Positions 1-54,373 of a DNA stretch of 54,373 nucleotides are shown here, in pieces. The DNA comes from Prochlorococcus sp. AG-436-E22 (GTDB taxonomy: Bacteria; Cyanobacteriota; Cyanobacteriia; PCC-6307; Cyanobiaceae). Position 1 is the stretch's first letter; each line of letters starts with the position of its first letter. A program made the translations under genes and the position numbers. The notes below the pieces were generated by a model that saw only the letters and a program-made list of their open reading frames with translations, made no database searches and was not told the origin of the DNA. The stretch is from contig QCPG01000005.1 in NCBI GenBank assembly GCA_003212615.1, forward strand, positions 1 through 54,373. The letters are read 5' to 3'.

Positions 1-37
1 ATTCGATAATTTTAAATACTTAGAGTTACCTATAAAT

Positions 38-61
38 AAAAAAAAGGGTATTTGTTTACCC
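38..61 (-). terminator. Rho-independent terminator, minus strand
   Basis: Read on the minus strand, GGGTA and TACCC form a 5-bp stem (57-61 with 46-50) around a 6-nt loop and are followed directly by eight T (complement of 38-45). No convincing minus-strand gene lies immediately upstream, so the transcript it ends is unknown. Confidence 0.55.
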
Positions 62-257
62 TCTACAACACTTATATCATAAGTCTGAATATCAACAAAA
101 ATAAAGTAGTAACTTAAACTTCTTAAGTATTGCTAACCAGCTAAATGAGAACATATATATAATCTTAAAAAATACAAAGCGACTATACTCGAGTATTAAT
201 AACCTATGAATTGCAAGTGTAAAAGAGGACAATATATCAATAGATATAGGAGATCTT

Positions 258-440
258 ATGAAACTATTGAATGACTTCAATGTCCTTCCAAGATACCTAT
301 CTGCATTTAATTATGCGGGTCTAAACTTGAATGAAACTCCACAAGAATTAGAGTAATTTCCTCAGGAATTCCAAAATTTTTGGGATAAGGAATGTAGAAC
401 AAATTCGACTAATCAGAATTATTTAATTTATTTTTTCTGA
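258..440 (+). pseudogene. Small ORF interrupted by an in-frame stop
   Basis: An AGGAGA-like ribosome site sits just before the ATG at 258. The first 32 codons (MKLLNDFNVLPRYLSA...) end at TAA 354-356. Translation of the same frame then continues for 27 further sense codons (FPQEFQNFWDKECRTNS...) to TGA 438-440. The end, with Glu-Cys-Arg-Thr-Asn followed by a short hydrophobic tail, resembles the C-termini of many tiny picocyanobacterial proteins, so I infer a gene of about 59 residues broken by one nonsense change (for example TTA to TAA). The alternative is a genuine 32-aa protein at 258-356. I do not recognise the family. Confidence 0.4.
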
Positions 441-565
441 ACAACCAGTTTTCAAATCTTTATCTATTCTGGAGAAGAAATAGTAATTAATACTGTAGAT
501 ATTGGATCCTTTTTCAACTAAATTATATACATTAGAAAATCCTCACACAATAATTTCTGATAAGT

Positions 566-598
566 AAACACTCTTTTCTCTAAATTAGGGTGTTTTTT
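566..598 (+). terminator. Rho-independent terminator, plus strand
   Basis: AAACACTC (566-573) pairs with GGGTGTTT (588-595) in an 8-bp stem with one T-G pair, a 14-nt loop and a T run to 598. It could end the transcript of the broken small ORF at 258-440. Between 441 and 565 I see only AT-rich sequence. Confidence 0.55.
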
Positions 599-706
599 AT
601 TGCCATAAATCCTTTAAAGAAAAACTGGCACATGTGACAATTTAGTAACATTCCCTTTGTCCCTTCCACGGAAAAGAAATATATGGAATAATTTATAAAT
701 GTGTGA

Positions 707-793
707 AGGAGTGGTTTTACTGAAACAGTGGAAACAAGGAAACACTGGATTTGGCAATGCCAGAAAAGACCTCAAAACTAGGGGTTTTTTTTT
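707..793 (+). ncRNA. Yfr2-family small RNA (candidate)
   Basis: CAGTG (726-730) pairs with CACTG (743-747). The loop carries two GGAAACA-like units (GGAAACAAGGAAACA), which is the hallmark I remember for the 5' stem-loop of the abundant cyanobacterial Yfr2-5 RNAs. A second small hairpin (TGGC 752-755 with GCCA 759-762) follows. Then comes a terminator: ACCTC 769-773 with GGGGT 781-785, and a run of nine T (785-793). A TATAAAT -10-like box at 694-700 would start the RNA near 707, giving about 87 nt, close to the family's usual length. The start site is inferred. Known Yfr2 RNAs act in trans on mRNAs, and the target here is unknown. Confidence 0.72.
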
Positions 794-867
794 GTCTTCA
801 TAAGATATTAAATCTGGACGAATATTACTACCAAATGAAGAATACTCGACCAATAGAATTGCACTAA

Positions 868-981
868 AGTGTCTCCATTTTTCTAGAGATTTTTAATTGA
901 GAAGCTAGTCAAGTCATAGGCGAAAAAGTTCACTCAAAAGAAGACTTTGCATGAATTTTTGAGACTTTAAAACTTCCCTAG
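868..981 (+). other. Possible coding relic in the gene-poor stretch
   Basis: One frame gives protein-like text (SVSIFLEIFN, EASQVIGEKVHSKEDFA, IFETLKLP) broken by TGA at 898 and 952 and closed by TAG at 979. This could be the remains of a small gene. No family is recognised and the case is weak. The rest of 794-1110 is AT-rich without a supportable gene; it contains a 17-codon ATG ORF at 1058-1111 that I do not call. Confidence 0.2.
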
Positions 982-1110
982 AGAGAGTAAGGTTGATTCT
1001 TAGATACCATTTTTGACTTCTTTGTAACTAGAACTTCCAGTAAAAAAGATATTTTAGATGAAGAAAAGACATGGATTTTTGCAAAATTTGTATTTCATAC
1101 TTCTTTCATA

Positions 1111-1133
1111 AAAAAAAGACCCCTTGTGGGATC
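1111..1133 (-). terminator. Terminator behind tRNA-Asn
   Basis: On the minus strand GATCCC (1133-1128) pairs with GGGGTC (1123-1118) around the loop ACAA and is followed by seven or eight T. It lies 30 nt downstream of the tRNA end, where the tRNA transcript would terminate. Confidence 0.7.
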
Positions 1134-1162
1134 TAGTTAGTTGGTATGAACCTTAAAATGAA

Positions 1163-1234
<72 letters not shown>

Positions 1235-1283
1235 ATATAAGATGAATTTAGCTCTTTAAAGTGCCTTATGACAAGTAAAAAGA

Positions 1284-1958
1284 TTAATTATATTCAAATT
1301 TTGATGGTTCTTGCCAGCCAGATAAAAAACCATTTTTCAACTCAGCTACTTCATCAGCATAATTTAATTCTTCATAACGGTGAGTAATCCATAAAGCTGT
1401 TAAAGGTTTTTCATGGTCACTTGTAAGATTTTTAATAGTTTTTAAAACTTTTAATTGACTAGTTTGATCAAGTAACGCTGTAGGCTCATCCAAAAGAATA
1501 AAATTTTTATTACTAATAAGAGCACATGCAATAGTTAAGCGTTGTTTTTGCCCACCGCTTAAAGTATGAACTGGCCTTTTTTCAAAACCAGTCAATCCCA
1601 CCTGAGCAAGCACATAATCAATTTTTTGTGTAATTTCATAATCACTGATATTTTCATTAACATTAAGCAAAAGTTCACTCCTGCAATTTGGCATCAATAT
1701 TTGATGATCAGGGTTTTGAAATACCATCCCAATATTTGCTTGACAATTAACGATTCCATTTTTGGGTTTAATTATTCCATTTATTAATTTTAAAAGAGTA
1801 CTTTTTCCACTTCCATTTTTACCGACTACCATCCAAAATCCAGTTTTTTTTATTGAGAAATTACATTTAAAAATTAAATTTTCCTTTTTTTCAGTATATG
1901 AAAAAGAGACATCTTTGAAATTTATATAAGGAATTTCATTTTGAAAAGAATCTCTCAT
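1284..1958 (-). CDS. ECF/CbiO-type ABC transporter ATPase
   Basis: ATPase that would power a transporter at the inner face of the plasma membrane. It has Walker A GKNGSGKST (46-54), a Q-loop in the form VFQNPDHQ (79-86) typical of energy-coupling-factor ATPases (CbiO/EcfA), signature LSGGQ (133-137), Walker B FILLDEP (153-159) and the switch His193. At 224 aa it has only the nucleotide-binding domain. No EcfT or substrate-binding S component is nearby, so the substrate (cobalt, nickel, a vitamin) cannot be read from context. It starts 7 nt after the end of the small conserved gene upstream and is probably co-transcribed with it. Confidence 0.85.
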   Translation of the reverse strand: MRDSFQNEIPYINFKDVSFSYTEKKENLIFKCNFSIKKTGFWMVVGKNGSGKSTLLKLINGIIKPKNGIVNCQANIGMVFQNPDHQILMPNCRSELLLNVNENISDYEITQKIDYVLAQVGLTGFEKRPVHTLSGGQKQRLTIACALISNKNFILLDEPTALLDQTSQLKVLKTIKNLTSDHEKPLTALWITHRYEELNYADEVAELKNGFLSGWQEPSKFEYN

Positions 1959-1965
1959 TAATTTT

Positions 1966-2250
1966 TTAGTCTATGTTGAGAGAAAATCCTGGTCTTTTAG
2001 CTCCTCCTGCGACTGATGATTTTTCATATATCTGCACAGAAATAATTTCTTGAGCTCTTACAGCAATTAATTTATCTTTTACTTTGTCACAGCTTAATTC
2101 AATCAATTTTGAAGTTTGTCCAGGTTCAGTAATAGAACTTTTTATATCATCATAAATTCTTTTAACATCCTCGAATTCTTTCTTTTGAATTGAAAGCGGA
2201 AAAGGTGAATATCTGAGACTTAGTTCCAGCGAATACATAATAATGATCAA
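1966..2250 (-). CDS. Conserved cyanobacterial hypothetical protein
   Basis: A soluble protein of about 90 residues with no motif I can name. The C-terminus is Gly/Ala-rich (VAGGAKRPGFSLNID). It looks like a short conserved protein seen in picocyanobacteria, but I cannot give a function. There are two possible starts: TTG at 2250, or ATG at 2238 (MYSLELSLRYSP), which resembles how I remember homologues beginning. An AGGAGGG ribosome site lies 2-3 nt before the TTG and about 14 nt before the ATG, so spacing does not settle it. The ABC ATPase follows 7 nt downstream on the same strand. Confidence 0.6.
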   Translation of the reverse strand: MIIIMYSLELSLRYSPFPLSIQKKEFEDVKRIYDDIKSSITEPGQTSKLIELSCDKVKDKLIAVRAQEIISVQIYEKSSVAGGAKRPGFSLNID

Positions 2251-2392
2251 AACCCTCCTTATATAATAATAAATATTCTTCGACTGAAAGTTATTTTAAA
2301 TTAAATTCTTTTGAGAAAATTATATAAAAGATCTTTAAATACAATTAAGATATAAATAGGAGATGTAATTTTGAAATTTAAATAATCATTTC

Positions 2393-3361
2393 ATGGAAAT
2401 AGCAAATGATATAACTTCTCTGGTTGGGAATACCCCATTAGTTAAATTAAATCGAATCAGAAATTACTTTAATTGTTATCCAGAAATAATAGCCAAGCTT
2501 GAAAGTTTCAACCCCTCAGCTTCTGTTAAAGATCGAATTGCTTATTCAATGTTATGTAAAGCTGAAGAAGAAGGGTTAATAACACCAGATAAAACAACAT
2601 TAATTGAAGCAACAAGTGGAAATACTGGCATCGCATTAGCAATGGTTGCTGCAGCAAAAGGCTATAAATTGATATTAACTATGCCGGATACGATGAGTAT
2701 TGAAAGAAGGGCAATGTTGAGAGCATATGGAGCTGAATTACAGCTAACACCAGGTAAAGACGGGATGAAAGGAGCTTTAGATTTTGCTAATGAGTTGTCT
2801 TCAAGTATTGCCAATAGCTATCAATTTAATCAATTTGAAAACTTTGCTAATCCCGATATTCATGAAAGAACAACGGCGCAAGAAATATGGGCCCAATCTA
2901 ATAACAATTTAGATGGACTAGTTACAGGTGTAGGCACAGGAGGAACAATTACTGGTTGTGCACGTTTTTTGAAAAAAGTTAATCCAAGTTGCAAAATTTA
3001 TGCTGTAGAGCCCAAACAAAGTGCCGTCATTTCAGGAGAAAAAGCAGGATCTCATTCAATTCAAGGAATAGGAGCAGGTTTCGTACCGAAAGTTCTGAAT
3101 ACTAAATTAATAGATGAAATTATTAAAATAGATGATGATGAAGCCTTTTATTATGGACGTTTATTAGCTCGATTAGAAGGTCTTTTATCTGGCATCAGCA
3201 GCGGTGCAGCTTTAGCAGCAACTATAAAAATAGGTGAAAGGAAAGAACTAATGAATAAAAGATTGATAGTAATTCTTCCAAGTTTTGGTGAAAGATATTT
3301 ATCAACAGCAATGTTTGAATCGAACACTTCGATTCAAGCCAGAAAAGATGGTTATCTTTAA
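2393..3361 (+). CDS. cysK: Cysteine synthase A (O-acetylserine sulfhydrylase)
   Basis: PLP enzyme that makes cysteine from O-acetylserine and sulfide, the last step of sulfate assimilation, in the cytoplasm. The PLP lysine is K46 in SASVKDR; the substrate loop SGNTG is at 75-79 and the phosphate-binding GTGGT at 181-185. At 322 aa it has the full family length. A J-domain gene follows 15 nt later on the same strand. cysH, an earlier step of the same pathway, lies far away at 37.4 kb. I favour CysK over CysM because of overall similarity; the two are hard to separate by eye. Confidence 0.93.
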   Translation: MEIANDITSLVGNTPLVKLNRIRNYFNCYPEIIAKLESFNPSASVKDRIAYSMLCKAEEEGLITPDKTTLIEATSGNTGIALAMVAAAKGYKLILTMPDTMSIERRAMLRAYGAELQLTPGKDGMKGALDFANELSSSIANSYQFNQFENFANPDIHERTTAQEIWAQSNNNLDGLVTGVGTGGTITGCARFLKKVNPSCKIYAVEPKQSAVISGEKAGSHSIQGIGAGFVPKVLNTKLIDEIIKIDDDEAFYYGRLLARLEGLLSGISSGAALAATIKIGERKELMNKRLIVILPSFGERYLSTAMFESNTSIQARKDGYL

Positions 3362-3376
3362 TGCCTAATTTTAAAA

Positions 3377-4054
3377 ATGGAAAAAAATTTTTATGAAGAA
3401 TTAGGCCTCGAAAGAAATGCAACCAAGAGTGAAATTAAATCTTCATATCGTTCTTTAGTTAAACAACATCATCCTGATGCAGGCGGAGACAAAGAACGAT
3501 TTCTTGCAATACAAAATGCCTGGGAGACTCTAAATGACCCTGTAAAAAAAGAAAAATACGATAAAGAAATTTTCTCTTCCAGTGCCTCATTTGATTCATT
3601 AAATGAAAATTGGGAAGAGAAATTTAATTCAAAAAAATATAATTCCGCGCTAAAAGACAAAGAAGTGAAAACATGGATTAAAGAAATTTATACTCCGATT
3701 AATAGATTAATTAGCGAAATAATTAAACCTTTGAATAATGAAATAAAAGAACTATCTGCTGATCCTTATGATGACGAATTAATGGAAAATTTTTGCAATT
3801 ACATAAGTTTTTCAAAAAAGAAAATAGAAAAAGTCTATAGAATTTATAATAAAAAATTAGTACCAAAGTCTATTGCAGCTTTAGGATTAGATCTTTATCA
3901 TTGTTTTTCACACGTCAAAGATGCACTATCAGAGCTTGATAGATATACGCAAGGATATGTAGATGATTACTTATTTGGCGGTAAAGAAATGATTAAAGAA
4001 GCAAAAAGAATTCAAACAAAGATGGCTATGGAGAAAAAAAATAAAAATTTTTAG
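3377..4054 (+). CDS. J-domain (DnaJ-like) protein
   Basis: The N-terminal J domain (about 4-63) carries HPD at 32-34, the site that stimulates an Hsp70 ATPase. There is no Gly/Phe region and no zinc-finger CXXCXGXG repeat, so this is a class C J-protein and not canonical DnaJ. The remaining 160 residues are Lys/Glu-rich and helical and probably bind the client or partner, which I cannot name. It lies 15 nt behind cysK, likely on one transcript. Confidence 0.88.
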   Translation: MEKNFYEELGLERNATKSEIKSSYRSLVKQHHPDAGGDKERFLAIQNAWETLNDPVKKEKYDKEIFSSSASFDSLNENWEEKFNSKKYNSALKDKEVKTWIKEIYTPINRLISEIIKPLNNEIKELSADPYDDELMENFCNYISFSKKKIEKVYRIYNKKLVPKSIAALGLDLYHCFSHVKDALSELDRYTQGYVDDYLFGGKEMIKEAKRIQTKMAMEKKNKNF

Positions 4055-4064
4055 ATATAAATTT

Positions 4065-4301
4065 CTATTTAATAAATTCTTTAAGTTGATCTAATTTCAA
4101 CCAAACATCTGGAACAGGTCTGCGCCATCGAACCTGCGCATATTCTTCTTTGACGGAAAGGATCTCTCCAGGACCTTCAAAAACATACTTAGGTAAATCA
4201 TCATCACTTGCAAGCGCCTCAATACTTTTTATGTAATTTGCTCTGTCGACAAAAACTAAGCTTCCTTTCTTGAGAGGTTTCTGTTGAATAGAATCTGTCA
4301 T
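4065..4301 (-). CDS. ndhO: NAD(P)H-quinone oxidoreductase subunit O
   Basis: Small subunit of the cyanobacterial NDH-1 complex, which carries cyclic and respiratory electron flow at the thylakoid. The 78-aa protein has the family core: LKKGSLVFVDRANY near the N-terminus, EGPGEIL in the middle and AQVRWRRPVPDVWL near the end, an SH3-like fold. It converges on the J-domain gene with 10 nt between stops. NdhO is not needed for the core reaction and is reported to modulate the complex. Confidence 0.93.
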   Translation of the reverse strand: MTDSIQQKPLKKGSLVFVDRANYIKSIEALASDDDLPKYVFEGPGEILSVKEEYAQVRWRRPVPDVWLKLDQLKEFIK

Positions 4302-4437
4302 AATAAAGTCCAGGAGTTCTTAGAAATCTATTATACAAAATCTTGTTTGATAAATATTAAAAAAAAATTGATTACGGAATAATAATTACAAACTTCAAAA
4401 AAATTTAATAGCCTTAATTGATAAATATCTAAATAAT

Positions 4438-5364
4438 ATGCGTCTTCTACTCCTTGGCTGTACTGGATTTGTTGGTAAAGAATTAGTGCCAAAACTATTG
4501 AATGAAAATCACGAGATATACATTGTAAGTAGAAAACCTATAAGTAAATTAAAAATTGATTTAGATTTGAATAAATTCAAATTTATTCAAATAGATTTAT
4601 CAAAAGAACAAAACTGGAATAACGAAAATCTTCTAAATATTTTAAGAGAGGTAGATGGAATTATTAATTTAATGGGAGAACCGATAGCAGAAAAAAAATG
4701 GACTCATTCACAAAAACAGAAGATTAAAAATAGTCGAATTAACACAACGCAATTTTTGATGAAGACTCTTAAAATTGCTAAAATCAACCCAAAAGTAATT
4801 ATCAATGGATCGGCAATAGGATATTACGGTACAAGTTTGTCGGATGAATTCACTGAAAATAGTCTTGAAGGAAAAGACTTTTTAGCTAATCTTTGCAAAA
4901 AATGGGAAGCAGTTGCTGCTGAAAAACCATTTTTCTCAAGGTTAGTTATTTTTAGAATTGGAATTGTTCTAGAGGCAGATGGAGGAGCATTAGGAAAAAT
5001 GCTCCCTATATTTAAAGTTGGATTAGGTGGACCAATTGGAGATGGTAAGCAATGGATGAGTTGGATTCATAGAAGTGATTTATGTGCATTAATTACTCAA
5101 GCGTTAGTTGATAAAAAGTATTCAGGAGTATTTAATGCTGTTGCACCAAATCCAGTATTAATGAAAGACTTTTCTCAGACTTTAGGCAAATGTCTGAATA
5201 GACCTAATTTACTTCCAGTACCTGGAGCGGTTTTAAAAATATTGTTAGGAGATGGAGCAAAAGTTGTATTAGAAGGACAAAAAGTAATAAGCAGTAAACT
5301 CAAAAATTATAATTTTAAATATCCTCTTCTTGAGAACGCAATTTACGCCTCCACCAAGAATTAA
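4438..5364 (+). CDS. TIGR01777 / SDR39U1-type NAD(P)-dependent epimerase
   Basis: Atypical short-chain dehydrogenase (YfcH/SDR39U1 group, substrate unknown). It has a Rossmann GCTGFVG (7-13), NLMGEPI (77-83), the active-site segment SAIGYYG (125-131) and a C-terminal domain with VAPNPV and a proline-rich turn (DUF1731-like). The 308-aa length is full. Its last 50 nt overlap the convergent 89-aa membrane-protein gene. A role in plastid and cyanobacterial division has been reported for a relative (GC1/SulA), but nothing here tests that. Confidence 0.88.
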   Translation: MRLLLLGCTGFVGKELVPKLLNENHEIYIVSRKPISKLKIDLDLNKFKFIQIDLSKEQNWNNENLLNILREVDGIINLMGEPIAEKKWTHSQKQKIKNSRINTTQFLMKTLKIAKINPKVIINGSAIGYYGTSLSDEFTENSLEGKDFLANLCKKWEAVAAEKPFFSRLVIFRIGIVLEADGGALGKMLPIFKVGLGGPIGDGKQWMSWIHRSDLCALITQALVDKKYSGVFNAVAPNPVLMKDFSQTLGKCLNRPNLLPVPGAVLKILLGDGAKVVLEGQKVISSKLKNYNFKYPLLENAIYASTKN

Positions 5365-5584
5365 TACCGTTTACTAAAGCACCAATAATAAGAATTGTTA
5401 TTAATGGGACTATCAAAGGATTCCAAACTATCTGAATAAAATTAAGAAAAATAAATATCCCATTTAATTGCATGATGATTGCAAAAATAAAAAATATTGC
5501 AAAAAAAATTACTGTAAATAAATTTATTAATAACAAATTATCGATTATTTGTTTTAACTTATTTTGATTATTTTCCTTAGTCAT
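5315..5584 (-). CDS. Small two-helix membrane protein, unknown
   Basis: An 89-aa protein with two hydrophobic stretches (about 18-45 and 50-72), a charged N-terminus and a C-terminus with Trp-Trp-Arg-Arg. No family is recognised. It overlaps the convergent epimerase gene by 50 nt. The upstream LpxB-related gene ends at 5577, so the two overlap by 8 nt, as in an operon. It may serve the same membrane process as that gene (inference). Confidence 0.65.
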   Translation of the reverse strand: MTKENNQNKLKQIIDNLLLINLFTVIFFAIFFIFAIIMQLNGIFIFLNFIQIVWNPLIVPLITILIIGALVNGINSWWRRKLRSQEEDI

Positions 5585-6779
5585 TTTTTATAACAATATT
5601 CATATCATCAACCATCTTAAGACAAGCTTGGTTTTCACCAAGTCTTTTTTTGGCATTTTCATTACATGAGATCATAAACTTCTTATTTAGCTTTATTAAA
5701 TATATTACTTTTATTAGCAATTTTATTGTCTGATTTATTTGATCATTCTTATCTTTATAATTACTGGCACAAAAAACATATTTTCCAAGCAAACGTCTTT
5801 GCGCTTCTGCAAAAGATTTTGTAAATTGTGGACCTTTACCTTCAATCTGAATAACCGGCTTTCCTAATCCAATCGCTTGCTCTGCTGCCGTTCCTGCCAT
5901 GCTGATACAGCATTTACTTTTCAATAATATTTTGTCAAAATTATTCCAATATATATTCACTTCTAAAGATTTATATTGGAATTTCAAGAGATACTTCTCT
6001 TTTATTGTTTCTAGGTTTAACCATCTTCTATTTTGAAATATCTCCTTTATTTTTGATGAAGATAAAGCATTAACTATAGCAAAATTAAACTCAATTTTTT
6101 GAAAATATCTGAAATCTGACAGTGCCTCTAATACCTCTAACATAAAAACAAAATTATCTAAAATCTCGGGGGATCTACTTCCTGGAAATAATCCAATACT
6201 AAATGCAGATTCCTTTAATTCTTTGTTTCTAGAAAAAAACTTATCCATAAATGGATTGCCTAAAAAAGACACTTTCTTTTTTAATTGCAAAGTCAAATCA
6301 TCAGCCGTAAGCGAATCTCTCGTATATATTTTTTTTGCCTTTTGTGAGAGCAAGAAAAATTGAGAAGGCCATGGTAATTTTAACTTCCCTTCATAATGAC
6401 TGGAATAAGCAACTAGATATATAAAAAAATCTTTCTTACAAACCCATGCAAAAAAAACTGGCACTATATCTCCAACCACAAAAAAATAATCATATTTTTT
6501 TCTTATTTTGTAAGTTAAATATAATCTTTTTAAAACATAAAAGATTTCTCCTCCAAATATCTCAGTTAGTCTTCCCTTCAAAGAATTATAGCCAATTCCT
6601 CCAGTACTAAATTCTTTAGTTTTTCCAATAATCTTAATTTTTTCTTTTTCGTAATGGTTTCCTTTACCAACAATTGGCAAAGCATGAACAGAATAACCAC
6701 TTTTTACGAATTGCTTAGCTATTAAACTCCCAGATAGATCTTCTCCATGCCCATTACTCAAAAATAAAATTCTTGACAA
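5577..6779 (-). CDS. Lipid-A-disaccharide synthase-related protein (TIGR03492)
   Basis: A 400-aa glycosyltransferase-like protein in the cyanobacterial family related to LpxB. The N-terminus is SNGHGEDLSG (8-17). VVGDIVPVFFAW lies in the first half, and GLFPGSRSPEI marks the start of the second Rossmann-like domain. CISMAGTAAEQAIGLGKPVIQ is the sugar-nucleotide site typical of GT-B enzymes. True lipid A synthesis genes are not seen here, so the acceptor is probably another glycolipid or cell-wall component. It overlaps the small membrane protein gene downstream and follows a TPR gene by 1 nt. Confidence 0.82.
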   Translation of the reverse strand: MSRILFLSNGHGEDLSGSLIAKQFVKSGYSVHALPIVGKGNHYEKEKIKIIGKTKEFSTGGIGYNSLKGRLTEIFGGEIFYVLKRLYLTYKIRKKYDYFFVVGDIVPVFFAWVCKKDFFIYLVAYSSHYEGKLKLPWPSQFFLLSQKAKKIYTRDSLTADDLTLQLKKKVSFLGNPFMDKFFSRNKELKESAFSIGLFPGSRSPEILDNFVFMLEVLEALSDFRYFQKIEFNFAIVNALSSSKIKEIFQNRRWLNLETIKEKYLLKFQYKSLEVNIYWNNFDKILLKSKCCISMAGTAAEQAIGLGKPVIQIEGKGPQFTKSFAEAQRRLLGKYVFCASNYKDKNDQINQTIKLLIKVIYLIKLNKKFMISCNENAKKRLGENQACLKMVDDMNIVIKND

Positions 6780-6780
6780 T

Positions 6781-7209
6781 TTAAAATTCCAACCATTTTT
6801 TAACTTTGGTTAACTCAGGCCAATCTGGATATCTACTTAATCCGTCTTCAACAGATTCTTTCAACTCACTTTTCACATCTGGCATCATCATAGACATTTT
6901 TTTTATTAACTCAATATGATCCCTAACACCTTTATTATTAGTAGCCAAAAGAGCTAAAGACAAATTCATTCTTGCTTGTGGATCTTGCTGATTTAATCGA
7001 ACAGCTTGTCTAGCAGCTGCCAAAGCTTCTTCATTATTTTTCAAAAGTAATTGGAGCCATGATAGACAAGTCCAGGCAGCAAAATGATTTGGTATTTGCT
7101 GTATAATTTTTTGAAAATCTTGAACGATTGGAATTAAATTTTGGCCAGCTTTATATTTAGATAGAGCTGCATTAAAATCATCTTCGATGGGATTAATTTC
7201 GTTATTCAT
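6781..7209 (-). CDS. TPR-repeat protein
   Basis: A 142-aa helical protein with at least two tetratricopeptide units: PNHFAAWTCLSWLQLLLKNN and EEALAAARQAVRLNQQDPQA, at about residues 36-85. These repeats usually bind partner proteins. It lies 6 nt behind the A-type Fe-S carrier gene and 1 nt before the LpxB-related gene, so one minus-strand operon is likely. The partner is unknown. Confidence 0.8.
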   Translation of the reverse strand: MNNEINPIEDDFNAALSKYKAGQNLIPIVQDFQKIIQQIPNHFAAWTCLSWLQLLLKNNEEALAAARQAVRLNQQDPQARMNLSLALLATNNKGVRDHIELIKKMSMMMPDVKSELKESVEDGLSRYPDWPELTKVKKWLEF

Positions 7210-7215
7210 TATTAA

Positions 7216-7608
7216 TTAAACTGCAAAGGAGCTTCCACAACCGCAAGTTTGAGAAGCATTAGGATTTACAAAATTAAAGCCACCGCCAATTAATTCCTTA
7301 CTAAAATCTAATTGCATTCCATAAATATATAAGAGACTTTTAGGATCACAAACAACTTGAAAGCTTTGAGAAGCTTTTAATGAGTAATCATAAACTTTAT
7401 CATCGGGATTTATTTCATTACTTCCTATAAAATCCATCGTATAACTCATCCCACTACAACCACCTGATCTTACTCCTACCCTGAGTGCTTTTTTATCACT
7501 TTGGCCATTTAATAAATTTGAAATTTGCTCTATAGCATCATTTGTAATTAAGATACCCTTGCCATCATCAGAATTCTTAATTTCCTGCTTAAATTCTACA
7601 TTTTCCAT
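7216..7608 (-). CDS. A-type iron-sulfur carrier (SufA/IscA family)
   Basis: Carries or assembles Fe-S clusters for transfer to apoproteins. The three cluster-ligand cysteines are C51 (SGGCSGMSY) and C122/C124 (QTCGCGSSF). I chose the ATG at 7608 (MENVEFKQ, 130 aa); the upstream in-frame extension of 37 residues is not family-like, and AGGAAA lies 9 nt before this ATG. The gene is far from sufBCDS (44.9 kb), as is common in cyanobacteria. Divergent zds starts about 100 nt away. Confidence 0.92.
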   Translation of the reverse strand: MENVEFKQEIKNSDDGKGILITNDAIEQISNLLNGQSDKKALRVGVRSGGCSGMSYTMDFIGSNEINPDDKVYDYSLKASQSFQVVCDPKSLLYIYGMQLDFSKELIGGGFNFVNPNASQTCGCGSSFAV

Positions 7609-7706
7609 AAACAAAGATTTCCTACTATTTATAATATAAAAACTTAATCGATAGGATGCATGGACAAACAATATCCAAACTTGATTTGTTATAATTCTAA
7701 GAAAAA

Positions 7707-9161
7707 GTGAAAATTGCAATAGTTGGTTCTGGATTAGCTGGTCTTACAGCGGCAGTCAATTTAGTTGATGAAGGTCACAAAGTAGAAATTTACGAGAGCA
7801 GGTCATTTTGGGGAGGTAAAGTAGGAAGTTGGGAAGATAAGGATGGCAACCACATAGAAATGGGTTTACATGTATTTTTTTACAATTATGCAAATCTGTT
7901 TAAATTAATGAAAAAAGTGGGAGCTTTAGATAATTTACTCCCGAAAGATCATACTCATCTATTCATCAATAATGGTGGGAATTTGAAATCTTTAGATTTC
8001 AGATTCCCATTGGGTGCTCCATTTAATGGACTAAAAGCTTTTTTTACCACCGAACAACTTACTTGGGTAGATAAGTTCAGAAATGCCTTAGCTTTAGGAA
8101 CAAGCCCAATAGTTAGAGGATTGATAGACTATGAAGGCGCAATGAAAATAATTAGAGCTCTAGATAGAATTAGTTTTAAAGAATGGTTTTTAAACCATGG
8201 TGGCAGTGAAAAAAGTTTAGAAAGAATGTGGGATCCTATAGCATATGCTTTGGGTTTTATTAATTGCAAAGATATTTCAGCAAGATGTATGCTAACTATC
8301 TTCATGATGTTTGCTTCAAAAACAGAAGCCTCAAAACTTAATCTTTTAAAAGGTTCTCCACATAAGTGGTTAACTCAACCTATTGTCGACTACATCACAA
8401 AAAAAGGGGCAAAAATCCATCTTAACCATAAGGTAGAAGAAATTATTTATGAAAAGGAATCTTCCTCTTATTCAGTTAATCAGTTAAAAATATCTTCTTC
8501 TGAAGGAATTAAGGCAGTGTTTGCAGATAAATTTCTAGCTGCCTGTGATGTTCCTGGAATAAAAAAAATAATTCCAAAAGAATGGTATAAATTTAAAGAA
8601 TTTGAAGGTTTAAAAAAACTTAGAGCAGTTGCTGTTGCCACAATCCAATTAAGATACGACGGTTGGGTGACCGAATTACAAAAAGATAATACTGGAAACG
8701 CACCAACTGGACTAGATAACCTTCTTTATTCTGCTGATGCTTCTTTCAGTTGTTTTGCTGATTTAGCACTAGCAAGTCCAGCAGATTATAGAAAAAAAGA
8801 TATGGGCTCACTCCTCCAATGTGTTTTAACTCCTGGAGATAGATGGATGGGAAGATCTACCGAAAGAATTACAAAAGAAATAGATAAAGAGGTTCGCCGT
8901 CTATTCCCATCCTCAAAAAACCTTAAATTGCTTTGGAGTAACGTAGTACAAATTCCGCAATCACTCTATAGAGAATCTCCAGGTATGGAACCTTTCAGAC
9001 CCGATCAAAAAACATCTATATCTAATTTCTTCATGGCTGGTAGTTACACAAAACAAGATTACATAGACTCTATGGAGGGAGCTACAATGAGTGGTCATTT
9101 AGCTGCTGCTGCAATTTTAGAGAAGAAAGCAGAATTAGCAAAAAATCTTGCAGTAAGTTAA
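7707..9161 (+). CDS. zds: Zeta-carotene desaturase
   Basis: FAD enzyme (CrtQ/Zds) that desaturates zeta-carotene via neurosporene to lycopene on the way to cyanobacterial carotenes. The GSGLAG dinucleotide-binding motif is at 7-12, followed by [14 protein letters not shown], and [21 protein letters not shown] near the C-terminus is the carotenoid desaturase FAD signature. The start is GTG and the length is 484 aa, full for the family. The SRPBCC gene begins 3 nt after its stop. Confidence 0.95.
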
Positions 9162-9164
9162 TTG

Positions 9165-9635
9165 ATGGGTACTTGGCTAAAACATGACGTAATAACAGTT
9201 GTTAATGCGCCTCTTGAAAACGTTTGGAATACATGGAGCGATTTAGACTCAATGTCACTTTGGATGAGCTGGATTGAATCTGTAAAAACAGTTGATGAAG
9301 AAACTAATACTTTACCAGATTTAACAGAATGGACTTTGGCTGCGAATGGCTTTAGGTTTAAATGGAAAGCTCAAATTACAGAAAGGGTCGAAAAAAGCAA
9401 ACTTAAATGGAAATCTATAGGAGGTTTACCAACTGAGGGATCAGTATTTTTCGAAAGTCAAAGTGATCAAATCACAACGGTAAATTTAGCCATAACTTAT
9501 GAGCTACCTAAAATGATTGCGCGGTTTATGGAAGAAAATATTTTAGGCAAAATGGTTACAAACGAATTACAGGCTAATCTTGATAGATTTAAAGAATTAG
9601 TTGAAAAAAATTATAAAAAAGATTCTTCTAACTAA
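9165..9635 (+). CDS. SRPBCC / START-like lipid-binding-fold protein
   Basis: A 156-aa protein with the polyketide-cyclase-like fold pattern: NAPLENVWNTWSDLDSMSLWMSWI at the start, alternating strands in the middle, and a long C-terminal helix (LGKMVTNELQANLDRFKELVEK). Such folds bind hydrophobic ligands. Because it directly follows zds, binding of a carotenoid or related lipid is a reasonable guess, not shown. I prefer the ATG at 9165 to the TTG at 9162. Confidence 0.8.
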   Translation: MGTWLKHDVITVVNAPLENVWNTWSDLDSMSLWMSWIESVKTVDEETNTLPDLTEWTLAANGFRFKWKAQITERVEKSKLKWKSIGGLPTEGSVFFESQSDQITTVNLAITYELPKMIARFMEENILGKMVTNELQANLDRFKELVEKNYKKDSSN

Positions 9636-10425
9636 AAATATTAATTGCTACATCCAGTAATCCTTCAAAAGTATATTTTTGTGCCTGACTATCAACTCTG
9701 CCAAAAAACTTTTTGCATATTTTTGTTGTTTGAGGTCCAATAGTTAACAATCTAGTTTGGTCTAAATATTTTAACCATTCTTTACCAAACGCTTTTTCTA
9801 GTAAAAAAGCAGAATTTGATACAGTTTTGCCACTTGAGAAAATAAATGCATCGACTTTTCGATTAGAAATAACATTCATTGTATCCTCTGGGATTGAATC
9901 AGGACATCTAGTTTCATACGCAGCAACCTCATATACACGCGAACCAGCCTTTCTAAATTCATCTGCAATTAAATCCCTTCCTCCTGTTTGGACTCTTGGC
10001 AAAAATACTCGAAGTCCATATCCAGATATTGGAAAATTATCAATTAAACTCTCGGCAACATATTCTGGGGGTATGAAATCAGCCTTAATCCCTAAATCTT
10101 CAAGAGTTTTTGCGGTTTTTTCTCCAACTACAGCGATTTTTGTTTTTTTAGAACACTCTTTTAATGAACTACTAAAATATCTAAGTCTTTTATCAACAAA
10201 TTTAATCCCATTACTACTAGAAAAAATAATCCAATGAAAATTATTTATTTGATTTAATGCTTCGTCAAGAGGATTTAAATCATCAGGATCACCAATACTT
10301 ATTGCAGGGAAATCATATATATTGGCGCCCTTTTTTGTAAATATTTTTTTTATATCTAATATCCCCTCTTTTGATCGAGTGATAATTATATTTCTTTGAT
10401 CAAGGGGGAGGTCAACTATTGACAT
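9628..10425 (-). CDS. hemD: Uroporphyrinogen-III synthase
   Basis: Closes the tetrapyrrole ring and inverts ring D, feeding both heme and chlorophyll. It shows the weakly conserved HemD pattern: NIIITRSKEG near the start, FHWIIFSSSNGIKFV (first domain), VAAYETRCPDS (hinge) and DAFIFSSGKTVSNSAFL (second domain). The start is ATG 10425 with GAGG 6 nt upstream; a TTG at 10437 is the alternative. It overlaps the end of rbfA by 14 nt and the end of the convergent SRPBCC gene by 8 nt. Confidence 0.88.
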   Translation of the reverse strand: MSIVDLPLDQRNIIITRSKEGILDIKKIFTKKGANIYDFPAISIGDPDDLNPLDEALNQINNFHWIIFSSSNGIKFVDKRLRYFSSSLKECSKKTKIAVVGEKTAKTLEDLGIKADFIPPEYVAESLIDNFPISGYGLRVFLPRVQTGGRDLIADEFRKAGSRVYEVAAYETRCPDSIPEDTMNVISNRKVDAFIFSSGKTVSNSAFLLEKAFGKEWLKYLDQTRLLTIGPQTTKICKKFFGRVDSQAQKYTFEGLLDVAINIFS

Positions 10426-10807
10426 CTTTATCCTCAAAATTATTATTATCTTGATTTTTATTTTTTAATTCATCAAGAAGTTTCAAGACTGATAATCCTT
10501 TATCAAGAATAATATCGTCTTTAAAAATTATCTCTGGAACTCTTCTCATCTCTATTCTTTTTCCTAAATTGTGCCTTATAGAGCTTTTAGCAGTATTCAA
10601 ATTTGACACAATCTCTTTCCTTACTGTCTCTTTGGCAGTTGAAGTTATGTAAATTTTACAGTGTTGTAAATCGCCTGACAAATCAATCTTAGAAATATTG
10701 ACGAAATGATCTCTAATAAGATCATTTTGCAAATCATTTTGCAAAATAAGGGTTATTTCTCTCTTCAAAAGAGAGGAAACTTTTGCAAGACGGTAATTAT
10801 TTGGCAT
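10412..10807 (-). CDS. rbfA: Ribosome-binding factor A
   Basis: Single KH-type-domain protein (131 aa) that helps mature the 30S subunit. Family features are the start NNYRLAKVSSLLKREI, a middle strand with CKIYITS, and the R-M-R-R-V-P-E-I-I-F segment before the last helix. It overlaps hemD downstream and lies behind the DUF751 gene, all on the minus strand, so it is probably co-transcribed with both. Confidence 0.92.
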   Translation of the reverse strand: MPNNYRLAKVSSLLKREITLILQNDLQNDLIRDHFVNISKIDLSGDLQHCKIYITSTAKETVRKEIVSNLNTAKSSIRHNLGKRIEMRRVPEIIFKDDIILDKGLSVLKLLDELKNKNQDNNNFEDKDVNS

Positions 10808-10814
10808 TATGATT

Positions 10815-11018
10815 TTATAAATTTAGTGGATTTGTCATCGCTTGCAAGACAAAATAAACAGTTATGAAAGCACTTATAACAGAAGATATCAAACCTACTT
10901 TTGTGAGTGGATTTGATCTATTTTTGAAAAAAGGTTCAAGCAGTGCAACAAGTCCCCCAACAATAATGGATATTAAATACTTGGGATATCTTGCTACATT
11001 AGAGAAAAATTCGCCCAT
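10815..11018 (-). CDS. DUF751 / Ycf33-like small membrane protein
   Basis: A 67-aa protein with the start MGEFFSNVARYPKYL and two hydrophobic helices, the pattern of the cyanobacterial and plastid Ycf33 (DUF751) family of unknown function. I chose the ATG at 11018; a GTG three codons upstream is possible. It is the first gene of a likely operon with rbfA and hemD. Confidence 0.8.
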   Translation of the reverse strand: MGEFFSNVARYPKYLISIIVGGLVALLEPFFKNRSNPLTKVGLISSVISAFITVYFVLQAMTNPLNL

Positions 11019-11072
11019 TAGCACCACAAATAGATTACTTTTTTAGCTAAGTTTTAAAAAACATTAAACAGC

Positions 11073-11798
11073 ATGATTACATTATATCAATTTAGGCATA
11101 GTGCGTTTTGTTTAAAAACAAGAATGGCTCTTCATGCAAAAAAACTACAATATCGAGTTGAGGAAGTAACACCTGGAATAGGTCAATTTGAAATCTTTAA
11201 ATTATCAGGCCAAAAACAAGTCCCTATAATAGTCGATGATAATGATCAAATTATTAATGACTCCTCAACTATTTGCGAATATATAGATAAAAAAAATGAT
11301 AACAATCCACTCTTCCCTGAGGACCCAATATTATTTGCACAATGCAAACTAATTGAAGACTGGGCAGATACTACAATGGCTACAACTTGTAGAAGAACTT
11401 TAATAAAATCTGCAATAGAAAATCCACAGCTAAGAACAGCATTACTTCCAGATGAAATACCTTCTTCAGTTAAAAGTATTGTTGATAAATTACCTTTTAA
11501 AAATCTGAGTAAAATTTCTAATGTAGTTTTGTCTTCTAAAGATAATTTAGAACTCCAAAAATTACTGGAATCTTTATCAAAATCCTTGATCAACAAAAAA
11601 TTTTTAGTTGGAGATAGTTTATCAATTGCAGATATTTCAATTGCTGCTCAATTATCCCTTCTTAAATTTCCAAAGTCTGCCGGACCAATTCTTTCAGGAG
11701 AGGGGAGCCAAGAATACATAAATAACCCTTATTTAGAAAATCTCTTTATATGGAGGAACAACTTAGAAGAATATCTTTTTAGTGCTAACTCTCAATAA
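11073..11798 (+). CDS. Glutathione S-transferase family protein
   Basis: Has an N-terminal thioredoxin-like domain with RHSAFCLKTRMAL (Cys13 in the usual catalytic region), cis-Pro segment QVPIIVDD and the glutathione-binding turn NDSSTICEYI. A helical C-terminal domain follows with DSLSIADISIAAQLSLL, the GST capping motif. It has 241 aa. The substrate is unknown; a role in detoxification or thiol reduction is likely. Its end overlaps the convergent DUF6816-type gene by 14 nt. Confidence 0.88.
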   Translation: MITLYQFRHSAFCLKTRMALHAKKLQYRVEEVTPGIGQFEIFKLSGQKQVPIIVDDNDQIINDSSTICEYIDKKNDNNPLFPEDPILFAQCKLIEDWADTTMATTCRRTLIKSAIENPQLRTALLPDEIPSSVKSIVDKLPFKNLSKISNVVLSSKDNLELQKLLESLSKSLINKKFLVGDSLSIADISIAAQLSLLKFPKSAGPILSGEGSQEYINNPYLENLFIWRNNLEEYLFSANSQ

Positions 11799-12492
11799 AT
11801 TCAAACGTCAATTTATATTTATTTGTTTTTATAGCATGAATAGAAGGATCACCAACTTTTGAACCATAAGAAGCAACATATTGCACTCCACAAATTGATG
11901 GTTTGATTGAATTATCAACTTCAAATATTGCTTCGGAACATTTTTGAAATTTACTAATGGTCTCTACCTGATTAATCCTTGAAGCACCTGGCTTATGAGC
12001 TGTTTGTATAACTAGCTCATCTGCGAAAAAAATATCATCATCTTGGATCTGATTTCTCCCTGTAATTCTTGAATCGATATAAAAATCATCTTTTAAATAA
12101 GTAATTTGATTATTTATAGATTGAGGATCATTTACAACCTTGATCAAGGTGTCACCAAATATTGCTTTTCCAATAGATTCAGAATTTTTTGCCCGATTAC
12201 CAACAATTAAATCTGAATCGTTCTTAAAGAAATTTACTTTATAAATAACTGGCTCCTCTGAATCATTAATTATATCTTGAGAAGTAACAAGCCAATTCCC
12301 CTCGAACCATTTAGGATAAATTAAATCCTTAGAAGTGTCAGATAATTTAAAATTTGGCAAATATAATTCTGGCCATTGATTTACACGATTTTCCAAAAAC
12401 TCTCGTACGTTAGAATCAAACAAAGCAAAAGAACTTTCTAAACAAATTCCTTGAAAAATCAAGCAAAGAATTAATCCAAAAAGAATTTTCAT
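11785..12492 (-). CDS. DUF6816-like exported protein
   Basis: A 235-aa protein with a signal peptide (hydrophobic 4-17, likely cleavage after SFA at 23), so probably periplasmic or lumenal. The mature part has WFEGNWLVTSQDI and ISKFQKC with little else recognisable, and looks like a beta-rich lipocalin-like fold of the DUF6816 family known from cyanobacteria and plastids (recalled, not searched). Its start codon is separated by one base from that of the divergent CRR7-like gene. Confidence 0.65.
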   Translation of the reverse strand: MKILFGLILCLIFQGICLESSFALFDSNVREFLENRVNQWPELYLPNFKLSDTSKDLIYPKWFEGNWLVTSQDIINDSEEPVIYKVNFFKNDSDLIVGNRAKNSESIGKAIFGDTLIKVVNDPQSINNQITYLKDDFYIDSRITGRNQIQDDDIFFADELVIQTAHKPGASRINQVETISKFQKCSEAIFEVDNSIKPSICGVQYVASYGSKVGDPSIHAIKTNKYKLTFEFIES

Positions 12493-12493
12493 T

Positions 12494-12751
12494 ATGTCAA
12501 ATCCACTAATAAGAGCATCAGATCATTATGTATTATTAGAGCCAGATTCAAAAGAAAAAATTGTATCAAAGAAAGAAGCAATTTTATGGTTGAAGAATTG
12601 GCTTAGTAAGACAGAAACACAAACAATATATCAAAATATAGAAGATCCTGATCAAGAATTTTTTGAAGAATTATTAGAAAGCACTTATGAATTAGAAATC
12701 AAATTAGGATACGTTATCAAATGGTTTGCAGTAAGAATTGCACCAGATTAA
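12494..12751 (+). CDS. Chlororespiratory reduction 7 (CRR7)-like protein
   Basis: An 85-aa acidic protein with DHYVLLEPD near the start, the segment KEAILWLKNWL, and EIKLGYVIKWFAVRI at the end. This fits the CRR7 family, which in plants is needed to build the NDH complex. An NDH-1 assembly role here is inferred from the family. It converges on aroK with a 4-nt overlap. The start lies 1 nt from the divergent gene's start, so its promoter must sit inside that gene. Confidence 0.75.
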   Translation: MSNPLIRASDHYVLLEPDSKEKIVSKKEAILWLKNWLSKTETQTIYQNIEDPDQEFFEELLESTYELEIKLGYVIKWFAVRIAPD

Positions 12752-13305
12752 CTAATTATTTCTTTATGAATTGCATGAATTACTTTCATAGCGACTTCTT
12801 CAATATTTTCCCTTTTTACTTGAATTCTTAGATCTGCTTGAGAATACAAATTTTCTCTAGATTGAAAAATGCTCATATATAAATCATTTAGATTCTTTCC
12901 CTGAAGAAGTGGCCTATTTTCAATTTCATTTTTCAATCTTTCAATTGCTATATCTTTATCGAGATCTATCCAAGCAATTATTCCTTGTCTTAAGATTCCC
13001 CAGTTTTCCGCTTTGCTAACTATTCCTCCCCCAGTTGAGATTACTAATGAAGGAATTTTGATAGTTTCTTTAAGGCAGTTTGCTTCTAATTCACGGAAAT
13101 TATCTTCTCCTTCATCATTAAAAATTTGATTTATAGATTTTTTTGCCAACTTCTCTATTAATGAATCTAAATCAATGTATTTATACTTCAATAACTCAGC
13201 CAACTTCAAACCAGTTTGTGACTTACCAGAACCCATCATTCCAATTAAAAATATGCTTCTGCCCTTAATAGAATGAACTGTTTTTTCGATAATGGATTGT
13301 TCCAT
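12748..13305 (-). CDS. aroK: Shikimate kinase
   Basis: Phosphorylates shikimate at the 3-OH for chorismate synthesis. It has Walker A GMMGSGKS (22-29), shikimate-binding DLD (45-47), FRELE (70-74), TGGG (91-94) and the lid arginine in RPLLQG. The length is 185 aa, normal for the family. It diverges from the PTPS gene with 50 nt between starts. Confidence 0.93.
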   Translation of the reverse strand: MEQSIIEKTVHSIKGRSIFLIGMMGSGKSQTGLKLAELLKYKYIDLDSLIEKLAKKSINQIFNDEGEDNFRELEANCLKETIKIPSLVISTGGGIVSKAENWGILRQGIIAWIDLDKDIAIERLKNEIENRPLLQGKNLNDLYMSIFQSRENLYSQADLRIQVKRENIEEVAMKVIHAIHKEIIS

Positions 13306-13355
13306 AAAGACAAAAGCGTATTTAAAACCTTAAGATAGTATTATCGCAGACAGTT

Positions 13356-14282
13356 ATGACTTCTACACAATCCAAACCATTACATGGAAAAGGACGTGAA
13401 TGCGTCATCACCCGACGTGCCTGCTTTAGTTCTAGTCACCGTTATTGGCTTCCTGAAAAAAGCCCAGAAGAAAATTTATCTCTTTTTGGAAAGTGCAGTA
13501 TTGCACCAGGTCATGGTCATAATTATGAACTTATTGTTTCAATGGGTGGAGAACTAGACTCTGATGGAATGGTACTTAATCTATCTGATGTAAAACACTC
13601 TATTAAAGATAAGGTTACTGAACCATTAGATTTTCGTTTTTTAAATGATGTCTGGCCTGAATTTAATGTTAATCATCAAGAAGGTATACTTCCCACAACT
13701 GAAGCATTAGTAAAGGTTATTTGGAGTCGTCTAAAGGATGATTTACCTCTTACAAGTCTAAGGCTTTATGAAAACCCAAATTTATGGGCAGATTATTTTG
13801 GAAAAAACATGGAAGCATTTTTAACAGTACAAACTCATTTTGCAGCCGCTCATAGACTTGCAAAAGAAGAGATTTCCTTTGATGAAAATAAAAAAATCTA
13901 TGGGAAATGTGCCAGAGTTAATGGACATGGTCATAACTATCTTGTCGATATAACTGTAAAAGGAGACATTGATAAAAGAACGGGAATGGTTTGCGACTTA
14001 TCTGCGCTCCAGGAGATAATTAATGATTTGGTTGTTGAACAACTAGATCATACTTTTCTAAATAAAGACATCGAATTTTTCCAGAATTGTGTTCCAACTG
14101 CTGAAAATATAGCTTTATATATTTCTGATATTCTTAAAAATCCAATACATGAACTTGGTGCAACATTACACAAAATAAGACTCCAAGAGAGCCCAAATAA
14201 TGCTGCAGAAATTTATGTTGATCAAAAGCTAACCAATTCATTAAAGTTGAAACTTGAAAATAGTTTAGTCTCACAAACTTGA
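13356..14282 (+). CDS. Tandem-domain 6-pyruvoyl-tetrahydropterin synthase-like protein
   Basis: Two PTPS/QueD domains sit in one chain of 308 aa. Domain 1 (about 16-145) has zinc histidines H28, H53 and H55 and Cys47, but LDF (91-93) stands where the family has the catalytic Asp-His. Domain 2 (about 155-290) is complete: H166, H191 and H193 for zinc, Cys185, LDH (230-232), PTAEN (247-251) and the pterin-binding Glu in RLQESP. The product may be 6-carboxytetrahydropterin (queuosine route), tetrahydrobiopterin or a folate intermediate; sequence alone does not decide. The next gene, a DHFR-like reductase, starts inside this stop codon, suggesting a shared pterin pathway. Confidence 0.88.
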   Translation: MTSTQSKPLHGKGRECVITRRACFSSSHRYWLPEKSPEENLSLFGKCSIAPGHGHNYELIVSMGGELDSDGMVLNLSDVKHSIKDKVTEPLDFRFLNDVWPEFNVNHQEGILPTTEALVKVIWSRLKDDLPLTSLRLYENPNLWADYFGKNMEAFLTVQTHFAAAHRLAKEEISFDENKKIYGKCARVNGHGHNYLVDITVKGDIDKRTGMVCDLSALQEIINDLVVEQLDHTFLNKDIEFFQNCVPTAENIALYISDILKNPIHELGATLHKIRLQESPNNAAEIYVDQKLTNSLKLKLENSLVSQT

Positions 14283-14929
14283 GTATCCCAAGAGTAATAA
14301 TTGTTATAGCATCTAGTCTTGATGGGAGAATTGCATTTCCTGGAGGTGGAGAATCGCATCTTGGAAGCGAAGAAGATAAAAAAATGTTAAATCAACACTT
14401 ATCAATGGTTGATGCAACCATCTTTGGTTTAGGTACTTTAATAGCTCATCAATCAACTTACCTAATTAAAAATCTCGATGGTAATGACGAAGTAACAATA
14501 TCAAAAAAACAACCAATTTCTATAGTTGCTTCAAATAGCAAAAAATTTAACAGTAATTGGGAATACTTTCGTCAACCAATTAGAAGATGGCTAATAAGCT
14601 CAAGTAAAGTTGATAATTCGTCGAATAATAACTTCGAGAAACAACTCTTTTTCGAAGATTCATGGAGTAAAACTTTAATTTCACTGAAAAAACAAGGGAT
14701 AAATGATCTAGCTCTTTTAGGAGGTGCAAAACTTATAAATTCATTTATAAAAGAGGATCTAATAACAGATATAAAAATTACAATAATTCCACAAATTATT
14801 GGAGGTAAATATACATGGATCCCTCCAGAAGAAACAAATGAGATTTTTAATCTCAAAAGACTATGGGAAATAAAATCAATTAAAAATTTAATGAATAATG
14901 AAATCCATATTCATTACAAAAAAATTTGA
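14279..14929 (+). CDS. RibD C-terminal-domain reductase (DHFR-like)
   Basis: A 216-aa single-domain protein of the RibD_C/DHFR-like fold. SSLDGRIAFPGG is at the start, ATIFGLGTL follows, then DLALLGGAKLINSF and IIPQIIGG, the NADPH and product strand pattern. There is no deaminase domain, so it is not full RibD. It starts at TTG overlapping the upstream TGA (TTGA), which implies translational coupling. Because the partner is a PTPS, reduction of a pterin or dihydrofolate is plausible; reduction of the riboflavin pyrimidine is the alternative. Confidence 0.8.
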   Translation: MSIPRVIIVIASSLDGRIAFPGGGESHLGSEEDKKMLNQHLSMVDATIFGLGTLIAHQSTYLIKNLDGNDEVTISKKQPISIVASNSKKFNSNWEYFRQPIRRWLISSSKVDNSSNNNFEKQLFFEDSWSKTLISLKKQGINDLALLGGAKLINSFIKEDLITDIKITIIPQIIGGKYTWIPPEETNEIFNLKRLWEIKSIKNLMNNEIHIHYKKI

Positions 14930-14946
14930 AATAGATTCAATAATAA

Positions 14947-16103
14947 ATGAACCAAAAAATACATAAAGTTGAAGTCAAATTGTCAATTAAGGAAATCTCC
15001 AAGGAGATATGGAATGAATTAACAAATGAAATCAATAATCCATTCTATGAATGGACTTGGCTTAAAAACCTTGAAATATCAAAAAGTGTCTCAAGAGAAA
15101 CTGGTTGGCAACCTCTATATTTTGTTGCTTATAAAAATGAAGAAATATTAGGAATTGCTCCACTTTTTTTAAAAAATCATAGCTATGGAGAATTCATTTT
15201 TTGATCAATCATTTGCAAGATTAGCTCAAGAGCTGAATTTAAATTATTACCCTAAATTAATTGGAATGAGTCCTTATAGTCCCGTCAATGGATATCAATT
15301 TCTTTATAAAAAAAATGAAGATAAGAAAGAAATTACAAATTTACTCATAAACCATATCGAAAGCTTTGCGATTACAAACAAAATTTTAAGTTGTAATTTT
15401 TTATACATTGACGAAAGCTGGGGCAACCATCTTAAATCTTTGGGATACCATAAATGGATAAATTCCAGCAGTGAATGGAGGAGTAATGGAGAAAAGACGT
15501 TTGATGATTTTCTTTGTAGATTTAACTCTAATCAGAGAAAAAATATCAAAAAAGAGAGAAAATCAATTACTAAACAAGATGTAAAAGTAGAAATTTTTAA
15601 TGAAGATGATATCAACGAAGAAATCCTCAACAAAATGCATAATTTTTATGAACAGCATTGTTCTAGGTGGGGAGTTTGGGGAAGTAAATATCTAACATCT
15701 ACATTTTTCGAAAAAATTGTTGCTAATAAAAAAAATATTTTACTTTTTAGCGCATCAAAAAAATGATTCAAATGATATTTTTGCTATGTCGATGTGCGTT
15801 AAAAATAAAAACAACTTATGGGGTAGATATTGGGGTAGTCAAGAAGACATATCTAATTTACATTTTGAATTATGCTACTACCAGCCAATTGAATGGGCCA
15901 TAAAAAATAGTATCCATTTTTTTGATCCTGGAGCGGGTAGTAAACATAAAAGGCGGAGAGGTTTTTTTGCAAAAAGCACAATTAGCTTGCATAAGTGGTT
16001 TGACAAAAATATGGAAAATATAATTTATCCTTGGCTAAATGAAGTTAATAAACAAACCGAGAAGGAAATTGAATTTGAGAATGATTCGATACCCTTTAAA
16101 TAA
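14947..16103 (+). pseudogene. DUF482/FemAB-like N-acyltransferase with two frameshifts
   Basis: Three overlapping pieces in three frames (14947-15204, 15185-15766, 15717-16103) make one protein. Removing one T from T6 (15197-15202) turns GEFIF-stop into GEFIFDQSFARLAQ. Removing one A from A7 (15757-15763) turns SASKK-stop into SASKNDSNDIFAM. The whole then becomes 1155 nt, 384 residues, the usual size for the DUF482 (COG3146) GNAT/FemAB-like family, with NQRKNIKKERKSI and GRYWGSQEDISNLHFELCYYQ as family landmarks. Its reaction is unknown; peptide- or amino-acyl transfer is guessed from the fold. It is either a recent pseudogene, two sequencing errors, or a gene rescued by slippage. Confidence 0.85.
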
Positions 16104-16163
16104 AAAATTATTTAGCTTTTCTAAAGCTTATATTAGTAATATAGTTTTTATTAACTTCTAATA

Positions 16164-16550
16164 ATGGACTCTAGTAAAAGTTTAAATGAAAAAATAAAGA
16201 TTGATAATAATCTATCCAACCGATATATAGATTTAGATCCAAACGGTTATTTTATTATAAAAGTAGATTTAGAAGAAAATAAAATAATTTTAGAGCACTT
16301 TTTAAATAACATCGATGAAGAAGGCTATGCTCTTGACCCAGAAACAAATGAACCAATTAAATGCGACTCACAAAATAAAAGAGTTAGTAATGAAGTTTTT
16401 AAAGGTATTAGTGCGAAACAACTTGGAATATTGATTACTGAAGAAAGAAATGACTTAATAACAAGATTTGATCATGCGCTATATTTAGGGCGGGAATTAC
16501 AAAAAGCAGAAGAATGTTTATACAAAAAATTACCATATATCCAAGATTAA
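16164..16550 (+). CDS. DUF4346 protein
   Basis: A 128-aa acidic protein with YIDLDPNGYFIIKVD, ILEHFLNN and LITRFDHALYLGRELQKAEECL, matching what I remember of the cyanobacterial and plastid DUF4346 family (function unknown). In some cyanobacteria this domain is attached to other enzymes; here it stands alone. It lies 60 nt after the frameshifted acyltransferase. An imperfect inverted repeat (AGCTTT-TCT-AAAGCT, 16113-16127) lies between them but has no T run. Confidence 0.7.
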   Translation: MDSSKSLNEKIKIDNNLSNRYIDLDPNGYFIIKVDLEENKIILEHFLNNIDEEGYALDPETNEPIKCDSQNKRVSNEVFKGISAKQLGILITEERNDLITRFDHALYLGRELQKAEECLYKKLPYIQD

Positions 16551-16614
16551 GAAATTAAACGAAAAAATCTAATCTTTTCATCTGATGTTAAATTAAATAA
16601 AAATAAAAAAATTA

Positions 16615-16707
16615 ATGAACATCATTTTCTATATTGCATTTATTGGTTTTGGTTTTGGAGCTGCTTTCGCATTAGATAAGATCTTAAGAGCAGTTAAATT
16701 AATTTAA
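16615..16707 (+). CDS. petL: Cytochrome b6-f subunit PetL (candidate)
   Basis: A 30-residue ORF: one hydrophobic helix (MNIIFYIAFIGFGFG...) ending in KILRAVKLI. PetL proteins are single-helix subunits of about 30 residues that end in a similar (I/V)KLI or RLI motif, and length, topology and terminus all fit. PetL stabilises the cytochrome b6-f complex in the thylakoid. There is no clear Shine-Dalgarno site. It ends 3 nt before the convergent rimO. Another tiny membrane protein is possible, but the C-terminal match makes PetL the best call. Confidence 0.72.
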   Translation: MNIIFYIAFIGFGFGAAFALDKILRAVKLI

Positions 16708-16710
16708 AAA

Positions 16711-18075
16711 CTACAAAATTTTAATAATCTCTCCATACAAATCATATTCATCCGCAAAAGAAATATTTGCTTCAACAAATTTACCAATATAATTTTTCAA
16801 ATCATTTTTAGTATTAATAGATAAAATCACATTTCCGTCAATTTCAGGAGCGAAATTGTAGGACCGACCTATTAATTCGTTATTATCTGATATTTTTTCT
16901 ACCAAAACTTTCATTTTTGAACCAACATATGCCTGATTTTTATCTTTAGAGATATTTTGTTGAACTGAAATAACATTATCTTTTCTTGCCTCTGCAACCT
17001 CTGGGAATACTCTATTTGGCAAATCAAAAGCTGCAGTTCCGTCCTCAGGAGAAAAAATAAACACTCCTACATGATCAAATTTGTGCCTATACAAAAAGTC
17101 CAGAAGATGTTCAAAATGTTCTTTTTTTTCTCCTGGGAAACCAACAATGAGACTAGTTCTTAATACAGCAGATGGAATTTCTTTTCTAATTTTCTCCAAA
17201 ATTGATGCATTCAAAGAAGCCTGCCAAGGTCTATTCATACTCCTCAACACATCTGGATGACTATGCTGAAGTGGTAAATCAAAGTAAGGTACTATATTCT
17301 CTGAATCTTTGAAAGCTCTAATAACTTCATTAGTTAAACCAGTTGGATAAGCATAATGTATCCTGATCCAAGGAATTGGAACTTTAGAAAGCTGATTCAA
17401 AAGTTTGGCTAATGATGGTTTTCCATAAATATCTTGACCATAATTAGTTGTTATTTGACTAATTAATATGATTTCTTGTATCCCCTGCTTTGCAAGACTT
17501 TTGGCTTCTGAAACTATAGATTCTATTGTTCTACTTCTTTGAGGACCCCTCAACTTGGGAATAATACAAAAAGCGCAATTATAGTTGCAGCCTTCAGCAA
17601 TACGAAGATAAGCAACAAATTTGTTTTTATCTACAAAACGAGGCATTTCCTCATCTGCAATAAATTCAGGTATTTTTGAAACTTCATTAACGATTTCCCC
17701 TTTTTCTACTCTGTCTAAAACCTTGGCTATCTTTTGATAATCTCCTGTTCCAACCAAACCTTTTATTTCAGGGATTTCTTTTATAAGCTCATCTTTAAAA
17801 TGTTGAGCCATACAGCCTGCAACTATTACTTCCTTTCCTTGATTTGTATATTCTAGAATTTTTCTAATAGATTCTTCTCTAGCTGTTTCAATAAAACTGC
17901 AAGTATTTACAACAACAACATTTGCATCATTTATATTAGTGTCAACTTCATAACCCTCTTTATCTAATAAGCCTTGCATATGTTCAGTATCAACAAGATT
18001 TTTCTCACAACCAACATGACTGAATGCAATCTTAGATAGTTTTTTTTCTTTTACATTGAGACTATTTTGTTTCAC
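16711..18075 (-). CDS. rimO: Ribosomal protein S12 methylthiotransferase
   Basis: Radical-SAM enzyme that adds a methylthio group to the conserved Asp of S12. Counted from the GTG at 18075 (454 aa), the N-terminal cluster cysteines are C23 (HVGCEKN), C59 (NTCSF) and C88 (AGCMAQ). The radical-SAM CNYNCAFC cysteines are C163, C167 and C170. A C-terminal TRAM domain follows (about 385-454). The longest frame begins at an ATG 17 codons upstream, but those residues are not family-like. RimO is favoured over MiaB because of the [11 protein letters not shown] start. Confidence 0.92.
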
Positions 18076-18185
18076 AAATTTTAAGAAATCTAAGATCAAA
18101 GAATTTAAACAGCATTTCGTATACAACTCTCATGCCAAGATCATATTAGAATAAATTAAGTAAATAACAAACCTTCACTTTGTAT

Positions 18186-19121
18186 ATGGCGCTAAAGACT
18201 TTAAAAATTAGAAATAAGAAAGATTTGAAATGGCCAAAAATCATAATCGCAATTCTTAGCACTATAGGCTTAGTTGACACAGGTTCCATTACTTTAAAAA
18301 ACTGGGGGTTATTTCCTTCTCTTTCATGCCCAGGGATACAAAATGGTTGTGAAACAGTTTTAAATAGTCCTTGGGGTACTTTATTTGAAAACAATCAAAT
18401 TCATATCCCTCTTTCATTAGCAGGATTTATAACGTATTTATCGATATTAGTTATCACAATAATACTTTCACTTAATTTAATTTCTCCAAAAGAAAATCTA
18501 AATAAGTTTTTGTGGTGGTTAATATTTCTCATCTCTTGTGCCTCCTCCACATTTAGCATTTTGTTAATCAATATAATGTTTTTTAAGATTCAAGCATATT
18601 GTTTTTTTTGTATACTTTCAGCAATATTATCGTTTTCTATCTTTATAATTTCTATGATTGGAGCAAACTTTGAAAGTAGAGAACCTATGATTTTTAGAGG
18701 TTGCATGATAACCATCAGTGTCCTTCTAGGAGGCCTAATTTGGTCAAATAAGGTTGACCCTTCTAATGCTCTTGATGTTCCAAGCCCAACTGAAAATGTA
18801 TCACCTATAATTACCACTTCAAGCTCTCCCCAGAAGGTTAAATTTGCAAAATTCTTGAAAGACAATAATATTGTTCTCTATAGTGCATATTGGTGTCCGC
18901 ATTGTCACGATCAGAAACAACTATTTGGGAAAGAAGCAGTTAAAGAGTTAAAACTAGTTGAATGTGCTAAAGATGGCAAAGATAATCAGTATGATCTATG
19001 CCAAACGAAAGGAATTAATGGATTTCCTTCTTGGGAAATAAATGGAGAAATCTTTAGCGGTACGCTGGAATTGAATGATTTAGCTATAGAGACTGGCTAT
19101 CAAGGAGATTCTAATTTTTAA
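18186..19121 (+). CDS. VKOR-thioredoxin fusion (disulfide-bond formation)
   Basis: Membrane quinone-linked oxidoreductase that makes disulfides in the periplasm or lumen. Numbered from the TTG two codons upstream: five hydrophobic helices in 20-185, VKOR loop cysteines C50 and C57, the quinone-site CFFC (C141, C144), then a linker rich in Ser/Pro/Thr and a thioredoxin-like domain with YWCPHC (239-242) and a further Cys pair (VECAKD, DLCQTKG). I prefer ATG 18186 (311 aa). It converges on nadB with an 11-nt overlap. Electrons would pass to plastoquinone. Confidence 0.9.
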   Translation: MALKTLKIRNKKDLKWPKIIIAILSTIGLVDTGSITLKNWGLFPSLSCPGIQNGCETVLNSPWGTLFENNQIHIPLSLAGFITYLSILVITIILSLNLISPKENLNKFLWWLIFLISCASSTFSILLINIMFFKIQAYCFFCILSAILSFSIFIISMIGANFESREPMIFRGCMITISVLLGGLIWSNKVDPSNALDVPSPTENVSPIITTSSSPQKVKFAKFLKDNNIVLYSAYWCPHCHDQKQLFGKEAVKELKLVECAKDGKDNQYDLCQTKGINGFPSWEINGEIFSGTLELNDLAIETGYQGDSNF

Positions 19122-20778
19122 TAAATCGTTTATGAATTTTTTGATCTAACTGTTGTCTCGTATGGCATTCCCAATTTTTATCTTTATCTGGAAAATCATC
19201 TCTATAATGCCCTCCTCTACTTTCTTCTCTAAATAGACAAGCTTTTAATAAAGTTATAGTTGTTATTTGTCTATTCTTTAAATCAAGTAAAAGATTCAGT
19301 ACTCTTCTATTACGTTCACTAAGTTTAATTTTCTGATCAAATTTTATTTTTTCAAGGCTAATTAGTAAAGGATTTTTTTGTAATTGAGAAATATCATCTT
19401 GAATATAATGTAAAAATTTACTCATATTTACCTTATTTCGAGATACGCCTAGATTCGACCAACATAGTTTTCTTAATTCATCTATTTTTTCCGCAATTTT
19501 AGAAATTTGATCTTCTTTCGGATCTTCAATATCAAATTCTTGCAATGATCTATCAAATTTTGCGAATTTGGGAATATCATTCAAAATAATTGAAGACATT
19601 TTTCTTGCGAAAACAAGGCATTCCATCAGTGAATTACTAGCCAATCTATTAGCACCATGCACACCTGTGGAAGCAACTTCCCCTACAGCGTATAATCCTT
19701 TTCTTGTAGAAGATGCATTTAGATCAGTTTTAACACCCCCCATCCAATAGTGAGCTGCAGGAGCTACAGGAATAACCTCATTTAAAGGATTCACACCATA
19801 ATCCTGACATCGACTTAAGATAGTAGGAAATCGTTCTACAATTTTTTCTGGATCAATATACCGAAGATCTAGGCCAACATGATCAATGTTATTGTCATAC
19901 ATATTCTTCATAATTGCTCTACTTACTTGATCTCTAGTAGCTAAATCGCGATTTTTCAGATTTTTAACTGGGCTTTCACCATTTTTATCAATTAAGATGG
20001 CACCTTCTCCTCTAAGTGCCTCAGATATTAGGAAACAAGGTGCTCCATAAAATTTCAAGGCAGTTGGATGAAATTGAACAAACTCTAAATCTTCAATAGC
20101 AGCACCTGCTTTCCATGCAAGAGCAATCCCTTCTCCAGATGATTGAGCAGGATTGGTTGTATTGGTAAATAAATGACCACCCCCTCCTGTAGCTAAAACA
20201 ACAGCTCTCGATTGAATCCAATATAAATTCGCTCCATCAAGAACCTGAACTCCTCTACACTCTTGATTTTCTATAAGAAGTTCAGTAACTCTTACACCCC
20301 TACAATGAAGAATATTTTTTTTATTTTCAATATGATCTTCTAGAACTTCAACTAATGCTCTTCCAGTACGATCTTTAACATGCAATACTCTTCTTCGAGA
20401 ATGAGCCGCTTCTAAAGTAGTAGCTAATTGATCAGCACTGTGATCAAAAATCATCCCTAAATTCTGCAACCTATCGACACAAATTGGAGCTTCCTTAACA
20501 AGCATTTCTACAGCTTGTAAATCACATAATCCATCTCCTGCCTTTAAAGTGTCATCAGCATGAAGATCGAATGAATCGTCTTTTCTAACAACAGATGCGA
20601 TTCCACCTTGAGCCCATCTACTAGAAGATACCTTGCTAGTGTTCCTATTTAAAAGAAGTACTTGTAAATTTGCAGGTAATTCAAGACAGGTCATCAGTCC
20701 TGCAGCTCCAGCACCTACCACAATTACATCCCAATTATTTATTGGTATTGGTTCTTGCGAAAATGGAGGCCTCAACAT
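19111..20778 (-). CDS. nadB: L-aspartate oxidase
   Basis: FAD enzyme making iminoaspartate, the first step of NAD synthesis. GAGAAG is at 22-27, SSRWAQGGIASV is the substrate/flavin region, and HPTAL, GEVASTGVHGANRLASNSLMEC and the C-terminal helical domain with EESRGGHYRDDFP are all family landmarks. It has 555 aa. It is 1 nt from the end of the DUF3120 gene upstream; the junction overlaps at base 20778. Confidence 0.94.
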   Translation of the reverse strand: MLRPPFSQEPIPINNWDVIVVGAGAAGLMTCLELPANLQVLLLNRNTSKVSSSRWAQGGIASVVRKDDSFDLHADDTLKAGDGLCDLQAVEMLVKEAPICVDRLQNLGMIFDHSADQLATTLEAAHSRRRVLHVKDRTGRALVEVLEDHIENKKNILHCRGVRVTELLIENQECRGVQVLDGANLYWIQSRAVVLATGGGGHLFTNTTNPAQSSGEGIALAWKAGAAIEDLEFVQFHPTALKFYGAPCFLISEALRGEGAILIDKNGESPVKNLKNRDLATRDQVSRAIMKNMYDNNIDHVGLDLRYIDPEKIVERFPTILSRCQDYGVNPLNEVIPVAPAAHYWMGGVKTDLNASSTRKGLYAVGEVASTGVHGANRLASNSLMECLVFARKMSSIILNDIPKFAKFDRSLQEFDIEDPKEDQISKIAEKIDELRKLCWSNLGVSRNKVNMSKFLHYIQDDISQLQKNPLLISLEKIKFDQKIKLSERNRRVLNLLLDLKNRQITTITLLKACLFREESRGGHYRDDFPDKDKNWECHTRQQLDQKIHKRFIKN

Positions 20779-21515
20779 TACACCAATCCGCTAAAATTTG
20801 GTTGAAGGATTGCTAAACCAATAAAAATACCATCAACAATTAGTGTCGTTTGAATGACATAACTGGCAACCAAGAGTGCTTTACCATTTGTAGTATTTAT
20901 TGTGGCAGAATCAAAAATTTCTTTTGAAATAAACCAAAGTAAAAGTGCAACAAAAATAATAATGGATAATGATTTTACTTGTATGAGATTTTCGGAGGTT
21001 TTTTGAAGAATTAATGGTGCATTTTCAGAATCTGCAGTTATAACCTCCCTCCATTGATCCATTATTCCAGTTAAAAATATTGTGATATCTGTAACTGCAG
21101 TTCCAAACAAAGAAGAGATATAAAAACTAGAACCAATTTTCCAATTAGTACCGAGGCCAATTAAAGCTAGCGGAAGAACTACAGCTTCAACAGGAATATG
21201 AAGAATAGGAAATGGACTTAGCCATCCCCAGAACAGACATCCCCCAAGCCAACTTCCAGAGACACCAAGTAATAATGAACTAACGATAAACCATTTATTT
21301 GATTGTTTCTTATAAACAACAAATGCCCCTAAGAGAATTACAAAAGTAAAATAAAGGGCGCTAATTGGTTCGAGTCTCACCCAAGGTGCTTGAACAAATA
21401 TAGGCAAAATTACAAAAAAAGAAGACCACAGCCTTAAAGAAATTGGTCTTGATAAAAAAGTACTTTCATGTGAATCAATTATATTATGCAATTCATAGTT
21501 TAATTTATCTGTCAC
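20778..21515 (-). CDS. DUF3120 integral membrane protein
   Basis: A 245-aa protein with about six hydrophobic helices and conserved WVRLEPISALYFTFV, GGCLFWGWLSPFPILHIPVEA and GSSFYISSLFGTAVTDI. It matches the cyanobacterial and plant DUF3120 family. Function is unknown. It is the first gene of a pair with nadB (junction overlap of 1 nt). About 215 nt of AT-rich sequence separates its start from the divergent TIGR03279 gene. Confidence 0.8.
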   Translation of the reverse strand: MTDKLNYELHNIIDSHESTFLSRPISLRLWSSFFVILPIFVQAPWVRLEPISALYFTFVILLGAFVVYKKQSNKWFIVSSLLLGVSGSWLGGCLFWGWLSPFPILHIPVEAVVLPLALIGLGTNWKIGSSFYISSLFGTAVTDITIFLTGIMDQWREVITADSENAPLILQKTSENLIQVKSLSIIIFVALLLWFISKEIFDSATINTTNGKALLVASYVIQTTLIVDGIFIGLAILQPNFSGLV

Positions 21516-21730
21516 TTCTAAATTTTTTTAATTAATTCTTTCACGAAATAAATTGATTAGGTTATTTTAAGAAATTTAAATCGTGTTTTTAAAAACTGAT
21601 AATTTAATATCTTAATAAATTAAAGGTCCTTAATTTAACAATTATTATCAGTATTTTAAAAGTATTTAATACACTTTGAGTCATATATAAGTTTAGAATA
21701 AAAATAAAGAAGAATATTTGGAATTTAATT

Positions 21731-23143
21731 GTGTGGCAAGAAATTAATTACAAAGAAGATTCCAACGATCTTTTAGTTCCCAATATTACTTATAAAATCA
21801 AACCTGCAGAAATTGAAAGTATTGAAGCTAATTCTATTGCGCAAGAAATAGGATTTGAATCTGGTGATTCCATAATTAGTATTAATGGAAAAAAACCAAG
21901 AGATTTAATTGATTATCAAATTCTCATTAGTGAAGAAATTTTAAACATATCAGTTTTAGATAAAAATCATGACATTCACAATATAAGTATTGAAAAAGAT
22001 CAAGATGTCAATTTAGGTATTAATTTTAAAGATGCATTATTTGATTCAATCAAGCAATGCAACAATAGATGTCCATTTTGTTTTATAGATCAACAGCCAA
22101 GCGGGAAAAGGAAAAGCCTTTACGTAAAAGATGATGATTATAGATTGAGTTTCCTATATGGCTCTTATTTAACTCTTACAAATTTAAAAAAAGAAGACTG
22201 GGAAAGAATTTCGACGCAAAAATTATCCCCACTTTTTATTTCAGTTCATGCTACTGATCCTGAGACTAGAGAAAAATTATTAAAAAACAAAAAAGCAGGA
22301 GTTATCCTTGATCAAATCTCCTGGTTTGAAAAAAACTCTATACAAATACATGCTCAAATTGTTGTATGTCCAGATATAAATGACGGGGAAATTCTTGAGA
22401 AATCAATATTTGAACTTGCAGAATTCTACAAAACAAATTCTCAAACAGTACTCTCAGTTGCAGTAGTTCCTGTAGGACTGACCAAATTTAGACCTGAAAC
22501 GGATGGATTGAAATCAATAAGTTCAAAATACGCAAAAAAAACCATTAAACAAGTAGAAAAAATTCAATCCTTGCTACAAATTAGTCTAGGAACTCGTTTT
22601 TGTTGGCTGGCAGACGAATGGTATTTGATAGCTGGTGCAAATTTACCTAGTTACAACACCTACGAAAATATGCCACAAGAATCTAATGGAGTAGGCTCTA
22701 TTAGAAGCTTTCTAAAAATATTAAGTGCGAAGACTAAAAACCTACCCCAAAAAATAAAAAAGCCAAAAAAAATTAGTTGGATAGTTGGTAAATTAGTTTA
22801 TGAAGCACTTCTTCCTACTGTTAAAAAATTAAACTTAATTGATGGATTAACGATTAAGTTATATGGTTTGCCAAGCATTTATTGGGGACAAGAGCAAGTA
22901 GTAACTGGACTTCTAACTGGAGAAGATCTAATTGATGGGCTGCAAAATAAGGATTTAGGAGAGGCTATTTATATACCATCAATCATGCTCAAAATTAATA
23001 CTGATTTATTTTTAGATGATAAAAATATTAAAGAAGTGGAAAAGCAATTGAATACCCAGATTCACGTTCTTGATGATTCAAATGATATTATAGATACTTT
23101 GATTGGCAAATCTAATAAAACAAATACTTTAAAAAATGCTTAA
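21731..23143 (+). CDS. PDZ / radical-SAM-like Fe-S protein (TIGR03279, DUF512)
   Basis: A cyanobacterial Fe-S protein of unknown reaction. The N-terminus (about 25-95) is PDZ-like (SGDSIISINGKKP). A CXXXCXXC cluster follows (C110, C114, C117 in CNNRCPFCFIDQ), with LYVKDDDYRLSFLYGSYLTLTN, and a DUF512 domain makes up the second half. It starts at GTG; 470 aa. The tolC-like gene overlaps its end by 8 nt and the phosphatase gene follows, so a three-gene operon is likely, though the roles do not obviously connect. Confidence 0.88.
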   Translation: MWQEINYKEDSNDLLVPNITYKIKPAEIESIEANSIAQEIGFESGDSIISINGKKPRDLIDYQILISEEILNISVLDKNHDIHNISIEKDQDVNLGINFKDALFDSIKQCNNRCPFCFIDQQPSGKRKSLYVKDDDYRLSFLYGSYLTLTNLKKEDWERISTQKLSPLFISVHATDPETREKLLKNKKAGVILDQISWFEKNSIQIHAQIVVCPDINDGEILEKSIFELAEFYKTNSQTVLSVAVVPVGLTKFRPETDGLKSISSKYAKKTIKQVEKIQSLLQISLGTRFCWLADEWYLIAGANLPSYNTYENMPQESNGVGSIRSFLKILSAKTKNLPQKIKKPKKISWIVGKLVYEALLPTVKKLNLIDGLTIKLYGLPSIYWGQEQVVTGLLTGEDLIDGLQNKDLGEAIYIPSIMLKINTDLFLDDKNIKEVEKQLNTQIHVLDDSNDIIDTLIGKSNKTNTLKNA

Positions 23144-24569
23144 AAAAGTAATAAACCCTATCTTATTTTTGCCTCTTGCTTTATTTTTGAACTCTCTAGA
23201 AGTAATAGCCAAGGAAAACAAATACTTTATAGATGAAGTTTTGGAAGAAAAATCAAATAAGACTTTCATTAATTATCAAGATCTCGAGAAACTTGTCTTA
23301 AATAATGAAGAATTAAAATCATTACAAAATTTAGTTTCCTCTGCAGGCTTTCATCTTTCAAGCCAAGTTGCTAAAAGATATCCATCCTTAGATTTTCAAG
23401 CCAATGGCTTACCGAAATATGTTGCAGGTAAAAATTACATTAGCAATTCAGAGACTTTAAGAACGTCTCAATTTTCTGCTAATCCTTCTCTAAATATTAA
23501 ATGGGATTTAATCAACCCCCTTAGAGGATCAGAAATTAAAATTGCTCAAGAAAATTTACAAATTGCATTAAATAATTATCAGATTAAGAAAAAAGATTTA
23601 ATTCAAGAAGCAAGAATGCGTTATCACAAATACCAAAAGTCATTTCAGGATATACAAAATAAAAAATTTACACTTAATTTGTCAATTACAAGTTTGGATA
23701 ATGCTCAAGCAAAGTTAGATGCTGGAATTGGCACAAAATTTGAAGTTCTTGAAGCAGAAGCTCAATTATCTCGAGATAAGCAATCTCTTAATGAAAAGAA
23801 AATTGAACATTTAATTAACAAAATTTCCCTGAGAGAGATTCTTAACATAAAAGAAGATTTCGCAATTAATAAAGAAAACAATTTAACAGGTTTCTGGAAT
23901 CATGGATTGAAAAAAAATATTAATGCAGGTTTAGATAAAAATCTTTCCCTAAAAAATCTTCTTCTTCAAAAATCTATAAAAAATAGCCAAGCAAATAGTT
24001 TCATATCTCAAAATAAGCCAAATATTTACATCAGCAACACATTCTCTAGTACATTTTCCAAGGGTGACTCTTTATCTACTAATCTTGACTTTAACGAATC
24101 TGGATCTAACTATATAAATACAATAAGTCTAAATTTTAAATGGAATATTTTTAATGGCGGACAGAATATGAACTCTTATAAATCAAAAATAGCAGATGCA
24201 CAAGCTGAAGAATATGCTTTTAAAAATCTAAAAAATGTTTTGACCACAAATATTAGTAAAGCCTATTTGAATCTTAAATTAAATGAAGAGAAAATAATTA
24301 CGACTCTTAAAGAAATTCAATCTAGTAAAGAGTCTGTAAGGCTTTCCAGACTGAGATATGATATTGGAATATCAACTCTCAAAGATGTACTTGTAAGACA
24401 AAATGAATTAAGTAATGCGAAATCAAAAAATATTAATGCTATTTATAATTACAACTTGAATTTGGATGAATTAGAAAGATTAACTTTTCTTGAAATTAGT
24501 AAAAATTGTTTAGATAACAATAATAATAAAATTAAAGATAAAGAATCTATCTGCAATATTTCAAGATGA
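23136..24569 (+). CDS. TolC-family outer membrane efflux protein
   Basis: The signal peptide (about 1-24) is followed by two long, coiled-coil-rich repeats typical of the TolC barrel-tunnel, e.g. RTSQFSANPSLNIKWDLINP, AQAKLDAGIGTKFEVLEAEAQLS and RLSRLRYDIGISTLKDVLVRQNELS. The last two are the paired turn motifs. At 477 aa it is full length. It would form the outer-membrane channel of a type I or RND exporter; the inner-membrane partner is not adjacent. It overlaps the genes on both sides (8 nt and 4 nt). Confidence 0.88.
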   Translation: MLKKVINPILFLPLALFLNSLEVIAKENKYFIDEVLEEKSNKTFINYQDLEKLVLNNEELKSLQNLVSSAGFHLSSQVAKRYPSLDFQANGLPKYVAGKNYISNSETLRTSQFSANPSLNIKWDLINPLRGSEIKIAQENLQIALNNYQIKKKDLIQEARMRYHKYQKSFQDIQNKKFTLNLSITSLDNAQAKLDAGIGTKFEVLEAEAQLSRDKQSLNEKKIEHLINKISLREILNIKEDFAINKENNLTGFWNHGLKKNINAGLDKNLSLKNLLLQKSIKNSQANSFISQNKPNIYISNTFSSTFSKGDSLSTNLDFNESGSNYINTISLNFKWNIFNGGQNMNSYKSKIADAQAEEYAFKNLKNVLTTNISKAYLNLKLNEEKIITTLKEIQSSKESVRLSRLRYDIGISTLKDVLVRQNELSNAKSKNINAIYNYNLNLDELERLTFLEISKNCLDNNNNKIKDKESICNISR

Positions 24570-25366
24570 ATCAACCAAATCTAACGAATAAACAATTAAG
24601 GGAATTAGATTCTTTATTTGAATTAGTTTCTCAACGTCAAATAAAAGATTTTGGAAATATTAGTGCTAATAGTAAAGCAGACGGATCATTAATAACAAGT
24701 TGTGATTTATGGAGTGATAAAACAATCGTAGATGGTCTAGCTTCAATAGCTCCAGATGAGGGCGTGCTGAGTGAAGAAGGAGGCAAGTGCATTCCTAATA
24801 CACAAGCTTATTGGGTAGTAGATCCACTTGATGGGACAACAAATTTTGCTGCAGGTATTCCATACTGGTCTATATCAGTAGCAAGGTTCGTAGATGGTAG
24901 ACCTCAATCTTCTTTTTTAATAATCCCTACATTGAAAAAAAAGTTTTTATCCATAAAAGGTGAAGGTGTTTGGTTAAATAACAAAAAAATAGATACTCAC
25001 CAAAATAATCACCGAAGTGAATGCATTTCTTTGTGTAGTAGATCTATAAAGATTTTACAAAAAAAACCAAATTCAGTATTTCCTGGCAAAATCAGACTTT
25101 TAGGTGTATCAAGTTTAAATCTAACGAGTGTAGCAATGGGACAAACTTTCGGAGCAATAGAATCAACCCCCAAGATATGGGATATTGCAGCCTCTTGGCT
25201 AATATTAGAGGAACTCAATTGTTTTATAGATTGGCTGGAAACAGATCCTTTGAATTTAGTTGCAGGGCAAAATTTAAGCGATGTTAATTTTCCATTAATT
25301 GCTTGTAGGACAATAGAAAAAATTGAAATCTTAAAGCCATGGGCTAATTTATTATTGGATAAATAG
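24566..25366 (+). CDS. Inositol monophosphatase-family phosphatase
   Basis: Mg2+- and Li+-sensitive phosphatase fold, with metal ligands in LSEEGGK (E70/E71), DPLDGTTNF (86-94) and WDIAASW (205-211). The family includes inositol monophosphatase, histidinol phosphatase (HisN) and 3'-phosphoadenosine phosphatase (CysQ). Sequence by eye does not decide among them; a HisN- or SuhB-like role is as likely as CysQ. It has 266 aa. Its ATG overlaps the TolC stop (ATGA). Confidence 0.85.
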   Translation: MNQPNLTNKQLRELDSLFELVSQRQIKDFGNISANSKADGSLITSCDLWSDKTIVDGLASIAPDEGVLSEEGGKCIPNTQAYWVVDPLDGTTNFAAGIPYWSISVARFVDGRPQSSFLIIPTLKKKFLSIKGEGVWLNNKKIDTHQNNHRSECISLCSRSIKILQKKPNSVFPGKIRLLGVSSLNLTSVAMGQTFGAIESTPKIWDIAASWLILEELNCFIDWLETDPLNLVAGQNLSDVNFPLIACRTIEKIEILKPWANLLLDK

Positions 25367-25457
25367 TTGCATCAAAAATATATATATTTGCTTGAAAAAT
25401 TGCTTAATTAGATACAATAAAAAAAATACATAAGATAAATATTTGAAGAAAATTAAT

Positions 25458-26372
25458 ATGCGGCGAAGCTCATCATGGATACTGAAAAGTTTGTGGGGAG
25501 CTTGTGAGAGGTGGAGCAAATCTGATTGTATTGATTTAAGTGCTGCATTTGCTTACTACGCATTACAATCATTTTTTCCTATTCTTCTAATTTCTCTTTC
25601 AATAGCATCATGGTTCTTAGGAAAACAAGAGGGATTAGATCAACAAATAATTTCTATTGCTGCTCAGCTTTTACCTCCCTCAGTAGTTGAATTAGTAGAA
25701 ACAACATTATTTAATTTGATTGATCAAGGTTTTGGAGCAGGTATTCTAGGTGCTATGTTTTTGCTTTTTACAGCAGGAAATGCATATTTATCTCTTCAAA
25801 GAGGTTCAGAAAGGCTATGGGAAGATGAACTTCCTTCTAAAAAATTAAATGCTCCTTGGAGAGAGCAAGCCTCGAGATTTCTACGTAATAGAGTTGAAGC
25901 CTTTTTAATAGTTTTCTTTATTGGTTTCTTAATGGTATTGGATCAGATTAGTGCGAATCTTAGGATGATTCCAAGTAATGTTTTGGAAAATCTTTCAAAA
26001 TCTAATAATTTAATTTCTGATTTATTGCTAAAGTTGCCTCTATTACAAGTTGGTCAATTTGCAATCCCTCTAGTTGGCTTTTCTTTAATGGCTCTTTTAT
26101 TACAAGCCCTCTTACCTAGCAGAAAAGTTCCTTTGAAACCACTCTTGCCTGGATCTTTTCTTATAGGAATTGGCCTAACAACTTTGAATTTGGCAGTAAG
26201 TAAAAGTATTCTCTCGCTTGGGGCAAGATTTCAAGCATATGGATTTATTGGTGGGTTTCTTGTACTTACTTTATGGGTCTGGCTATTAGGAGTGATTTTA
26301 TATTTTGGACAGTGTTGGAGTGTTGTTATTGCTAGTATGTCTTTAGTCAATAAAAATAGACTTAATAGATAA
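25458..26372 (+). CDS. YihY/BrkB-family membrane protein
   Basis: An integral membrane protein with about six helices. Family features are DLSAAFAYYALQSFFPILLI near the start, GILGAMFLLFTAGNAYLSLQRGSERLW, and LGARFQAYGFIGGFLVLTLWVWLLGVILYFGQ at the end. Historically misnamed ribonuclease BN. Function is unknown, possibly transport. I chose ATG 25458 (304 aa); a TTG at 25443 is possible. Confidence 0.88.
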   Translation: MRRSSSWILKSLWGACERWSKSDCIDLSAAFAYYALQSFFPILLISLSIASWFLGKQEGLDQQIISIAAQLLPPSVVELVETTLFNLIDQGFGAGILGAMFLLFTAGNAYLSLQRGSERLWEDELPSKKLNAPWREQASRFLRNRVEAFLIVFFIGFLMVLDQISANLRMIPSNVLENLSKSNNLISDLLLKLPLLQVGQFAIPLVGFSLMALLLQALLPSRKVPLKPLLPGSFLIGIGLTTLNLAVSKSILSLGARFQAYGFIGGFLVLTLWVWLLGVILYFGQCWSVVIASMSLVNKNRLNR

Positions 26373-26383
26373 TAATAAATATC

Positions 26384-26725
26384 ATGAATTATTTTATTCA
26401 ATCTAATAAAAATTTGCTTACTTATTCGTTAATTATACTAATAGTAATTCCTATTTTTGGGATTAATTTTTTTATCAGCTTTCTCGGCAATATCATAATA
26501 CTTTTACTTTTAATACCACTTTTATTATTGCTACTAGTATTTATAGGTTTTAATTATTACAAGTCAAAACTCAATACATGTAGTAATTGTGGTGCACTAT
26601 CTTTAGGTTTCGGTGAAACTTGCATGAATTGTGGTGCAAACTTAGAAGATATAATTAAAGAAAATCAATTAGATAAAAAACCTAGTGAAAGTACTATAGA
26701 AGTAAAGGCAGAAGAAATAAAATAA
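26384..26725 (+). CDS. Two-helix membrane protein with zinc ribbon
   Basis: Two hydrophobic segments (about 12-33 and 35-58) are followed by a four-cysteine zinc ribbon: C66 and C69 (CSNCG), C80 and C83 (CMNCG). The tail is acidic and lysine-rich. It has 113 aa, starts 11 nt behind the BrkB gene, and is probably co-transcribed. No family is recognised. The ribbon would lie on the cytoplasmic side if the helices form a hairpin. Confidence 0.72.
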   Translation: MNYFIQSNKNLLTYSLIILIVIPIFGINFFISFLGNIIILLLLIPLLLLLLVFIGFNYYKSKLNTCSNCGALSLGFGETCMNCGANLEDIIKENQLDKKPSESTIEVKAEEIK

Positions 26726-26729
26726 AAAT

Positions 26730-26876
26730 CTAACCTATTCCAATTTGTCTAAGAATACTTTGTCCAGTTATTAATTCAGTAGCCAGACCAATCAAAATAC
26801 CCATCATTGCCATACGGCCATTCCAAGTTTCAGCAAAATTTACAAATCCAAATCTTGCTTGATTGTCATCATTCAT
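26730..26876 (-). CDS. hli: High-light-inducible protein (Hli/Scp)
   Basis: A 48-aa single-helix chlorophyll-binding stress protein. RFGFVNFAETWNGRMAMMGILIGLATELITGQ is the CAB/ELIP/HLIP helix, with the chlorophyll-ligand Glu and Asn in AETWNGR and a Gly-rich core. Hli proteins protect photosystem II and pigments in high light. It is convergent with the zinc-ribbon gene and ends 5 nt from it. Which of the many Prochlorococcus hli genes this is cannot be told. Confidence 0.93.
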   Translation of the reverse strand: MNDDNQARFGFVNFAETWNGRMAMMGILIGLATELITGQSILRQIGIG

Positions 26877-26945
26877 AATTAACTACATTGATTATTTTAA
26901 TATTTTAACGTTTTGAGGAAGAATTTATGATAAATAATAAATTAA

Positions 26946-27329
26946 TTATTTAACATGCCTAACACCATCAACAGGACGATACTCATCTCCAGTTAATTCT
27001 TCATATATAATTCCTGGCAATCCTGTATCGAACATTGTTTGCAACGCTTCCTTTAGCATAGGGTTCCATCCTCCAGTACTTACTTTCCCATGTCTTACTG
27101 TCCAATCCCAAGTTCCTTGTAGATCTCTCGGCATTCTCCCTTCTCTATCTCTTCTTGCAACTAAGTCTAAAGATTCCACTAAACCAACAATAATTGGATT
27201 TTTACCATAGGAAGGCGTCAGGCTTAGTTCTAGCCTAACAGGATCTTCTTTAACCATTTTCAACCGAAACCTTGGTGGCAGCTTAAGAGATCTTATAACC
27301 GCTGAGACAATTTTTGTTCTTAATTCCAA
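26946..27329 (-). CDS. Conserved cyanobacterial protein, unknown
   Basis: A 127-aa soluble, Arg-rich protein (LRTKIVSAVIRSLKLPPRFR..., DLVARRDREGRMPRDLQGTWDW) with a strongly ordered look and no motif I can name. It resembles a conserved cyanobacterial protein; function is unknown. It lies 69 nt upstream of hli on the same strand and 26 nt behind the DUF2973-like gene. Confidence 0.7.
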   Translation of the reverse strand: MELRTKIVSAVIRSLKLPPRFRLKMVKEDPVRLELSLTPSYGKNPIIVGLVESLDLVARRDREGRMPRDLQGTWDWTVRHGKVSTGGWNPMLKEALQTMFDTGLPGIIYEELTGDEYRPVDGVRHVK

Positions 27330-27355
27330 TTTTTTTACCTTTAATTTGACTTCAA

Positions 27356-27619
27356 TTAATCAGATGCTGAACCCTTTTCTTCTAGTGTCGAGTCATTATC
27401 ATTTGAAAATCGAACGGTTAGAAGTTCCTCTTCTGTAATATTTCCTGATTTATCAAGCAGCTCTGGATGTATTGTGTATTTTTTTTGTTTGAAATTTGAT
27501 TGATAAAAATGTTTTTTTTCTGGACTAGAAATACTCCACCCATTGGACATAACTTTAAAAGCTTTCCACACTAGATAAGTCAGCGCTGCAGAATATATAA
27601 TTGGAAACAAGATAGTCAT
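27356..27619 (-). CDS. DUF2973-like small membrane protein
   Basis: An 87-aa protein with one N-terminal helix (about 2-22) and a soluble part carrying HPELLDKSGNITEEELLTVRF. The last is the mark I remember for the cyanobacterial DUF2973 family, function unknown. It heads the minus-strand run DUF2973-like / 127-aa protein / hli, which may be one light-related transcription unit (inference). Confidence 0.72.
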   Translation of the reverse strand: MTILFPIIYSAALTYLVWKAFKVMSNGWSISSPEKKHFYQSNFKQKKYTIHPELLDKSGNITEEELLTVRFSNDNDSTLEEKGSASD

Positions 27620-27756
27620 TAAATTTTAAAATCAATATTAACTATGCTATTTATGATAACCTGAAAAAAAGTAAATTAGCTATTTTTAGGTTAATAAATT
27701 ATTCCTATATTAAATGAATTGTTTTTAGTAATCATATTAAAACTACACTAAATATT

Positions 27757-28920
27757 GTGTATTTATTAATCTATTCGAAGAACATAAGAAAATCAAAATT
27801 GAAAAGCTACAACCACAAGCATTTATTAATCTCCTCGTTAATTACAATGGGTATTATATACCCTACAAATGTAATATCCCAACAATTAACTAAACCAAAA
27901 ATTAATGAATTTAATATATCTTCAGAAAAATCTTTCATAACTAAAGCTGTAGAAAGAACAGGTTCTTCTGTAGTGACAATTGATACCCAAAGATATGTTA
28001 AAAAAAGAAAATTACCAAGAAATTCTCAAATATTTCTAGACCCATATTTTGAAAGATTTTTTGGATTAGATTTACCTAAAGAAAATCAGCCAAGGATAGA
28101 GCAAAGCCAAGGAAGTGGCTTTATATTCGCAGATGGACTTGTAATGACTAATGCTCATGTTGTAAATAGATCCGATAAAGTAATTGTTGGTTTAACAAAT
28201 GGCAAAAAATTAAAGGCAAAACTTATAGGGCAAGACTTTTTTACTGATTTAGCGGTATTGAAGATTGAAGGAACAGGGCCTTGGCCAAAAGCAAAATTGG
28301 GGGATTCCAACAAAATTAAGGTTGGTGATTGGGCTATCGCAGTTGGAAATCCATTTGGACTAGAAAACACAGTTACGCTTGGTATTATTAGTAATCTAAA
28401 TAGAAACGTCACTCAATTAGGAATATACGATAAAAAACTTGAACTAATTCAAACAGATGCTGCTATTAATCCTGGGAATTCTGGAGGTCCACTCTTGAAT
28501 AGCAATGGAGAAGTAATTGGTATTAATACCTTGATCAGATCAGGTCCAGGAGCGGGTTTAAGTTTCGCAATCCCAATAAATAAAGCTAAGGAAATTGCCT
28601 ATCAACTAATAAATCGTGGGAAAGTAATACATCCTATGATTGGGATCAGCCTAATAGATGAAAGTAATTCTGAAAGAAATAATACTGCCGTCAAAGTTGG
28701 TTATGTAGTACCAAATAGTCCAGCGGAAAAAAGTGGAATTATGGTAAATGACATAATAATAAAAGTGGGCAATAAAGATATTGAAACAGCATCAGACGTC
28801 ATAACCGCAATAAGTAAAAATGGTATTAATAAAAAAATAAATATATTATTGAAGCGTAGAAATAAATTTATTAGTTTACAAGTAATACCAACTGATATTA
28901 CTAATCTACAAAATAAATAA
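27757..28920 (+). CDS. HtrA/DegP-family serine protease
   Basis: Periplasmic or lumenal chaperone-protease of the Deg/Hho group. The N-terminal hydrophobic signal is at about 22-41. The triad is His134 (TNAHVV), Asp164 (FTDLAVL) and Ser242 (NPGNSGGP). A single PDZ domain occupies about 292-385, as in HhoA/HhoB/HtrA of cyanobacteria. It has 387 aa. Translation from GTG 27757 gives a positively charged leader; a later start is possible. It acts on misfolded proteins, in photosystem II repair among other roles. Confidence 0.92.
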   Translation: MYLLIYSKNIRKSKLKSYNHKHLLISSLITMGIIYPTNVISQQLTKPKINEFNISSEKSFITKAVERTGSSVVTIDTQRYVKKRKLPRNSQIFLDPYFERFFGLDLPKENQPRIEQSQGSGFIFADGLVMTNAHVVNRSDKVIVGLTNGKKLKAKLIGQDFFTDLAVLKIEGTGPWPKAKLGDSNKIKVGDWAIAVGNPFGLENTVTLGIISNLNRNVTQLGIYDKKLELIQTDAAINPGNSGGPLLNSNGEVIGINTLIRSGPGAGLSFAIPINKAKEIAYQLINRGKVIHPMIGISLIDESNSERNNTAVKVGYVVPNSPAEKSGIMVNDIIIKVGNKDIETASDVITAISKNGINKKINILLKRRNKFISLQVIPTDITNLQNK

Positions 28921-28925
28921 AAGTT

Positions 28926-29069
28926 TCAACCATCATTCTGTTTAAGTATTTCCACACACCTAGAAATACAATAACCATCGTTCAAATCACAAGTTGAAAT
29001 GCATTCAAAATAACTTTCAATAGGATCAGAAATTTGACACTGTTTTTCATGGAAATCATAATTTTTCAT
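28926..29069 (-). CDS. Small twin-CX3C cysteine protein
   Basis: A 47-aa ORF (MKNYDFHEKQCQ...) with five cysteines: C11, then C23-X3-C27 and C34-X3-C38, i.e. two CX3C pairs six residues apart. There is no signal peptide and no transmembrane helix. The spacing resembles a miniature helix-hairpin held by disulfides or a metal site. No family is recognised. It converges with the HtrA gene (stops 5 nt apart). The ordered cysteine pattern argues that it is a real gene. Confidence 0.65.
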   Translation of the reverse strand: MKNYDFHEKQCQISDPIESYFECISTCDLNDGYCISRCVEILKQNDG

Positions 29070-29208
29070 TTAAATTATTAAAACTTATTTTTGTAATTTT
29101 AAGATTAAACATGGACGGTAAACTATGTAAAGATAAATGAGTGATCTTGCCTAGCTAAATGTGAACTTTTTTAAAAGTAATCAAATTTTTTGCAAAAATA
29201 ATTATTGA

Positions 29209-30843
29209 TTAATTGCTAATTTTTTTGTTTTTTTTATTTTTTGCTAGAAAATATTCGTAATTACCATCATATGAAACTAACTTTGAATCTTTAATTTCGA
29301 CAATTCTATTTGCAACCTTTGAAATAAAATATCGATCATGAGAAATAATTAATAATGAACCTTTATAATTCTTAATTGCTAATTCTAAATTTTCTTTAGA
29401 TTGCAGATCCAAATGATTAGTTGGCTCATCCAATAGCAGAAAATTACTTGGATTAATAATCATCAGAGCTAATGCTAATCTTGCCTTTTCTCCACCACTG
29501 AGTTGTTTAATATATTTAAAAACAGTTTCATTTTGAAAGCCAAAACCTCCTAAAAATGTTCTTACTTTTTTTTGTGACCATTCTGGAGATTTATTACATA
29601 TCAAATCAATAACCCTTTCATCAAGTGAAAGTACTTCAGCTTGGTTCTGTTCATAATAGCTAGTTATTATATTATGTTTCCCAAGATTAATTTCTCCAAT
29701 TTCAGGAGATATTTTTTTCATAATAATTTTAAGCAATGTAGATTTACCACATCCATTTGGTCCTAATATTGCTATTTTCTCCCCAGAAGAAATATTTAAA
29801 TTCACATCTAAAAAAAGAATTTTATCCTCATAACTATGAGACAAATTCTTGATATTTAGAACTAATTTTCCTGAGCGAGGACAGTCTGGAAAACTAAAAG
29901 CAGGACTTTTTGCTTTAGCTCTAGGAGCATCAATTTTAGAAATCTTTTTTAATTGTTTTTCTCTACTCTTGGCTTGTGAACTTCTTGTTGCACTAGCTCT
30001 AAATCTATCTATATACTTCTTCTGGATTTCAATTTCTTTTTGTTGTAATTGATATGCTTTATTTTGTGATTCTTCATTTAAAGATTTCTGTTCAACAAAA
30101 AAAGAATAGTTCCCATTATATATTTCAGATATTCCTCTATCTATAAAAATTATTTTTTTACATAATTTGTCTAAAAAATATCTATCATGGCTAATTATAA
30201 TAATTGCAATCTTAAGAGAAGATAGATATTCTTCCAGCCAGAAAATAGTATCTAAATCTAAATGATTGGTTGGCTCATCAAGTAAAAGTAAATCAGGGTC
30301 TTGTAAGATTATTTTTCCAAGTGCAACTTTCATCTGCCAACCACCTGAAAAATTGCCAACTAATTTATCAGCATCTTGGATAGAAAAGCCTAGTTTTGGT
30401 AATATTTTTTCTACATCAGATTGCATTTTATAGCCACCTAAAGCTTCAAATTTTGCTTGATATTTTGCAAGTTGATTCACTAATTTTTCAAGTTCATCGG
30501 AATGTTTATTTATATCCAATAATTTCATTTTATTCTCAATTTCTAAAAGTTTAATAGCAACAATTTGTATATCTTTGAAAGAACTTTCTAATTCCTCTCT
30601 CACTGAACAATTCAAGTTACAATCTAACTCCTGTTTTAAATGGGCAATTTTAGGATTTCCCTCTTTGATGATCGTTCCACTTGTTTGATCTTCCTCTCCA
30701 ATTAAAATCTTAAATTGGGTTGATTTACCTGCACCATTAGAACCAACTAAGCCAACTTTTTCTCCTTTCTTAATCTCCCAAGTAATATTTTTTAAAACAA
30801 TATCTGTAGAATAAATTTTACTTACACCTTCAAATCTAATCAC
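29209..30843 (-). CDS. ABC-F family ATPase (ribosome-associated)
   Basis: Two ATPase domains in one 544-aa chain with no membrane part. The first has Walker A GSNGAGKST (34-42), signature FSGGWQMKVAL and LLLLDEPTNHLD; the second has [20 protein letters not shown] and LLLDEPTNHLD. The charged linker between them (about 240-320, Lys/Gln-rich) is the P-site tRNA-interaction motif of ABC-F proteins. This suggests a translation factor of the EttA/Uup/YheS type. Which subtype is not clear; an antibiotic-resistance role is not suggested. Confidence 0.9.
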   Translation of the reverse strand: MIRFEGVSKIYSTDIVLKNITWEIKKGEKVGLVGSNGAGKSTQFKILIGEEDQTSGTIIKEGNPKIAHLKQELDCNLNCSVREELESSFKDIQIVAIKLLEIENKMKLLDINKHSDELEKLVNQLAKYQAKFEALGGYKMQSDVEKILPKLGFSIQDADKLVGNFSGGWQMKVALGKIILQDPDLLLLDEPTNHLDLDTIFWLEEYLSSLKIAIIIISHDRYFLDKLCKKIIFIDRGISEIYNGNYSFFVEQKSLNEESQNKAYQLQQKEIEIQKKYIDRFRASATRSSQAKSREKQLKKISKIDAPRAKAKSPAFSFPDCPRSGKLVLNIKNLSHSYEDKILFLDVNLNISSGEKIAILGPNGCGKSTLLKIIMKKISPEIGEINLGKHNIITSYYEQNQAEVLSLDERVIDLICNKSPEWSQKKVRTFLGGFGFQNETVFKYIKQLSGGEKARLALALMIINPSNFLLLDEPTNHLDLQSKENLELAIKNYKGSLLIISHDRYFISKVANRIVEIKDSKLVSYDGNYEYFLAKNKKNKKISN

Positions 30844-30916
30844 TGTTTTTAAAATAGAATTTACAAAATCTGAGGCTTATTTACTAAAAAATAATTTTGT
30901 GGAATAAAATTGGATT

Positions 30917-31093
30917 ATGAAAAGAATAGAACAAATTGTAGTAATTTTCATAGCTGCAGCTCTTGCAATTCCAAGTTATTGGTTTTTTTGGACTTTAGCA
31001 GGTGGAGGTGGCTACAACAAAAGAATCAAACCCATGACGAATCAAAACAATGATTATTCGCAACCTTTTCCTAAAGACCTCCTCGAGCCTTAA
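30917..31093 (+). CDS. 58-aa single-helix membrane protein
   Basis: MKRIEQIVV... has one hydrophobic helix (about 5-30) ending in AGGGGYNKR, then a polar, proline-containing tail. It has a plausible start 74 nt after the divergent ABC-F start. Its last 23 nt overlap the convergent Nif11-like gene. It is a picocyanobacterial-type small membrane protein of unknown function; I cannot link it to a photosystem subunit. Confidence 0.6.
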   Translation: MKRIEQIVVIFIAAALAIPSYWFFWTLAGGGGYNKRIKPMTNQNNDYSQPFPKDLLEP

Positions 31094-31301
31094 CTAACCA
31101 CATTTTAGTTGCCTCATCGTCAATAGTATCCAAATATTCAATAACCTCTTCTTTAGTCACAGAAATATTTAACTCGTTGCCAATATCGCATATTTTATCT
31201 AAGGCTTTTTTGGGATTAGTCAAGGCCGTCATAAACAAACTTTGTTTCTTTTTAGAGTCGTTTGCTATTACCTTATAGAGCTTTTCAGCATTACTGGACA
31301 T
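31071..31301 (-). CDS. Nif11-like small protein (tentative)
   Basis: A 76-aa helical protein: LYKVIANDSKKKQSLFM, a linker, LNISVTKEEVIEYLDTID, and a C-terminus of KARGGL. The spacing of helices and the final Gly-Gly recall Nif11-type leader peptides that carry modified peptides in picocyanobacteria. Here almost nothing follows the Gly-Gly, so there is no core peptide, and no LanM-like enzyme is in the window. It could be a free-standing Nif11 protein or an unrelated small helical protein. Confidence 0.5.
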   Translation of the reverse strand: MSSNAEKLYKVIANDSKKKQSLFMTALTNPKKALDKICDIGNELNISVTKEEVIEYLDTIDDEATKMWLVKARGGL

Positions 31302-31336
31302 GTTTTAAAAAATCTATTTATTAATAGAGTATTACT

Positions 31337-31675
31337 TCAGGCTACATTTTGTTCATTATATTTATTAATAGATAAATCATTATCTGTATCTTTTATTTCT
31401 TTTGCTGATGCATCTGCCATACTTCTTGCATCTAAACATAAAACCTTTCTTAGTTTAGCAAAGTTAGCTGCATGAGATTTTCTACCATCTTTTTGCGCGT
31501 AATATTCAGACTGTTGCAGAATATGGTGAAGATGAGTCAACAAATATGGACTAATTACTGCTGAGACCAAAACATCACTATTTTCATTATCGTAAGAATC
31601 AGAATGTACTAATCTTTTTTTCTTTTTATCAATTATCGACCTTTTAGGTGAATCAAATTTTCTTGAATTTTTCAT
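31337..31675 (-). CDS. Conserved hypothetical protein
   Basis: A 112-aa basic protein. The N-terminus is Lys/Arg/Ser-rich and the helical core is ISPYLLTHLHHILQQSEYYAQKDGRKSHAANF followed by LRKVLCLDARSMADASA. I chose the ATG at 31675; upstream in-frame residues are hydrophobic and unlikely. It is transcribed away from the ribbon-helix-helix gene across a 118-nt region with inverted repeats. No function is recognised. Confidence 0.6.
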   Translation of the reverse strand: MKNSRKFDSPKRSIIDKKKKRLVHSDSYDNENSDVLVSAVISPYLLTHLHHILQQSEYYAQKDGRKSHAANFAKLRKVLCLDARSMADASAKEIKDTDNDLSINKYNEQNVA

Positions 31676-31726
31676 GGCAAAATAAAAACAATTAATTGAT
31701 AAAGGCATATATTTCCTTACTAATAA

Positions 31727-31784
31727 TATACACAAAGATACTACCCTTGACTAACTGTGTATACTAATAAGTAACAGTTACACA
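31727..31784. promoter_or_regulatory. Inverted repeats, possible operator
   Basis: TATACACA (31727-31734) and TGTGTATA (31756-31763) are perfect reverse complements with 21 nt between them. A third half-site, TTACACA (31778-31784), comes 9 nt before the ATG of the ribbon-helix-helix gene. Such repeated half-sites in a divergent promoter suit an autoregulating RHH dimer. The DNA-binding link is inferred. Confidence 0.4.
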
Positions 31785-31793
31785 TTTTGACTC

Positions 31794-32102
31794 ATGGCTA
31801 CCCGTCAAAACTCAACAAATGGGAAGCCTAAATCCCCGAGGATTCAAGTAGTTCTGCCAGAATTAATTTGTGAGCAACTAAATATTTTAGCCACTAATGA
31901 ATCAAGGACAGTTAGTAATATGGCAAAAGTATTAATACAAGAAGGGATAACAAAATACTTGGAGAACGAGGGTAGAGCACTCATCTCAGAAAATAATTCA
32001 AATACAGATAAATTTAGAGACGAACTTGAGAAACACGGCGTAAGAAAATTCAAAAGAGCTTCTCAAAGGATTAGATATTATAAAAAATCTGATGAAGAAT
32101 AA
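31794..32102 (+). CDS. Ribbon-helix-helix (CopG-like) DNA-binding protein
   Basis: A 102-aa protein with a basic N-terminus (about 1-18), the strand RIQVVLPELICEQL that would form the RHH beta ribbon, and helices NILATNESRTVSNMAKVLIQEGITKYL. The rest is charged and basic (KFKRASQRIRYYKK). It fits the RHH/CopG/Arc fold and is probably a transcription regulator. No toxin gene of an RHH antitoxin pair adjoins it. Its stop abuts the convergent trkA stop. Confidence 0.75.
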   Translation: MATRQNSTNGKPKSPRIQVVLPELICEQLNILATNESRTVSNMAKVLIQEGITKYLENEGRALISENNSNTDKFRDELEKHGVRKFKRASQRIRYYKKSDEE

Positions 32103-32807
32103 TTAATTTTGAGGCAATTTCTGTAAATCTGCAGTTTTCCCCATAACTACCAAAATATTTCCTCTCTCCAAAATATATTTTGCAGGAGGATTAACTGTTA
32201 ACTCTTCGGCCGGTCCTGCTGCTAGAACATTTACTAAATAATTTTTCCTCAAATTCAAATCTCTTAAAGATCTTCCTATGAATTCCTCAGGGACTGTTAT
32301 TTCATCTATACCAGTTTGGTTATCTAGTTCCAATCTTTCAATTAGATTTGGTCTCACTAGTTCTAAACCTAATCTTTCTCCTTGCATTCTGGACGGAAAG
32401 ACAACTTTATCTGCACCAACCCTTTTTAACATTTTTTCGTGCAAATCACTCGTAGCTCTTGCTATTACCCTTTTGACTTTACTACCTTCGCTATCCTTAG
32501 CAATAAGAGTTGTAGTTATACTCGCTTCAATAGGTTCACTGATACCTACTACAACAGTATTCATTTCAAGTATTCCAGATTCCTTCATAGACTCTTCATC
32601 AGTACAATCTACAACTCTAGCTTCTATCGAAGGCTCTAATTGTCTCAGATCATCAATAGCTTTTTCGGAATAATCTGCAGCTAAAACATCTGCACCATTA
32701 CTTATAAGTTCTCTACAAACAGCGGTTCCAAATCTTCCAACTCCAACAACTGCAAAAGTAAGAGTTTCTTTTGCTCTCTTTTCAGACCACTGCCACCAAT
32801 CAGCCAT
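32103..32807 (-). CDS. K+ transport regulatory subunit (RCK, KtrA/TrkA)
   Basis: Cytoplasmic NAD/ATP-binding gating subunit. The Rossmann motif is GVGRFGTAV (22-30), with DYSEKAIDDLRQL and VVDCTDEESMKESG of RCK_N, then an RCK_C domain (about 150-234) with EEFIGRSLRDLNLRKNYLVNVLA. It lies 18 nt behind its membrane partner (32826-34229) on the same strand, so the two form one channel operon. Confidence 0.9.
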   Translation of the reverse strand: MADWWQWSEKRAKETLTFAVVGVGRFGTAVCRELISNGADVLAADYSEKAIDDLRQLEPSIEARVVDCTDEESMKESGILEMNTVVVGISEPIEASITTTLIAKDSEGSKVKRVIARATSDLHEKMLKRVGADKVVFPSRMQGERLGLELVRPNLIERLELDNQTGIDEITVPEEFIGRSLRDLNLRKNYLVNVLAAGPAEELTVNPPAKYILERGNILVVMGKTADLQKLPQN

Positions 32808-32825
32808 AATAAAAGTCAGTCAATC

Positions 32826-34229
32826 CTAAACATAAAGATCAGCCCTAGGATAGCCAATCCTCTTTTGTCTATCTATTCTACTCTTATAAAGAGCCTGCCA
32901 AACTGCACTTAATAGCAAAAGGATACCAAGTCTGCCCACGAACATACCGACAATAAGAATAAATTGACCAAAATGATTTAATTTTGAAGTCAAACCAATG
33001 TCAAAACCAACTGTTGCAAATGCAGATATGCAAGTAAACAGAATTTCTAAGAATGTGAAAGATTCTTTTTTAACAAAAGTATTAGTTGTAGTTAACAGCA
33101 TTGCCATTAAAAGAACGAAAAGCAAAGATCCAACTGTAATGCCAACAGCCTTTAGAATAACTTTATCTGAAATCAATCTATTACTTATAATTACATCTTT
33201 CTGCCCTCTCAAAGTTGATCTAGTTGCAGCCATTAAAGCAATAAATGTAGTTGTTTTTATACCTCCACCAGTCCCTCCAGTACTTGCTCCAATAAACATA
33301 AGTGTCATTAATAACAAAAGGCCAGTATCTGAGATAGATTTCAAGGAAATGGGATAATTTGTAAAACCTGCAGTTCTTGCACTCACTGTTTCGAAAATTG
33401 ATGATAATAATCTTTCAAACAAATTCAAATCATTAAAAAATTGACTATTTAGCAATGATTCAATAATAAAGAATCCTAATGATCCAAATAATATTAGAGA
33501 TAAGCTTGTCCTAATGACTAATCTAGAATGGAGGCTCAATTTTTTATATGAAAGATTTTTTTTATTACTCCAAATATCATCAATAACCCGCCATCCCAGA
33601 CCACCCATGACGATAAGAAAAACAAATACAGTATTAACCAAAAAATTTGTTCTATAGCCTTGGAGACTATTAGACCATAAAGAAAAACCTGCATTGTTAT
33701 ATGCAGATATGCTATGAAAAATAGATGACCAAAGTCTTTCCCAATTATTTTGAATATCTACAAATCCAAAAGAATATAAAACAATTGCACCAAAAGATAT
33801 GATACAAGCTGCAGTTATTGCAATGCTTTGAAAAGTTCGACCAATTCCTCCTACTCCGAATTCATCCAGAGTCTTTCCTTTGTCTAATCTAGTTCTTAGC
33901 TTTGCCCCCTTTACAACAAAACCTTGTAAAAATGTCGTAATAGCCATTAATCCCAGACCACCTGATAGAAGCATAAAAGCCAAGAAAACTTGGCCAAAGA
34001 AATTTAAATCAACACCAATATCTATTATGGTTAAGCCAGTAACGGTTATAGCAGAAGTAGATGTAAAAAATGCTTCCCACAAACCAACCTTTGAAGATGA
34101 ACATAATGGGGAACTCAAAATTAAAGTCCCAAAGAAAATAATAAATAATCCTGTAACAATAGTAAATTGAGGTACAGAAAGTCTTCTGTATACATCTTTT
34201 AACTTATAAACATTACTTGTAAATTTCAC
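32826..34229 (-). CDS. K+ (Na+-coupled) channel subunit KtrB/TrkH family
   Basis: A 467-aa membrane protein of four fused helix-P-loop-helix units. All four selectivity filters carry glycine: TVTGLT, NNAGFS, RTAGFT and TVGFDI. That is what KtrB-type K+ transport needs. It is followed by its RCK subunit and preceded by an SLC13 carrier. The window shows no Na+/H+ antiporter. Na+ dependence is inferred from the family. Confidence 0.9.
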   Translation of the reverse strand: MKFTSNVYKLKDVYRRLSVPQFTIVTGLFIIFFGTLILSSPLCSSSKVGLWEAFFTSTSAITVTGLTIIDIGVDLNFFGQVFLAFMLLSGGLGLMAITTFLQGFVVKGAKLRTRLDKGKTLDEFGVGGIGRTFQSIAITAACIISFGAIVLYSFGFVDIQNNWERLWSSIFHSISAYNNAGFSLWSNSLQGYRTNFLVNTVFVFLIVMGGLGWRVIDDIWSNKKNLSYKKLSLHSRLVIRTSLSLILFGSLGFFIIESLLNSQFFNDLNLFERLLSSIFETVSARTAGFTNYPISLKSISDTGLLLLMTLMFIGASTGGTGGGIKTTTFIALMAATRSTLRGQKDVIISNRLISDKVILKAVGITVGSLLFVLLMAMLLTTTNTFVKKESFTFLEILFTCISAFATVGFDIGLTSKLNHFGQFILIVGMFVGRLGILLLLSAVWQALYKSRIDRQKRIGYPRADLYV

Positions 34230-34234
34230 GTTAT

Positions 34235-36043
34235 TTATCTGAAATTAAGAATTATCAATGCTGGCACTGTCAATGACATTATAAGCGTTAATCCAGCTCC
34301 GTATTTTGCGATATCAAAAAATCTATATCTTCCAGGACCATAAACCATTAAATTTGTTTGATAACCCATTGGAGTCAAGAAAGATTGACTTGCTCCGAAT
34401 AAAACAAGCATTATTAAAGCGCTCGGTGAAATTCCTAAAACATTTGAAAATTCAATAACTACAGGCAAAATTAAAGCAACTGAAGCAGCATTACTTATAA
34501 ATTGAGTAAGAATAACTGTCGATACAAATATTACGACTAGTGCAAAATACAGGGGCATTCCATTAAGAACAAAATTTAAATTGACAGCTATTAAATCTGC
34601 TAATCCTGTTACTTGCATAGCAACACTAAAACATGATAAAGATCCCAACAATAAAATAACGTCTAACCTAATTGATTTTTGGATTTCTGCAGGTCTTAAA
34701 CATCCAAACGCAACCATTGCAATAACTGCTAAAAGAACTGAACCTACTAATGGAATATTAGTAACCGAAGGCAAAACCACCATTCCTATAGCAATTGCAA
34801 TTGATATAGGTTTTTTTATTAAGACAGGTAAATCATCTTCGAATTGATCTAAAACAAGTAAATCATTACTAGCCTGCAAACCTCTTATTGAATCTAACGG
34901 AGCTTGCAATAATAAAACGTCTCCAGCCCTTAAAACAGCTTGGCCTAATCTCTCTTGAACAGTTTGTTGACCTCTTCTCAGAGCCAAAACTGTTGCATTA
35001 TGACGCTGCCTAAATCTTAATTCTCTCAAACTTGCACCAGCTAAAGTTGAGCCAGCTGGTAACAAGGCTTCAAAGGTTTTAGTACCTTCATCATCTGAGA
35101 AAACATTATTTCCGCTTAAAGATGGTTTTTTCTCTCCTAATAAAATGGTATGTTCCTGCTGCAGCCTAAATAAGTCTGCTCTTGTAACGCGGATTATTAA
35201 TCTATCATCCGGTTCAATCTTTCTATCTGCTAAAGGAGGAAGAATAACTTTGCCATTACGTTGTAACTCTAGAACATCAACGTCAAATCGTCTTTGCAAT
35301 CTACTATTTCTTACAGATTGTCCGACTAACTCTGACGAAGAGGGGATAGTAACTTCGGTAAAGTAAATATTCATATCTCCATTTTTAATAAAATCCTTAT
35401 CTCTTCCTCTATCTGGTAAAAGCATGTCAGAAACTAAAATCATATAGATAGTTCCTATCAGCCACACAGGAACTCCAATTGAAGTCAAACTAAATAATTC
35501 CAAAGCTCCATAACCTAATTGCTGACTAATATCACTTACAAGAAGATTTACTGAACTACCTAATAATGTAAGAGTTCCACCTAATAAAGTAGCAAAAGAA
35601 AGAGGTAATAAAACTTTAGATGGTGATATATTTCTGCGCTCGCACCAACCTTCAATCAAAGGTAACAAAGATGCTACTACTGGAGTATTAGGTACAATTC
35701 CAGATAATGGAGCAATCAAAAAAGCTATTAATGAAATTAATTTCCTTGGTGTTCTAATACTTTCTGAAGAAATCAATTCTCTCACTCTGTCTAAGGCACC
35801 ACTTTTAAATAATGCAGAGGAAACTGCAAATAAACCCATAAGAGTAATTAAAGAGGGACTACCAAATCCAGCTAAAGCTTTTTCAGGGGAAAGAACTCCC
35901 GTAGCTATAAATATTCCAACACATAACAAACCTGTCAATTCTGGCGCAATAGTATTTCTTATAAACAAAATTATTGACATTATTAAAACAACTACCGTTA
36001 TAAACGCATCATAATTATTACTAACAACTGCAATTAAATTCAT
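34235..36043 (-). CDS. SLC13-family carrier with two RCK_C domains
   Basis: A 602-aa integral membrane transporter. Membrane helices (e.g. IMSIILFIRNTIAPELTGLLCVGIFI, SGIVPNTPVVASLLP) flank a central cytoplasmic part with two RCK_C domains (about 230-300 and 325-395; ELVGQSVRNSRLQRRFDV, TLAGASLRELRFRQRHN). The mirrored SNAASVALILPVVIE is the second substrate/Na+ motif. Relatives carry sulfate or dicarboxylates with Na+. It is co-directional with the Ktr genes (5-nt gap) and near cysH, so Na+-sulfate uptake is my first guess. Confidence 0.85.
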   Translation of the reverse strand: MNLIAVVSNNYDAFITVVVLIMSIILFIRNTIAPELTGLLCVGIFIATGVLSPEKALAGFGSPSLITLMGLFAVSSALFKSGALDRVRELISSESIRTPRKLISLIAFLIAPLSGIVPNTPVVASLLPLIEGWCERRNISPSKVLLPLSFATLLGGTLTLLGSSVNLLVSDISQQLGYGALELFSLTSIGVPVWLIGTIYMILVSDMLLPDRGRDKDFIKNGDMNIYFTEVTIPSSSELVGQSVRNSRLQRRFDVDVLELQRNGKVILPPLADRKIEPDDRLIIRVTRADLFRLQQEHTILLGEKKPSLSGNNVFSDDEGTKTFEALLPAGSTLAGASLRELRFRQRHNATVLALRRGQQTVQERLGQAVLRAGDVLLLQAPLDSIRGLQASNDLLVLDQFEDDLPVLIKKPISIAIAIGMVVLPSVTNIPLVGSVLLAVIAMVAFGCLRPAEIQKSIRLDVILLLGSLSCFSVAMQVTGLADLIAVNLNFVLNGMPLYFALVVIFVSTVILTQFISNAASVALILPVVIEFSNVLGISPSALIMLVLFGASQSFLTPMGYQTNLMVYGPGRYRFFDIAKYGAGLTLIMSLTVPALIILNFR

Positions 36044-36092
36044 ATGAAACTTATTTAACTCAATATACCCAAAAACAATATTTCAAAAAAGT

Positions 36093-37286
36093 TTAATTGG
36101 AATTATTTTTTTTAAAAAACTTTTTAAAAATAGATTTTTTTTGGAATATCCATGAAGATGCAGATTTTAAGCTTTCAGAAATATCAGGCAACTTAGAAGC
36201 ATATATAAGTCTTCTTGCCTCAAAAGCCAATTTCCCAGATAAAGTAATCCCAAGCCCAGTGATTGAAGCTTCACCTATTCCTAGGCTAATCATTTCACCA
36301 TTGTCTTGAAATTCAAAAGGTAAAAGATCCTTCCCTTGCATTAATAGTTCTAGATTTTTAGCAAGATGATTTCCTTCCTGCATAGCAACTTGAGCTGTTA
36401 TGGGTAAATCCTCCATTCCTTCAATAATTGAAATATCGCCAATAGCAAAACAGTTTTTATGGTTTTCTATTTGCAAATTATTATTAACTAAAATTCTTCC
36501 AAATTTTTTTGTTATTTCATCAGTTTCCAAATAAGACAAATTCGGTTTAACACCTGCAGTCCAAATAACAATATCTTTATCCAAAAAAGTTATTCCAACC
36601 TCATTGGAAATACTAATTTTAGTTTCTGAGACTTCTTTAACTGTTGAATTTAAAAGAATATTGATTTTTCTTTTTTCTAGTGCCTTCTCTGCTTGTTCTC
36701 TATTAAAAATTTTGTTTCTATTAAGAATTTCATTTGATTTTTCTATTAAATTAATTTCAAATTGGTCTGTGAATATATCTTTAATTTTGCATGCCAACTC
36801 AATACCAGAGGGACCACCACCTACTATGAATAACTTTTTATGAATCGAAGTTTTTTGTGATTTGTTTAAAAAAGATTGTAATTTATTAAGATCACTAAAA
36901 TCATTAAAAAAATAACAATTTTCATCTACACCTTTAATAAAAAAACTATTTGGAATAGATCCTGTACAAATTACAAGATATTGATAGCTTAATTTTAAGT
37001 CGTCACTAAATTCAAGAATATTTTCTTTGAAGGAAATCTTGGTTAAACAATTTTTTAAAAAAGTTATACCTGCATCAGAAAAAATATTTGCAAATTCTGG
37101 CGTAGCTTCCCAACTTCTTATTTCTTTACTTAAAACTTCGTACATTAAAGGTTTAAATACAAAGTGAGCTTTAGAATCAACTACAAGAATAGGTAAAGAA
37201 GGATTAAGATTTTTTAAATTTAACGCAAAAGTCATACCTGCAAAACCTGCTCCAACTATTACTATTGGTTTTTGTATCGATTTCAT
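36093..37286 (-). CDS. Type II NAD(P)H dehydrogenase (NDH-2)
   Basis: Single-chain flavoprotein that passes electrons from NAD(P)H to quinone at the membrane. The FAD motif is GAGFAG (12-17), the NADH motif is in FIVGGGPSGIELACKI, CFAIGDI is the second FAD contact, and TAQVAMQEGNHLAKNLEL is a family signature. It has 397 aa. In cyanobacteria NDH-2 is thought to sense redox state. It may be the first gene of the ion-transport block downstream. Confidence 0.9.
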   Translation of the reverse strand: MKSIQKPIVIVGAGFAGMTFALNLKNLNPSLPILVVDSKAHFVFKPLMYEVLSKEIRSWEATPEFANIFSDAGITFLKNCLTKISFKENILEFSDDLKLSYQYLVICTGSIPNSFFIKGVDENCYFFNDFSDLNKLQSFLNKSQKTSIHKKLFIVGGGPSGIELACKIKDIFTDQFEINLIEKSNEILNRNKIFNREQAEKALEKRKINILLNSTVKEVSETKISISNEVGITFLDKDIVIWTAGVKPNLSYLETDEITKKFGRILVNNNLQIENHKNCFAIGDISIIEGMEDLPITAQVAMQEGNHLAKNLELLMQGKDLLPFEFQDNGEMISLGIGEASITGLGITLSGKLAFEARRLIYASKLPDISESLKSASSWIFQKKSIFKKFFKKNNSN

Positions 37287-37381
37287 TAGCGAAATATTGT
37301 TATGCGTAAATGTATTATTAAACTATACGAATAATTTTCAAATTGAGCGAAATAACATTAAACTGATAATCAACTTGAAGA

Positions 37382-38107
37382 ATGATTGAAAACATCCATA
37401 AAAATATTCAACCTGAATTAATAAAAAAATATAATCTGGAGCTAATCGATATGAAGCCTCAAGCAATGCTTAAATGGGGTTATGAAAAGTTTGATAATCA
37501 ATTTGCCATAACAACAAGTTTTGGCATACAGTCATCAGTGCTTTTAAATATGGTAAGTAAATTATTTCTGCAAAGAAAAATCAAAATATTTTGGATAGAT
37601 ACAGGTTACCTACCTCCAGAAACATACCAATATGCTGAAAAACTTATTGAAGATTTATCCTTAGAAGTAGAAGTTCTGCAAAGTAAATTATCTCCAGCAA
37701 GAATGGAGGCTATACACGGAAAACTTTGGGAAACAAATAAAGTGAATGATTTAGATAAGTATCATGAATTAAGAAAGATAAAACCTTTAGAAAATGGTCT
37801 AGAAAAATATAATATTTACTGCTGGGCAAGCGGTGTGAGAGCTGGCCAAACAGAAAACAGAAATAAAATGAGATTCCTGGACATTATTCGGAAAAGGCTT
37901 TCTTTAAGGCCTTTATTAAATTGGACAAATAAAGATATTTTTTATTATATGAAAGAGAATAATCTACCTGCTCATCCACTTTTTAGCAAAGGTTACTCTA
38001 CTGTAGGCGATTGGCACTCCAGCACTCCTGATGGTATCGAAAAAAAAGGCAGAAATACACGATTTGGAGGGATTAAACAAGAATGTGGAATACATACAAA
38101 TAATTGA
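37382..38107 (+). CDS. cysH: Phosphoadenylyl-sulfate reductase
   Basis: Reduces PAPS to sulfite with thioredoxin. ITTSFGIQSSVLL binds the nucleotide, IFWIDTGYLPPETY and YCWASGVRAGQT follow, and KQECGIH carries the catalytic Cys near the C-terminus. The Cys-Cys pairs of APS-type enzymes are absent, so the PAPS type is favoured. It has 241 aa. coaX lies 15 nt downstream. Confidence 0.92.
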   Translation: MIENIHKNIQPELIKKYNLELIDMKPQAMLKWGYEKFDNQFAITTSFGIQSSVLLNMVSKLFLQRKIKIFWIDTGYLPPETYQYAEKLIEDLSLEVEVLQSKLSPARMEAIHGKLWETNKVNDLDKYHELRKIKPLENGLEKYNIYCWASGVRAGQTENRNKMRFLDIIRKRLSLRPLLNWTNKDIFYYMKENNLPAHPLFSKGYSTVGDWHSSTPDGIEKKGRNTRFGGIKQECGIHTNN

Positions 38108-38122
38108 ATTGATCATACAAAA

Positions 38123-38818
38123 ATGATCTCAGATATAAATTTTTTGTTAGTGGGCAATAGTAGGCTTCATTGGGCTAACTATTCTAAAAAGCAATCTAAA
38201 TTCTTCCATACCAAAAAAGAACAGAAGGTTCCAGAAAATATAGATGTCAATCAATTAATTTGGGCTTCTGTAGGAGAATTACCTAATTTTTCACTGAAAG
38301 AAGAAAATGAAATAAAAACCAAAGATATTCAGTTATCAAATCTCCCTGATTATTTGGGAATTGATAGAGCTCTTGCTTGTCTCGCAGCTCTAAACACTAT
38401 TGAAAACCCTTTAAAAAAAGATTTGGTAATTGCAGATTTTGGAACAATATTATCGATAACAAAATTAAATTCAAATGGGTCGATTCTCGGTGGTCAACTT
38501 ATTCCAGGGTTTCTAACACAATTAAAATCAATGGAACAAAACACAAAAAATCTTAAAGTTCCAAAAAAATATGAAATCCCTACAAAAGATTTTTTGATTA
38601 ATACAGAAGAGGCAATTTTAAAAGGAGTAATAAATTCTCTTACTGGTGTTATTAAGAGTTCATTTAATCCACTAAAGGATATCTTGATAACTTGTGGAGG
38701 AGACTCTGAATTCTTTGCAAAATCTCTAGAAACAAACAAACAAAATATAATCAATGCTCCTAATTTAGTTATGGAGGGCATGATCATGCACCAACTATCT
38801 TTCAAAGAATTAATTTAA
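38123..38818 (+). CDS. coaX: Type III pantothenate kinase (divergent)
   Basis: The first step of coenzyme A synthesis. ASKHA-type P-loop NFLLVGNSRLHWA replaces the usual D-x-G-N-S/T-R start, with LVIADFGTILSITKL (Asp-Phe-Gly-Thr, phosphate 2) and GSILGGQLIPGFLTQLKSM after it. DILITCGGDSEFF is the adenosine region. It has 231 aa and is shorter and more diverged than usual CoaX. It overlaps the end of the convergent peroxiredoxin by 9 nt. Confidence 0.75.
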   Translation: MISDINFLLVGNSRLHWANYSKKQSKFFHTKKEQKVPENIDVNQLIWASVGELPNFSLKEENEIKTKDIQLSNLPDYLGIDRALACLAALNTIENPLKKDLVIADFGTILSITKLNSNGSILGGQLIPGFLTQLKSMEQNTKNLKVPKKYEIPTKDFLINTEEAILKGVINSLTGVIKSSFNPLKDILITCGGDSEFFAKSLETNKQNIINAPNLVMEGMIMHQLSFKELI

Positions 38819-39277
38819 TCCAAGATCCGCAATTATATGATCAGCCATTATTGCTGCTTTTACCTTGAGGTAAATTTTTTCGATATTACCATCAGTATCA
38901 ATTAAAAATGTATTTCTCATCATACCCATATATTCTTTTCCCATAAATTTCTTAAGTCCATAGCTATCGTAATCAGAAGAAACTTTATAAGGTTCAGGAT
39001 CAGTTAAAAGAATAAAAGGTAAATTAAATTTTTCTATAAACTTCTGATGAGAAGCGGCATTATCTTTACTGATACCAAGAACAACAATATTATTTTTTTG
39101 GAGTAAATCCCAATTCTCTTTAAAATTACAGGCTTCTTTAGTACATCCTGGAGTATTATCTTTTGGATAAAAATATAGTATTATTCTTTTACCTTTAAAA
39201 TCACTAAGAGCAACTTCTTGCTCAAAAGAATCTTTTAATTTAAATTCTGGTGCTTTGTCGCCAACCTTAAGAGCCAT
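38810..39277 (-). CDS. bcp: Peroxiredoxin (Bcp / PrxQ type)
   Basis: Thioredoxin-dependent peroxidase. YFYPKDNTPGCTKEAC holds the peroxidatic Cys45 and resolving Cys50, the PrxQ spacing. I chose ATG 39277 (MALKVGDKAPEF, 155 aa); residues further upstream are not family-like. Its start codon shares base 39277 with the divergent phosphopantetheinyl transferase start. Confidence 0.93.
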   Translation of the reverse strand: MALKVGDKAPEFKLKDSFEQEVALSDFKGKRIILYFYPKDNTPGCTKEACNFKENWDLLQKNNIVVLGISKDNAASHQKFIEKFNLPFILLTDPEPYKVSSDYDSYGLKKFMGKEYMGMMRNTFLIDTDGNIEKIYLKVKAAIMADHIIADLGLN

Positions 39278-39933
39278 TGAAATTATTAAATGAGTATGAA
39301 TATAAAATACCAAAAATTTGGTTTTATGAGATTAAAGGTGTGCAAGATATCGCAACGGTAGAAGAAATTAAAACTGCAAAAAATCTATCAAGTTCAAGAT
39401 CAAAGATTTTTTTAGAAACAAGAGCTTATTTACGACAATCACTTTCAACACTTTTTGATTTAGATCCCCTAAAAATTCCGATTAATGCTCATCCTGGACA
39501 ACCTCCAAGTTTACCCTCTGGCATGGGAAATATAAGTTTAAGTCATTGTATAGATGCCATTACTATAGTCTGGCATAAAAGCAAAATAGGGATTGATATT
39601 GAGAGAACAGATAGAGATTTTAACCATATAAAATTTGCAGAAAAATATTTTTTTCATACCAATAAATCAATCCATAATAATTGTTTGACAAAAAATATGA
39701 TATTAAATCAATGGTGTGCTGTTGAAGCGGCTATAAAATGGGATCATGGAAAATTAGCTAAAGACATAAACCATTGGCAATATTTTGAAAAGCCAAAAGA
39801 GTTAATTCATAAGAAGAAAAACATACATTTAAATTATTCACGGATTAACTTCCATAATTGGACTATTGCTTTAGCTTACGAAGAGAAAAATTCTTTAAAT
39901 CCTGAGATTATTTGTTGTTCGAAAAATTTTTAG
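39277..39933 (+). CDS. 4'-phosphopantetheinyl transferase
   Basis: Sfp/HetI-type enzyme that activates carrier proteins with the phosphopantetheine arm from CoA. The Mg2+ site GIDIERTDRDF, PSGMGNISLSHC in the preceding strand and WCAVEAAIKWDHGK (W/A-x-x-E-A-x-x-K) are intact. It has 218 aa and starts at TTG. It is probably the holo-ACP synthase of this genome. CoaX next door makes the CoA precursor, a sensible functional neighbour. It overlaps the convergent rarA by 4 nt. Confidence 0.85.
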   Translation: MKLLNEYEYKIPKIWFYEIKGVQDIATVEEIKTAKNLSSSRSKIFLETRAYLRQSLSTLFDLDPLKIPINAHPGQPPSLPSGMGNISLSHCIDAITIVWHKSKIGIDIERTDRDFNHIKFAEKYFFHTNKSIHNNCLTKNMILNQWCAVEAAIKWDHGKLAKDINHWQYFEKPKELIHKKKNIHLNYSRINFHNWTIALAYEEKNSLNPEIICCSKNF

Positions 39934-41219
39934 TTTTCTTTTCTTCTAAGCAGTTCTTCATATTTAGTGTTCTCCCATCCATTATTATTTGGTTCCCATA
40001 TTTTTAAACCTCTTAAAGATTTAGGAAGATATTCTTGTGCAACCCAATTACCTGGATAATTATGAGGATTGACATAACTATTAGAATTATTTTTTAAATG
40101 CAGTGGAACATCAAAAGCATTGGTAAATTTGATTGTTTCAATTGCTTTAAAAATACTTTTCGTACTATTACTTTTTGGAGACATGGCTAAATATAAAGAA
40201 GCCTGCGTTAAAAAATATAATCCTTCTGGAAAACCAACCCTATCAAAAGCATCACAACAGGACTTTACAACTACTATGCCATTAGGATCAGCCAGTCCAA
40301 TATCTTCACTGGCAGATATAAGAAGTCTTCTAAAAATAAAATTAGGATCTTCACCAGCCTCCAGCATATTCGCAAGCCAGAATAAAGTTGCATCTGGATC
40401 AGAACCTCTTATGGACTTAATAAAAGCACTTATTACATCGTAATGATTCTGACCATTTTTATCGTAAACAATATTTTTCTTTTGAATCGCATCCTCTGCT
40501 ATTGAGAGATTAATGTTGGTTTCTTTAGCATCATTTTCAGCAGTTGATTCTATGGCCATCTCTAAGGCATTGATTAATGTTCTTGCATCACCGCCAGAAA
40601 ATTTAATTAAATGGCTTGTTGCATCCTGGGTTAAATAAACCCTCTTTGAATCTTTTTGTTTTGAATAGTGAGTTATGACTTTTTGTATTATTCTCTGCAA
40701 ATCATTTTCAGCCAAAGGAAGTAACGTAAAAATACGAGACCTACTAACAAGCGCTTTATTAACTGCAAAGAAAGGGTTTTCAGTCGTAGCACCAATAAAA
40801 GTTATAGTTCCATTTTCTATTGATGGTAATAAAGCATCTTGTTGAACTGTTGTAAATCTATGAACCTCATCTATAAATAAAATTGTTTTTCTTTTTGAAT
40901 TTATTAATCTATCTTTTGCATTAGCGATTTCATTTCTTAATTCTTTAAGACTGGATAATACTGCATTTAACTTAATTAATTTTGAACGAGTATTAAAAGA
41001 AATAATTTCAATTAGAGTAGTTTTTCCAACACCAGGAGGTCCAGAAAAAATAAAATTAGTAATTTTATCATTTAATATTGCACTTCTTAAAAGCGAATTC
41101 TCATTCAAGATTGGTTGTTGACCAAAAAAATCTTCCAACTTCTTTGGTCTTAATTTATCTGCCAAAGGCGCATTATTTTCTATTTGGGAATAGTTAGTAA
41201 ATAAATTTTCTGAATGCAT
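39930..41219 (-). CDS. rarA: Replication-associated recombination protein A (RarA/MgsA)
   Basis: AAA+ ATPase acting at stalled replication forks. ADKLRPKKLEDFFGQ is the signature start, Walker A is GPPGVGKTT (60-68), Walker B FIDEVHRF (115-122), sensor 1 FIGATTENPFF, arginine finger region SRSRIFTL and sensor 2 SGGDARTLINALEMA. A C-terminal tetramer domain follows. It has 429 aa. Its stop overlaps the transferase stop region by 4 nt. Confidence 0.93.
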   Translation of the reverse strand: MHSENLFTNYSQIENNAPLADKLRPKKLEDFFGQQPILNENSLLRSAILNDKITNFIFSGPPGVGKTTLIEIISFNTRSKLIKLNAVLSSLKELRNEIANAKDRLINSKRKTILFIDEVHRFTTVQQDALLPSIENGTITFIGATTENPFFAVNKALVSRSRIFTLLPLAENDLQRIIQKVITHYSKQKDSKRVYLTQDATSHLIKFSGGDARTLINALEMAIESTAENDAKETNINLSIAEDAIQKKNIVYDKNGQNHYDVISAFIKSIRGSDPDATLFWLANMLEAGEDPNFIFRRLLISASEDIGLADPNGIVVVKSCCDAFDRVGFPEGLYFLTQASLYLAMSPKSNSTKSIFKAIETIKFTNAFDVPLHLKNNSNSYVNPHNYPGNWVAQEYLPKSLRGLKIWEPNNNGWENTKYEELLRRKEN

Positions 41220-41252
41220 ATTAATAAAATCAAAAAATCATTACTTTCAAGT

Positions 41253-42890
41253 CTATGTAATTACTGTAGGAGTTTCCATTTGAGTAAGTTTTGAAATGTT
41301 TAATAAAGCATCTAAATCATTTATTAGAGGTTTCAAAGCGACCTGAGGATTTAACGAAAGATTCTCTTGAGGATTGAAAAATTTCTCAAAGTAAAGTCTT
41401 AATGTTGCACCCTTAGTTCCAGTTCCAGAAAGGCGTACAATTACTCGAGAATTATCATCAAGCACCAACCTTAAACCTTGATTTTCACTTATGGAATTAT
41501 CAACGGGATCTAAATATGAAAAGTTATCTGCAATTTTAACTAAATGGCCCGCAAAAGTGGTTCCTTTTAAATTTTCAAGCATAGAAGTTAGATTACCAAA
41601 AATTTGATTAGCAATATTTGAGGGGATTGCCTCATAATCATGTCTTGAATAATAATTCCTACCAAATTGTTTCCAATGATTCTGCATCAAATCACTGACC
41701 GAACATCTTTTCTCAGCTAAAACTTGTAACCAATACAAAACTGCCCATAATCCATCTTTCTCTCTTACATGATTACTACCTGTTCCGAAACTTTCTTCTC
41801 CACATAAAGTAATTAAATTAGAATCTAAAAGATTTCCAAAAAACTTCCAGCCCGTAGGTGTCTCAAAACAAGGTATATTTAATGCTCGAGCAACATTATC
41901 AACCGCTGAGCTGGTTGGCATGGATCGTGCAACACCTGTAATACCATCTTTATATCCAGGAACACATTTGGTGTTAGCAGTGATAACTGCAAGGCTATCA
42001 CTAGGATTTACAAAACATGCACTTCCTAAAATCATATTCCTATCTCCATCTCCATCGCAAGCAGCACCAAAACTATAAGATTTTTTATTTAATAACAAAT
42101 CAGCCAAATGGGATGCATAGGTAAGATTAGGATCAGGATGTAAACCTCCAAAATCTTTTAACGGGTTACCATTCATGACACAATCATGAGAAAGACCCAT
42201 TTTTTCAACAAAAATATTTTTTGCATATGGGCCTGTAACCGCATTCATTGCATCAAAGATTAAAGAGAAGTCTTTCTTTAAAAAATCACTAATTTGATCA
42301 AAATCAAAAATTTTCTCCATCAAATTAGAATAATCTTTCAATCCATCAATAATTTCTAAGGTAGTTTCACCGTAAGAATAAGTTCCATATTTACTAAAAT
42401 CAGGCAATTGAATTTTACAAATTTTATAATTAGTTAGTAATTGTGAAGCCTTAAAAATCTTATTAGTAATTATCTCTGGCGCTGGGCCACCATTAGAGAT
42501 ATTTAATTTCACTCCAAAGTCGCCATCAATCCCACCAGGATTATGACTTGCAGAAAGAATAATTCCACCAATAGCGTTTTCTTTTCTAATTAAATGTGAT
42601 GTCGCAGGAGTAGATAATAAACCGTATTTAGGAACAATAACCTTTTTAACTTTATGAGCAACGCATATTTGCACAATTTTTTCTATAGCTTCAATATTGC
42701 CATATCGGCCATCACCACCAACTACTAATGTTGAACCTTGTAAATCTTCCAAGGATTCTAAGATTGCTTCAATAAAAATTTCTAGATAATGTTCTTCCTG
42801 AAACTTTAAAGTACTTTTTCTTAAACCAGAAGTGCCTGGTTTTTGATCTAAAAAAGGAGAACTTATATTAATTACATTAACTTGAGTCAT
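41253..42890 (-). CDS. pgm: Phosphoglucomutase
   Basis: Interconverts glucose 1- and 6-phosphate for glycogen and sugar-nucleotide metabolism. The phosphoserine is Ser115 in SASHNPGG, the Mg2+ loop is CDGDGDRNM, the sugar specificity loop is CGEESFGTGSNHVREKDG (glucose type), and the C-terminal phosphate site is VRLSGTGTKGATLRLYFE. It has 545 aa, the alpha-PGM type. A small membrane protein gene lies upstream. Confidence 0.94.
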   Translation of the reverse strand: MTQVNVINISSPFLDQKPGTSGLRKSTLKFQEEHYLEIFIEAILESLEDLQGSTLVVGGDGRYGNIEAIEKIVQICVAHKVKKVIVPKYGLLSTPATSHLIRKENAIGGIILSASHNPGGIDGDFGVKLNISNGGPAPEIITNKIFKASQLLTNYKICKIQLPDFSKYGTYSYGETTLEIIDGLKDYSNLMEKIFDFDQISDFLKKDFSLIFDAMNAVTGPYAKNIFVEKMGLSHDCVMNGNPLKDFGGLHPDPNLTYASHLADLLLNKKSYSFGAACDGDGDRNMILGSACFVNPSDSLAVITANTKCVPGYKDGITGVARSMPTSSAVDNVARALNIPCFETPTGWKFFGNLLDSNLITLCGEESFGTGSNHVREKDGLWAVLYWLQVLAEKRCSVSDLMQNHWKQFGRNYYSRHDYEAIPSNIANQIFGNLTSMLENLKGTTFAGHLVKIADNFSYLDPVDNSISENQGLRLVLDDNSRVIVRLSGTGTKGATLRLYFEKFFNPQENLSLNPQVALKPLINDLDALLNISKLTQMETPTVIT

Positions 42891-42922
42891 ATGTTTAAGA
42901 AACTTCCAAGAATCTAACTAAA

Positions 42923-43093
42923 TTAATGAGGCATTTCTGATGTTCTTAACATAGCGATAAACCATAATGAAGAAATCAATAATGCACTGAGGATTCCGTA
43001 ATTAACACCAAATTTAGAGATTGTGATTGGAACTATAATTGGAAATGTTAATGCTCCAAACAAAGGTGTAAAAGCTACAATTTTTTTCAACAT
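42923..43093 (-). CDS. Small two-helix membrane protein, unknown
   Basis: A 56-aa ORF starting at ATG 43093 (MLKKIVAFTPLFG), 9 nt inside the end of the DUF4912 gene. It has two hydrophobic stretches (about 4-24, 31-49) and a short polar end (RTSEMPH). No family is recognised. It sits between DUF4912 and pgm on the same strand. The longer frame beginning at 43111 is less likely. Confidence 0.6.
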   Translation of the reverse strand: MLKKIVAFTPLFGALTFPIIVPITISKFGVNYGILSALLISSLWFIAMLRTSEMPH

Positions 43094-43101
43094 TAATTTA
43101 A

Positions 43102-44298
43102 TTAAAACCATTCTGGGTCAGCATTATCTTTTTCATTAGTATCGTCTAGTGGAGTCGCTCTATCAAATTTCATTGATATACTTTTTTCTTGCGCACCAGA
43201 TACATCAACAGCTTTAATATCGTATTTTTGAGTCCCATCTCTAAATGGAACTTGAATTCTAAACGTGCCATCAGCCGCAAGAGGAACGTCTTCTCCACCA
43301 ATTGTTAGTTTTGCAGAAGGTTCAGTTGCTCCATAAACAATTAACTCAGCATCTGCAACAAGCCAAAAAGATCTATTTTTAATAATTCCACGTCCAGATT
43401 CATTTAAACCAGAAGACCATTTACCAGCACCTGAATCAGTAAGGTTATCATTTTGATCTGTTGAATTTACATTTTCCATAAATTCTTCTGAACCAACTTT
43501 CCTTCTAAGAGTGATGTTAGTTGCTGCTTGATATAACCTTTCATGGATACCATTTTGTTCTGAGGTAACGTGATTTGAAATATCTGGAATTGACTCAGAC
43601 GTAGCATCCAAATTAAATGGAACAAATTTGTCAAGAATTTGCTCAGATGGATGGGATCCAGGGACACGACTTGTTGAAGAGAATGCCAGAGACATCCATT
43701 TAAAACCATATTTATAACCTAATTCAACTTTATAGTCTCTATCTGCCAGTGGGATTGGTAAGTACCACTCAGTACTATAACTATCTACTGTTATTTCCCT
43801 AAGTGTTCCTTGATTTAGATTGCTTCCGTCAGAACCAGATGCATCAAATAATCGTAAACATAATTTATTTGCCCCCAAAGATTGTGCTTTTTCTCTATCA
43901 GCGTCGGAAATTTGCCAAAAAACATATGCCCAATCTGGATCTCGGGGCAAGAAAACTACGTTTGTTTTAACTTCTTCATTCCTGTTGAAGGTATTGAAAT
44001 CAGAAGTATTTTTAAGATCTGACTGGGGTGTACTTATATTTGTTTGCTTAAAAGATTTTTCTTGATATTTAAGTATTAAGTCAACTAAAACAGCCTTTGT
44101 TTTACGACTATATAGAGGAACTGATAATTTACTTGCTTGTTGACGTAATTGTCTGAGGGTTAGTGAGATTAATTCTCCTTTATTCATGATCCCATCAGCC
44201 ACTTTAAAATCTCCGTTTTTGTTTGGGATCAGTATGTTCTTTTTTTTTAGCAATTGTGTGTCTTTTAGCTCTGTCGTCAGGATCCTCTGACTACTCAT
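43102..44298 (-). CDS. DUF4912-containing protein
   Basis: The N-terminus has a Rho-N/SAP-like stretch (LISLTLRQLRQQASKLSVP). The central DUF4912 part has VVFLPRDPDWAYVFWQIS, REITVDSYSTEWYLPIPLADRDYKVELGYK and WMSLAFSSTSRVPG. The end has ATEPSAKLTIGGEDVPLAADGTFRIQVPFRDG, an Ig-like bacterial surface-type module. The length is 398 aa from ATG 44298; ATG 44187 (MNKGELIS) is an alternative. Function unknown; nucleic-acid contact by the N-terminus is possible. pgm is two genes downstream. Confidence 0.8.
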   Translation of the reverse strand: MSSQRILTTELKDTQLLKKKNILIPNKNGDFKVADGIMNKGELISLTLRQLRQQASKLSVPLYSRKTKAVLVDLILKYQEKSFKQTNISTPQSDLKNTSDFNTFNRNEEVKTNVVFLPRDPDWAYVFWQISDADREKAQSLGANKLCLRLFDASGSDGSNLNQGTLREITVDSYSTEWYLPIPLADRDYKVELGYKYGFKWMSLAFSSTSRVPGSHPSEQILDKFVPFNLDATSESIPDISNHVTSEQNGIHERLYQAATNITLRRKVGSEEFMENVNSTDQNDNLTDSGAGKWSSGLNESGRGIIKNRSFWLVADAELIVYGATEPSAKLTIGGEDVPLAADGTFRIQVPFRDGTQKYDIKAVDVSGAQEKSISMKFDRATPLDDTNEKDNADPEWF

Positions 44299-44471
44299 AA
44301 ATTTTCAAAATTCATATTTCTCTTCAAAATAGTTGGTATCAGAGGAATTAATTAATTTTCAGAGATAGTTTAAATGTAAATTAATTTTCTTTTTTTTTAA
44401 ATTTTATTACCTGAATTTGTTAACAACTCAACAAAAATATATTTTTTCTTCGGGATCAATTAAAAGGTAAT

Positions 44472-44825
44472 TCAGCGTTGTTCAACTAAAAGTACTAAAT
44501 CATCAATCTCTAAATCCTCAATACTTTTACCTATTTTTTTGGAAAAAGTACTTAATTTTTTTGAAGTAGATTCTAACTGCTCATAAAAAAGATCACTAAA
44601 TTGTTTATCATCAAATTTTTTGGATTGGTTATCACACCATTCTCTCAGGGGATTTTTTTTGTGATATTCAAAACTATTATTTACATTGATAATTTTTAAT
44701 ATCTGGAGGCAATGAGCGAGAATTCTTAAATGATGTTTCTGCATTAGAGGTAGATCAAGATTATCAATTTCTTTAATAGTTTCTATGTTTAATGGGTTAG
44801 GTAAGGGATCAAGATGATTAGACAT
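44472..44825 (-). CDS. Conserved cyanobacterial hypothetical protein
   Basis: A 117-aa helical protein with LPLMQKHHLRILAHCLQILK and REWCDNQ (Trp-Cys-x-x-Gln), divergent from sufB (96 nt between starts). I see no helix-turn-helix and no Cys cluster, so it is not the SufR repressor that often sits here in other cyanobacteria. Function is unknown. Confidence 0.65.
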   Translation of the reverse strand: MSNHLDPLPNPLNIETIKEIDNLDLPLMQKHHLRILAHCLQILKIINVNNSFEYHKKNPLREWCDNQSKKFDDKQFSDLFYEQLESTSKKLSTFSKKIGKSIEDLEIDDLVLLVEQR

Positions 44826-44921
44826 TAATTTTTAGTTTTAATAAAGGGAAAAAACTCAATATTGGGGGTATCTTTCGTTAAAGTATATAAGCTAATAATA
44901 ATAGGTTAATTTTTGGGTAAC

Positions 44922-46364
44922 ATGGTTAACGAAAATTTAGTTAAGGATGCAGTAAAAGAGCCATACAAATATGGCTTCGTTACAGATATTGAAACTGAAA
45001 AAATTGCAAAGGGATTAAATGAAGATATTATTAGACTTATTTCAGAAAAAAAAGAAGAGCCAGAATACCTCCTTGATTTTAGATTAAAAGCTTTTAAGAA
45101 ATGGCAAACAATGGATGAACCCAATTGGGCAGGATTGGGATATAAAAAAATCGATTATCAAGATATAATTTACTACTCTGCTCCCAAACAAAAAGAGAAA
45201 ATTTCTAGTTTAGATGAAGTTGATCCAAAACTTCTTGAAACTTTTGATAAATTAGGAATACCCCTTACGGAGCAAAAAAAACTCACAAATGTAGCAGTAG
45301 ATGCTGTCTTTGATAGTGTTTCTATAGCCACAACTTTTAGAGAAGAACTTGCTGAACATGGAGTTATATTTTGCTCAATTAGTGAAGCAGTAAAAAATCA
45401 CTCGGATTTGATTGAAAAATATTTAGGTACAGTAGTTCCAGCTAGTGATAATTATTTTGCAGCACTAAATTCTGCTGTTTTTAGTGATGGTTCTTTTGTT
45501 TATATCCCAAAAGGTGTTGCCTGCCCTATGGATCTATCTTCCTACTTCAGAATAAATAGTGGAGATTCAGGACAATTCGAAAGAACGCTAATCATTGCTG
45601 AAGAATCAAGTTCTGTAAGTTATCTAGAAGGTTGTACAGCTCCAATGTTTGATACAAATACCCTACATGCAGCAGTTGTAGAGCTTATAGCATTAGACGA
45701 CGCCTCAATAAAATATTCAACAGTGCAAAATTGGTATGCTGGTGATGAAGAAGGTATTGGCGGAATTTTTAATTTTGTCACCAAAAGAGGAAAATGTTTA
45801 GGTAAGAGAAGTAAAATTAGCTGGTCTCAAGTTGAAACAGGGTCTGCAATTACATGGAAATATCCTAGCTGTCTTCTTTTAGGGGAAGAATCTGTAGGAG
45901 AATTTTATTCAGTGGCACTCACCAATAATCTTCAGAAAGCCGATACCGGCACAAAAATGATCCATATTGGTCCTAAGACCAAATCAACTATTGTTAGCAA
46001 AGGTATTAGTGCAGGCAACTCAATAAATAGCTATAGAGGTCTTGTCAAAATGGGTACCAAAGCTAAAGGAGCAAGAAATTACAGTCAATGTGATTCAATG
46101 TTAATTGGGGATCAAGCTTCTGCAAATACATTCCCTTACATCAAATCTCAACAACCCAATTCTGAAATCGAGCATGAAGCAAGCACATGTAGAATCTCAG
46201 AAGATCAACTTTTTTATCTCCAAAGCAGAGGTATAGAATTCGAGGAGGCAGTATCTATGATGGTCAGTGGTTTTTGCAGAGATGTATTTAATCAATTACC
46301 TATGGAATTTGCTGCTGAAGCAGATAAGTTACTGGCACTTAAGCTAGAGGGATCAGTAGGTTAA
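44922..46364 (+). CDS. sufB: Fe-S cluster assembly scaffold SufB
   Basis: Core subunit of the SufBCD scaffold that builds Fe-S clusters. [30 protein letters not shown] (conserved Cys), [17 protein letters not shown] and a C-terminal EHEAS(T)[15 protein letters not shown] are family hallmarks. I chose ATG 44922 (480 aa); a TTG 9 nt upstream is less likely. It is the first gene of sufBCDS, with 21 nt to sufC. Confidence 0.97.
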
Positions 46365-46385
46365 TGAATCAATTTCTAAACTGCA

Positions 46386-47171
46386 ATGCAAAGTAAAATG
46401 AAAGAATCAGATCCAATTTTAGAAGTTCAAAATCTCTCTGCATCTACTGATAATCTTCCAATTTTAAAAGGGGTTTCACTTACTGTCTATCCTGGAGAAA
46501 TCCATGCCATTATGGGACGAAATGGATGTGGTAAAAGTACTCTTTCGAAAATAATTGCAGGACATCCCTCGTATAATATTACAAATGGCGACATAAAATT
46601 TTTAGGTGAAAACATCAACTCTCTAGAACCAGAAGAGAGGGCTCAATCTGGAATTTTTCTTGGTTTTCAATATCCAATTGAGATTCCAGGTGTAAGTAAT
46701 CTTGAGTTTCTTAGAGTTTCAACTAATGCTAGAAGAAAATTCCTCAACAAAGAAGAATTAGATACTTTTGATTTTGAAGAACTAGTTAAAGAAAAGTTAG
46801 AAATTGTGAAAATGGATCATGCATTCCTATCAAGGAGTGTAAATCAAGGATTTTCTGGAGGTGAAAAAAAAAGAAATGAAATTCTGCAAATGGCTTTACT
46901 TGAGCCCAAAATAGCAATATTAGATGAGACCGATTCTGGTCTAGATATTGATGCACTAAGAATAGTGGCAGCAGGAATTAAAAAAATATCTAATGCACAA
47001 ACTGGAATTATACTAATTACCCACTATCAAAGATTATTAGATGAAATTGAACCAACTTATGTCCATGTTATGTCAGACGGACAAATAATAAAAACTGGTG
47101 AGAGTGATCTTGCTCTAGAGCTTGAGAAAAAAGGGTATGAATGGACTGATAACTTTATAAAAGAGAGCTAA
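46386..47171 (+). CDS. sufC: Fe-S assembly ATPase SufC
   Basis: ABC-type ATPase that drives the SufBCD complex. Walker A GRNGCGKS (44-51), signature [11 protein letters not shown], Walker [12 protein letters not shown] and switch His in ITHYQRLL. The SufC form [12 protein letters not shown] distinguishes it from transport ATPases. It has 261 aa; sufD starts 4 nt after its stop. Confidence 0.97.
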
Positions 47172-47175
47172 ATAA

Positions 47176-48393
47176 ATGGAAATTATTGAAAAAATAAAAA
47201 CCAATAAATCGATTGATAATCCAACAGAAATACAAAAAATCTGTCTAGATAAATTACAATCAAGCCCCCTCCCTAATCCTAAAAGTGAACAATGGAGACT
47301 TTCAAATAAATCAAAACTTTCAAACTTCTTAGACTACTCGGTTAATGAAAAAAATCCAAAATTTGATACACCTTTTCCAAATACTTCTCAAAGTACTATT
47401 AGGCTAATAATTGGTGATAATTGCCAAATTAATTTAATAGAGGAAAATTATTCAATAAAGCAACTAAGTGAGGATAAATTAGTTAAATATATCAAGGAAC
47501 AGATATCTTGTTTTGATCAAAACGAAAATTGGAGTGACTTACTAAATCTTTCTTTAAACTGTACTAAGAATACCCTGGGATTAAAAATAAGTGGATCAGA
47601 AATCCCTCCTATTGAAATCTTTAGTCACGCATCAAGTAATTCTTTCAACGCAAAAACCCTTGTAATATTTTTAGAAAAGAATTGTGATATTGATTTATTA
47701 CAAGTAAATCTTGGTAAAGACAACTCTTCATTATCGCAATCAACGTTTTTTTGTTTAGAAGAAAATAGTTCCGTAAACCATGGTGTTGTTTCTTACGGTG
47801 AAAACAAATCAAATTTGTTAAATTCACTCAATGTAACTCAACAAAAAAATAGCGAATACAATTTAGGATCTTTACATTTCAAATTTAATTATGCAAGATT
47901 TGAAATTCGTATTCAACAATCTGAAGGAAACGCTAAAACCAATATCAAAGGTATGCAAATAACAAAAAAAGATGAACAAATTTCTACTTTTACAAAAATA
48001 GAATTTCATGGGCCAAATGGATTTCTAGATCAAATCAATAAATCACTTGCTGACGATAAATCACATGCAATATTTGAAGGTTCAATAATAGTTCCGAAAA
48101 TTGCCCAGCAAACTGATGCTTCTCAATTAAGCAGAAATTTACTTTTATCAAATTTCGCGCAAATAGATACCAAACCTCAATTAGAAATAATTGCTGATGA
48201 TGTCAAATGCAAACATGGAGCTACAATTTCGCAACTCAATGAAGAAGAACTTTTTTATATGCGAACAAGAGGGATCACATTATCAGAAGCAAGTAAACTA
48301 CAATTAAGTTCTTACTTTCAAGAAATAATTTCATTTATTCCCGTTTCAAAAGATAGATGGGATTTGCTTGATAAACTTTTAAATGAGACTTAA
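47176..48393 (+). CDS. sufD: Fe-S assembly protein SufD
   Basis: Partner of SufB in the scaffold. It has the SufD pattern: an N-terminal helical segment (NPKSEQWRLSNKSKL), a long beta-helix, and CKHGATISQLNEEELFYMRTRGI near the end with the conserved His. It has 405 aa and its stop overlaps the sufS ATG by one base. Confidence 0.95.
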   Translation: MEIIEKIKTNKSIDNPTEIQKICLDKLQSSPLPNPKSEQWRLSNKSKLSNFLDYSVNEKNPKFDTPFPNTSQSTIRLIIGDNCQINLIEENYSIKQLSEDKLVKYIKEQISCFDQNENWSDLLNLSLNCTKNTLGLKISGSEIPPIEIFSHASSNSFNAKTLVIFLEKNCDIDLLQVNLGKDNSSLSQSTFFCLEENSSVNHGVVSYGENKSNLLNSLNVTQQKNSEYNLGSLHFKFNYARFEIRIQQSEGNAKTNIKGMQITKKDEQISTFTKIEFHGPNGFLDQINKSLADDKSHAIFEGSIIVPKIAQQTDASQLSRNLLLSNFAQIDTKPQLEIIADDVKCKHGATISQLNEEELFYMRTRGITLSEASKLQLSSYFQEIISFIPVSKDRWDLLDKLLNET

Positions 48394-49646
48394 TGGAAAC
48401 GATTCAAAATTTTCCTGAAATAACAAAGAAAGACTTTCCTCTTTTAAATAAAAACTTAAAAAGTAATGAGCAAATTATTTATTTAGACCATGCTGCAACC
48501 ACTCAAAAACCAATACAAGTTTTAAAAAAAATTGATGAATATTATAGAAACTTTAATGCCAATGTACATCGAGGAGCACATCAATTAAGTGCTAAAGCAA
48601 CAGAAGAATTCGAAAATGCAAGATATTTAATTAGTAAATATATAAAAGCGAATTCAACAAAAGAAATTATTTTTACAAGAAATGCCACCGAAGCAATCAA
48701 TCTAGCTGCTAGATCATGGGGTGAATCTTCATTAAAAGAAAACGATGAAATTCTCTTATCAATAATGGAGCACCATAGCAATATTGTTCCATGGCAAATG
48801 GTTGCAGCAAAAAATAAATGTAAATTAAAATTTATAGGTATAGATAAAAATGGGAAACTAGATATAGACGATTTTAAATCAAAACTCACATCTAGAACTA
48901 AGCTTGTTAGCCTAGTACATGTTAGTAATACGCTAGGTTGCTGTAATCCAATCAAAGATATAACTAAATTAGCTAAACAAAAAGGTTCTTTGGTGTTAAT
49001 AGATGCATGTCAAAGCTTAGCGCATCAAAAACTGGATGTGAATGAACTTGATATAGATTTTTTAGCGGGATCAGGACATAAACTTTGCGGTCCTACAGGT
49101 ATTGGTTTCCTCTGGTCAAGAAAAGAAATCCTAGAAAAAATTCCTCCTCTCTTTGGAGGTGGTGAAATGATTCAAGATGTTTTTGAAGAGACAAGTACGT
49201 GGGCAGAGCTACCACATAAATTTGAAGCTGGAACTCCAGCCATTGCAGAAGCAATAGGTCTTGCAGAAGCAATTAATTATATAAACAATATTGGATTGAA
49301 TGAAATTCATGAATATGAAAAGACTATTACTAAATATTTATTTGAAAAATTAAAGCAAATAGAAAATGTTGAAATTATAGGCCCCTCGCCTGAGATAGAT
49401 CCAGAAAGAGCATCACTTGCCACCTTTTATGTAAAAAATATACATTCAAACGATATTGCTGAAATTCTTGATTCAAAAGGAATTTGCATCAGAAGTGGGC
49501 ATCATTGCTGTCAACCTCTACACAGATACATTGGAATTAAATCAACGGCTAGAATTAGCATGAATTTCACAACCAATAAGGAAGAAATTGATATATTTAT
49601 AGAACAATTAAAAGACACTATTAATTTTCTAAAAATAAATTCTTAA
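48393..49646 (+). CDS. sufS: Cysteine desulfurase SufS
   Basis: PLP enzyme that supplies sulfur for Fe-S clusters. PLP lysine is K230 (GSGHKLCG), active-site Cys372 sits in RSGHHCCQP (SufS group II spacing), and the start YLDHAATTQKP is typical. It has 417 aa. There is no sufE in the window. Its end overlaps the convergent S9 peptidase gene by 4 nt. Confidence 0.95.
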   Translation: METIQNFPEITKKDFPLLNKNLKSNEQIIYLDHAATTQKPIQVLKKIDEYYRNFNANVHRGAHQLSAKATEEFENARYLISKYIKANSTKEIIFTRNATEAINLAARSWGESSLKENDEILLSIMEHHSNIVPWQMVAAKNKCKLKFIGIDKNGKLDIDDFKSKLTSRTKLVSLVHVSNTLGCCNPIKDITKLAKQKGSLVLIDACQSLAHQKLDVNELDIDFLAGSGHKLCGPTGIGFLWSRKEILEKIPPLFGGGEMIQDVFEETSTWAELPHKFEAGTPAIAEAIGLAEAINYINNIGLNEIHEYEKTITKYLFEKLKQIENVEIIGPSPEIDPERASLATFYVKNIHSNDIAEILDSKGICIRSGHHCCQPLHRYIGIKSTARISMNFTTNKEEIDIFIEQLKDTINFLKINS

Positions 49647-51569
49647 ATATTCAACGCATTTTTTAAAAATTCCTGAGATTTTTGCATTACTACTTCTCTA
49701 TTTTCAATATTTTTAAACCCATGCCCTTCATTTTCAAAAAACATAACTTCTGAATATTTATTATTCTGAATCAAAATTTCTTGCATTTTTAAAGTTTGTT
49801 TATACGAAATAACTGTATCTTTTTTTCCATGAAACAATAAGATAGGTTTTTTTATTTTGTTAATGTGATTTATTGGTGATCTATTTATATAATCATCATG
49901 ATTTTTTTCATAATTTCCTACCAAAGAATTTAAATAATCTTTTTCAAACCTATGCGTATTAAAATGCATATCCTTCAAATCTAGAACAGGATATTTACAA
50001 ATTGCAGCTGTAAAAATAGATCCATATGATAGACAATTCAAAGCAGTGAGTCCACCAGCACTATTACCAAAAATTACCACTTTCTTACTATCAACTAGAT
50101 CTAATTTAAGTAATTCAAGCACCAGTGCTTTGCAATCATAAGAATCAACAATGCCCCACTTGTAGTTCAACCTATCTCTATATACTTTCCCAAAACCGGA
50201 TGATCCTCCATAATTTACTTCAGCAACAAAAAATCCTTTGGAAGTCCAAAATTGAACTTCAGAATTATATGATCCATCAAAAAATGAAGTTGGTCCGCTA
50301 TGAGCTCTTACAAGAAGCGGTGGCTTTCTAAAATTATCAACAAGCGGTCTATACAGAAAAGAATGAGTAGATTGATCTTCAAAACCTTTAAACCAAAATG
50401 TTTCAGGTTTGGAAGAGGCTTTTATATGATCAATGTATATCTGTTCAGACAAATTTGATAACACTTTTTTTGCAAAATCAATTTCAAGCACAATTCCCAA
50501 AAAATCAGATCCATATCCTTTTAAAAGAACGTTATTCCCAAAAACACTGAAATCACTTATTGAGGTAAAAGGAGTAGAAAATTCTTGAATTAATTCAAGA
50601 TCTTTATATTGTTCCACTATTAAACTATTTTCTTTTTTTGCTAAACAAAATAAATTTTTTATAGCCCCTGAAAAGTATGTTATTCCCGAGACCCATTGTG
50701 GCACTCCATATTCAATCAAATTTCTCTCTACTCTTTTCTTAATAAAAATATTCTCGATTTGACTAACATCTAAAAACAATAAGTTCCACCATCCAGAACT
50801 ATCTTCAGAGCATACTAAAATTGTTTCACTTATCCAATATGGTTGAAAAAAAGAAACGTTTTTATTGGCATTGATCAGCTTATTTGAGAATTTTTTTAAT
50901 TTTTTTATCTCTCCATCTAAGTCTATTTGAGCAAAAAATAGATCATTCTTCTCCCAGGGCATGTATGGAGAATCCCATTCGATCCAGGAAAGTAAGTTAG
51001 AAGAAGTATTAGAAGATAATTCTCCAGCAAAATTTTTAAATTTTTTTATTCGATGAATATCTTGTTTAGTTTTTTTTTAGGTTTAAAGAAAATAAATAAT
51101 CTCTATTATTTATTTCGCAAATACCATACAAAAAACAATTTTCAGTAATAACAAATGAAGAATCGAAATTTCCATCAATTGATTTAGATAGTTGTCTAGG
51201 TTCTTGAACTGAATCGAGATATTTATTTTGACTTCTATAATTTGATGCTACCTCTTTAAAAATTTGAAACCATACTGCCTTGGTAATCTGATCTATCCAT
51301 ATCAAATAAAAATTATTTTTAAAATTTATACATTTATAAGATTTACCACCATATCCATGAAAGTTATTTTTAAGATTATATTTTTTACTTGTTAATTTCT
51401 GAGGAATCGCCTCTTTTGCATTAAATGGTCTTGCAAAAATGGCATTTTCATTTTGGCCTTCACCAACAACATCAATCCAAAAAATGGTATCCCTAATAAT
51501 AGTTAATTCCTTAAAAGCTTTTTTTTTAGTGAAAGTTTGCCTTACTTTGAACTTATCATCATTACTCAT
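49643..51569 (-). pseudogene. S9-family prolyl oligopeptidase-like hydrolase, one frameshift
   Basis: Two pieces in different frames (51569-51066 and 50962-49643) are joined by A9 on the coding strand (51070-51078). Removing one A opens LKKTKQDIHRIKKF... straight into LSWIEWDSPYMPWEKND. The corrected gene is 1926 nt, 641 aa, the usual length of the cyanobacterial S9/acylaminoacyl-peptidase-like family. An N-terminal beta-propeller part is followed by an alpha/beta hydrolase with Ser in FGNSAGG (about residue 503), Asp in HGKKDTV and His in ENEGHGF. As sequenced, the first piece ends after 167 residues and lacks the catalytic domain. Confidence 0.88.
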
Positions 51570-51648
51570 TTTTAAAAACTATAAACAAGGTAAATTAAAG
51601 TGCTAGTATTTTTATAGCTAAACTCTTAACTAAAAACTTTTTTCAAAC

Positions 51649-52251
51649 GTGGCAAACCATTTTTCAAAACTTGCAAAAAAGTCAAGAACAAATGGAAACT
51701 CAGAAAAAATTGCAAAAGAACAAACAGGTAAGCCATCTCTAGAAATTTACAAACTTGGTGATGATGTATTAAGACAAAATTCCAAAAGAATAACTAAGGT
51801 TGACGATTCGATTAGAAAACTTTCTAGAGAAATGCTTCAAAGCATGTATGCAGCAAAGGGGATTGGACTTGCAGCTCCTCAAATAGGCATTAACAAAGAG
51901 CTGCTTGTCATAGATGTAAATTTTGAAGATTCAGCAGCAGAACCTTTAATATTAATCAATCCAGAAATTACAGACTTTGGAACAACCCTTAATTCATACG
52001 AAGAAGGCTGCTTAAGCATACCTGGTGTCTATTTGAATGTAGTGAGACCATCAACTATAAAATTAAAATTTAGAGATGAAATGGGGAGACCACGTAAAAT
52101 GAAAGCAGATGGACTTCTAGCGAGGTGTATTCAACACGAAATGGATCATTTAAATGGAATATTATTTGTTGATAGAGTGACATCAAAAGATGATTTAAAT
52201 AAAGAACTTATGAAAGAAGGGTTTCACGAAAAAGACGTGATTTCTATCTAA
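51649..52251 (+). CDS. def: Peptide deformylase
   Basis: Metalloenzyme removing the N-formyl group from new proteins. The three motifs are GIGLAAPQIG (71-80), EGCLS (119-123) and HEMDH (163-167); Cys121, His163 and His167 bind the metal. It has 200 aa and starts at GTG. The N-terminus (about 1-30) is longer than in the minimal enzyme. The HIT gene follows 7 nt later. Confidence 0.95.
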   Translation: MANHFSKLAKKSRTNGNSEKIAKEQTGKPSLEIYKLGDDVLRQNSKRITKVDDSIRKLSREMLQSMYAAKGIGLAAPQIGINKELLVIDVNFEDSAAEPLILINPEITDFGTTLNSYEEGCLSIPGVYLNVVRPSTIKLKFRDEMGRPRKMKADGLLARCIQHEMDHLNGILFVDRVTSKDDLNKELMKEGFHEKDVISI

Positions 52252-52258
52252 TAGATAA

Positions 52259-52600
52259 ATGACTGAAACTACAATCTTTCAAAAAATAATAGATGGCCAA
52301 ATCCCGTGTGAAAAACTCCATGAAGACGATTTGTGTATTGCATTTAATGATATTTCAGCTCAAGCCCCAATTCATTATTTAGTAATTCCTAAAAAACCAA
52401 TAGTCAGTTTATATGATTGCGAAGAAAAGGATGCATCCTTATTAGGGCATTTATTGTTTGTAGGAAGTAAAATCGCTAAATCTAAAAATTTAAATAACTG
52501 GAGAACAGTAATTAATACTGGTGAAGAATCTGGGCAAACAGTTTTTCATTTACATATTCATTTTTTAGCAGGAAGAAAAATGAATTGGCCACCAGGTTAA
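52259..52600 (+). CDS. HIT-family nucleotide hydrolase
   Basis: HINT-type purine nucleoside phosphoramidase, 113 aa. The start IFQKIIDGQIPCEKLHEDD and the catalytic triad HLHIH (97-101) are intact. Substrates are usually AMP-linked amines. It follows def by 7 nt and is probably co-transcribed. Confidence 0.93.
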   Translation: MTETTIFQKIIDGQIPCEKLHEDDLCIAFNDISAQAPIHYLVIPKKPIVSLYDCEEKDASLLGHLLFVGSKIAKSKNLNNWRTVINTGEESGQTVFHLHIHFLAGRKMNWPPG

Positions 52601-52651
52601 AACTCTCAAATTAAAAAATTTTTAGCTATAAGTGATTAAACATATAAAAAA

Positions 52652-52930
52652 ATGACCTCTCCAGAATCCTTAATATCTAAAAATAAAAATTTACGAAACC
52701 TTATCTTGAAAAATTGGGAAAATTTAGATGATTCACAAAAATCAATTTTAACCAAAATATGGAATGTTTTGACCTATAAATGGCAACTTCAAATTTTATT
52801 GAACCTCCCTTTTTTAATTTATTGGCTCCTAGATAAAAACTTCGAAAGTATTCATAGTTTCAATCAAAACATTTTAAACAAATTAAATTTACCTGATTGG
52901 ATAATATCTTTTCTTGGATTTACCAACTGA
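52652..52930 (+). CDS. Small membrane-associated protein, unknown
   Basis: A 92-aa protein with a polar helical N-terminus and a hydrophobic stretch (about 46-63, WQLQILLNLPFLIYWLL), then DWIISFLGF at the end. No family is recognised. It lies 51 nt after the HIT gene, on the same strand. Confidence 0.6.
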   Translation: MTSPESLISKNKNLRNLILKNWENLDDSQKSILTKIWNVLTYKWQLQILLNLPFLIYWLLDKNFESIHSFNQNILNKLNLPDWIISFLGFTN

Positions 52931-53019
52931 TTCCAATATTTAGTTTTCTGCAAAAGTTATTATTAAAATTGATGTTAAAATAAAATTTTTTAACACATAA
53001 TAAACTTCAGATATCAATC

Positions 53020-54373
53020 ATGCCGAAAGAAATATTAAGTCCAAAAAGAGATATCTCGTCTCAATTAAATAAGATAAGAAAACTTACACAACCATATTTT
53101 TTACCATATACTTCAAATAATGGATGGTTATTTATATTACTTTTATTCGCCCTAATCTTTTGTGTTGTACCAGGAACGGTTTTATTTATAGTTACAGGTT
53201 TAATAAATTTACTTAGCAAGTCATCACCTGATTTAACAAAAGAATATTTAAGTGGAGTTGAAGAAATAATTGACAAAATTTGGAACTCCAATCTTGGGTT
53301 AATTGGTACAATTTTTTTCTTATTCGGTATTGGATCTTTTGCTTCATTTCGCAATCAATTAAGGCAAAAAAGATGGATCCCTTGGCTTTTTCTTGGATTG
53401 GTTTTATTAATGCTACTCTCTGTCAATGGAATTAATGCTGGCATATCTTTCTTAGTAAGAGATATTACGAATGGATTAATCAATCAAAATGCCAGTGAAA
53501 GTTATAGAAAATTATGGATTTTAGGGATTTGTTTTATTGCTGCATTACCTATACGTAGCTTTCAATTTTATTTATCGGCTAAACTTCAACTACTTTGGAG
53601 AGAATGGCTTTCTAATAATTTAATTGATAATTATTTAACCGACCGAACTTATTACATATTAAATCCAAATGACGAAGATGAAACTGAAATTGATAATCCA
53701 GACCAAAGAATTACGGAAGACGCAAAAGATTTTACTGCTCAAATACTAGATTTATCATTAAATATATTCGACTCAATTTTAACTTTTACTATTAATATCG
53801 GAATTCTTCTTAGCATTAGCAAGAACTTAACACTAGCTCTTGTTTTTTACGCTGGTATACTTTCAATTTTAATTATATTTGCAAGTAAAAAATTGTTTAA
53901 ATTAAACTTTGCACAATTGAAATATGAAGCAAATTTTCGATATGGATTAGTGCATGTACGAAATAATGCTGAATCTATAGCCTTCTATTCAGGAGAAGAT
54001 GAAGAATACCAAGAAGTTAATAGTAGATTAAAGTCAGTAGTAAAGAATTTTAATTTATTAATTATTTGGGAGGCATTACTAAGAGTTCTACAAAGATCAA
54101 CAATTTATGGAAGTGTATTTATACCTTTTATAATTCTATCTGGACCATTACTAGCAGGTAATATGAATTACGGAGAATTTTCTCAAGCTAGACTAAATTA
54201 TCAATTACTTGAGGGATCTTTATTTTTTATTATCTATAAGATTGAAGCACTAGCAAGATTCTCAGCCTCAATAGGAAGATTAGAAGGATTTCAAAGCAGC
54301 ATAAAAGAAGTAAAAAATTTAAAATCAAATCAATATAAAAATACTGTTAAAGAAAAAGAGACTATTTATATAA
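53020..54373 (+). CDS. SbmA/YddA-like ABC transporter, 5' part (window edge)
   Basis: An open frame from ATG 53020 runs to the window edge; 451 codons are present and no stop occurs. The first part has about six hydrophobic segments, with FFLFGIGSFASFRNQL, LWREWLSNNLIDNYLTDRTYY and the segment NPDQRITEDAKDFTAQ (Asp-Gln-Arg) which is typical of the COG4178 family (SbmA/BacA/YddA, ABC_membrane_2). The ATPase domain would lie beyond the edge. Substrates of relatives include peptides, vitamin B12 and very long fatty acids; this one is unknown. Confidence 0.85.
   Translation, partial: MPKEILSPKRDISSQLNKIRKLTQPYFLPYTSNNGWLFILLLFALIFCVVPGTVLFIVTGLINLLSKSSPDLTKEYLSGVEEIIDKIWNSNLGLIGTIFFLFGIGSFASFRNQLRQKRWIPWLFLGLVLLMLLSVNGINAGISFLVRDITNGLINQNASESYRKLWILGICFIAALPIRSFQFYLSAKLQLLWREWLSNNLIDNYLTDRTYYILNPNDEDETEIDNPDQRITEDAKDFTAQILDLSLNIFDSILTFTINIGILLSISKNLTLALVFYAGILSILIIFASKKLFKLNFAQLKYEANFRYGLVHVRNNAESIAFYSGEDEEYQEVNSRLKSVVKNFNLLIIWEALLRVLQRSTIYGSVFIPFIILSGPLLAGNMNYGEFSQARLNYQLLEGSLFFIIYKIEALARFSASIGRLEGFQSSIKEVKNLKSNQYKNTVKEKETIYI

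Follow-up and report, generated by a model that had tools for sequence, protein, structure and literature searches.

A Yfr2-family small RNA gene in tandem with a Yfr10 gene in Prochlorococcus sp. AG-436-E22

A preliminary description of the window (the whole stretch of DNA analysed, 54,373 bases) proposed a Yfr2-family small RNA at positions 707 to 793, which raises the question of whether this family assignment holds, where the RNA begins, and what stands beside it. The locus is very probably a Prochlorococcus Yfr2-family sRNA gene at 701 to 793 on the forward strand, with its own promoter and a conserved upstream element, a Yfr10 gene directly upstream on the same strand, and a mode of action that by analogy would resemble that described in strain MED4.

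The whole window was compared with 4227 Rfam families, and three RNAs were found at Rfam curated cut-offs: Yfr10 at 531-608 (+), Cyano-1 at 697-766 (+), and a tRNA at 1163-1234 (-), identified by ARAGORN as tRNA-Asn. Cyano-1 (RF01701) is the Rfam name for the Yfr2 family. The preliminary description had named the absence of a covariance-model match as evidence against its proposal; the search returned a significant match of 57.4 bits against a cut-off of 41 (E = 1.9e-7). A second copy in the same genome, on contig C9, scores 80.5 bits. The Cyano-1 model also matches another genome in the collection (G015) at 346826-346893 and 654509-654576. From these coordinates and a Yfr10 match at 346661-346738, this genome is taken as MED4, for which Yfr10 is placed at 346661..346738 (Steglich 2008, PMC2518516), yfr2 at 346828..346921, yfr3 at 654511..654604, yfr4 at 383389..383483, and yfr5 at complement 972088..972176 (Axmann 2005, PMC1242208). 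Because the model finds the mapped yfr2 and yfr3 genes, and the Cyano-1 motif is described as the hallmark of the Yfr2 family (PMC8400943), Cyano-1 can be equated with this family, and the proposed identity is borne out.

According to the published coordinates, all four MED4 genes have as their first base the initial G of GTGTG, with which the conserved 5' motif begins. The equivalent base in the window is 701, and homology to the mapped MED4 ends thus moves the start from 707, as first proposed, to 701. The T run of the terminator stops at 793, giving a predicted RNA of 93 nt; RNAs of the Yfr2 family are abundant transcripts of roughly 89-95 nt. For the promoter and 5' region, 30 loci were entered into an alignment and 27 gave a row with the loop pattern. 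The TATAAAT at 694-700, initially taken for the promoter box, varies among these 27 loci, whereas TAnnnT at 689-694 is largely kept and has the right spacing from 701. Judged by homology, from position and conservation, TAATTT at 689-694 (+) is the probable -10 box. The alignment also shows a conserved block, CTTCCACGGAAAAG, at 663-676 (+), which is absent from the C9 copy of the same genome and partial in MED4 yfr2.

The statement that no protein gene lies within 350 nt on the same strand is valid for open reading frames of at least 60 amino acids, but shorter forward-strand frames of 34 (699-803) and 38 (751-867) amino acids overlap the RNA, and one of 32 amino acids ends at 356. The 34-amino-acid frame is open and begins with ATG, and the stretch could in principle code for a small protein. 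This reading is already contradicted by the alignment and deserves practically no credence: the ATG at 699 is lost in most of the 27 aligned loci, insertions and deletions have lengths not divisible by three, and paired bases change in a compensatory way.

The family structure was derived from an alignment of 47 Yfr2 sequences, taken from a list of 69 distinct ones and all gathered by the loop motif. It consists of a 13-pair outer stem, a 5-pair inner stem, and an 11-pair terminator. In this alignment 92.1% of cells are paired (84.6% in shuffled alignments), 106 cells are changed on both sides (35.9 shuffled), and the covariation score is 0.296 (0.161 shuffled); none of 500 shuffles reaches any of these values, while the 15 pairs with changes on both sides are reached by 5/500 and the 39 further pair types by 7/500, counts that are not probabilities because of relatedness among the sequences and their selection by the loop motif. 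Sliding the partners leaves at most 54.8% paired.

In the window, the 5' motif GTGTGAAGGAG (701-711, +) is almost the complement of CTCCTCACAC, the motif of Yfr1 and Yfr10, and is followed by the 5' arm of the outer stem (712-724, +). The five-pair stem first described around a double GGAAACA is confirmed as CAGTG/CACTG, 726-730 with 743-747. The two GGAAACA copies, at 730-736 and 738-744, lie mostly in the hairpin loop (730-744, +); they are invariant or nearly so in the 47 sequences, which were themselves collected by that loop. Repetition of GGAAACA in the 5' hairpin loop is a reported trait of the Yfr2 family (Axmann 2005, PMC1242208). The 3' arm of the outer stem (750-762, +) is diverged in the window copy. 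It contains the "second hairpin" of the preliminary description, TGGCAATGCCA at 752-762, which is not an element of the family. An intrinsic terminator (763-793, +) completes the RNA, and here the earlier account of a hairpin followed by nine T (785-793) agrees with the sequence.

The window copy can form 11 of the 13 outer, 4 of the 5 inner, and 10 of the 11 terminator pairs. It stands at the weak end of the family but not alone, since 7 of the 47 rows keep 11 or fewer pairs, with lower or equal rank. Its computed minimum-energy fold (-24.7 kcal/mol) resembles neither the family-like fold nor the two-hairpin arrangement described initially, both of which have -23.4 kcal/mol when forced. In this fold the first four bases of the 5' motif are paired, whereas they are free in the family fold. 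The computed probability of the loop stem is 0.15 in the window copy, 0.55 in MED4 yfr4, and 0.98-1.0 in the five other copies tested. With a minimum-energy fold that differs from both forced alternatives and so low a loop-stem probability, the thermodynamic model leaves the choice of fold undecided; comparison with relatives favours the long stem.

The gene upstream, overlooked in the preliminary description, is a Yfr10 sRNA gene (531-608, +) that matches the whole RF02362 model with 88 bits against a cut-off of 43. Its motif AATCCTCACACA (538-549) lies unpaired within a predicted hairpin and equals the otherwise ultraconserved ACTCCTCACACA but for one base, with AATCC where the motif has ACTCC. 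Because the exact Yfr10 motif ACTCCTCACAC (Steglich 2008, PMC2518516) is missed by this one base, membership in the family rests on the covariance model. There are 92 bases from the end of Yfr10 to 701, and the tandem as a whole spans 263 nt (531-793). The genome, 66.5% complete, holds a second pair on contig C9, with Yfr10 at 35437-35518 and Cyano-1 at 35585-35652, as well as Yfr1 at 7489-7542 of the same contig. Such tandems are in print: yfr10, yfr12, and yfr18 are reported to adjoin yfr2, yfr4, and yfr5, the motifs to be complementary, and Yfr10 and Yfr2 to come from a 270-nt precursor (Steglich 2008, PMC2518516), and Yfr10 homologs are described upstream of Yfr2 homologs in high-light strains (Lambrecht 2019, PMC6778093). 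Several other loci (L097, L121, and L126 among them) have a Yfr10 with two or three motif changes upstream of an intact Yfr2, as if constraint were weaker on some copies.

The departures from the family in the 3' arm and the Yfr10 motif might be sequencing or amplification errors, given an incomplete assembly of 60 contigs and 66.5% completeness with the window at a contig start. This is quite unlikely, as the arm is partly diverged in a similar manner in the closest locus found, that of genome G042.

The duplex of the window Yfr10 with the 5' end of the neighbouring Yfr2 is computed at -12.9 kcal/mol and is not significant, being equalled by 119/2000 shuffled Yfr10 sequences and 110/3292 window tiles; complementarity within the window's own pair was therefore dropped as proof. 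The unpaired 5' motif is nearly complementary to the Yfr1 motif, and this 5' end gives -18.0 kcal/mol with the Yfr1 of its own genome and -17.5 kcal/mol with the C9 Yfr10. Across 74 pairs, the idea that a Yfr10 and the adjacent Yfr2 are adapted to each other was rejected, with a cognate mean of -16.43 versus -16.56 kcal/mol for swapped partners and 1916/2000 permutations as good or better. These pairs are those of 75 distinct segments that have a Yfr10-like motif with at most 4 mismatches (L082 had 5), two viral loci having been excluded beforehand, and they give no estimate of pairing frequency because the loci were fetched as Yfr2 or Yfr10 matches. The copies look interchangeable, as parts of one shared network and not as private couples.

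A further explanation is that the window pair is a drifting or decaying duplicate, with the intact C9 pair and Yfr1 doing the work while the Yfr10 motif and the Yfr2 stem lose constraint. The changed Yfr10 motif, the diverged 3' arm with its altered computed fold, and the intact second pair in the same genome would all suit such decay. It is nevertheless unlikely, given that the loop, the 5' motif, the terminator, the -10 box, and the upstream 13-base element are all kept, that 11 of the 13 outer pairs still form, and that the 5' end retains its pairing with Yfr1 and the C9 Yfr10 at the energies given above. Highly doubtful, too, is the idea that one tandem pair has become uncoupled in this lineage. 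On that view, the weakened Yfr10 motif and the two competing folds of Yfr2 would make the pair a changed, perhaps bistable, switch beside the intact one; this has little support, and the appearance may be drift or assembly error. The preferred reading remains that of an ordinary Yfr2-family gene.

The 13-base element, ATGTGACAATTTA, is a conserved promoter element that tags Yfr2 genes; in the window it reads ATGTGACARTTWA and occupies 632-644 (+), 69 bases upstream of 701. Each of six genomes has two copies, and a backward control had no match there. In a set of 101 same-genus genomes, 74 have the element, at 102 places in all, whereas the control matched at 2. All 102 places were inspected, including MED4 yfr4 and the C9 copy. 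At 99 of them the next 130 bases downstream contain a Yfr2 5' motif or loop, the canonical double loop being present at 88 of these, and the 5' motif, where found, begins 65-70 bases from the element start. The three exceptions are L249, which is without Yfr2; L274, which shares bases with a true site on the other strand; and L275, which is cut by a contig end. At L274 (G077, C1:50385-50408) the two overlapping element copies lie on opposite strands, and a Yfr2-like gene stands in front of just one of them.

Within MED4, only yfr2 and yfr4 have the exact element; the match is near at yfr5 and poor at yfr3. The yfr3 region (L082) has no upstream Yfr10-like motif within 4 mismatches and no exact 13-base element, and for this reason yfr3 is probably under different control. 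The protein PMM1637 is reported to control two MED4 yfr2 homologs, and its motif, CGRE1, is described as occurring nowhere else in that genome (Lambrecht 2019, PMC6778093). The 13-base element is possibly a CGRE1 site.

Of 200 same-genus genomes, 178 have Cyano-1 and 170 have Yfr10; among the 66 with completeness of 90% or more and contamination of 5% or less, each is present in 64. A tandem with both exact motifs at tandem spacing was found in 60/68 same-genus genomes and in 0/332 genomes from 58 other genera of the family, a zero that holds for the exact form only because the pattern misses degenerate pairs, that of the window included. The 13 named loci that have a 39-base Yfr2 stretch in common with the window are all labelled Prochlorococcus. 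A phage-borne Yfr2 was considered and rejected: an 18-base loop pattern led to two viral contigs, and no Rfam family was above cut-off in the stretches examined.

The positions of yfr2 genes have been described as not fixed (PMC1242208). The window locus has a partly conserved place, since its bases 1-1177 match G042 at 88% and 1161-4187 at 96%, and a pair in G171 likewise lies beside tRNA-Asn and the same genes. G042 has about 1.1 kb extra between the two matched blocks, beside tRNA-Asn. This insert (L154:3028-4138), between Yfr2 and the tRNA gene, contains two frames, one of 103 amino acids (3496-3807) made up of three near-identical repeats and one of 77 amino acids.

A 14-base stretch of the window's hairpin arm occurs in 81/200 genomes, and a spread of this arm was considered. 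The 20 loci read (L129-L148) all fall in one other conserved gene region, presumably that of the ATP synthase subunit I gene, and the recurrence is therefore taken as coincidence. Among the listed places checked, only that of the window lies in Yfr2, and spread was rejected; a longer degenerate pattern of the arm found nothing in the named genomes.

How the RNA might act is suggested by work on MED4, where pull-down, footprint, reporter, and RNase E data are reported (Lambrecht 2019, PMC6778093). There Yfr2 pulls down Yfr1 and Yfr10 and blocks their binding to ppa mRNA, relieves repression of a reporter by Yfr1 in Escherichia coli, and is shielded by Yfr1 and Yfr10 from RNase E; in the reciprocal pull-down with Yfr10 as bait, Yfr3 to Yfr5 were clearly enriched but Yfr2 itself only slightly. 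By analogy, the single-stranded 5' end of Yfr2 would base-pair with CUCCUCACAC, the motif of Yfr1 and Yfr10, and keep these RNAs off their mRNA targets, and the GGAAACA loop may bind other RNAs. Extended to the window, the MED4 work predicts that its Yfr2 is transcribed and sequesters Yfr1 and Yfr10, and that it would be controlled by a GntR protein like PMM1637 and cleaved by RNase E. Evidence against this explanation comes from the Yfr10 motif change, the weak -12.9 kcal/mol duplex, the minimum-energy fold foreign to the family, the lack of neighbour preference, and the slight enrichment of Yfr2 with Yfr10 bait.

Family membership, gene order, conserved structure, and a conserved promoter element are demonstrated for the window locus. 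The copy is an ordinary Prochlorococcus Yfr2, and as a finding it is of small importance, since publications already cover the family, its tandem arrangement with Yfr10, and the antagonism between the RNAs. The corrected start and promoter, an element that tags Yfr2 genes genus-wide, and the null result on adaptation between Yfr10 and Yfr2 neighbours are of modest use. Compared with the Yfr2-Yfr5 family of MED4 (yfr2-yfr5), the window copy is alike in predicted length, promoter spacing, terminator, double GGAAACA loop, and 5' GTGTG...AGGAG motif, and probably in the long stem, and differs in the diverged 3' arm of its outer stem, with another fold computed to be 1.3 kcal/mol better. With the MED4 yfr10-yfr2 and yfr12-yfr4 tandems (Steglich 2008; Lambrecht 2019) it shares gene order, strand, and similar spacing, and its Yfr10 motif differs by one changed base. 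Its 263 nt are close to the 270-nt RNA listed as the Yfr10 and Yfr2 precursor of yfr10-yfr2, whereas in sequence yfr12-yfr4 is marginally closer to the window than yfr10-yfr2 (78% versus 77% in BLAST).
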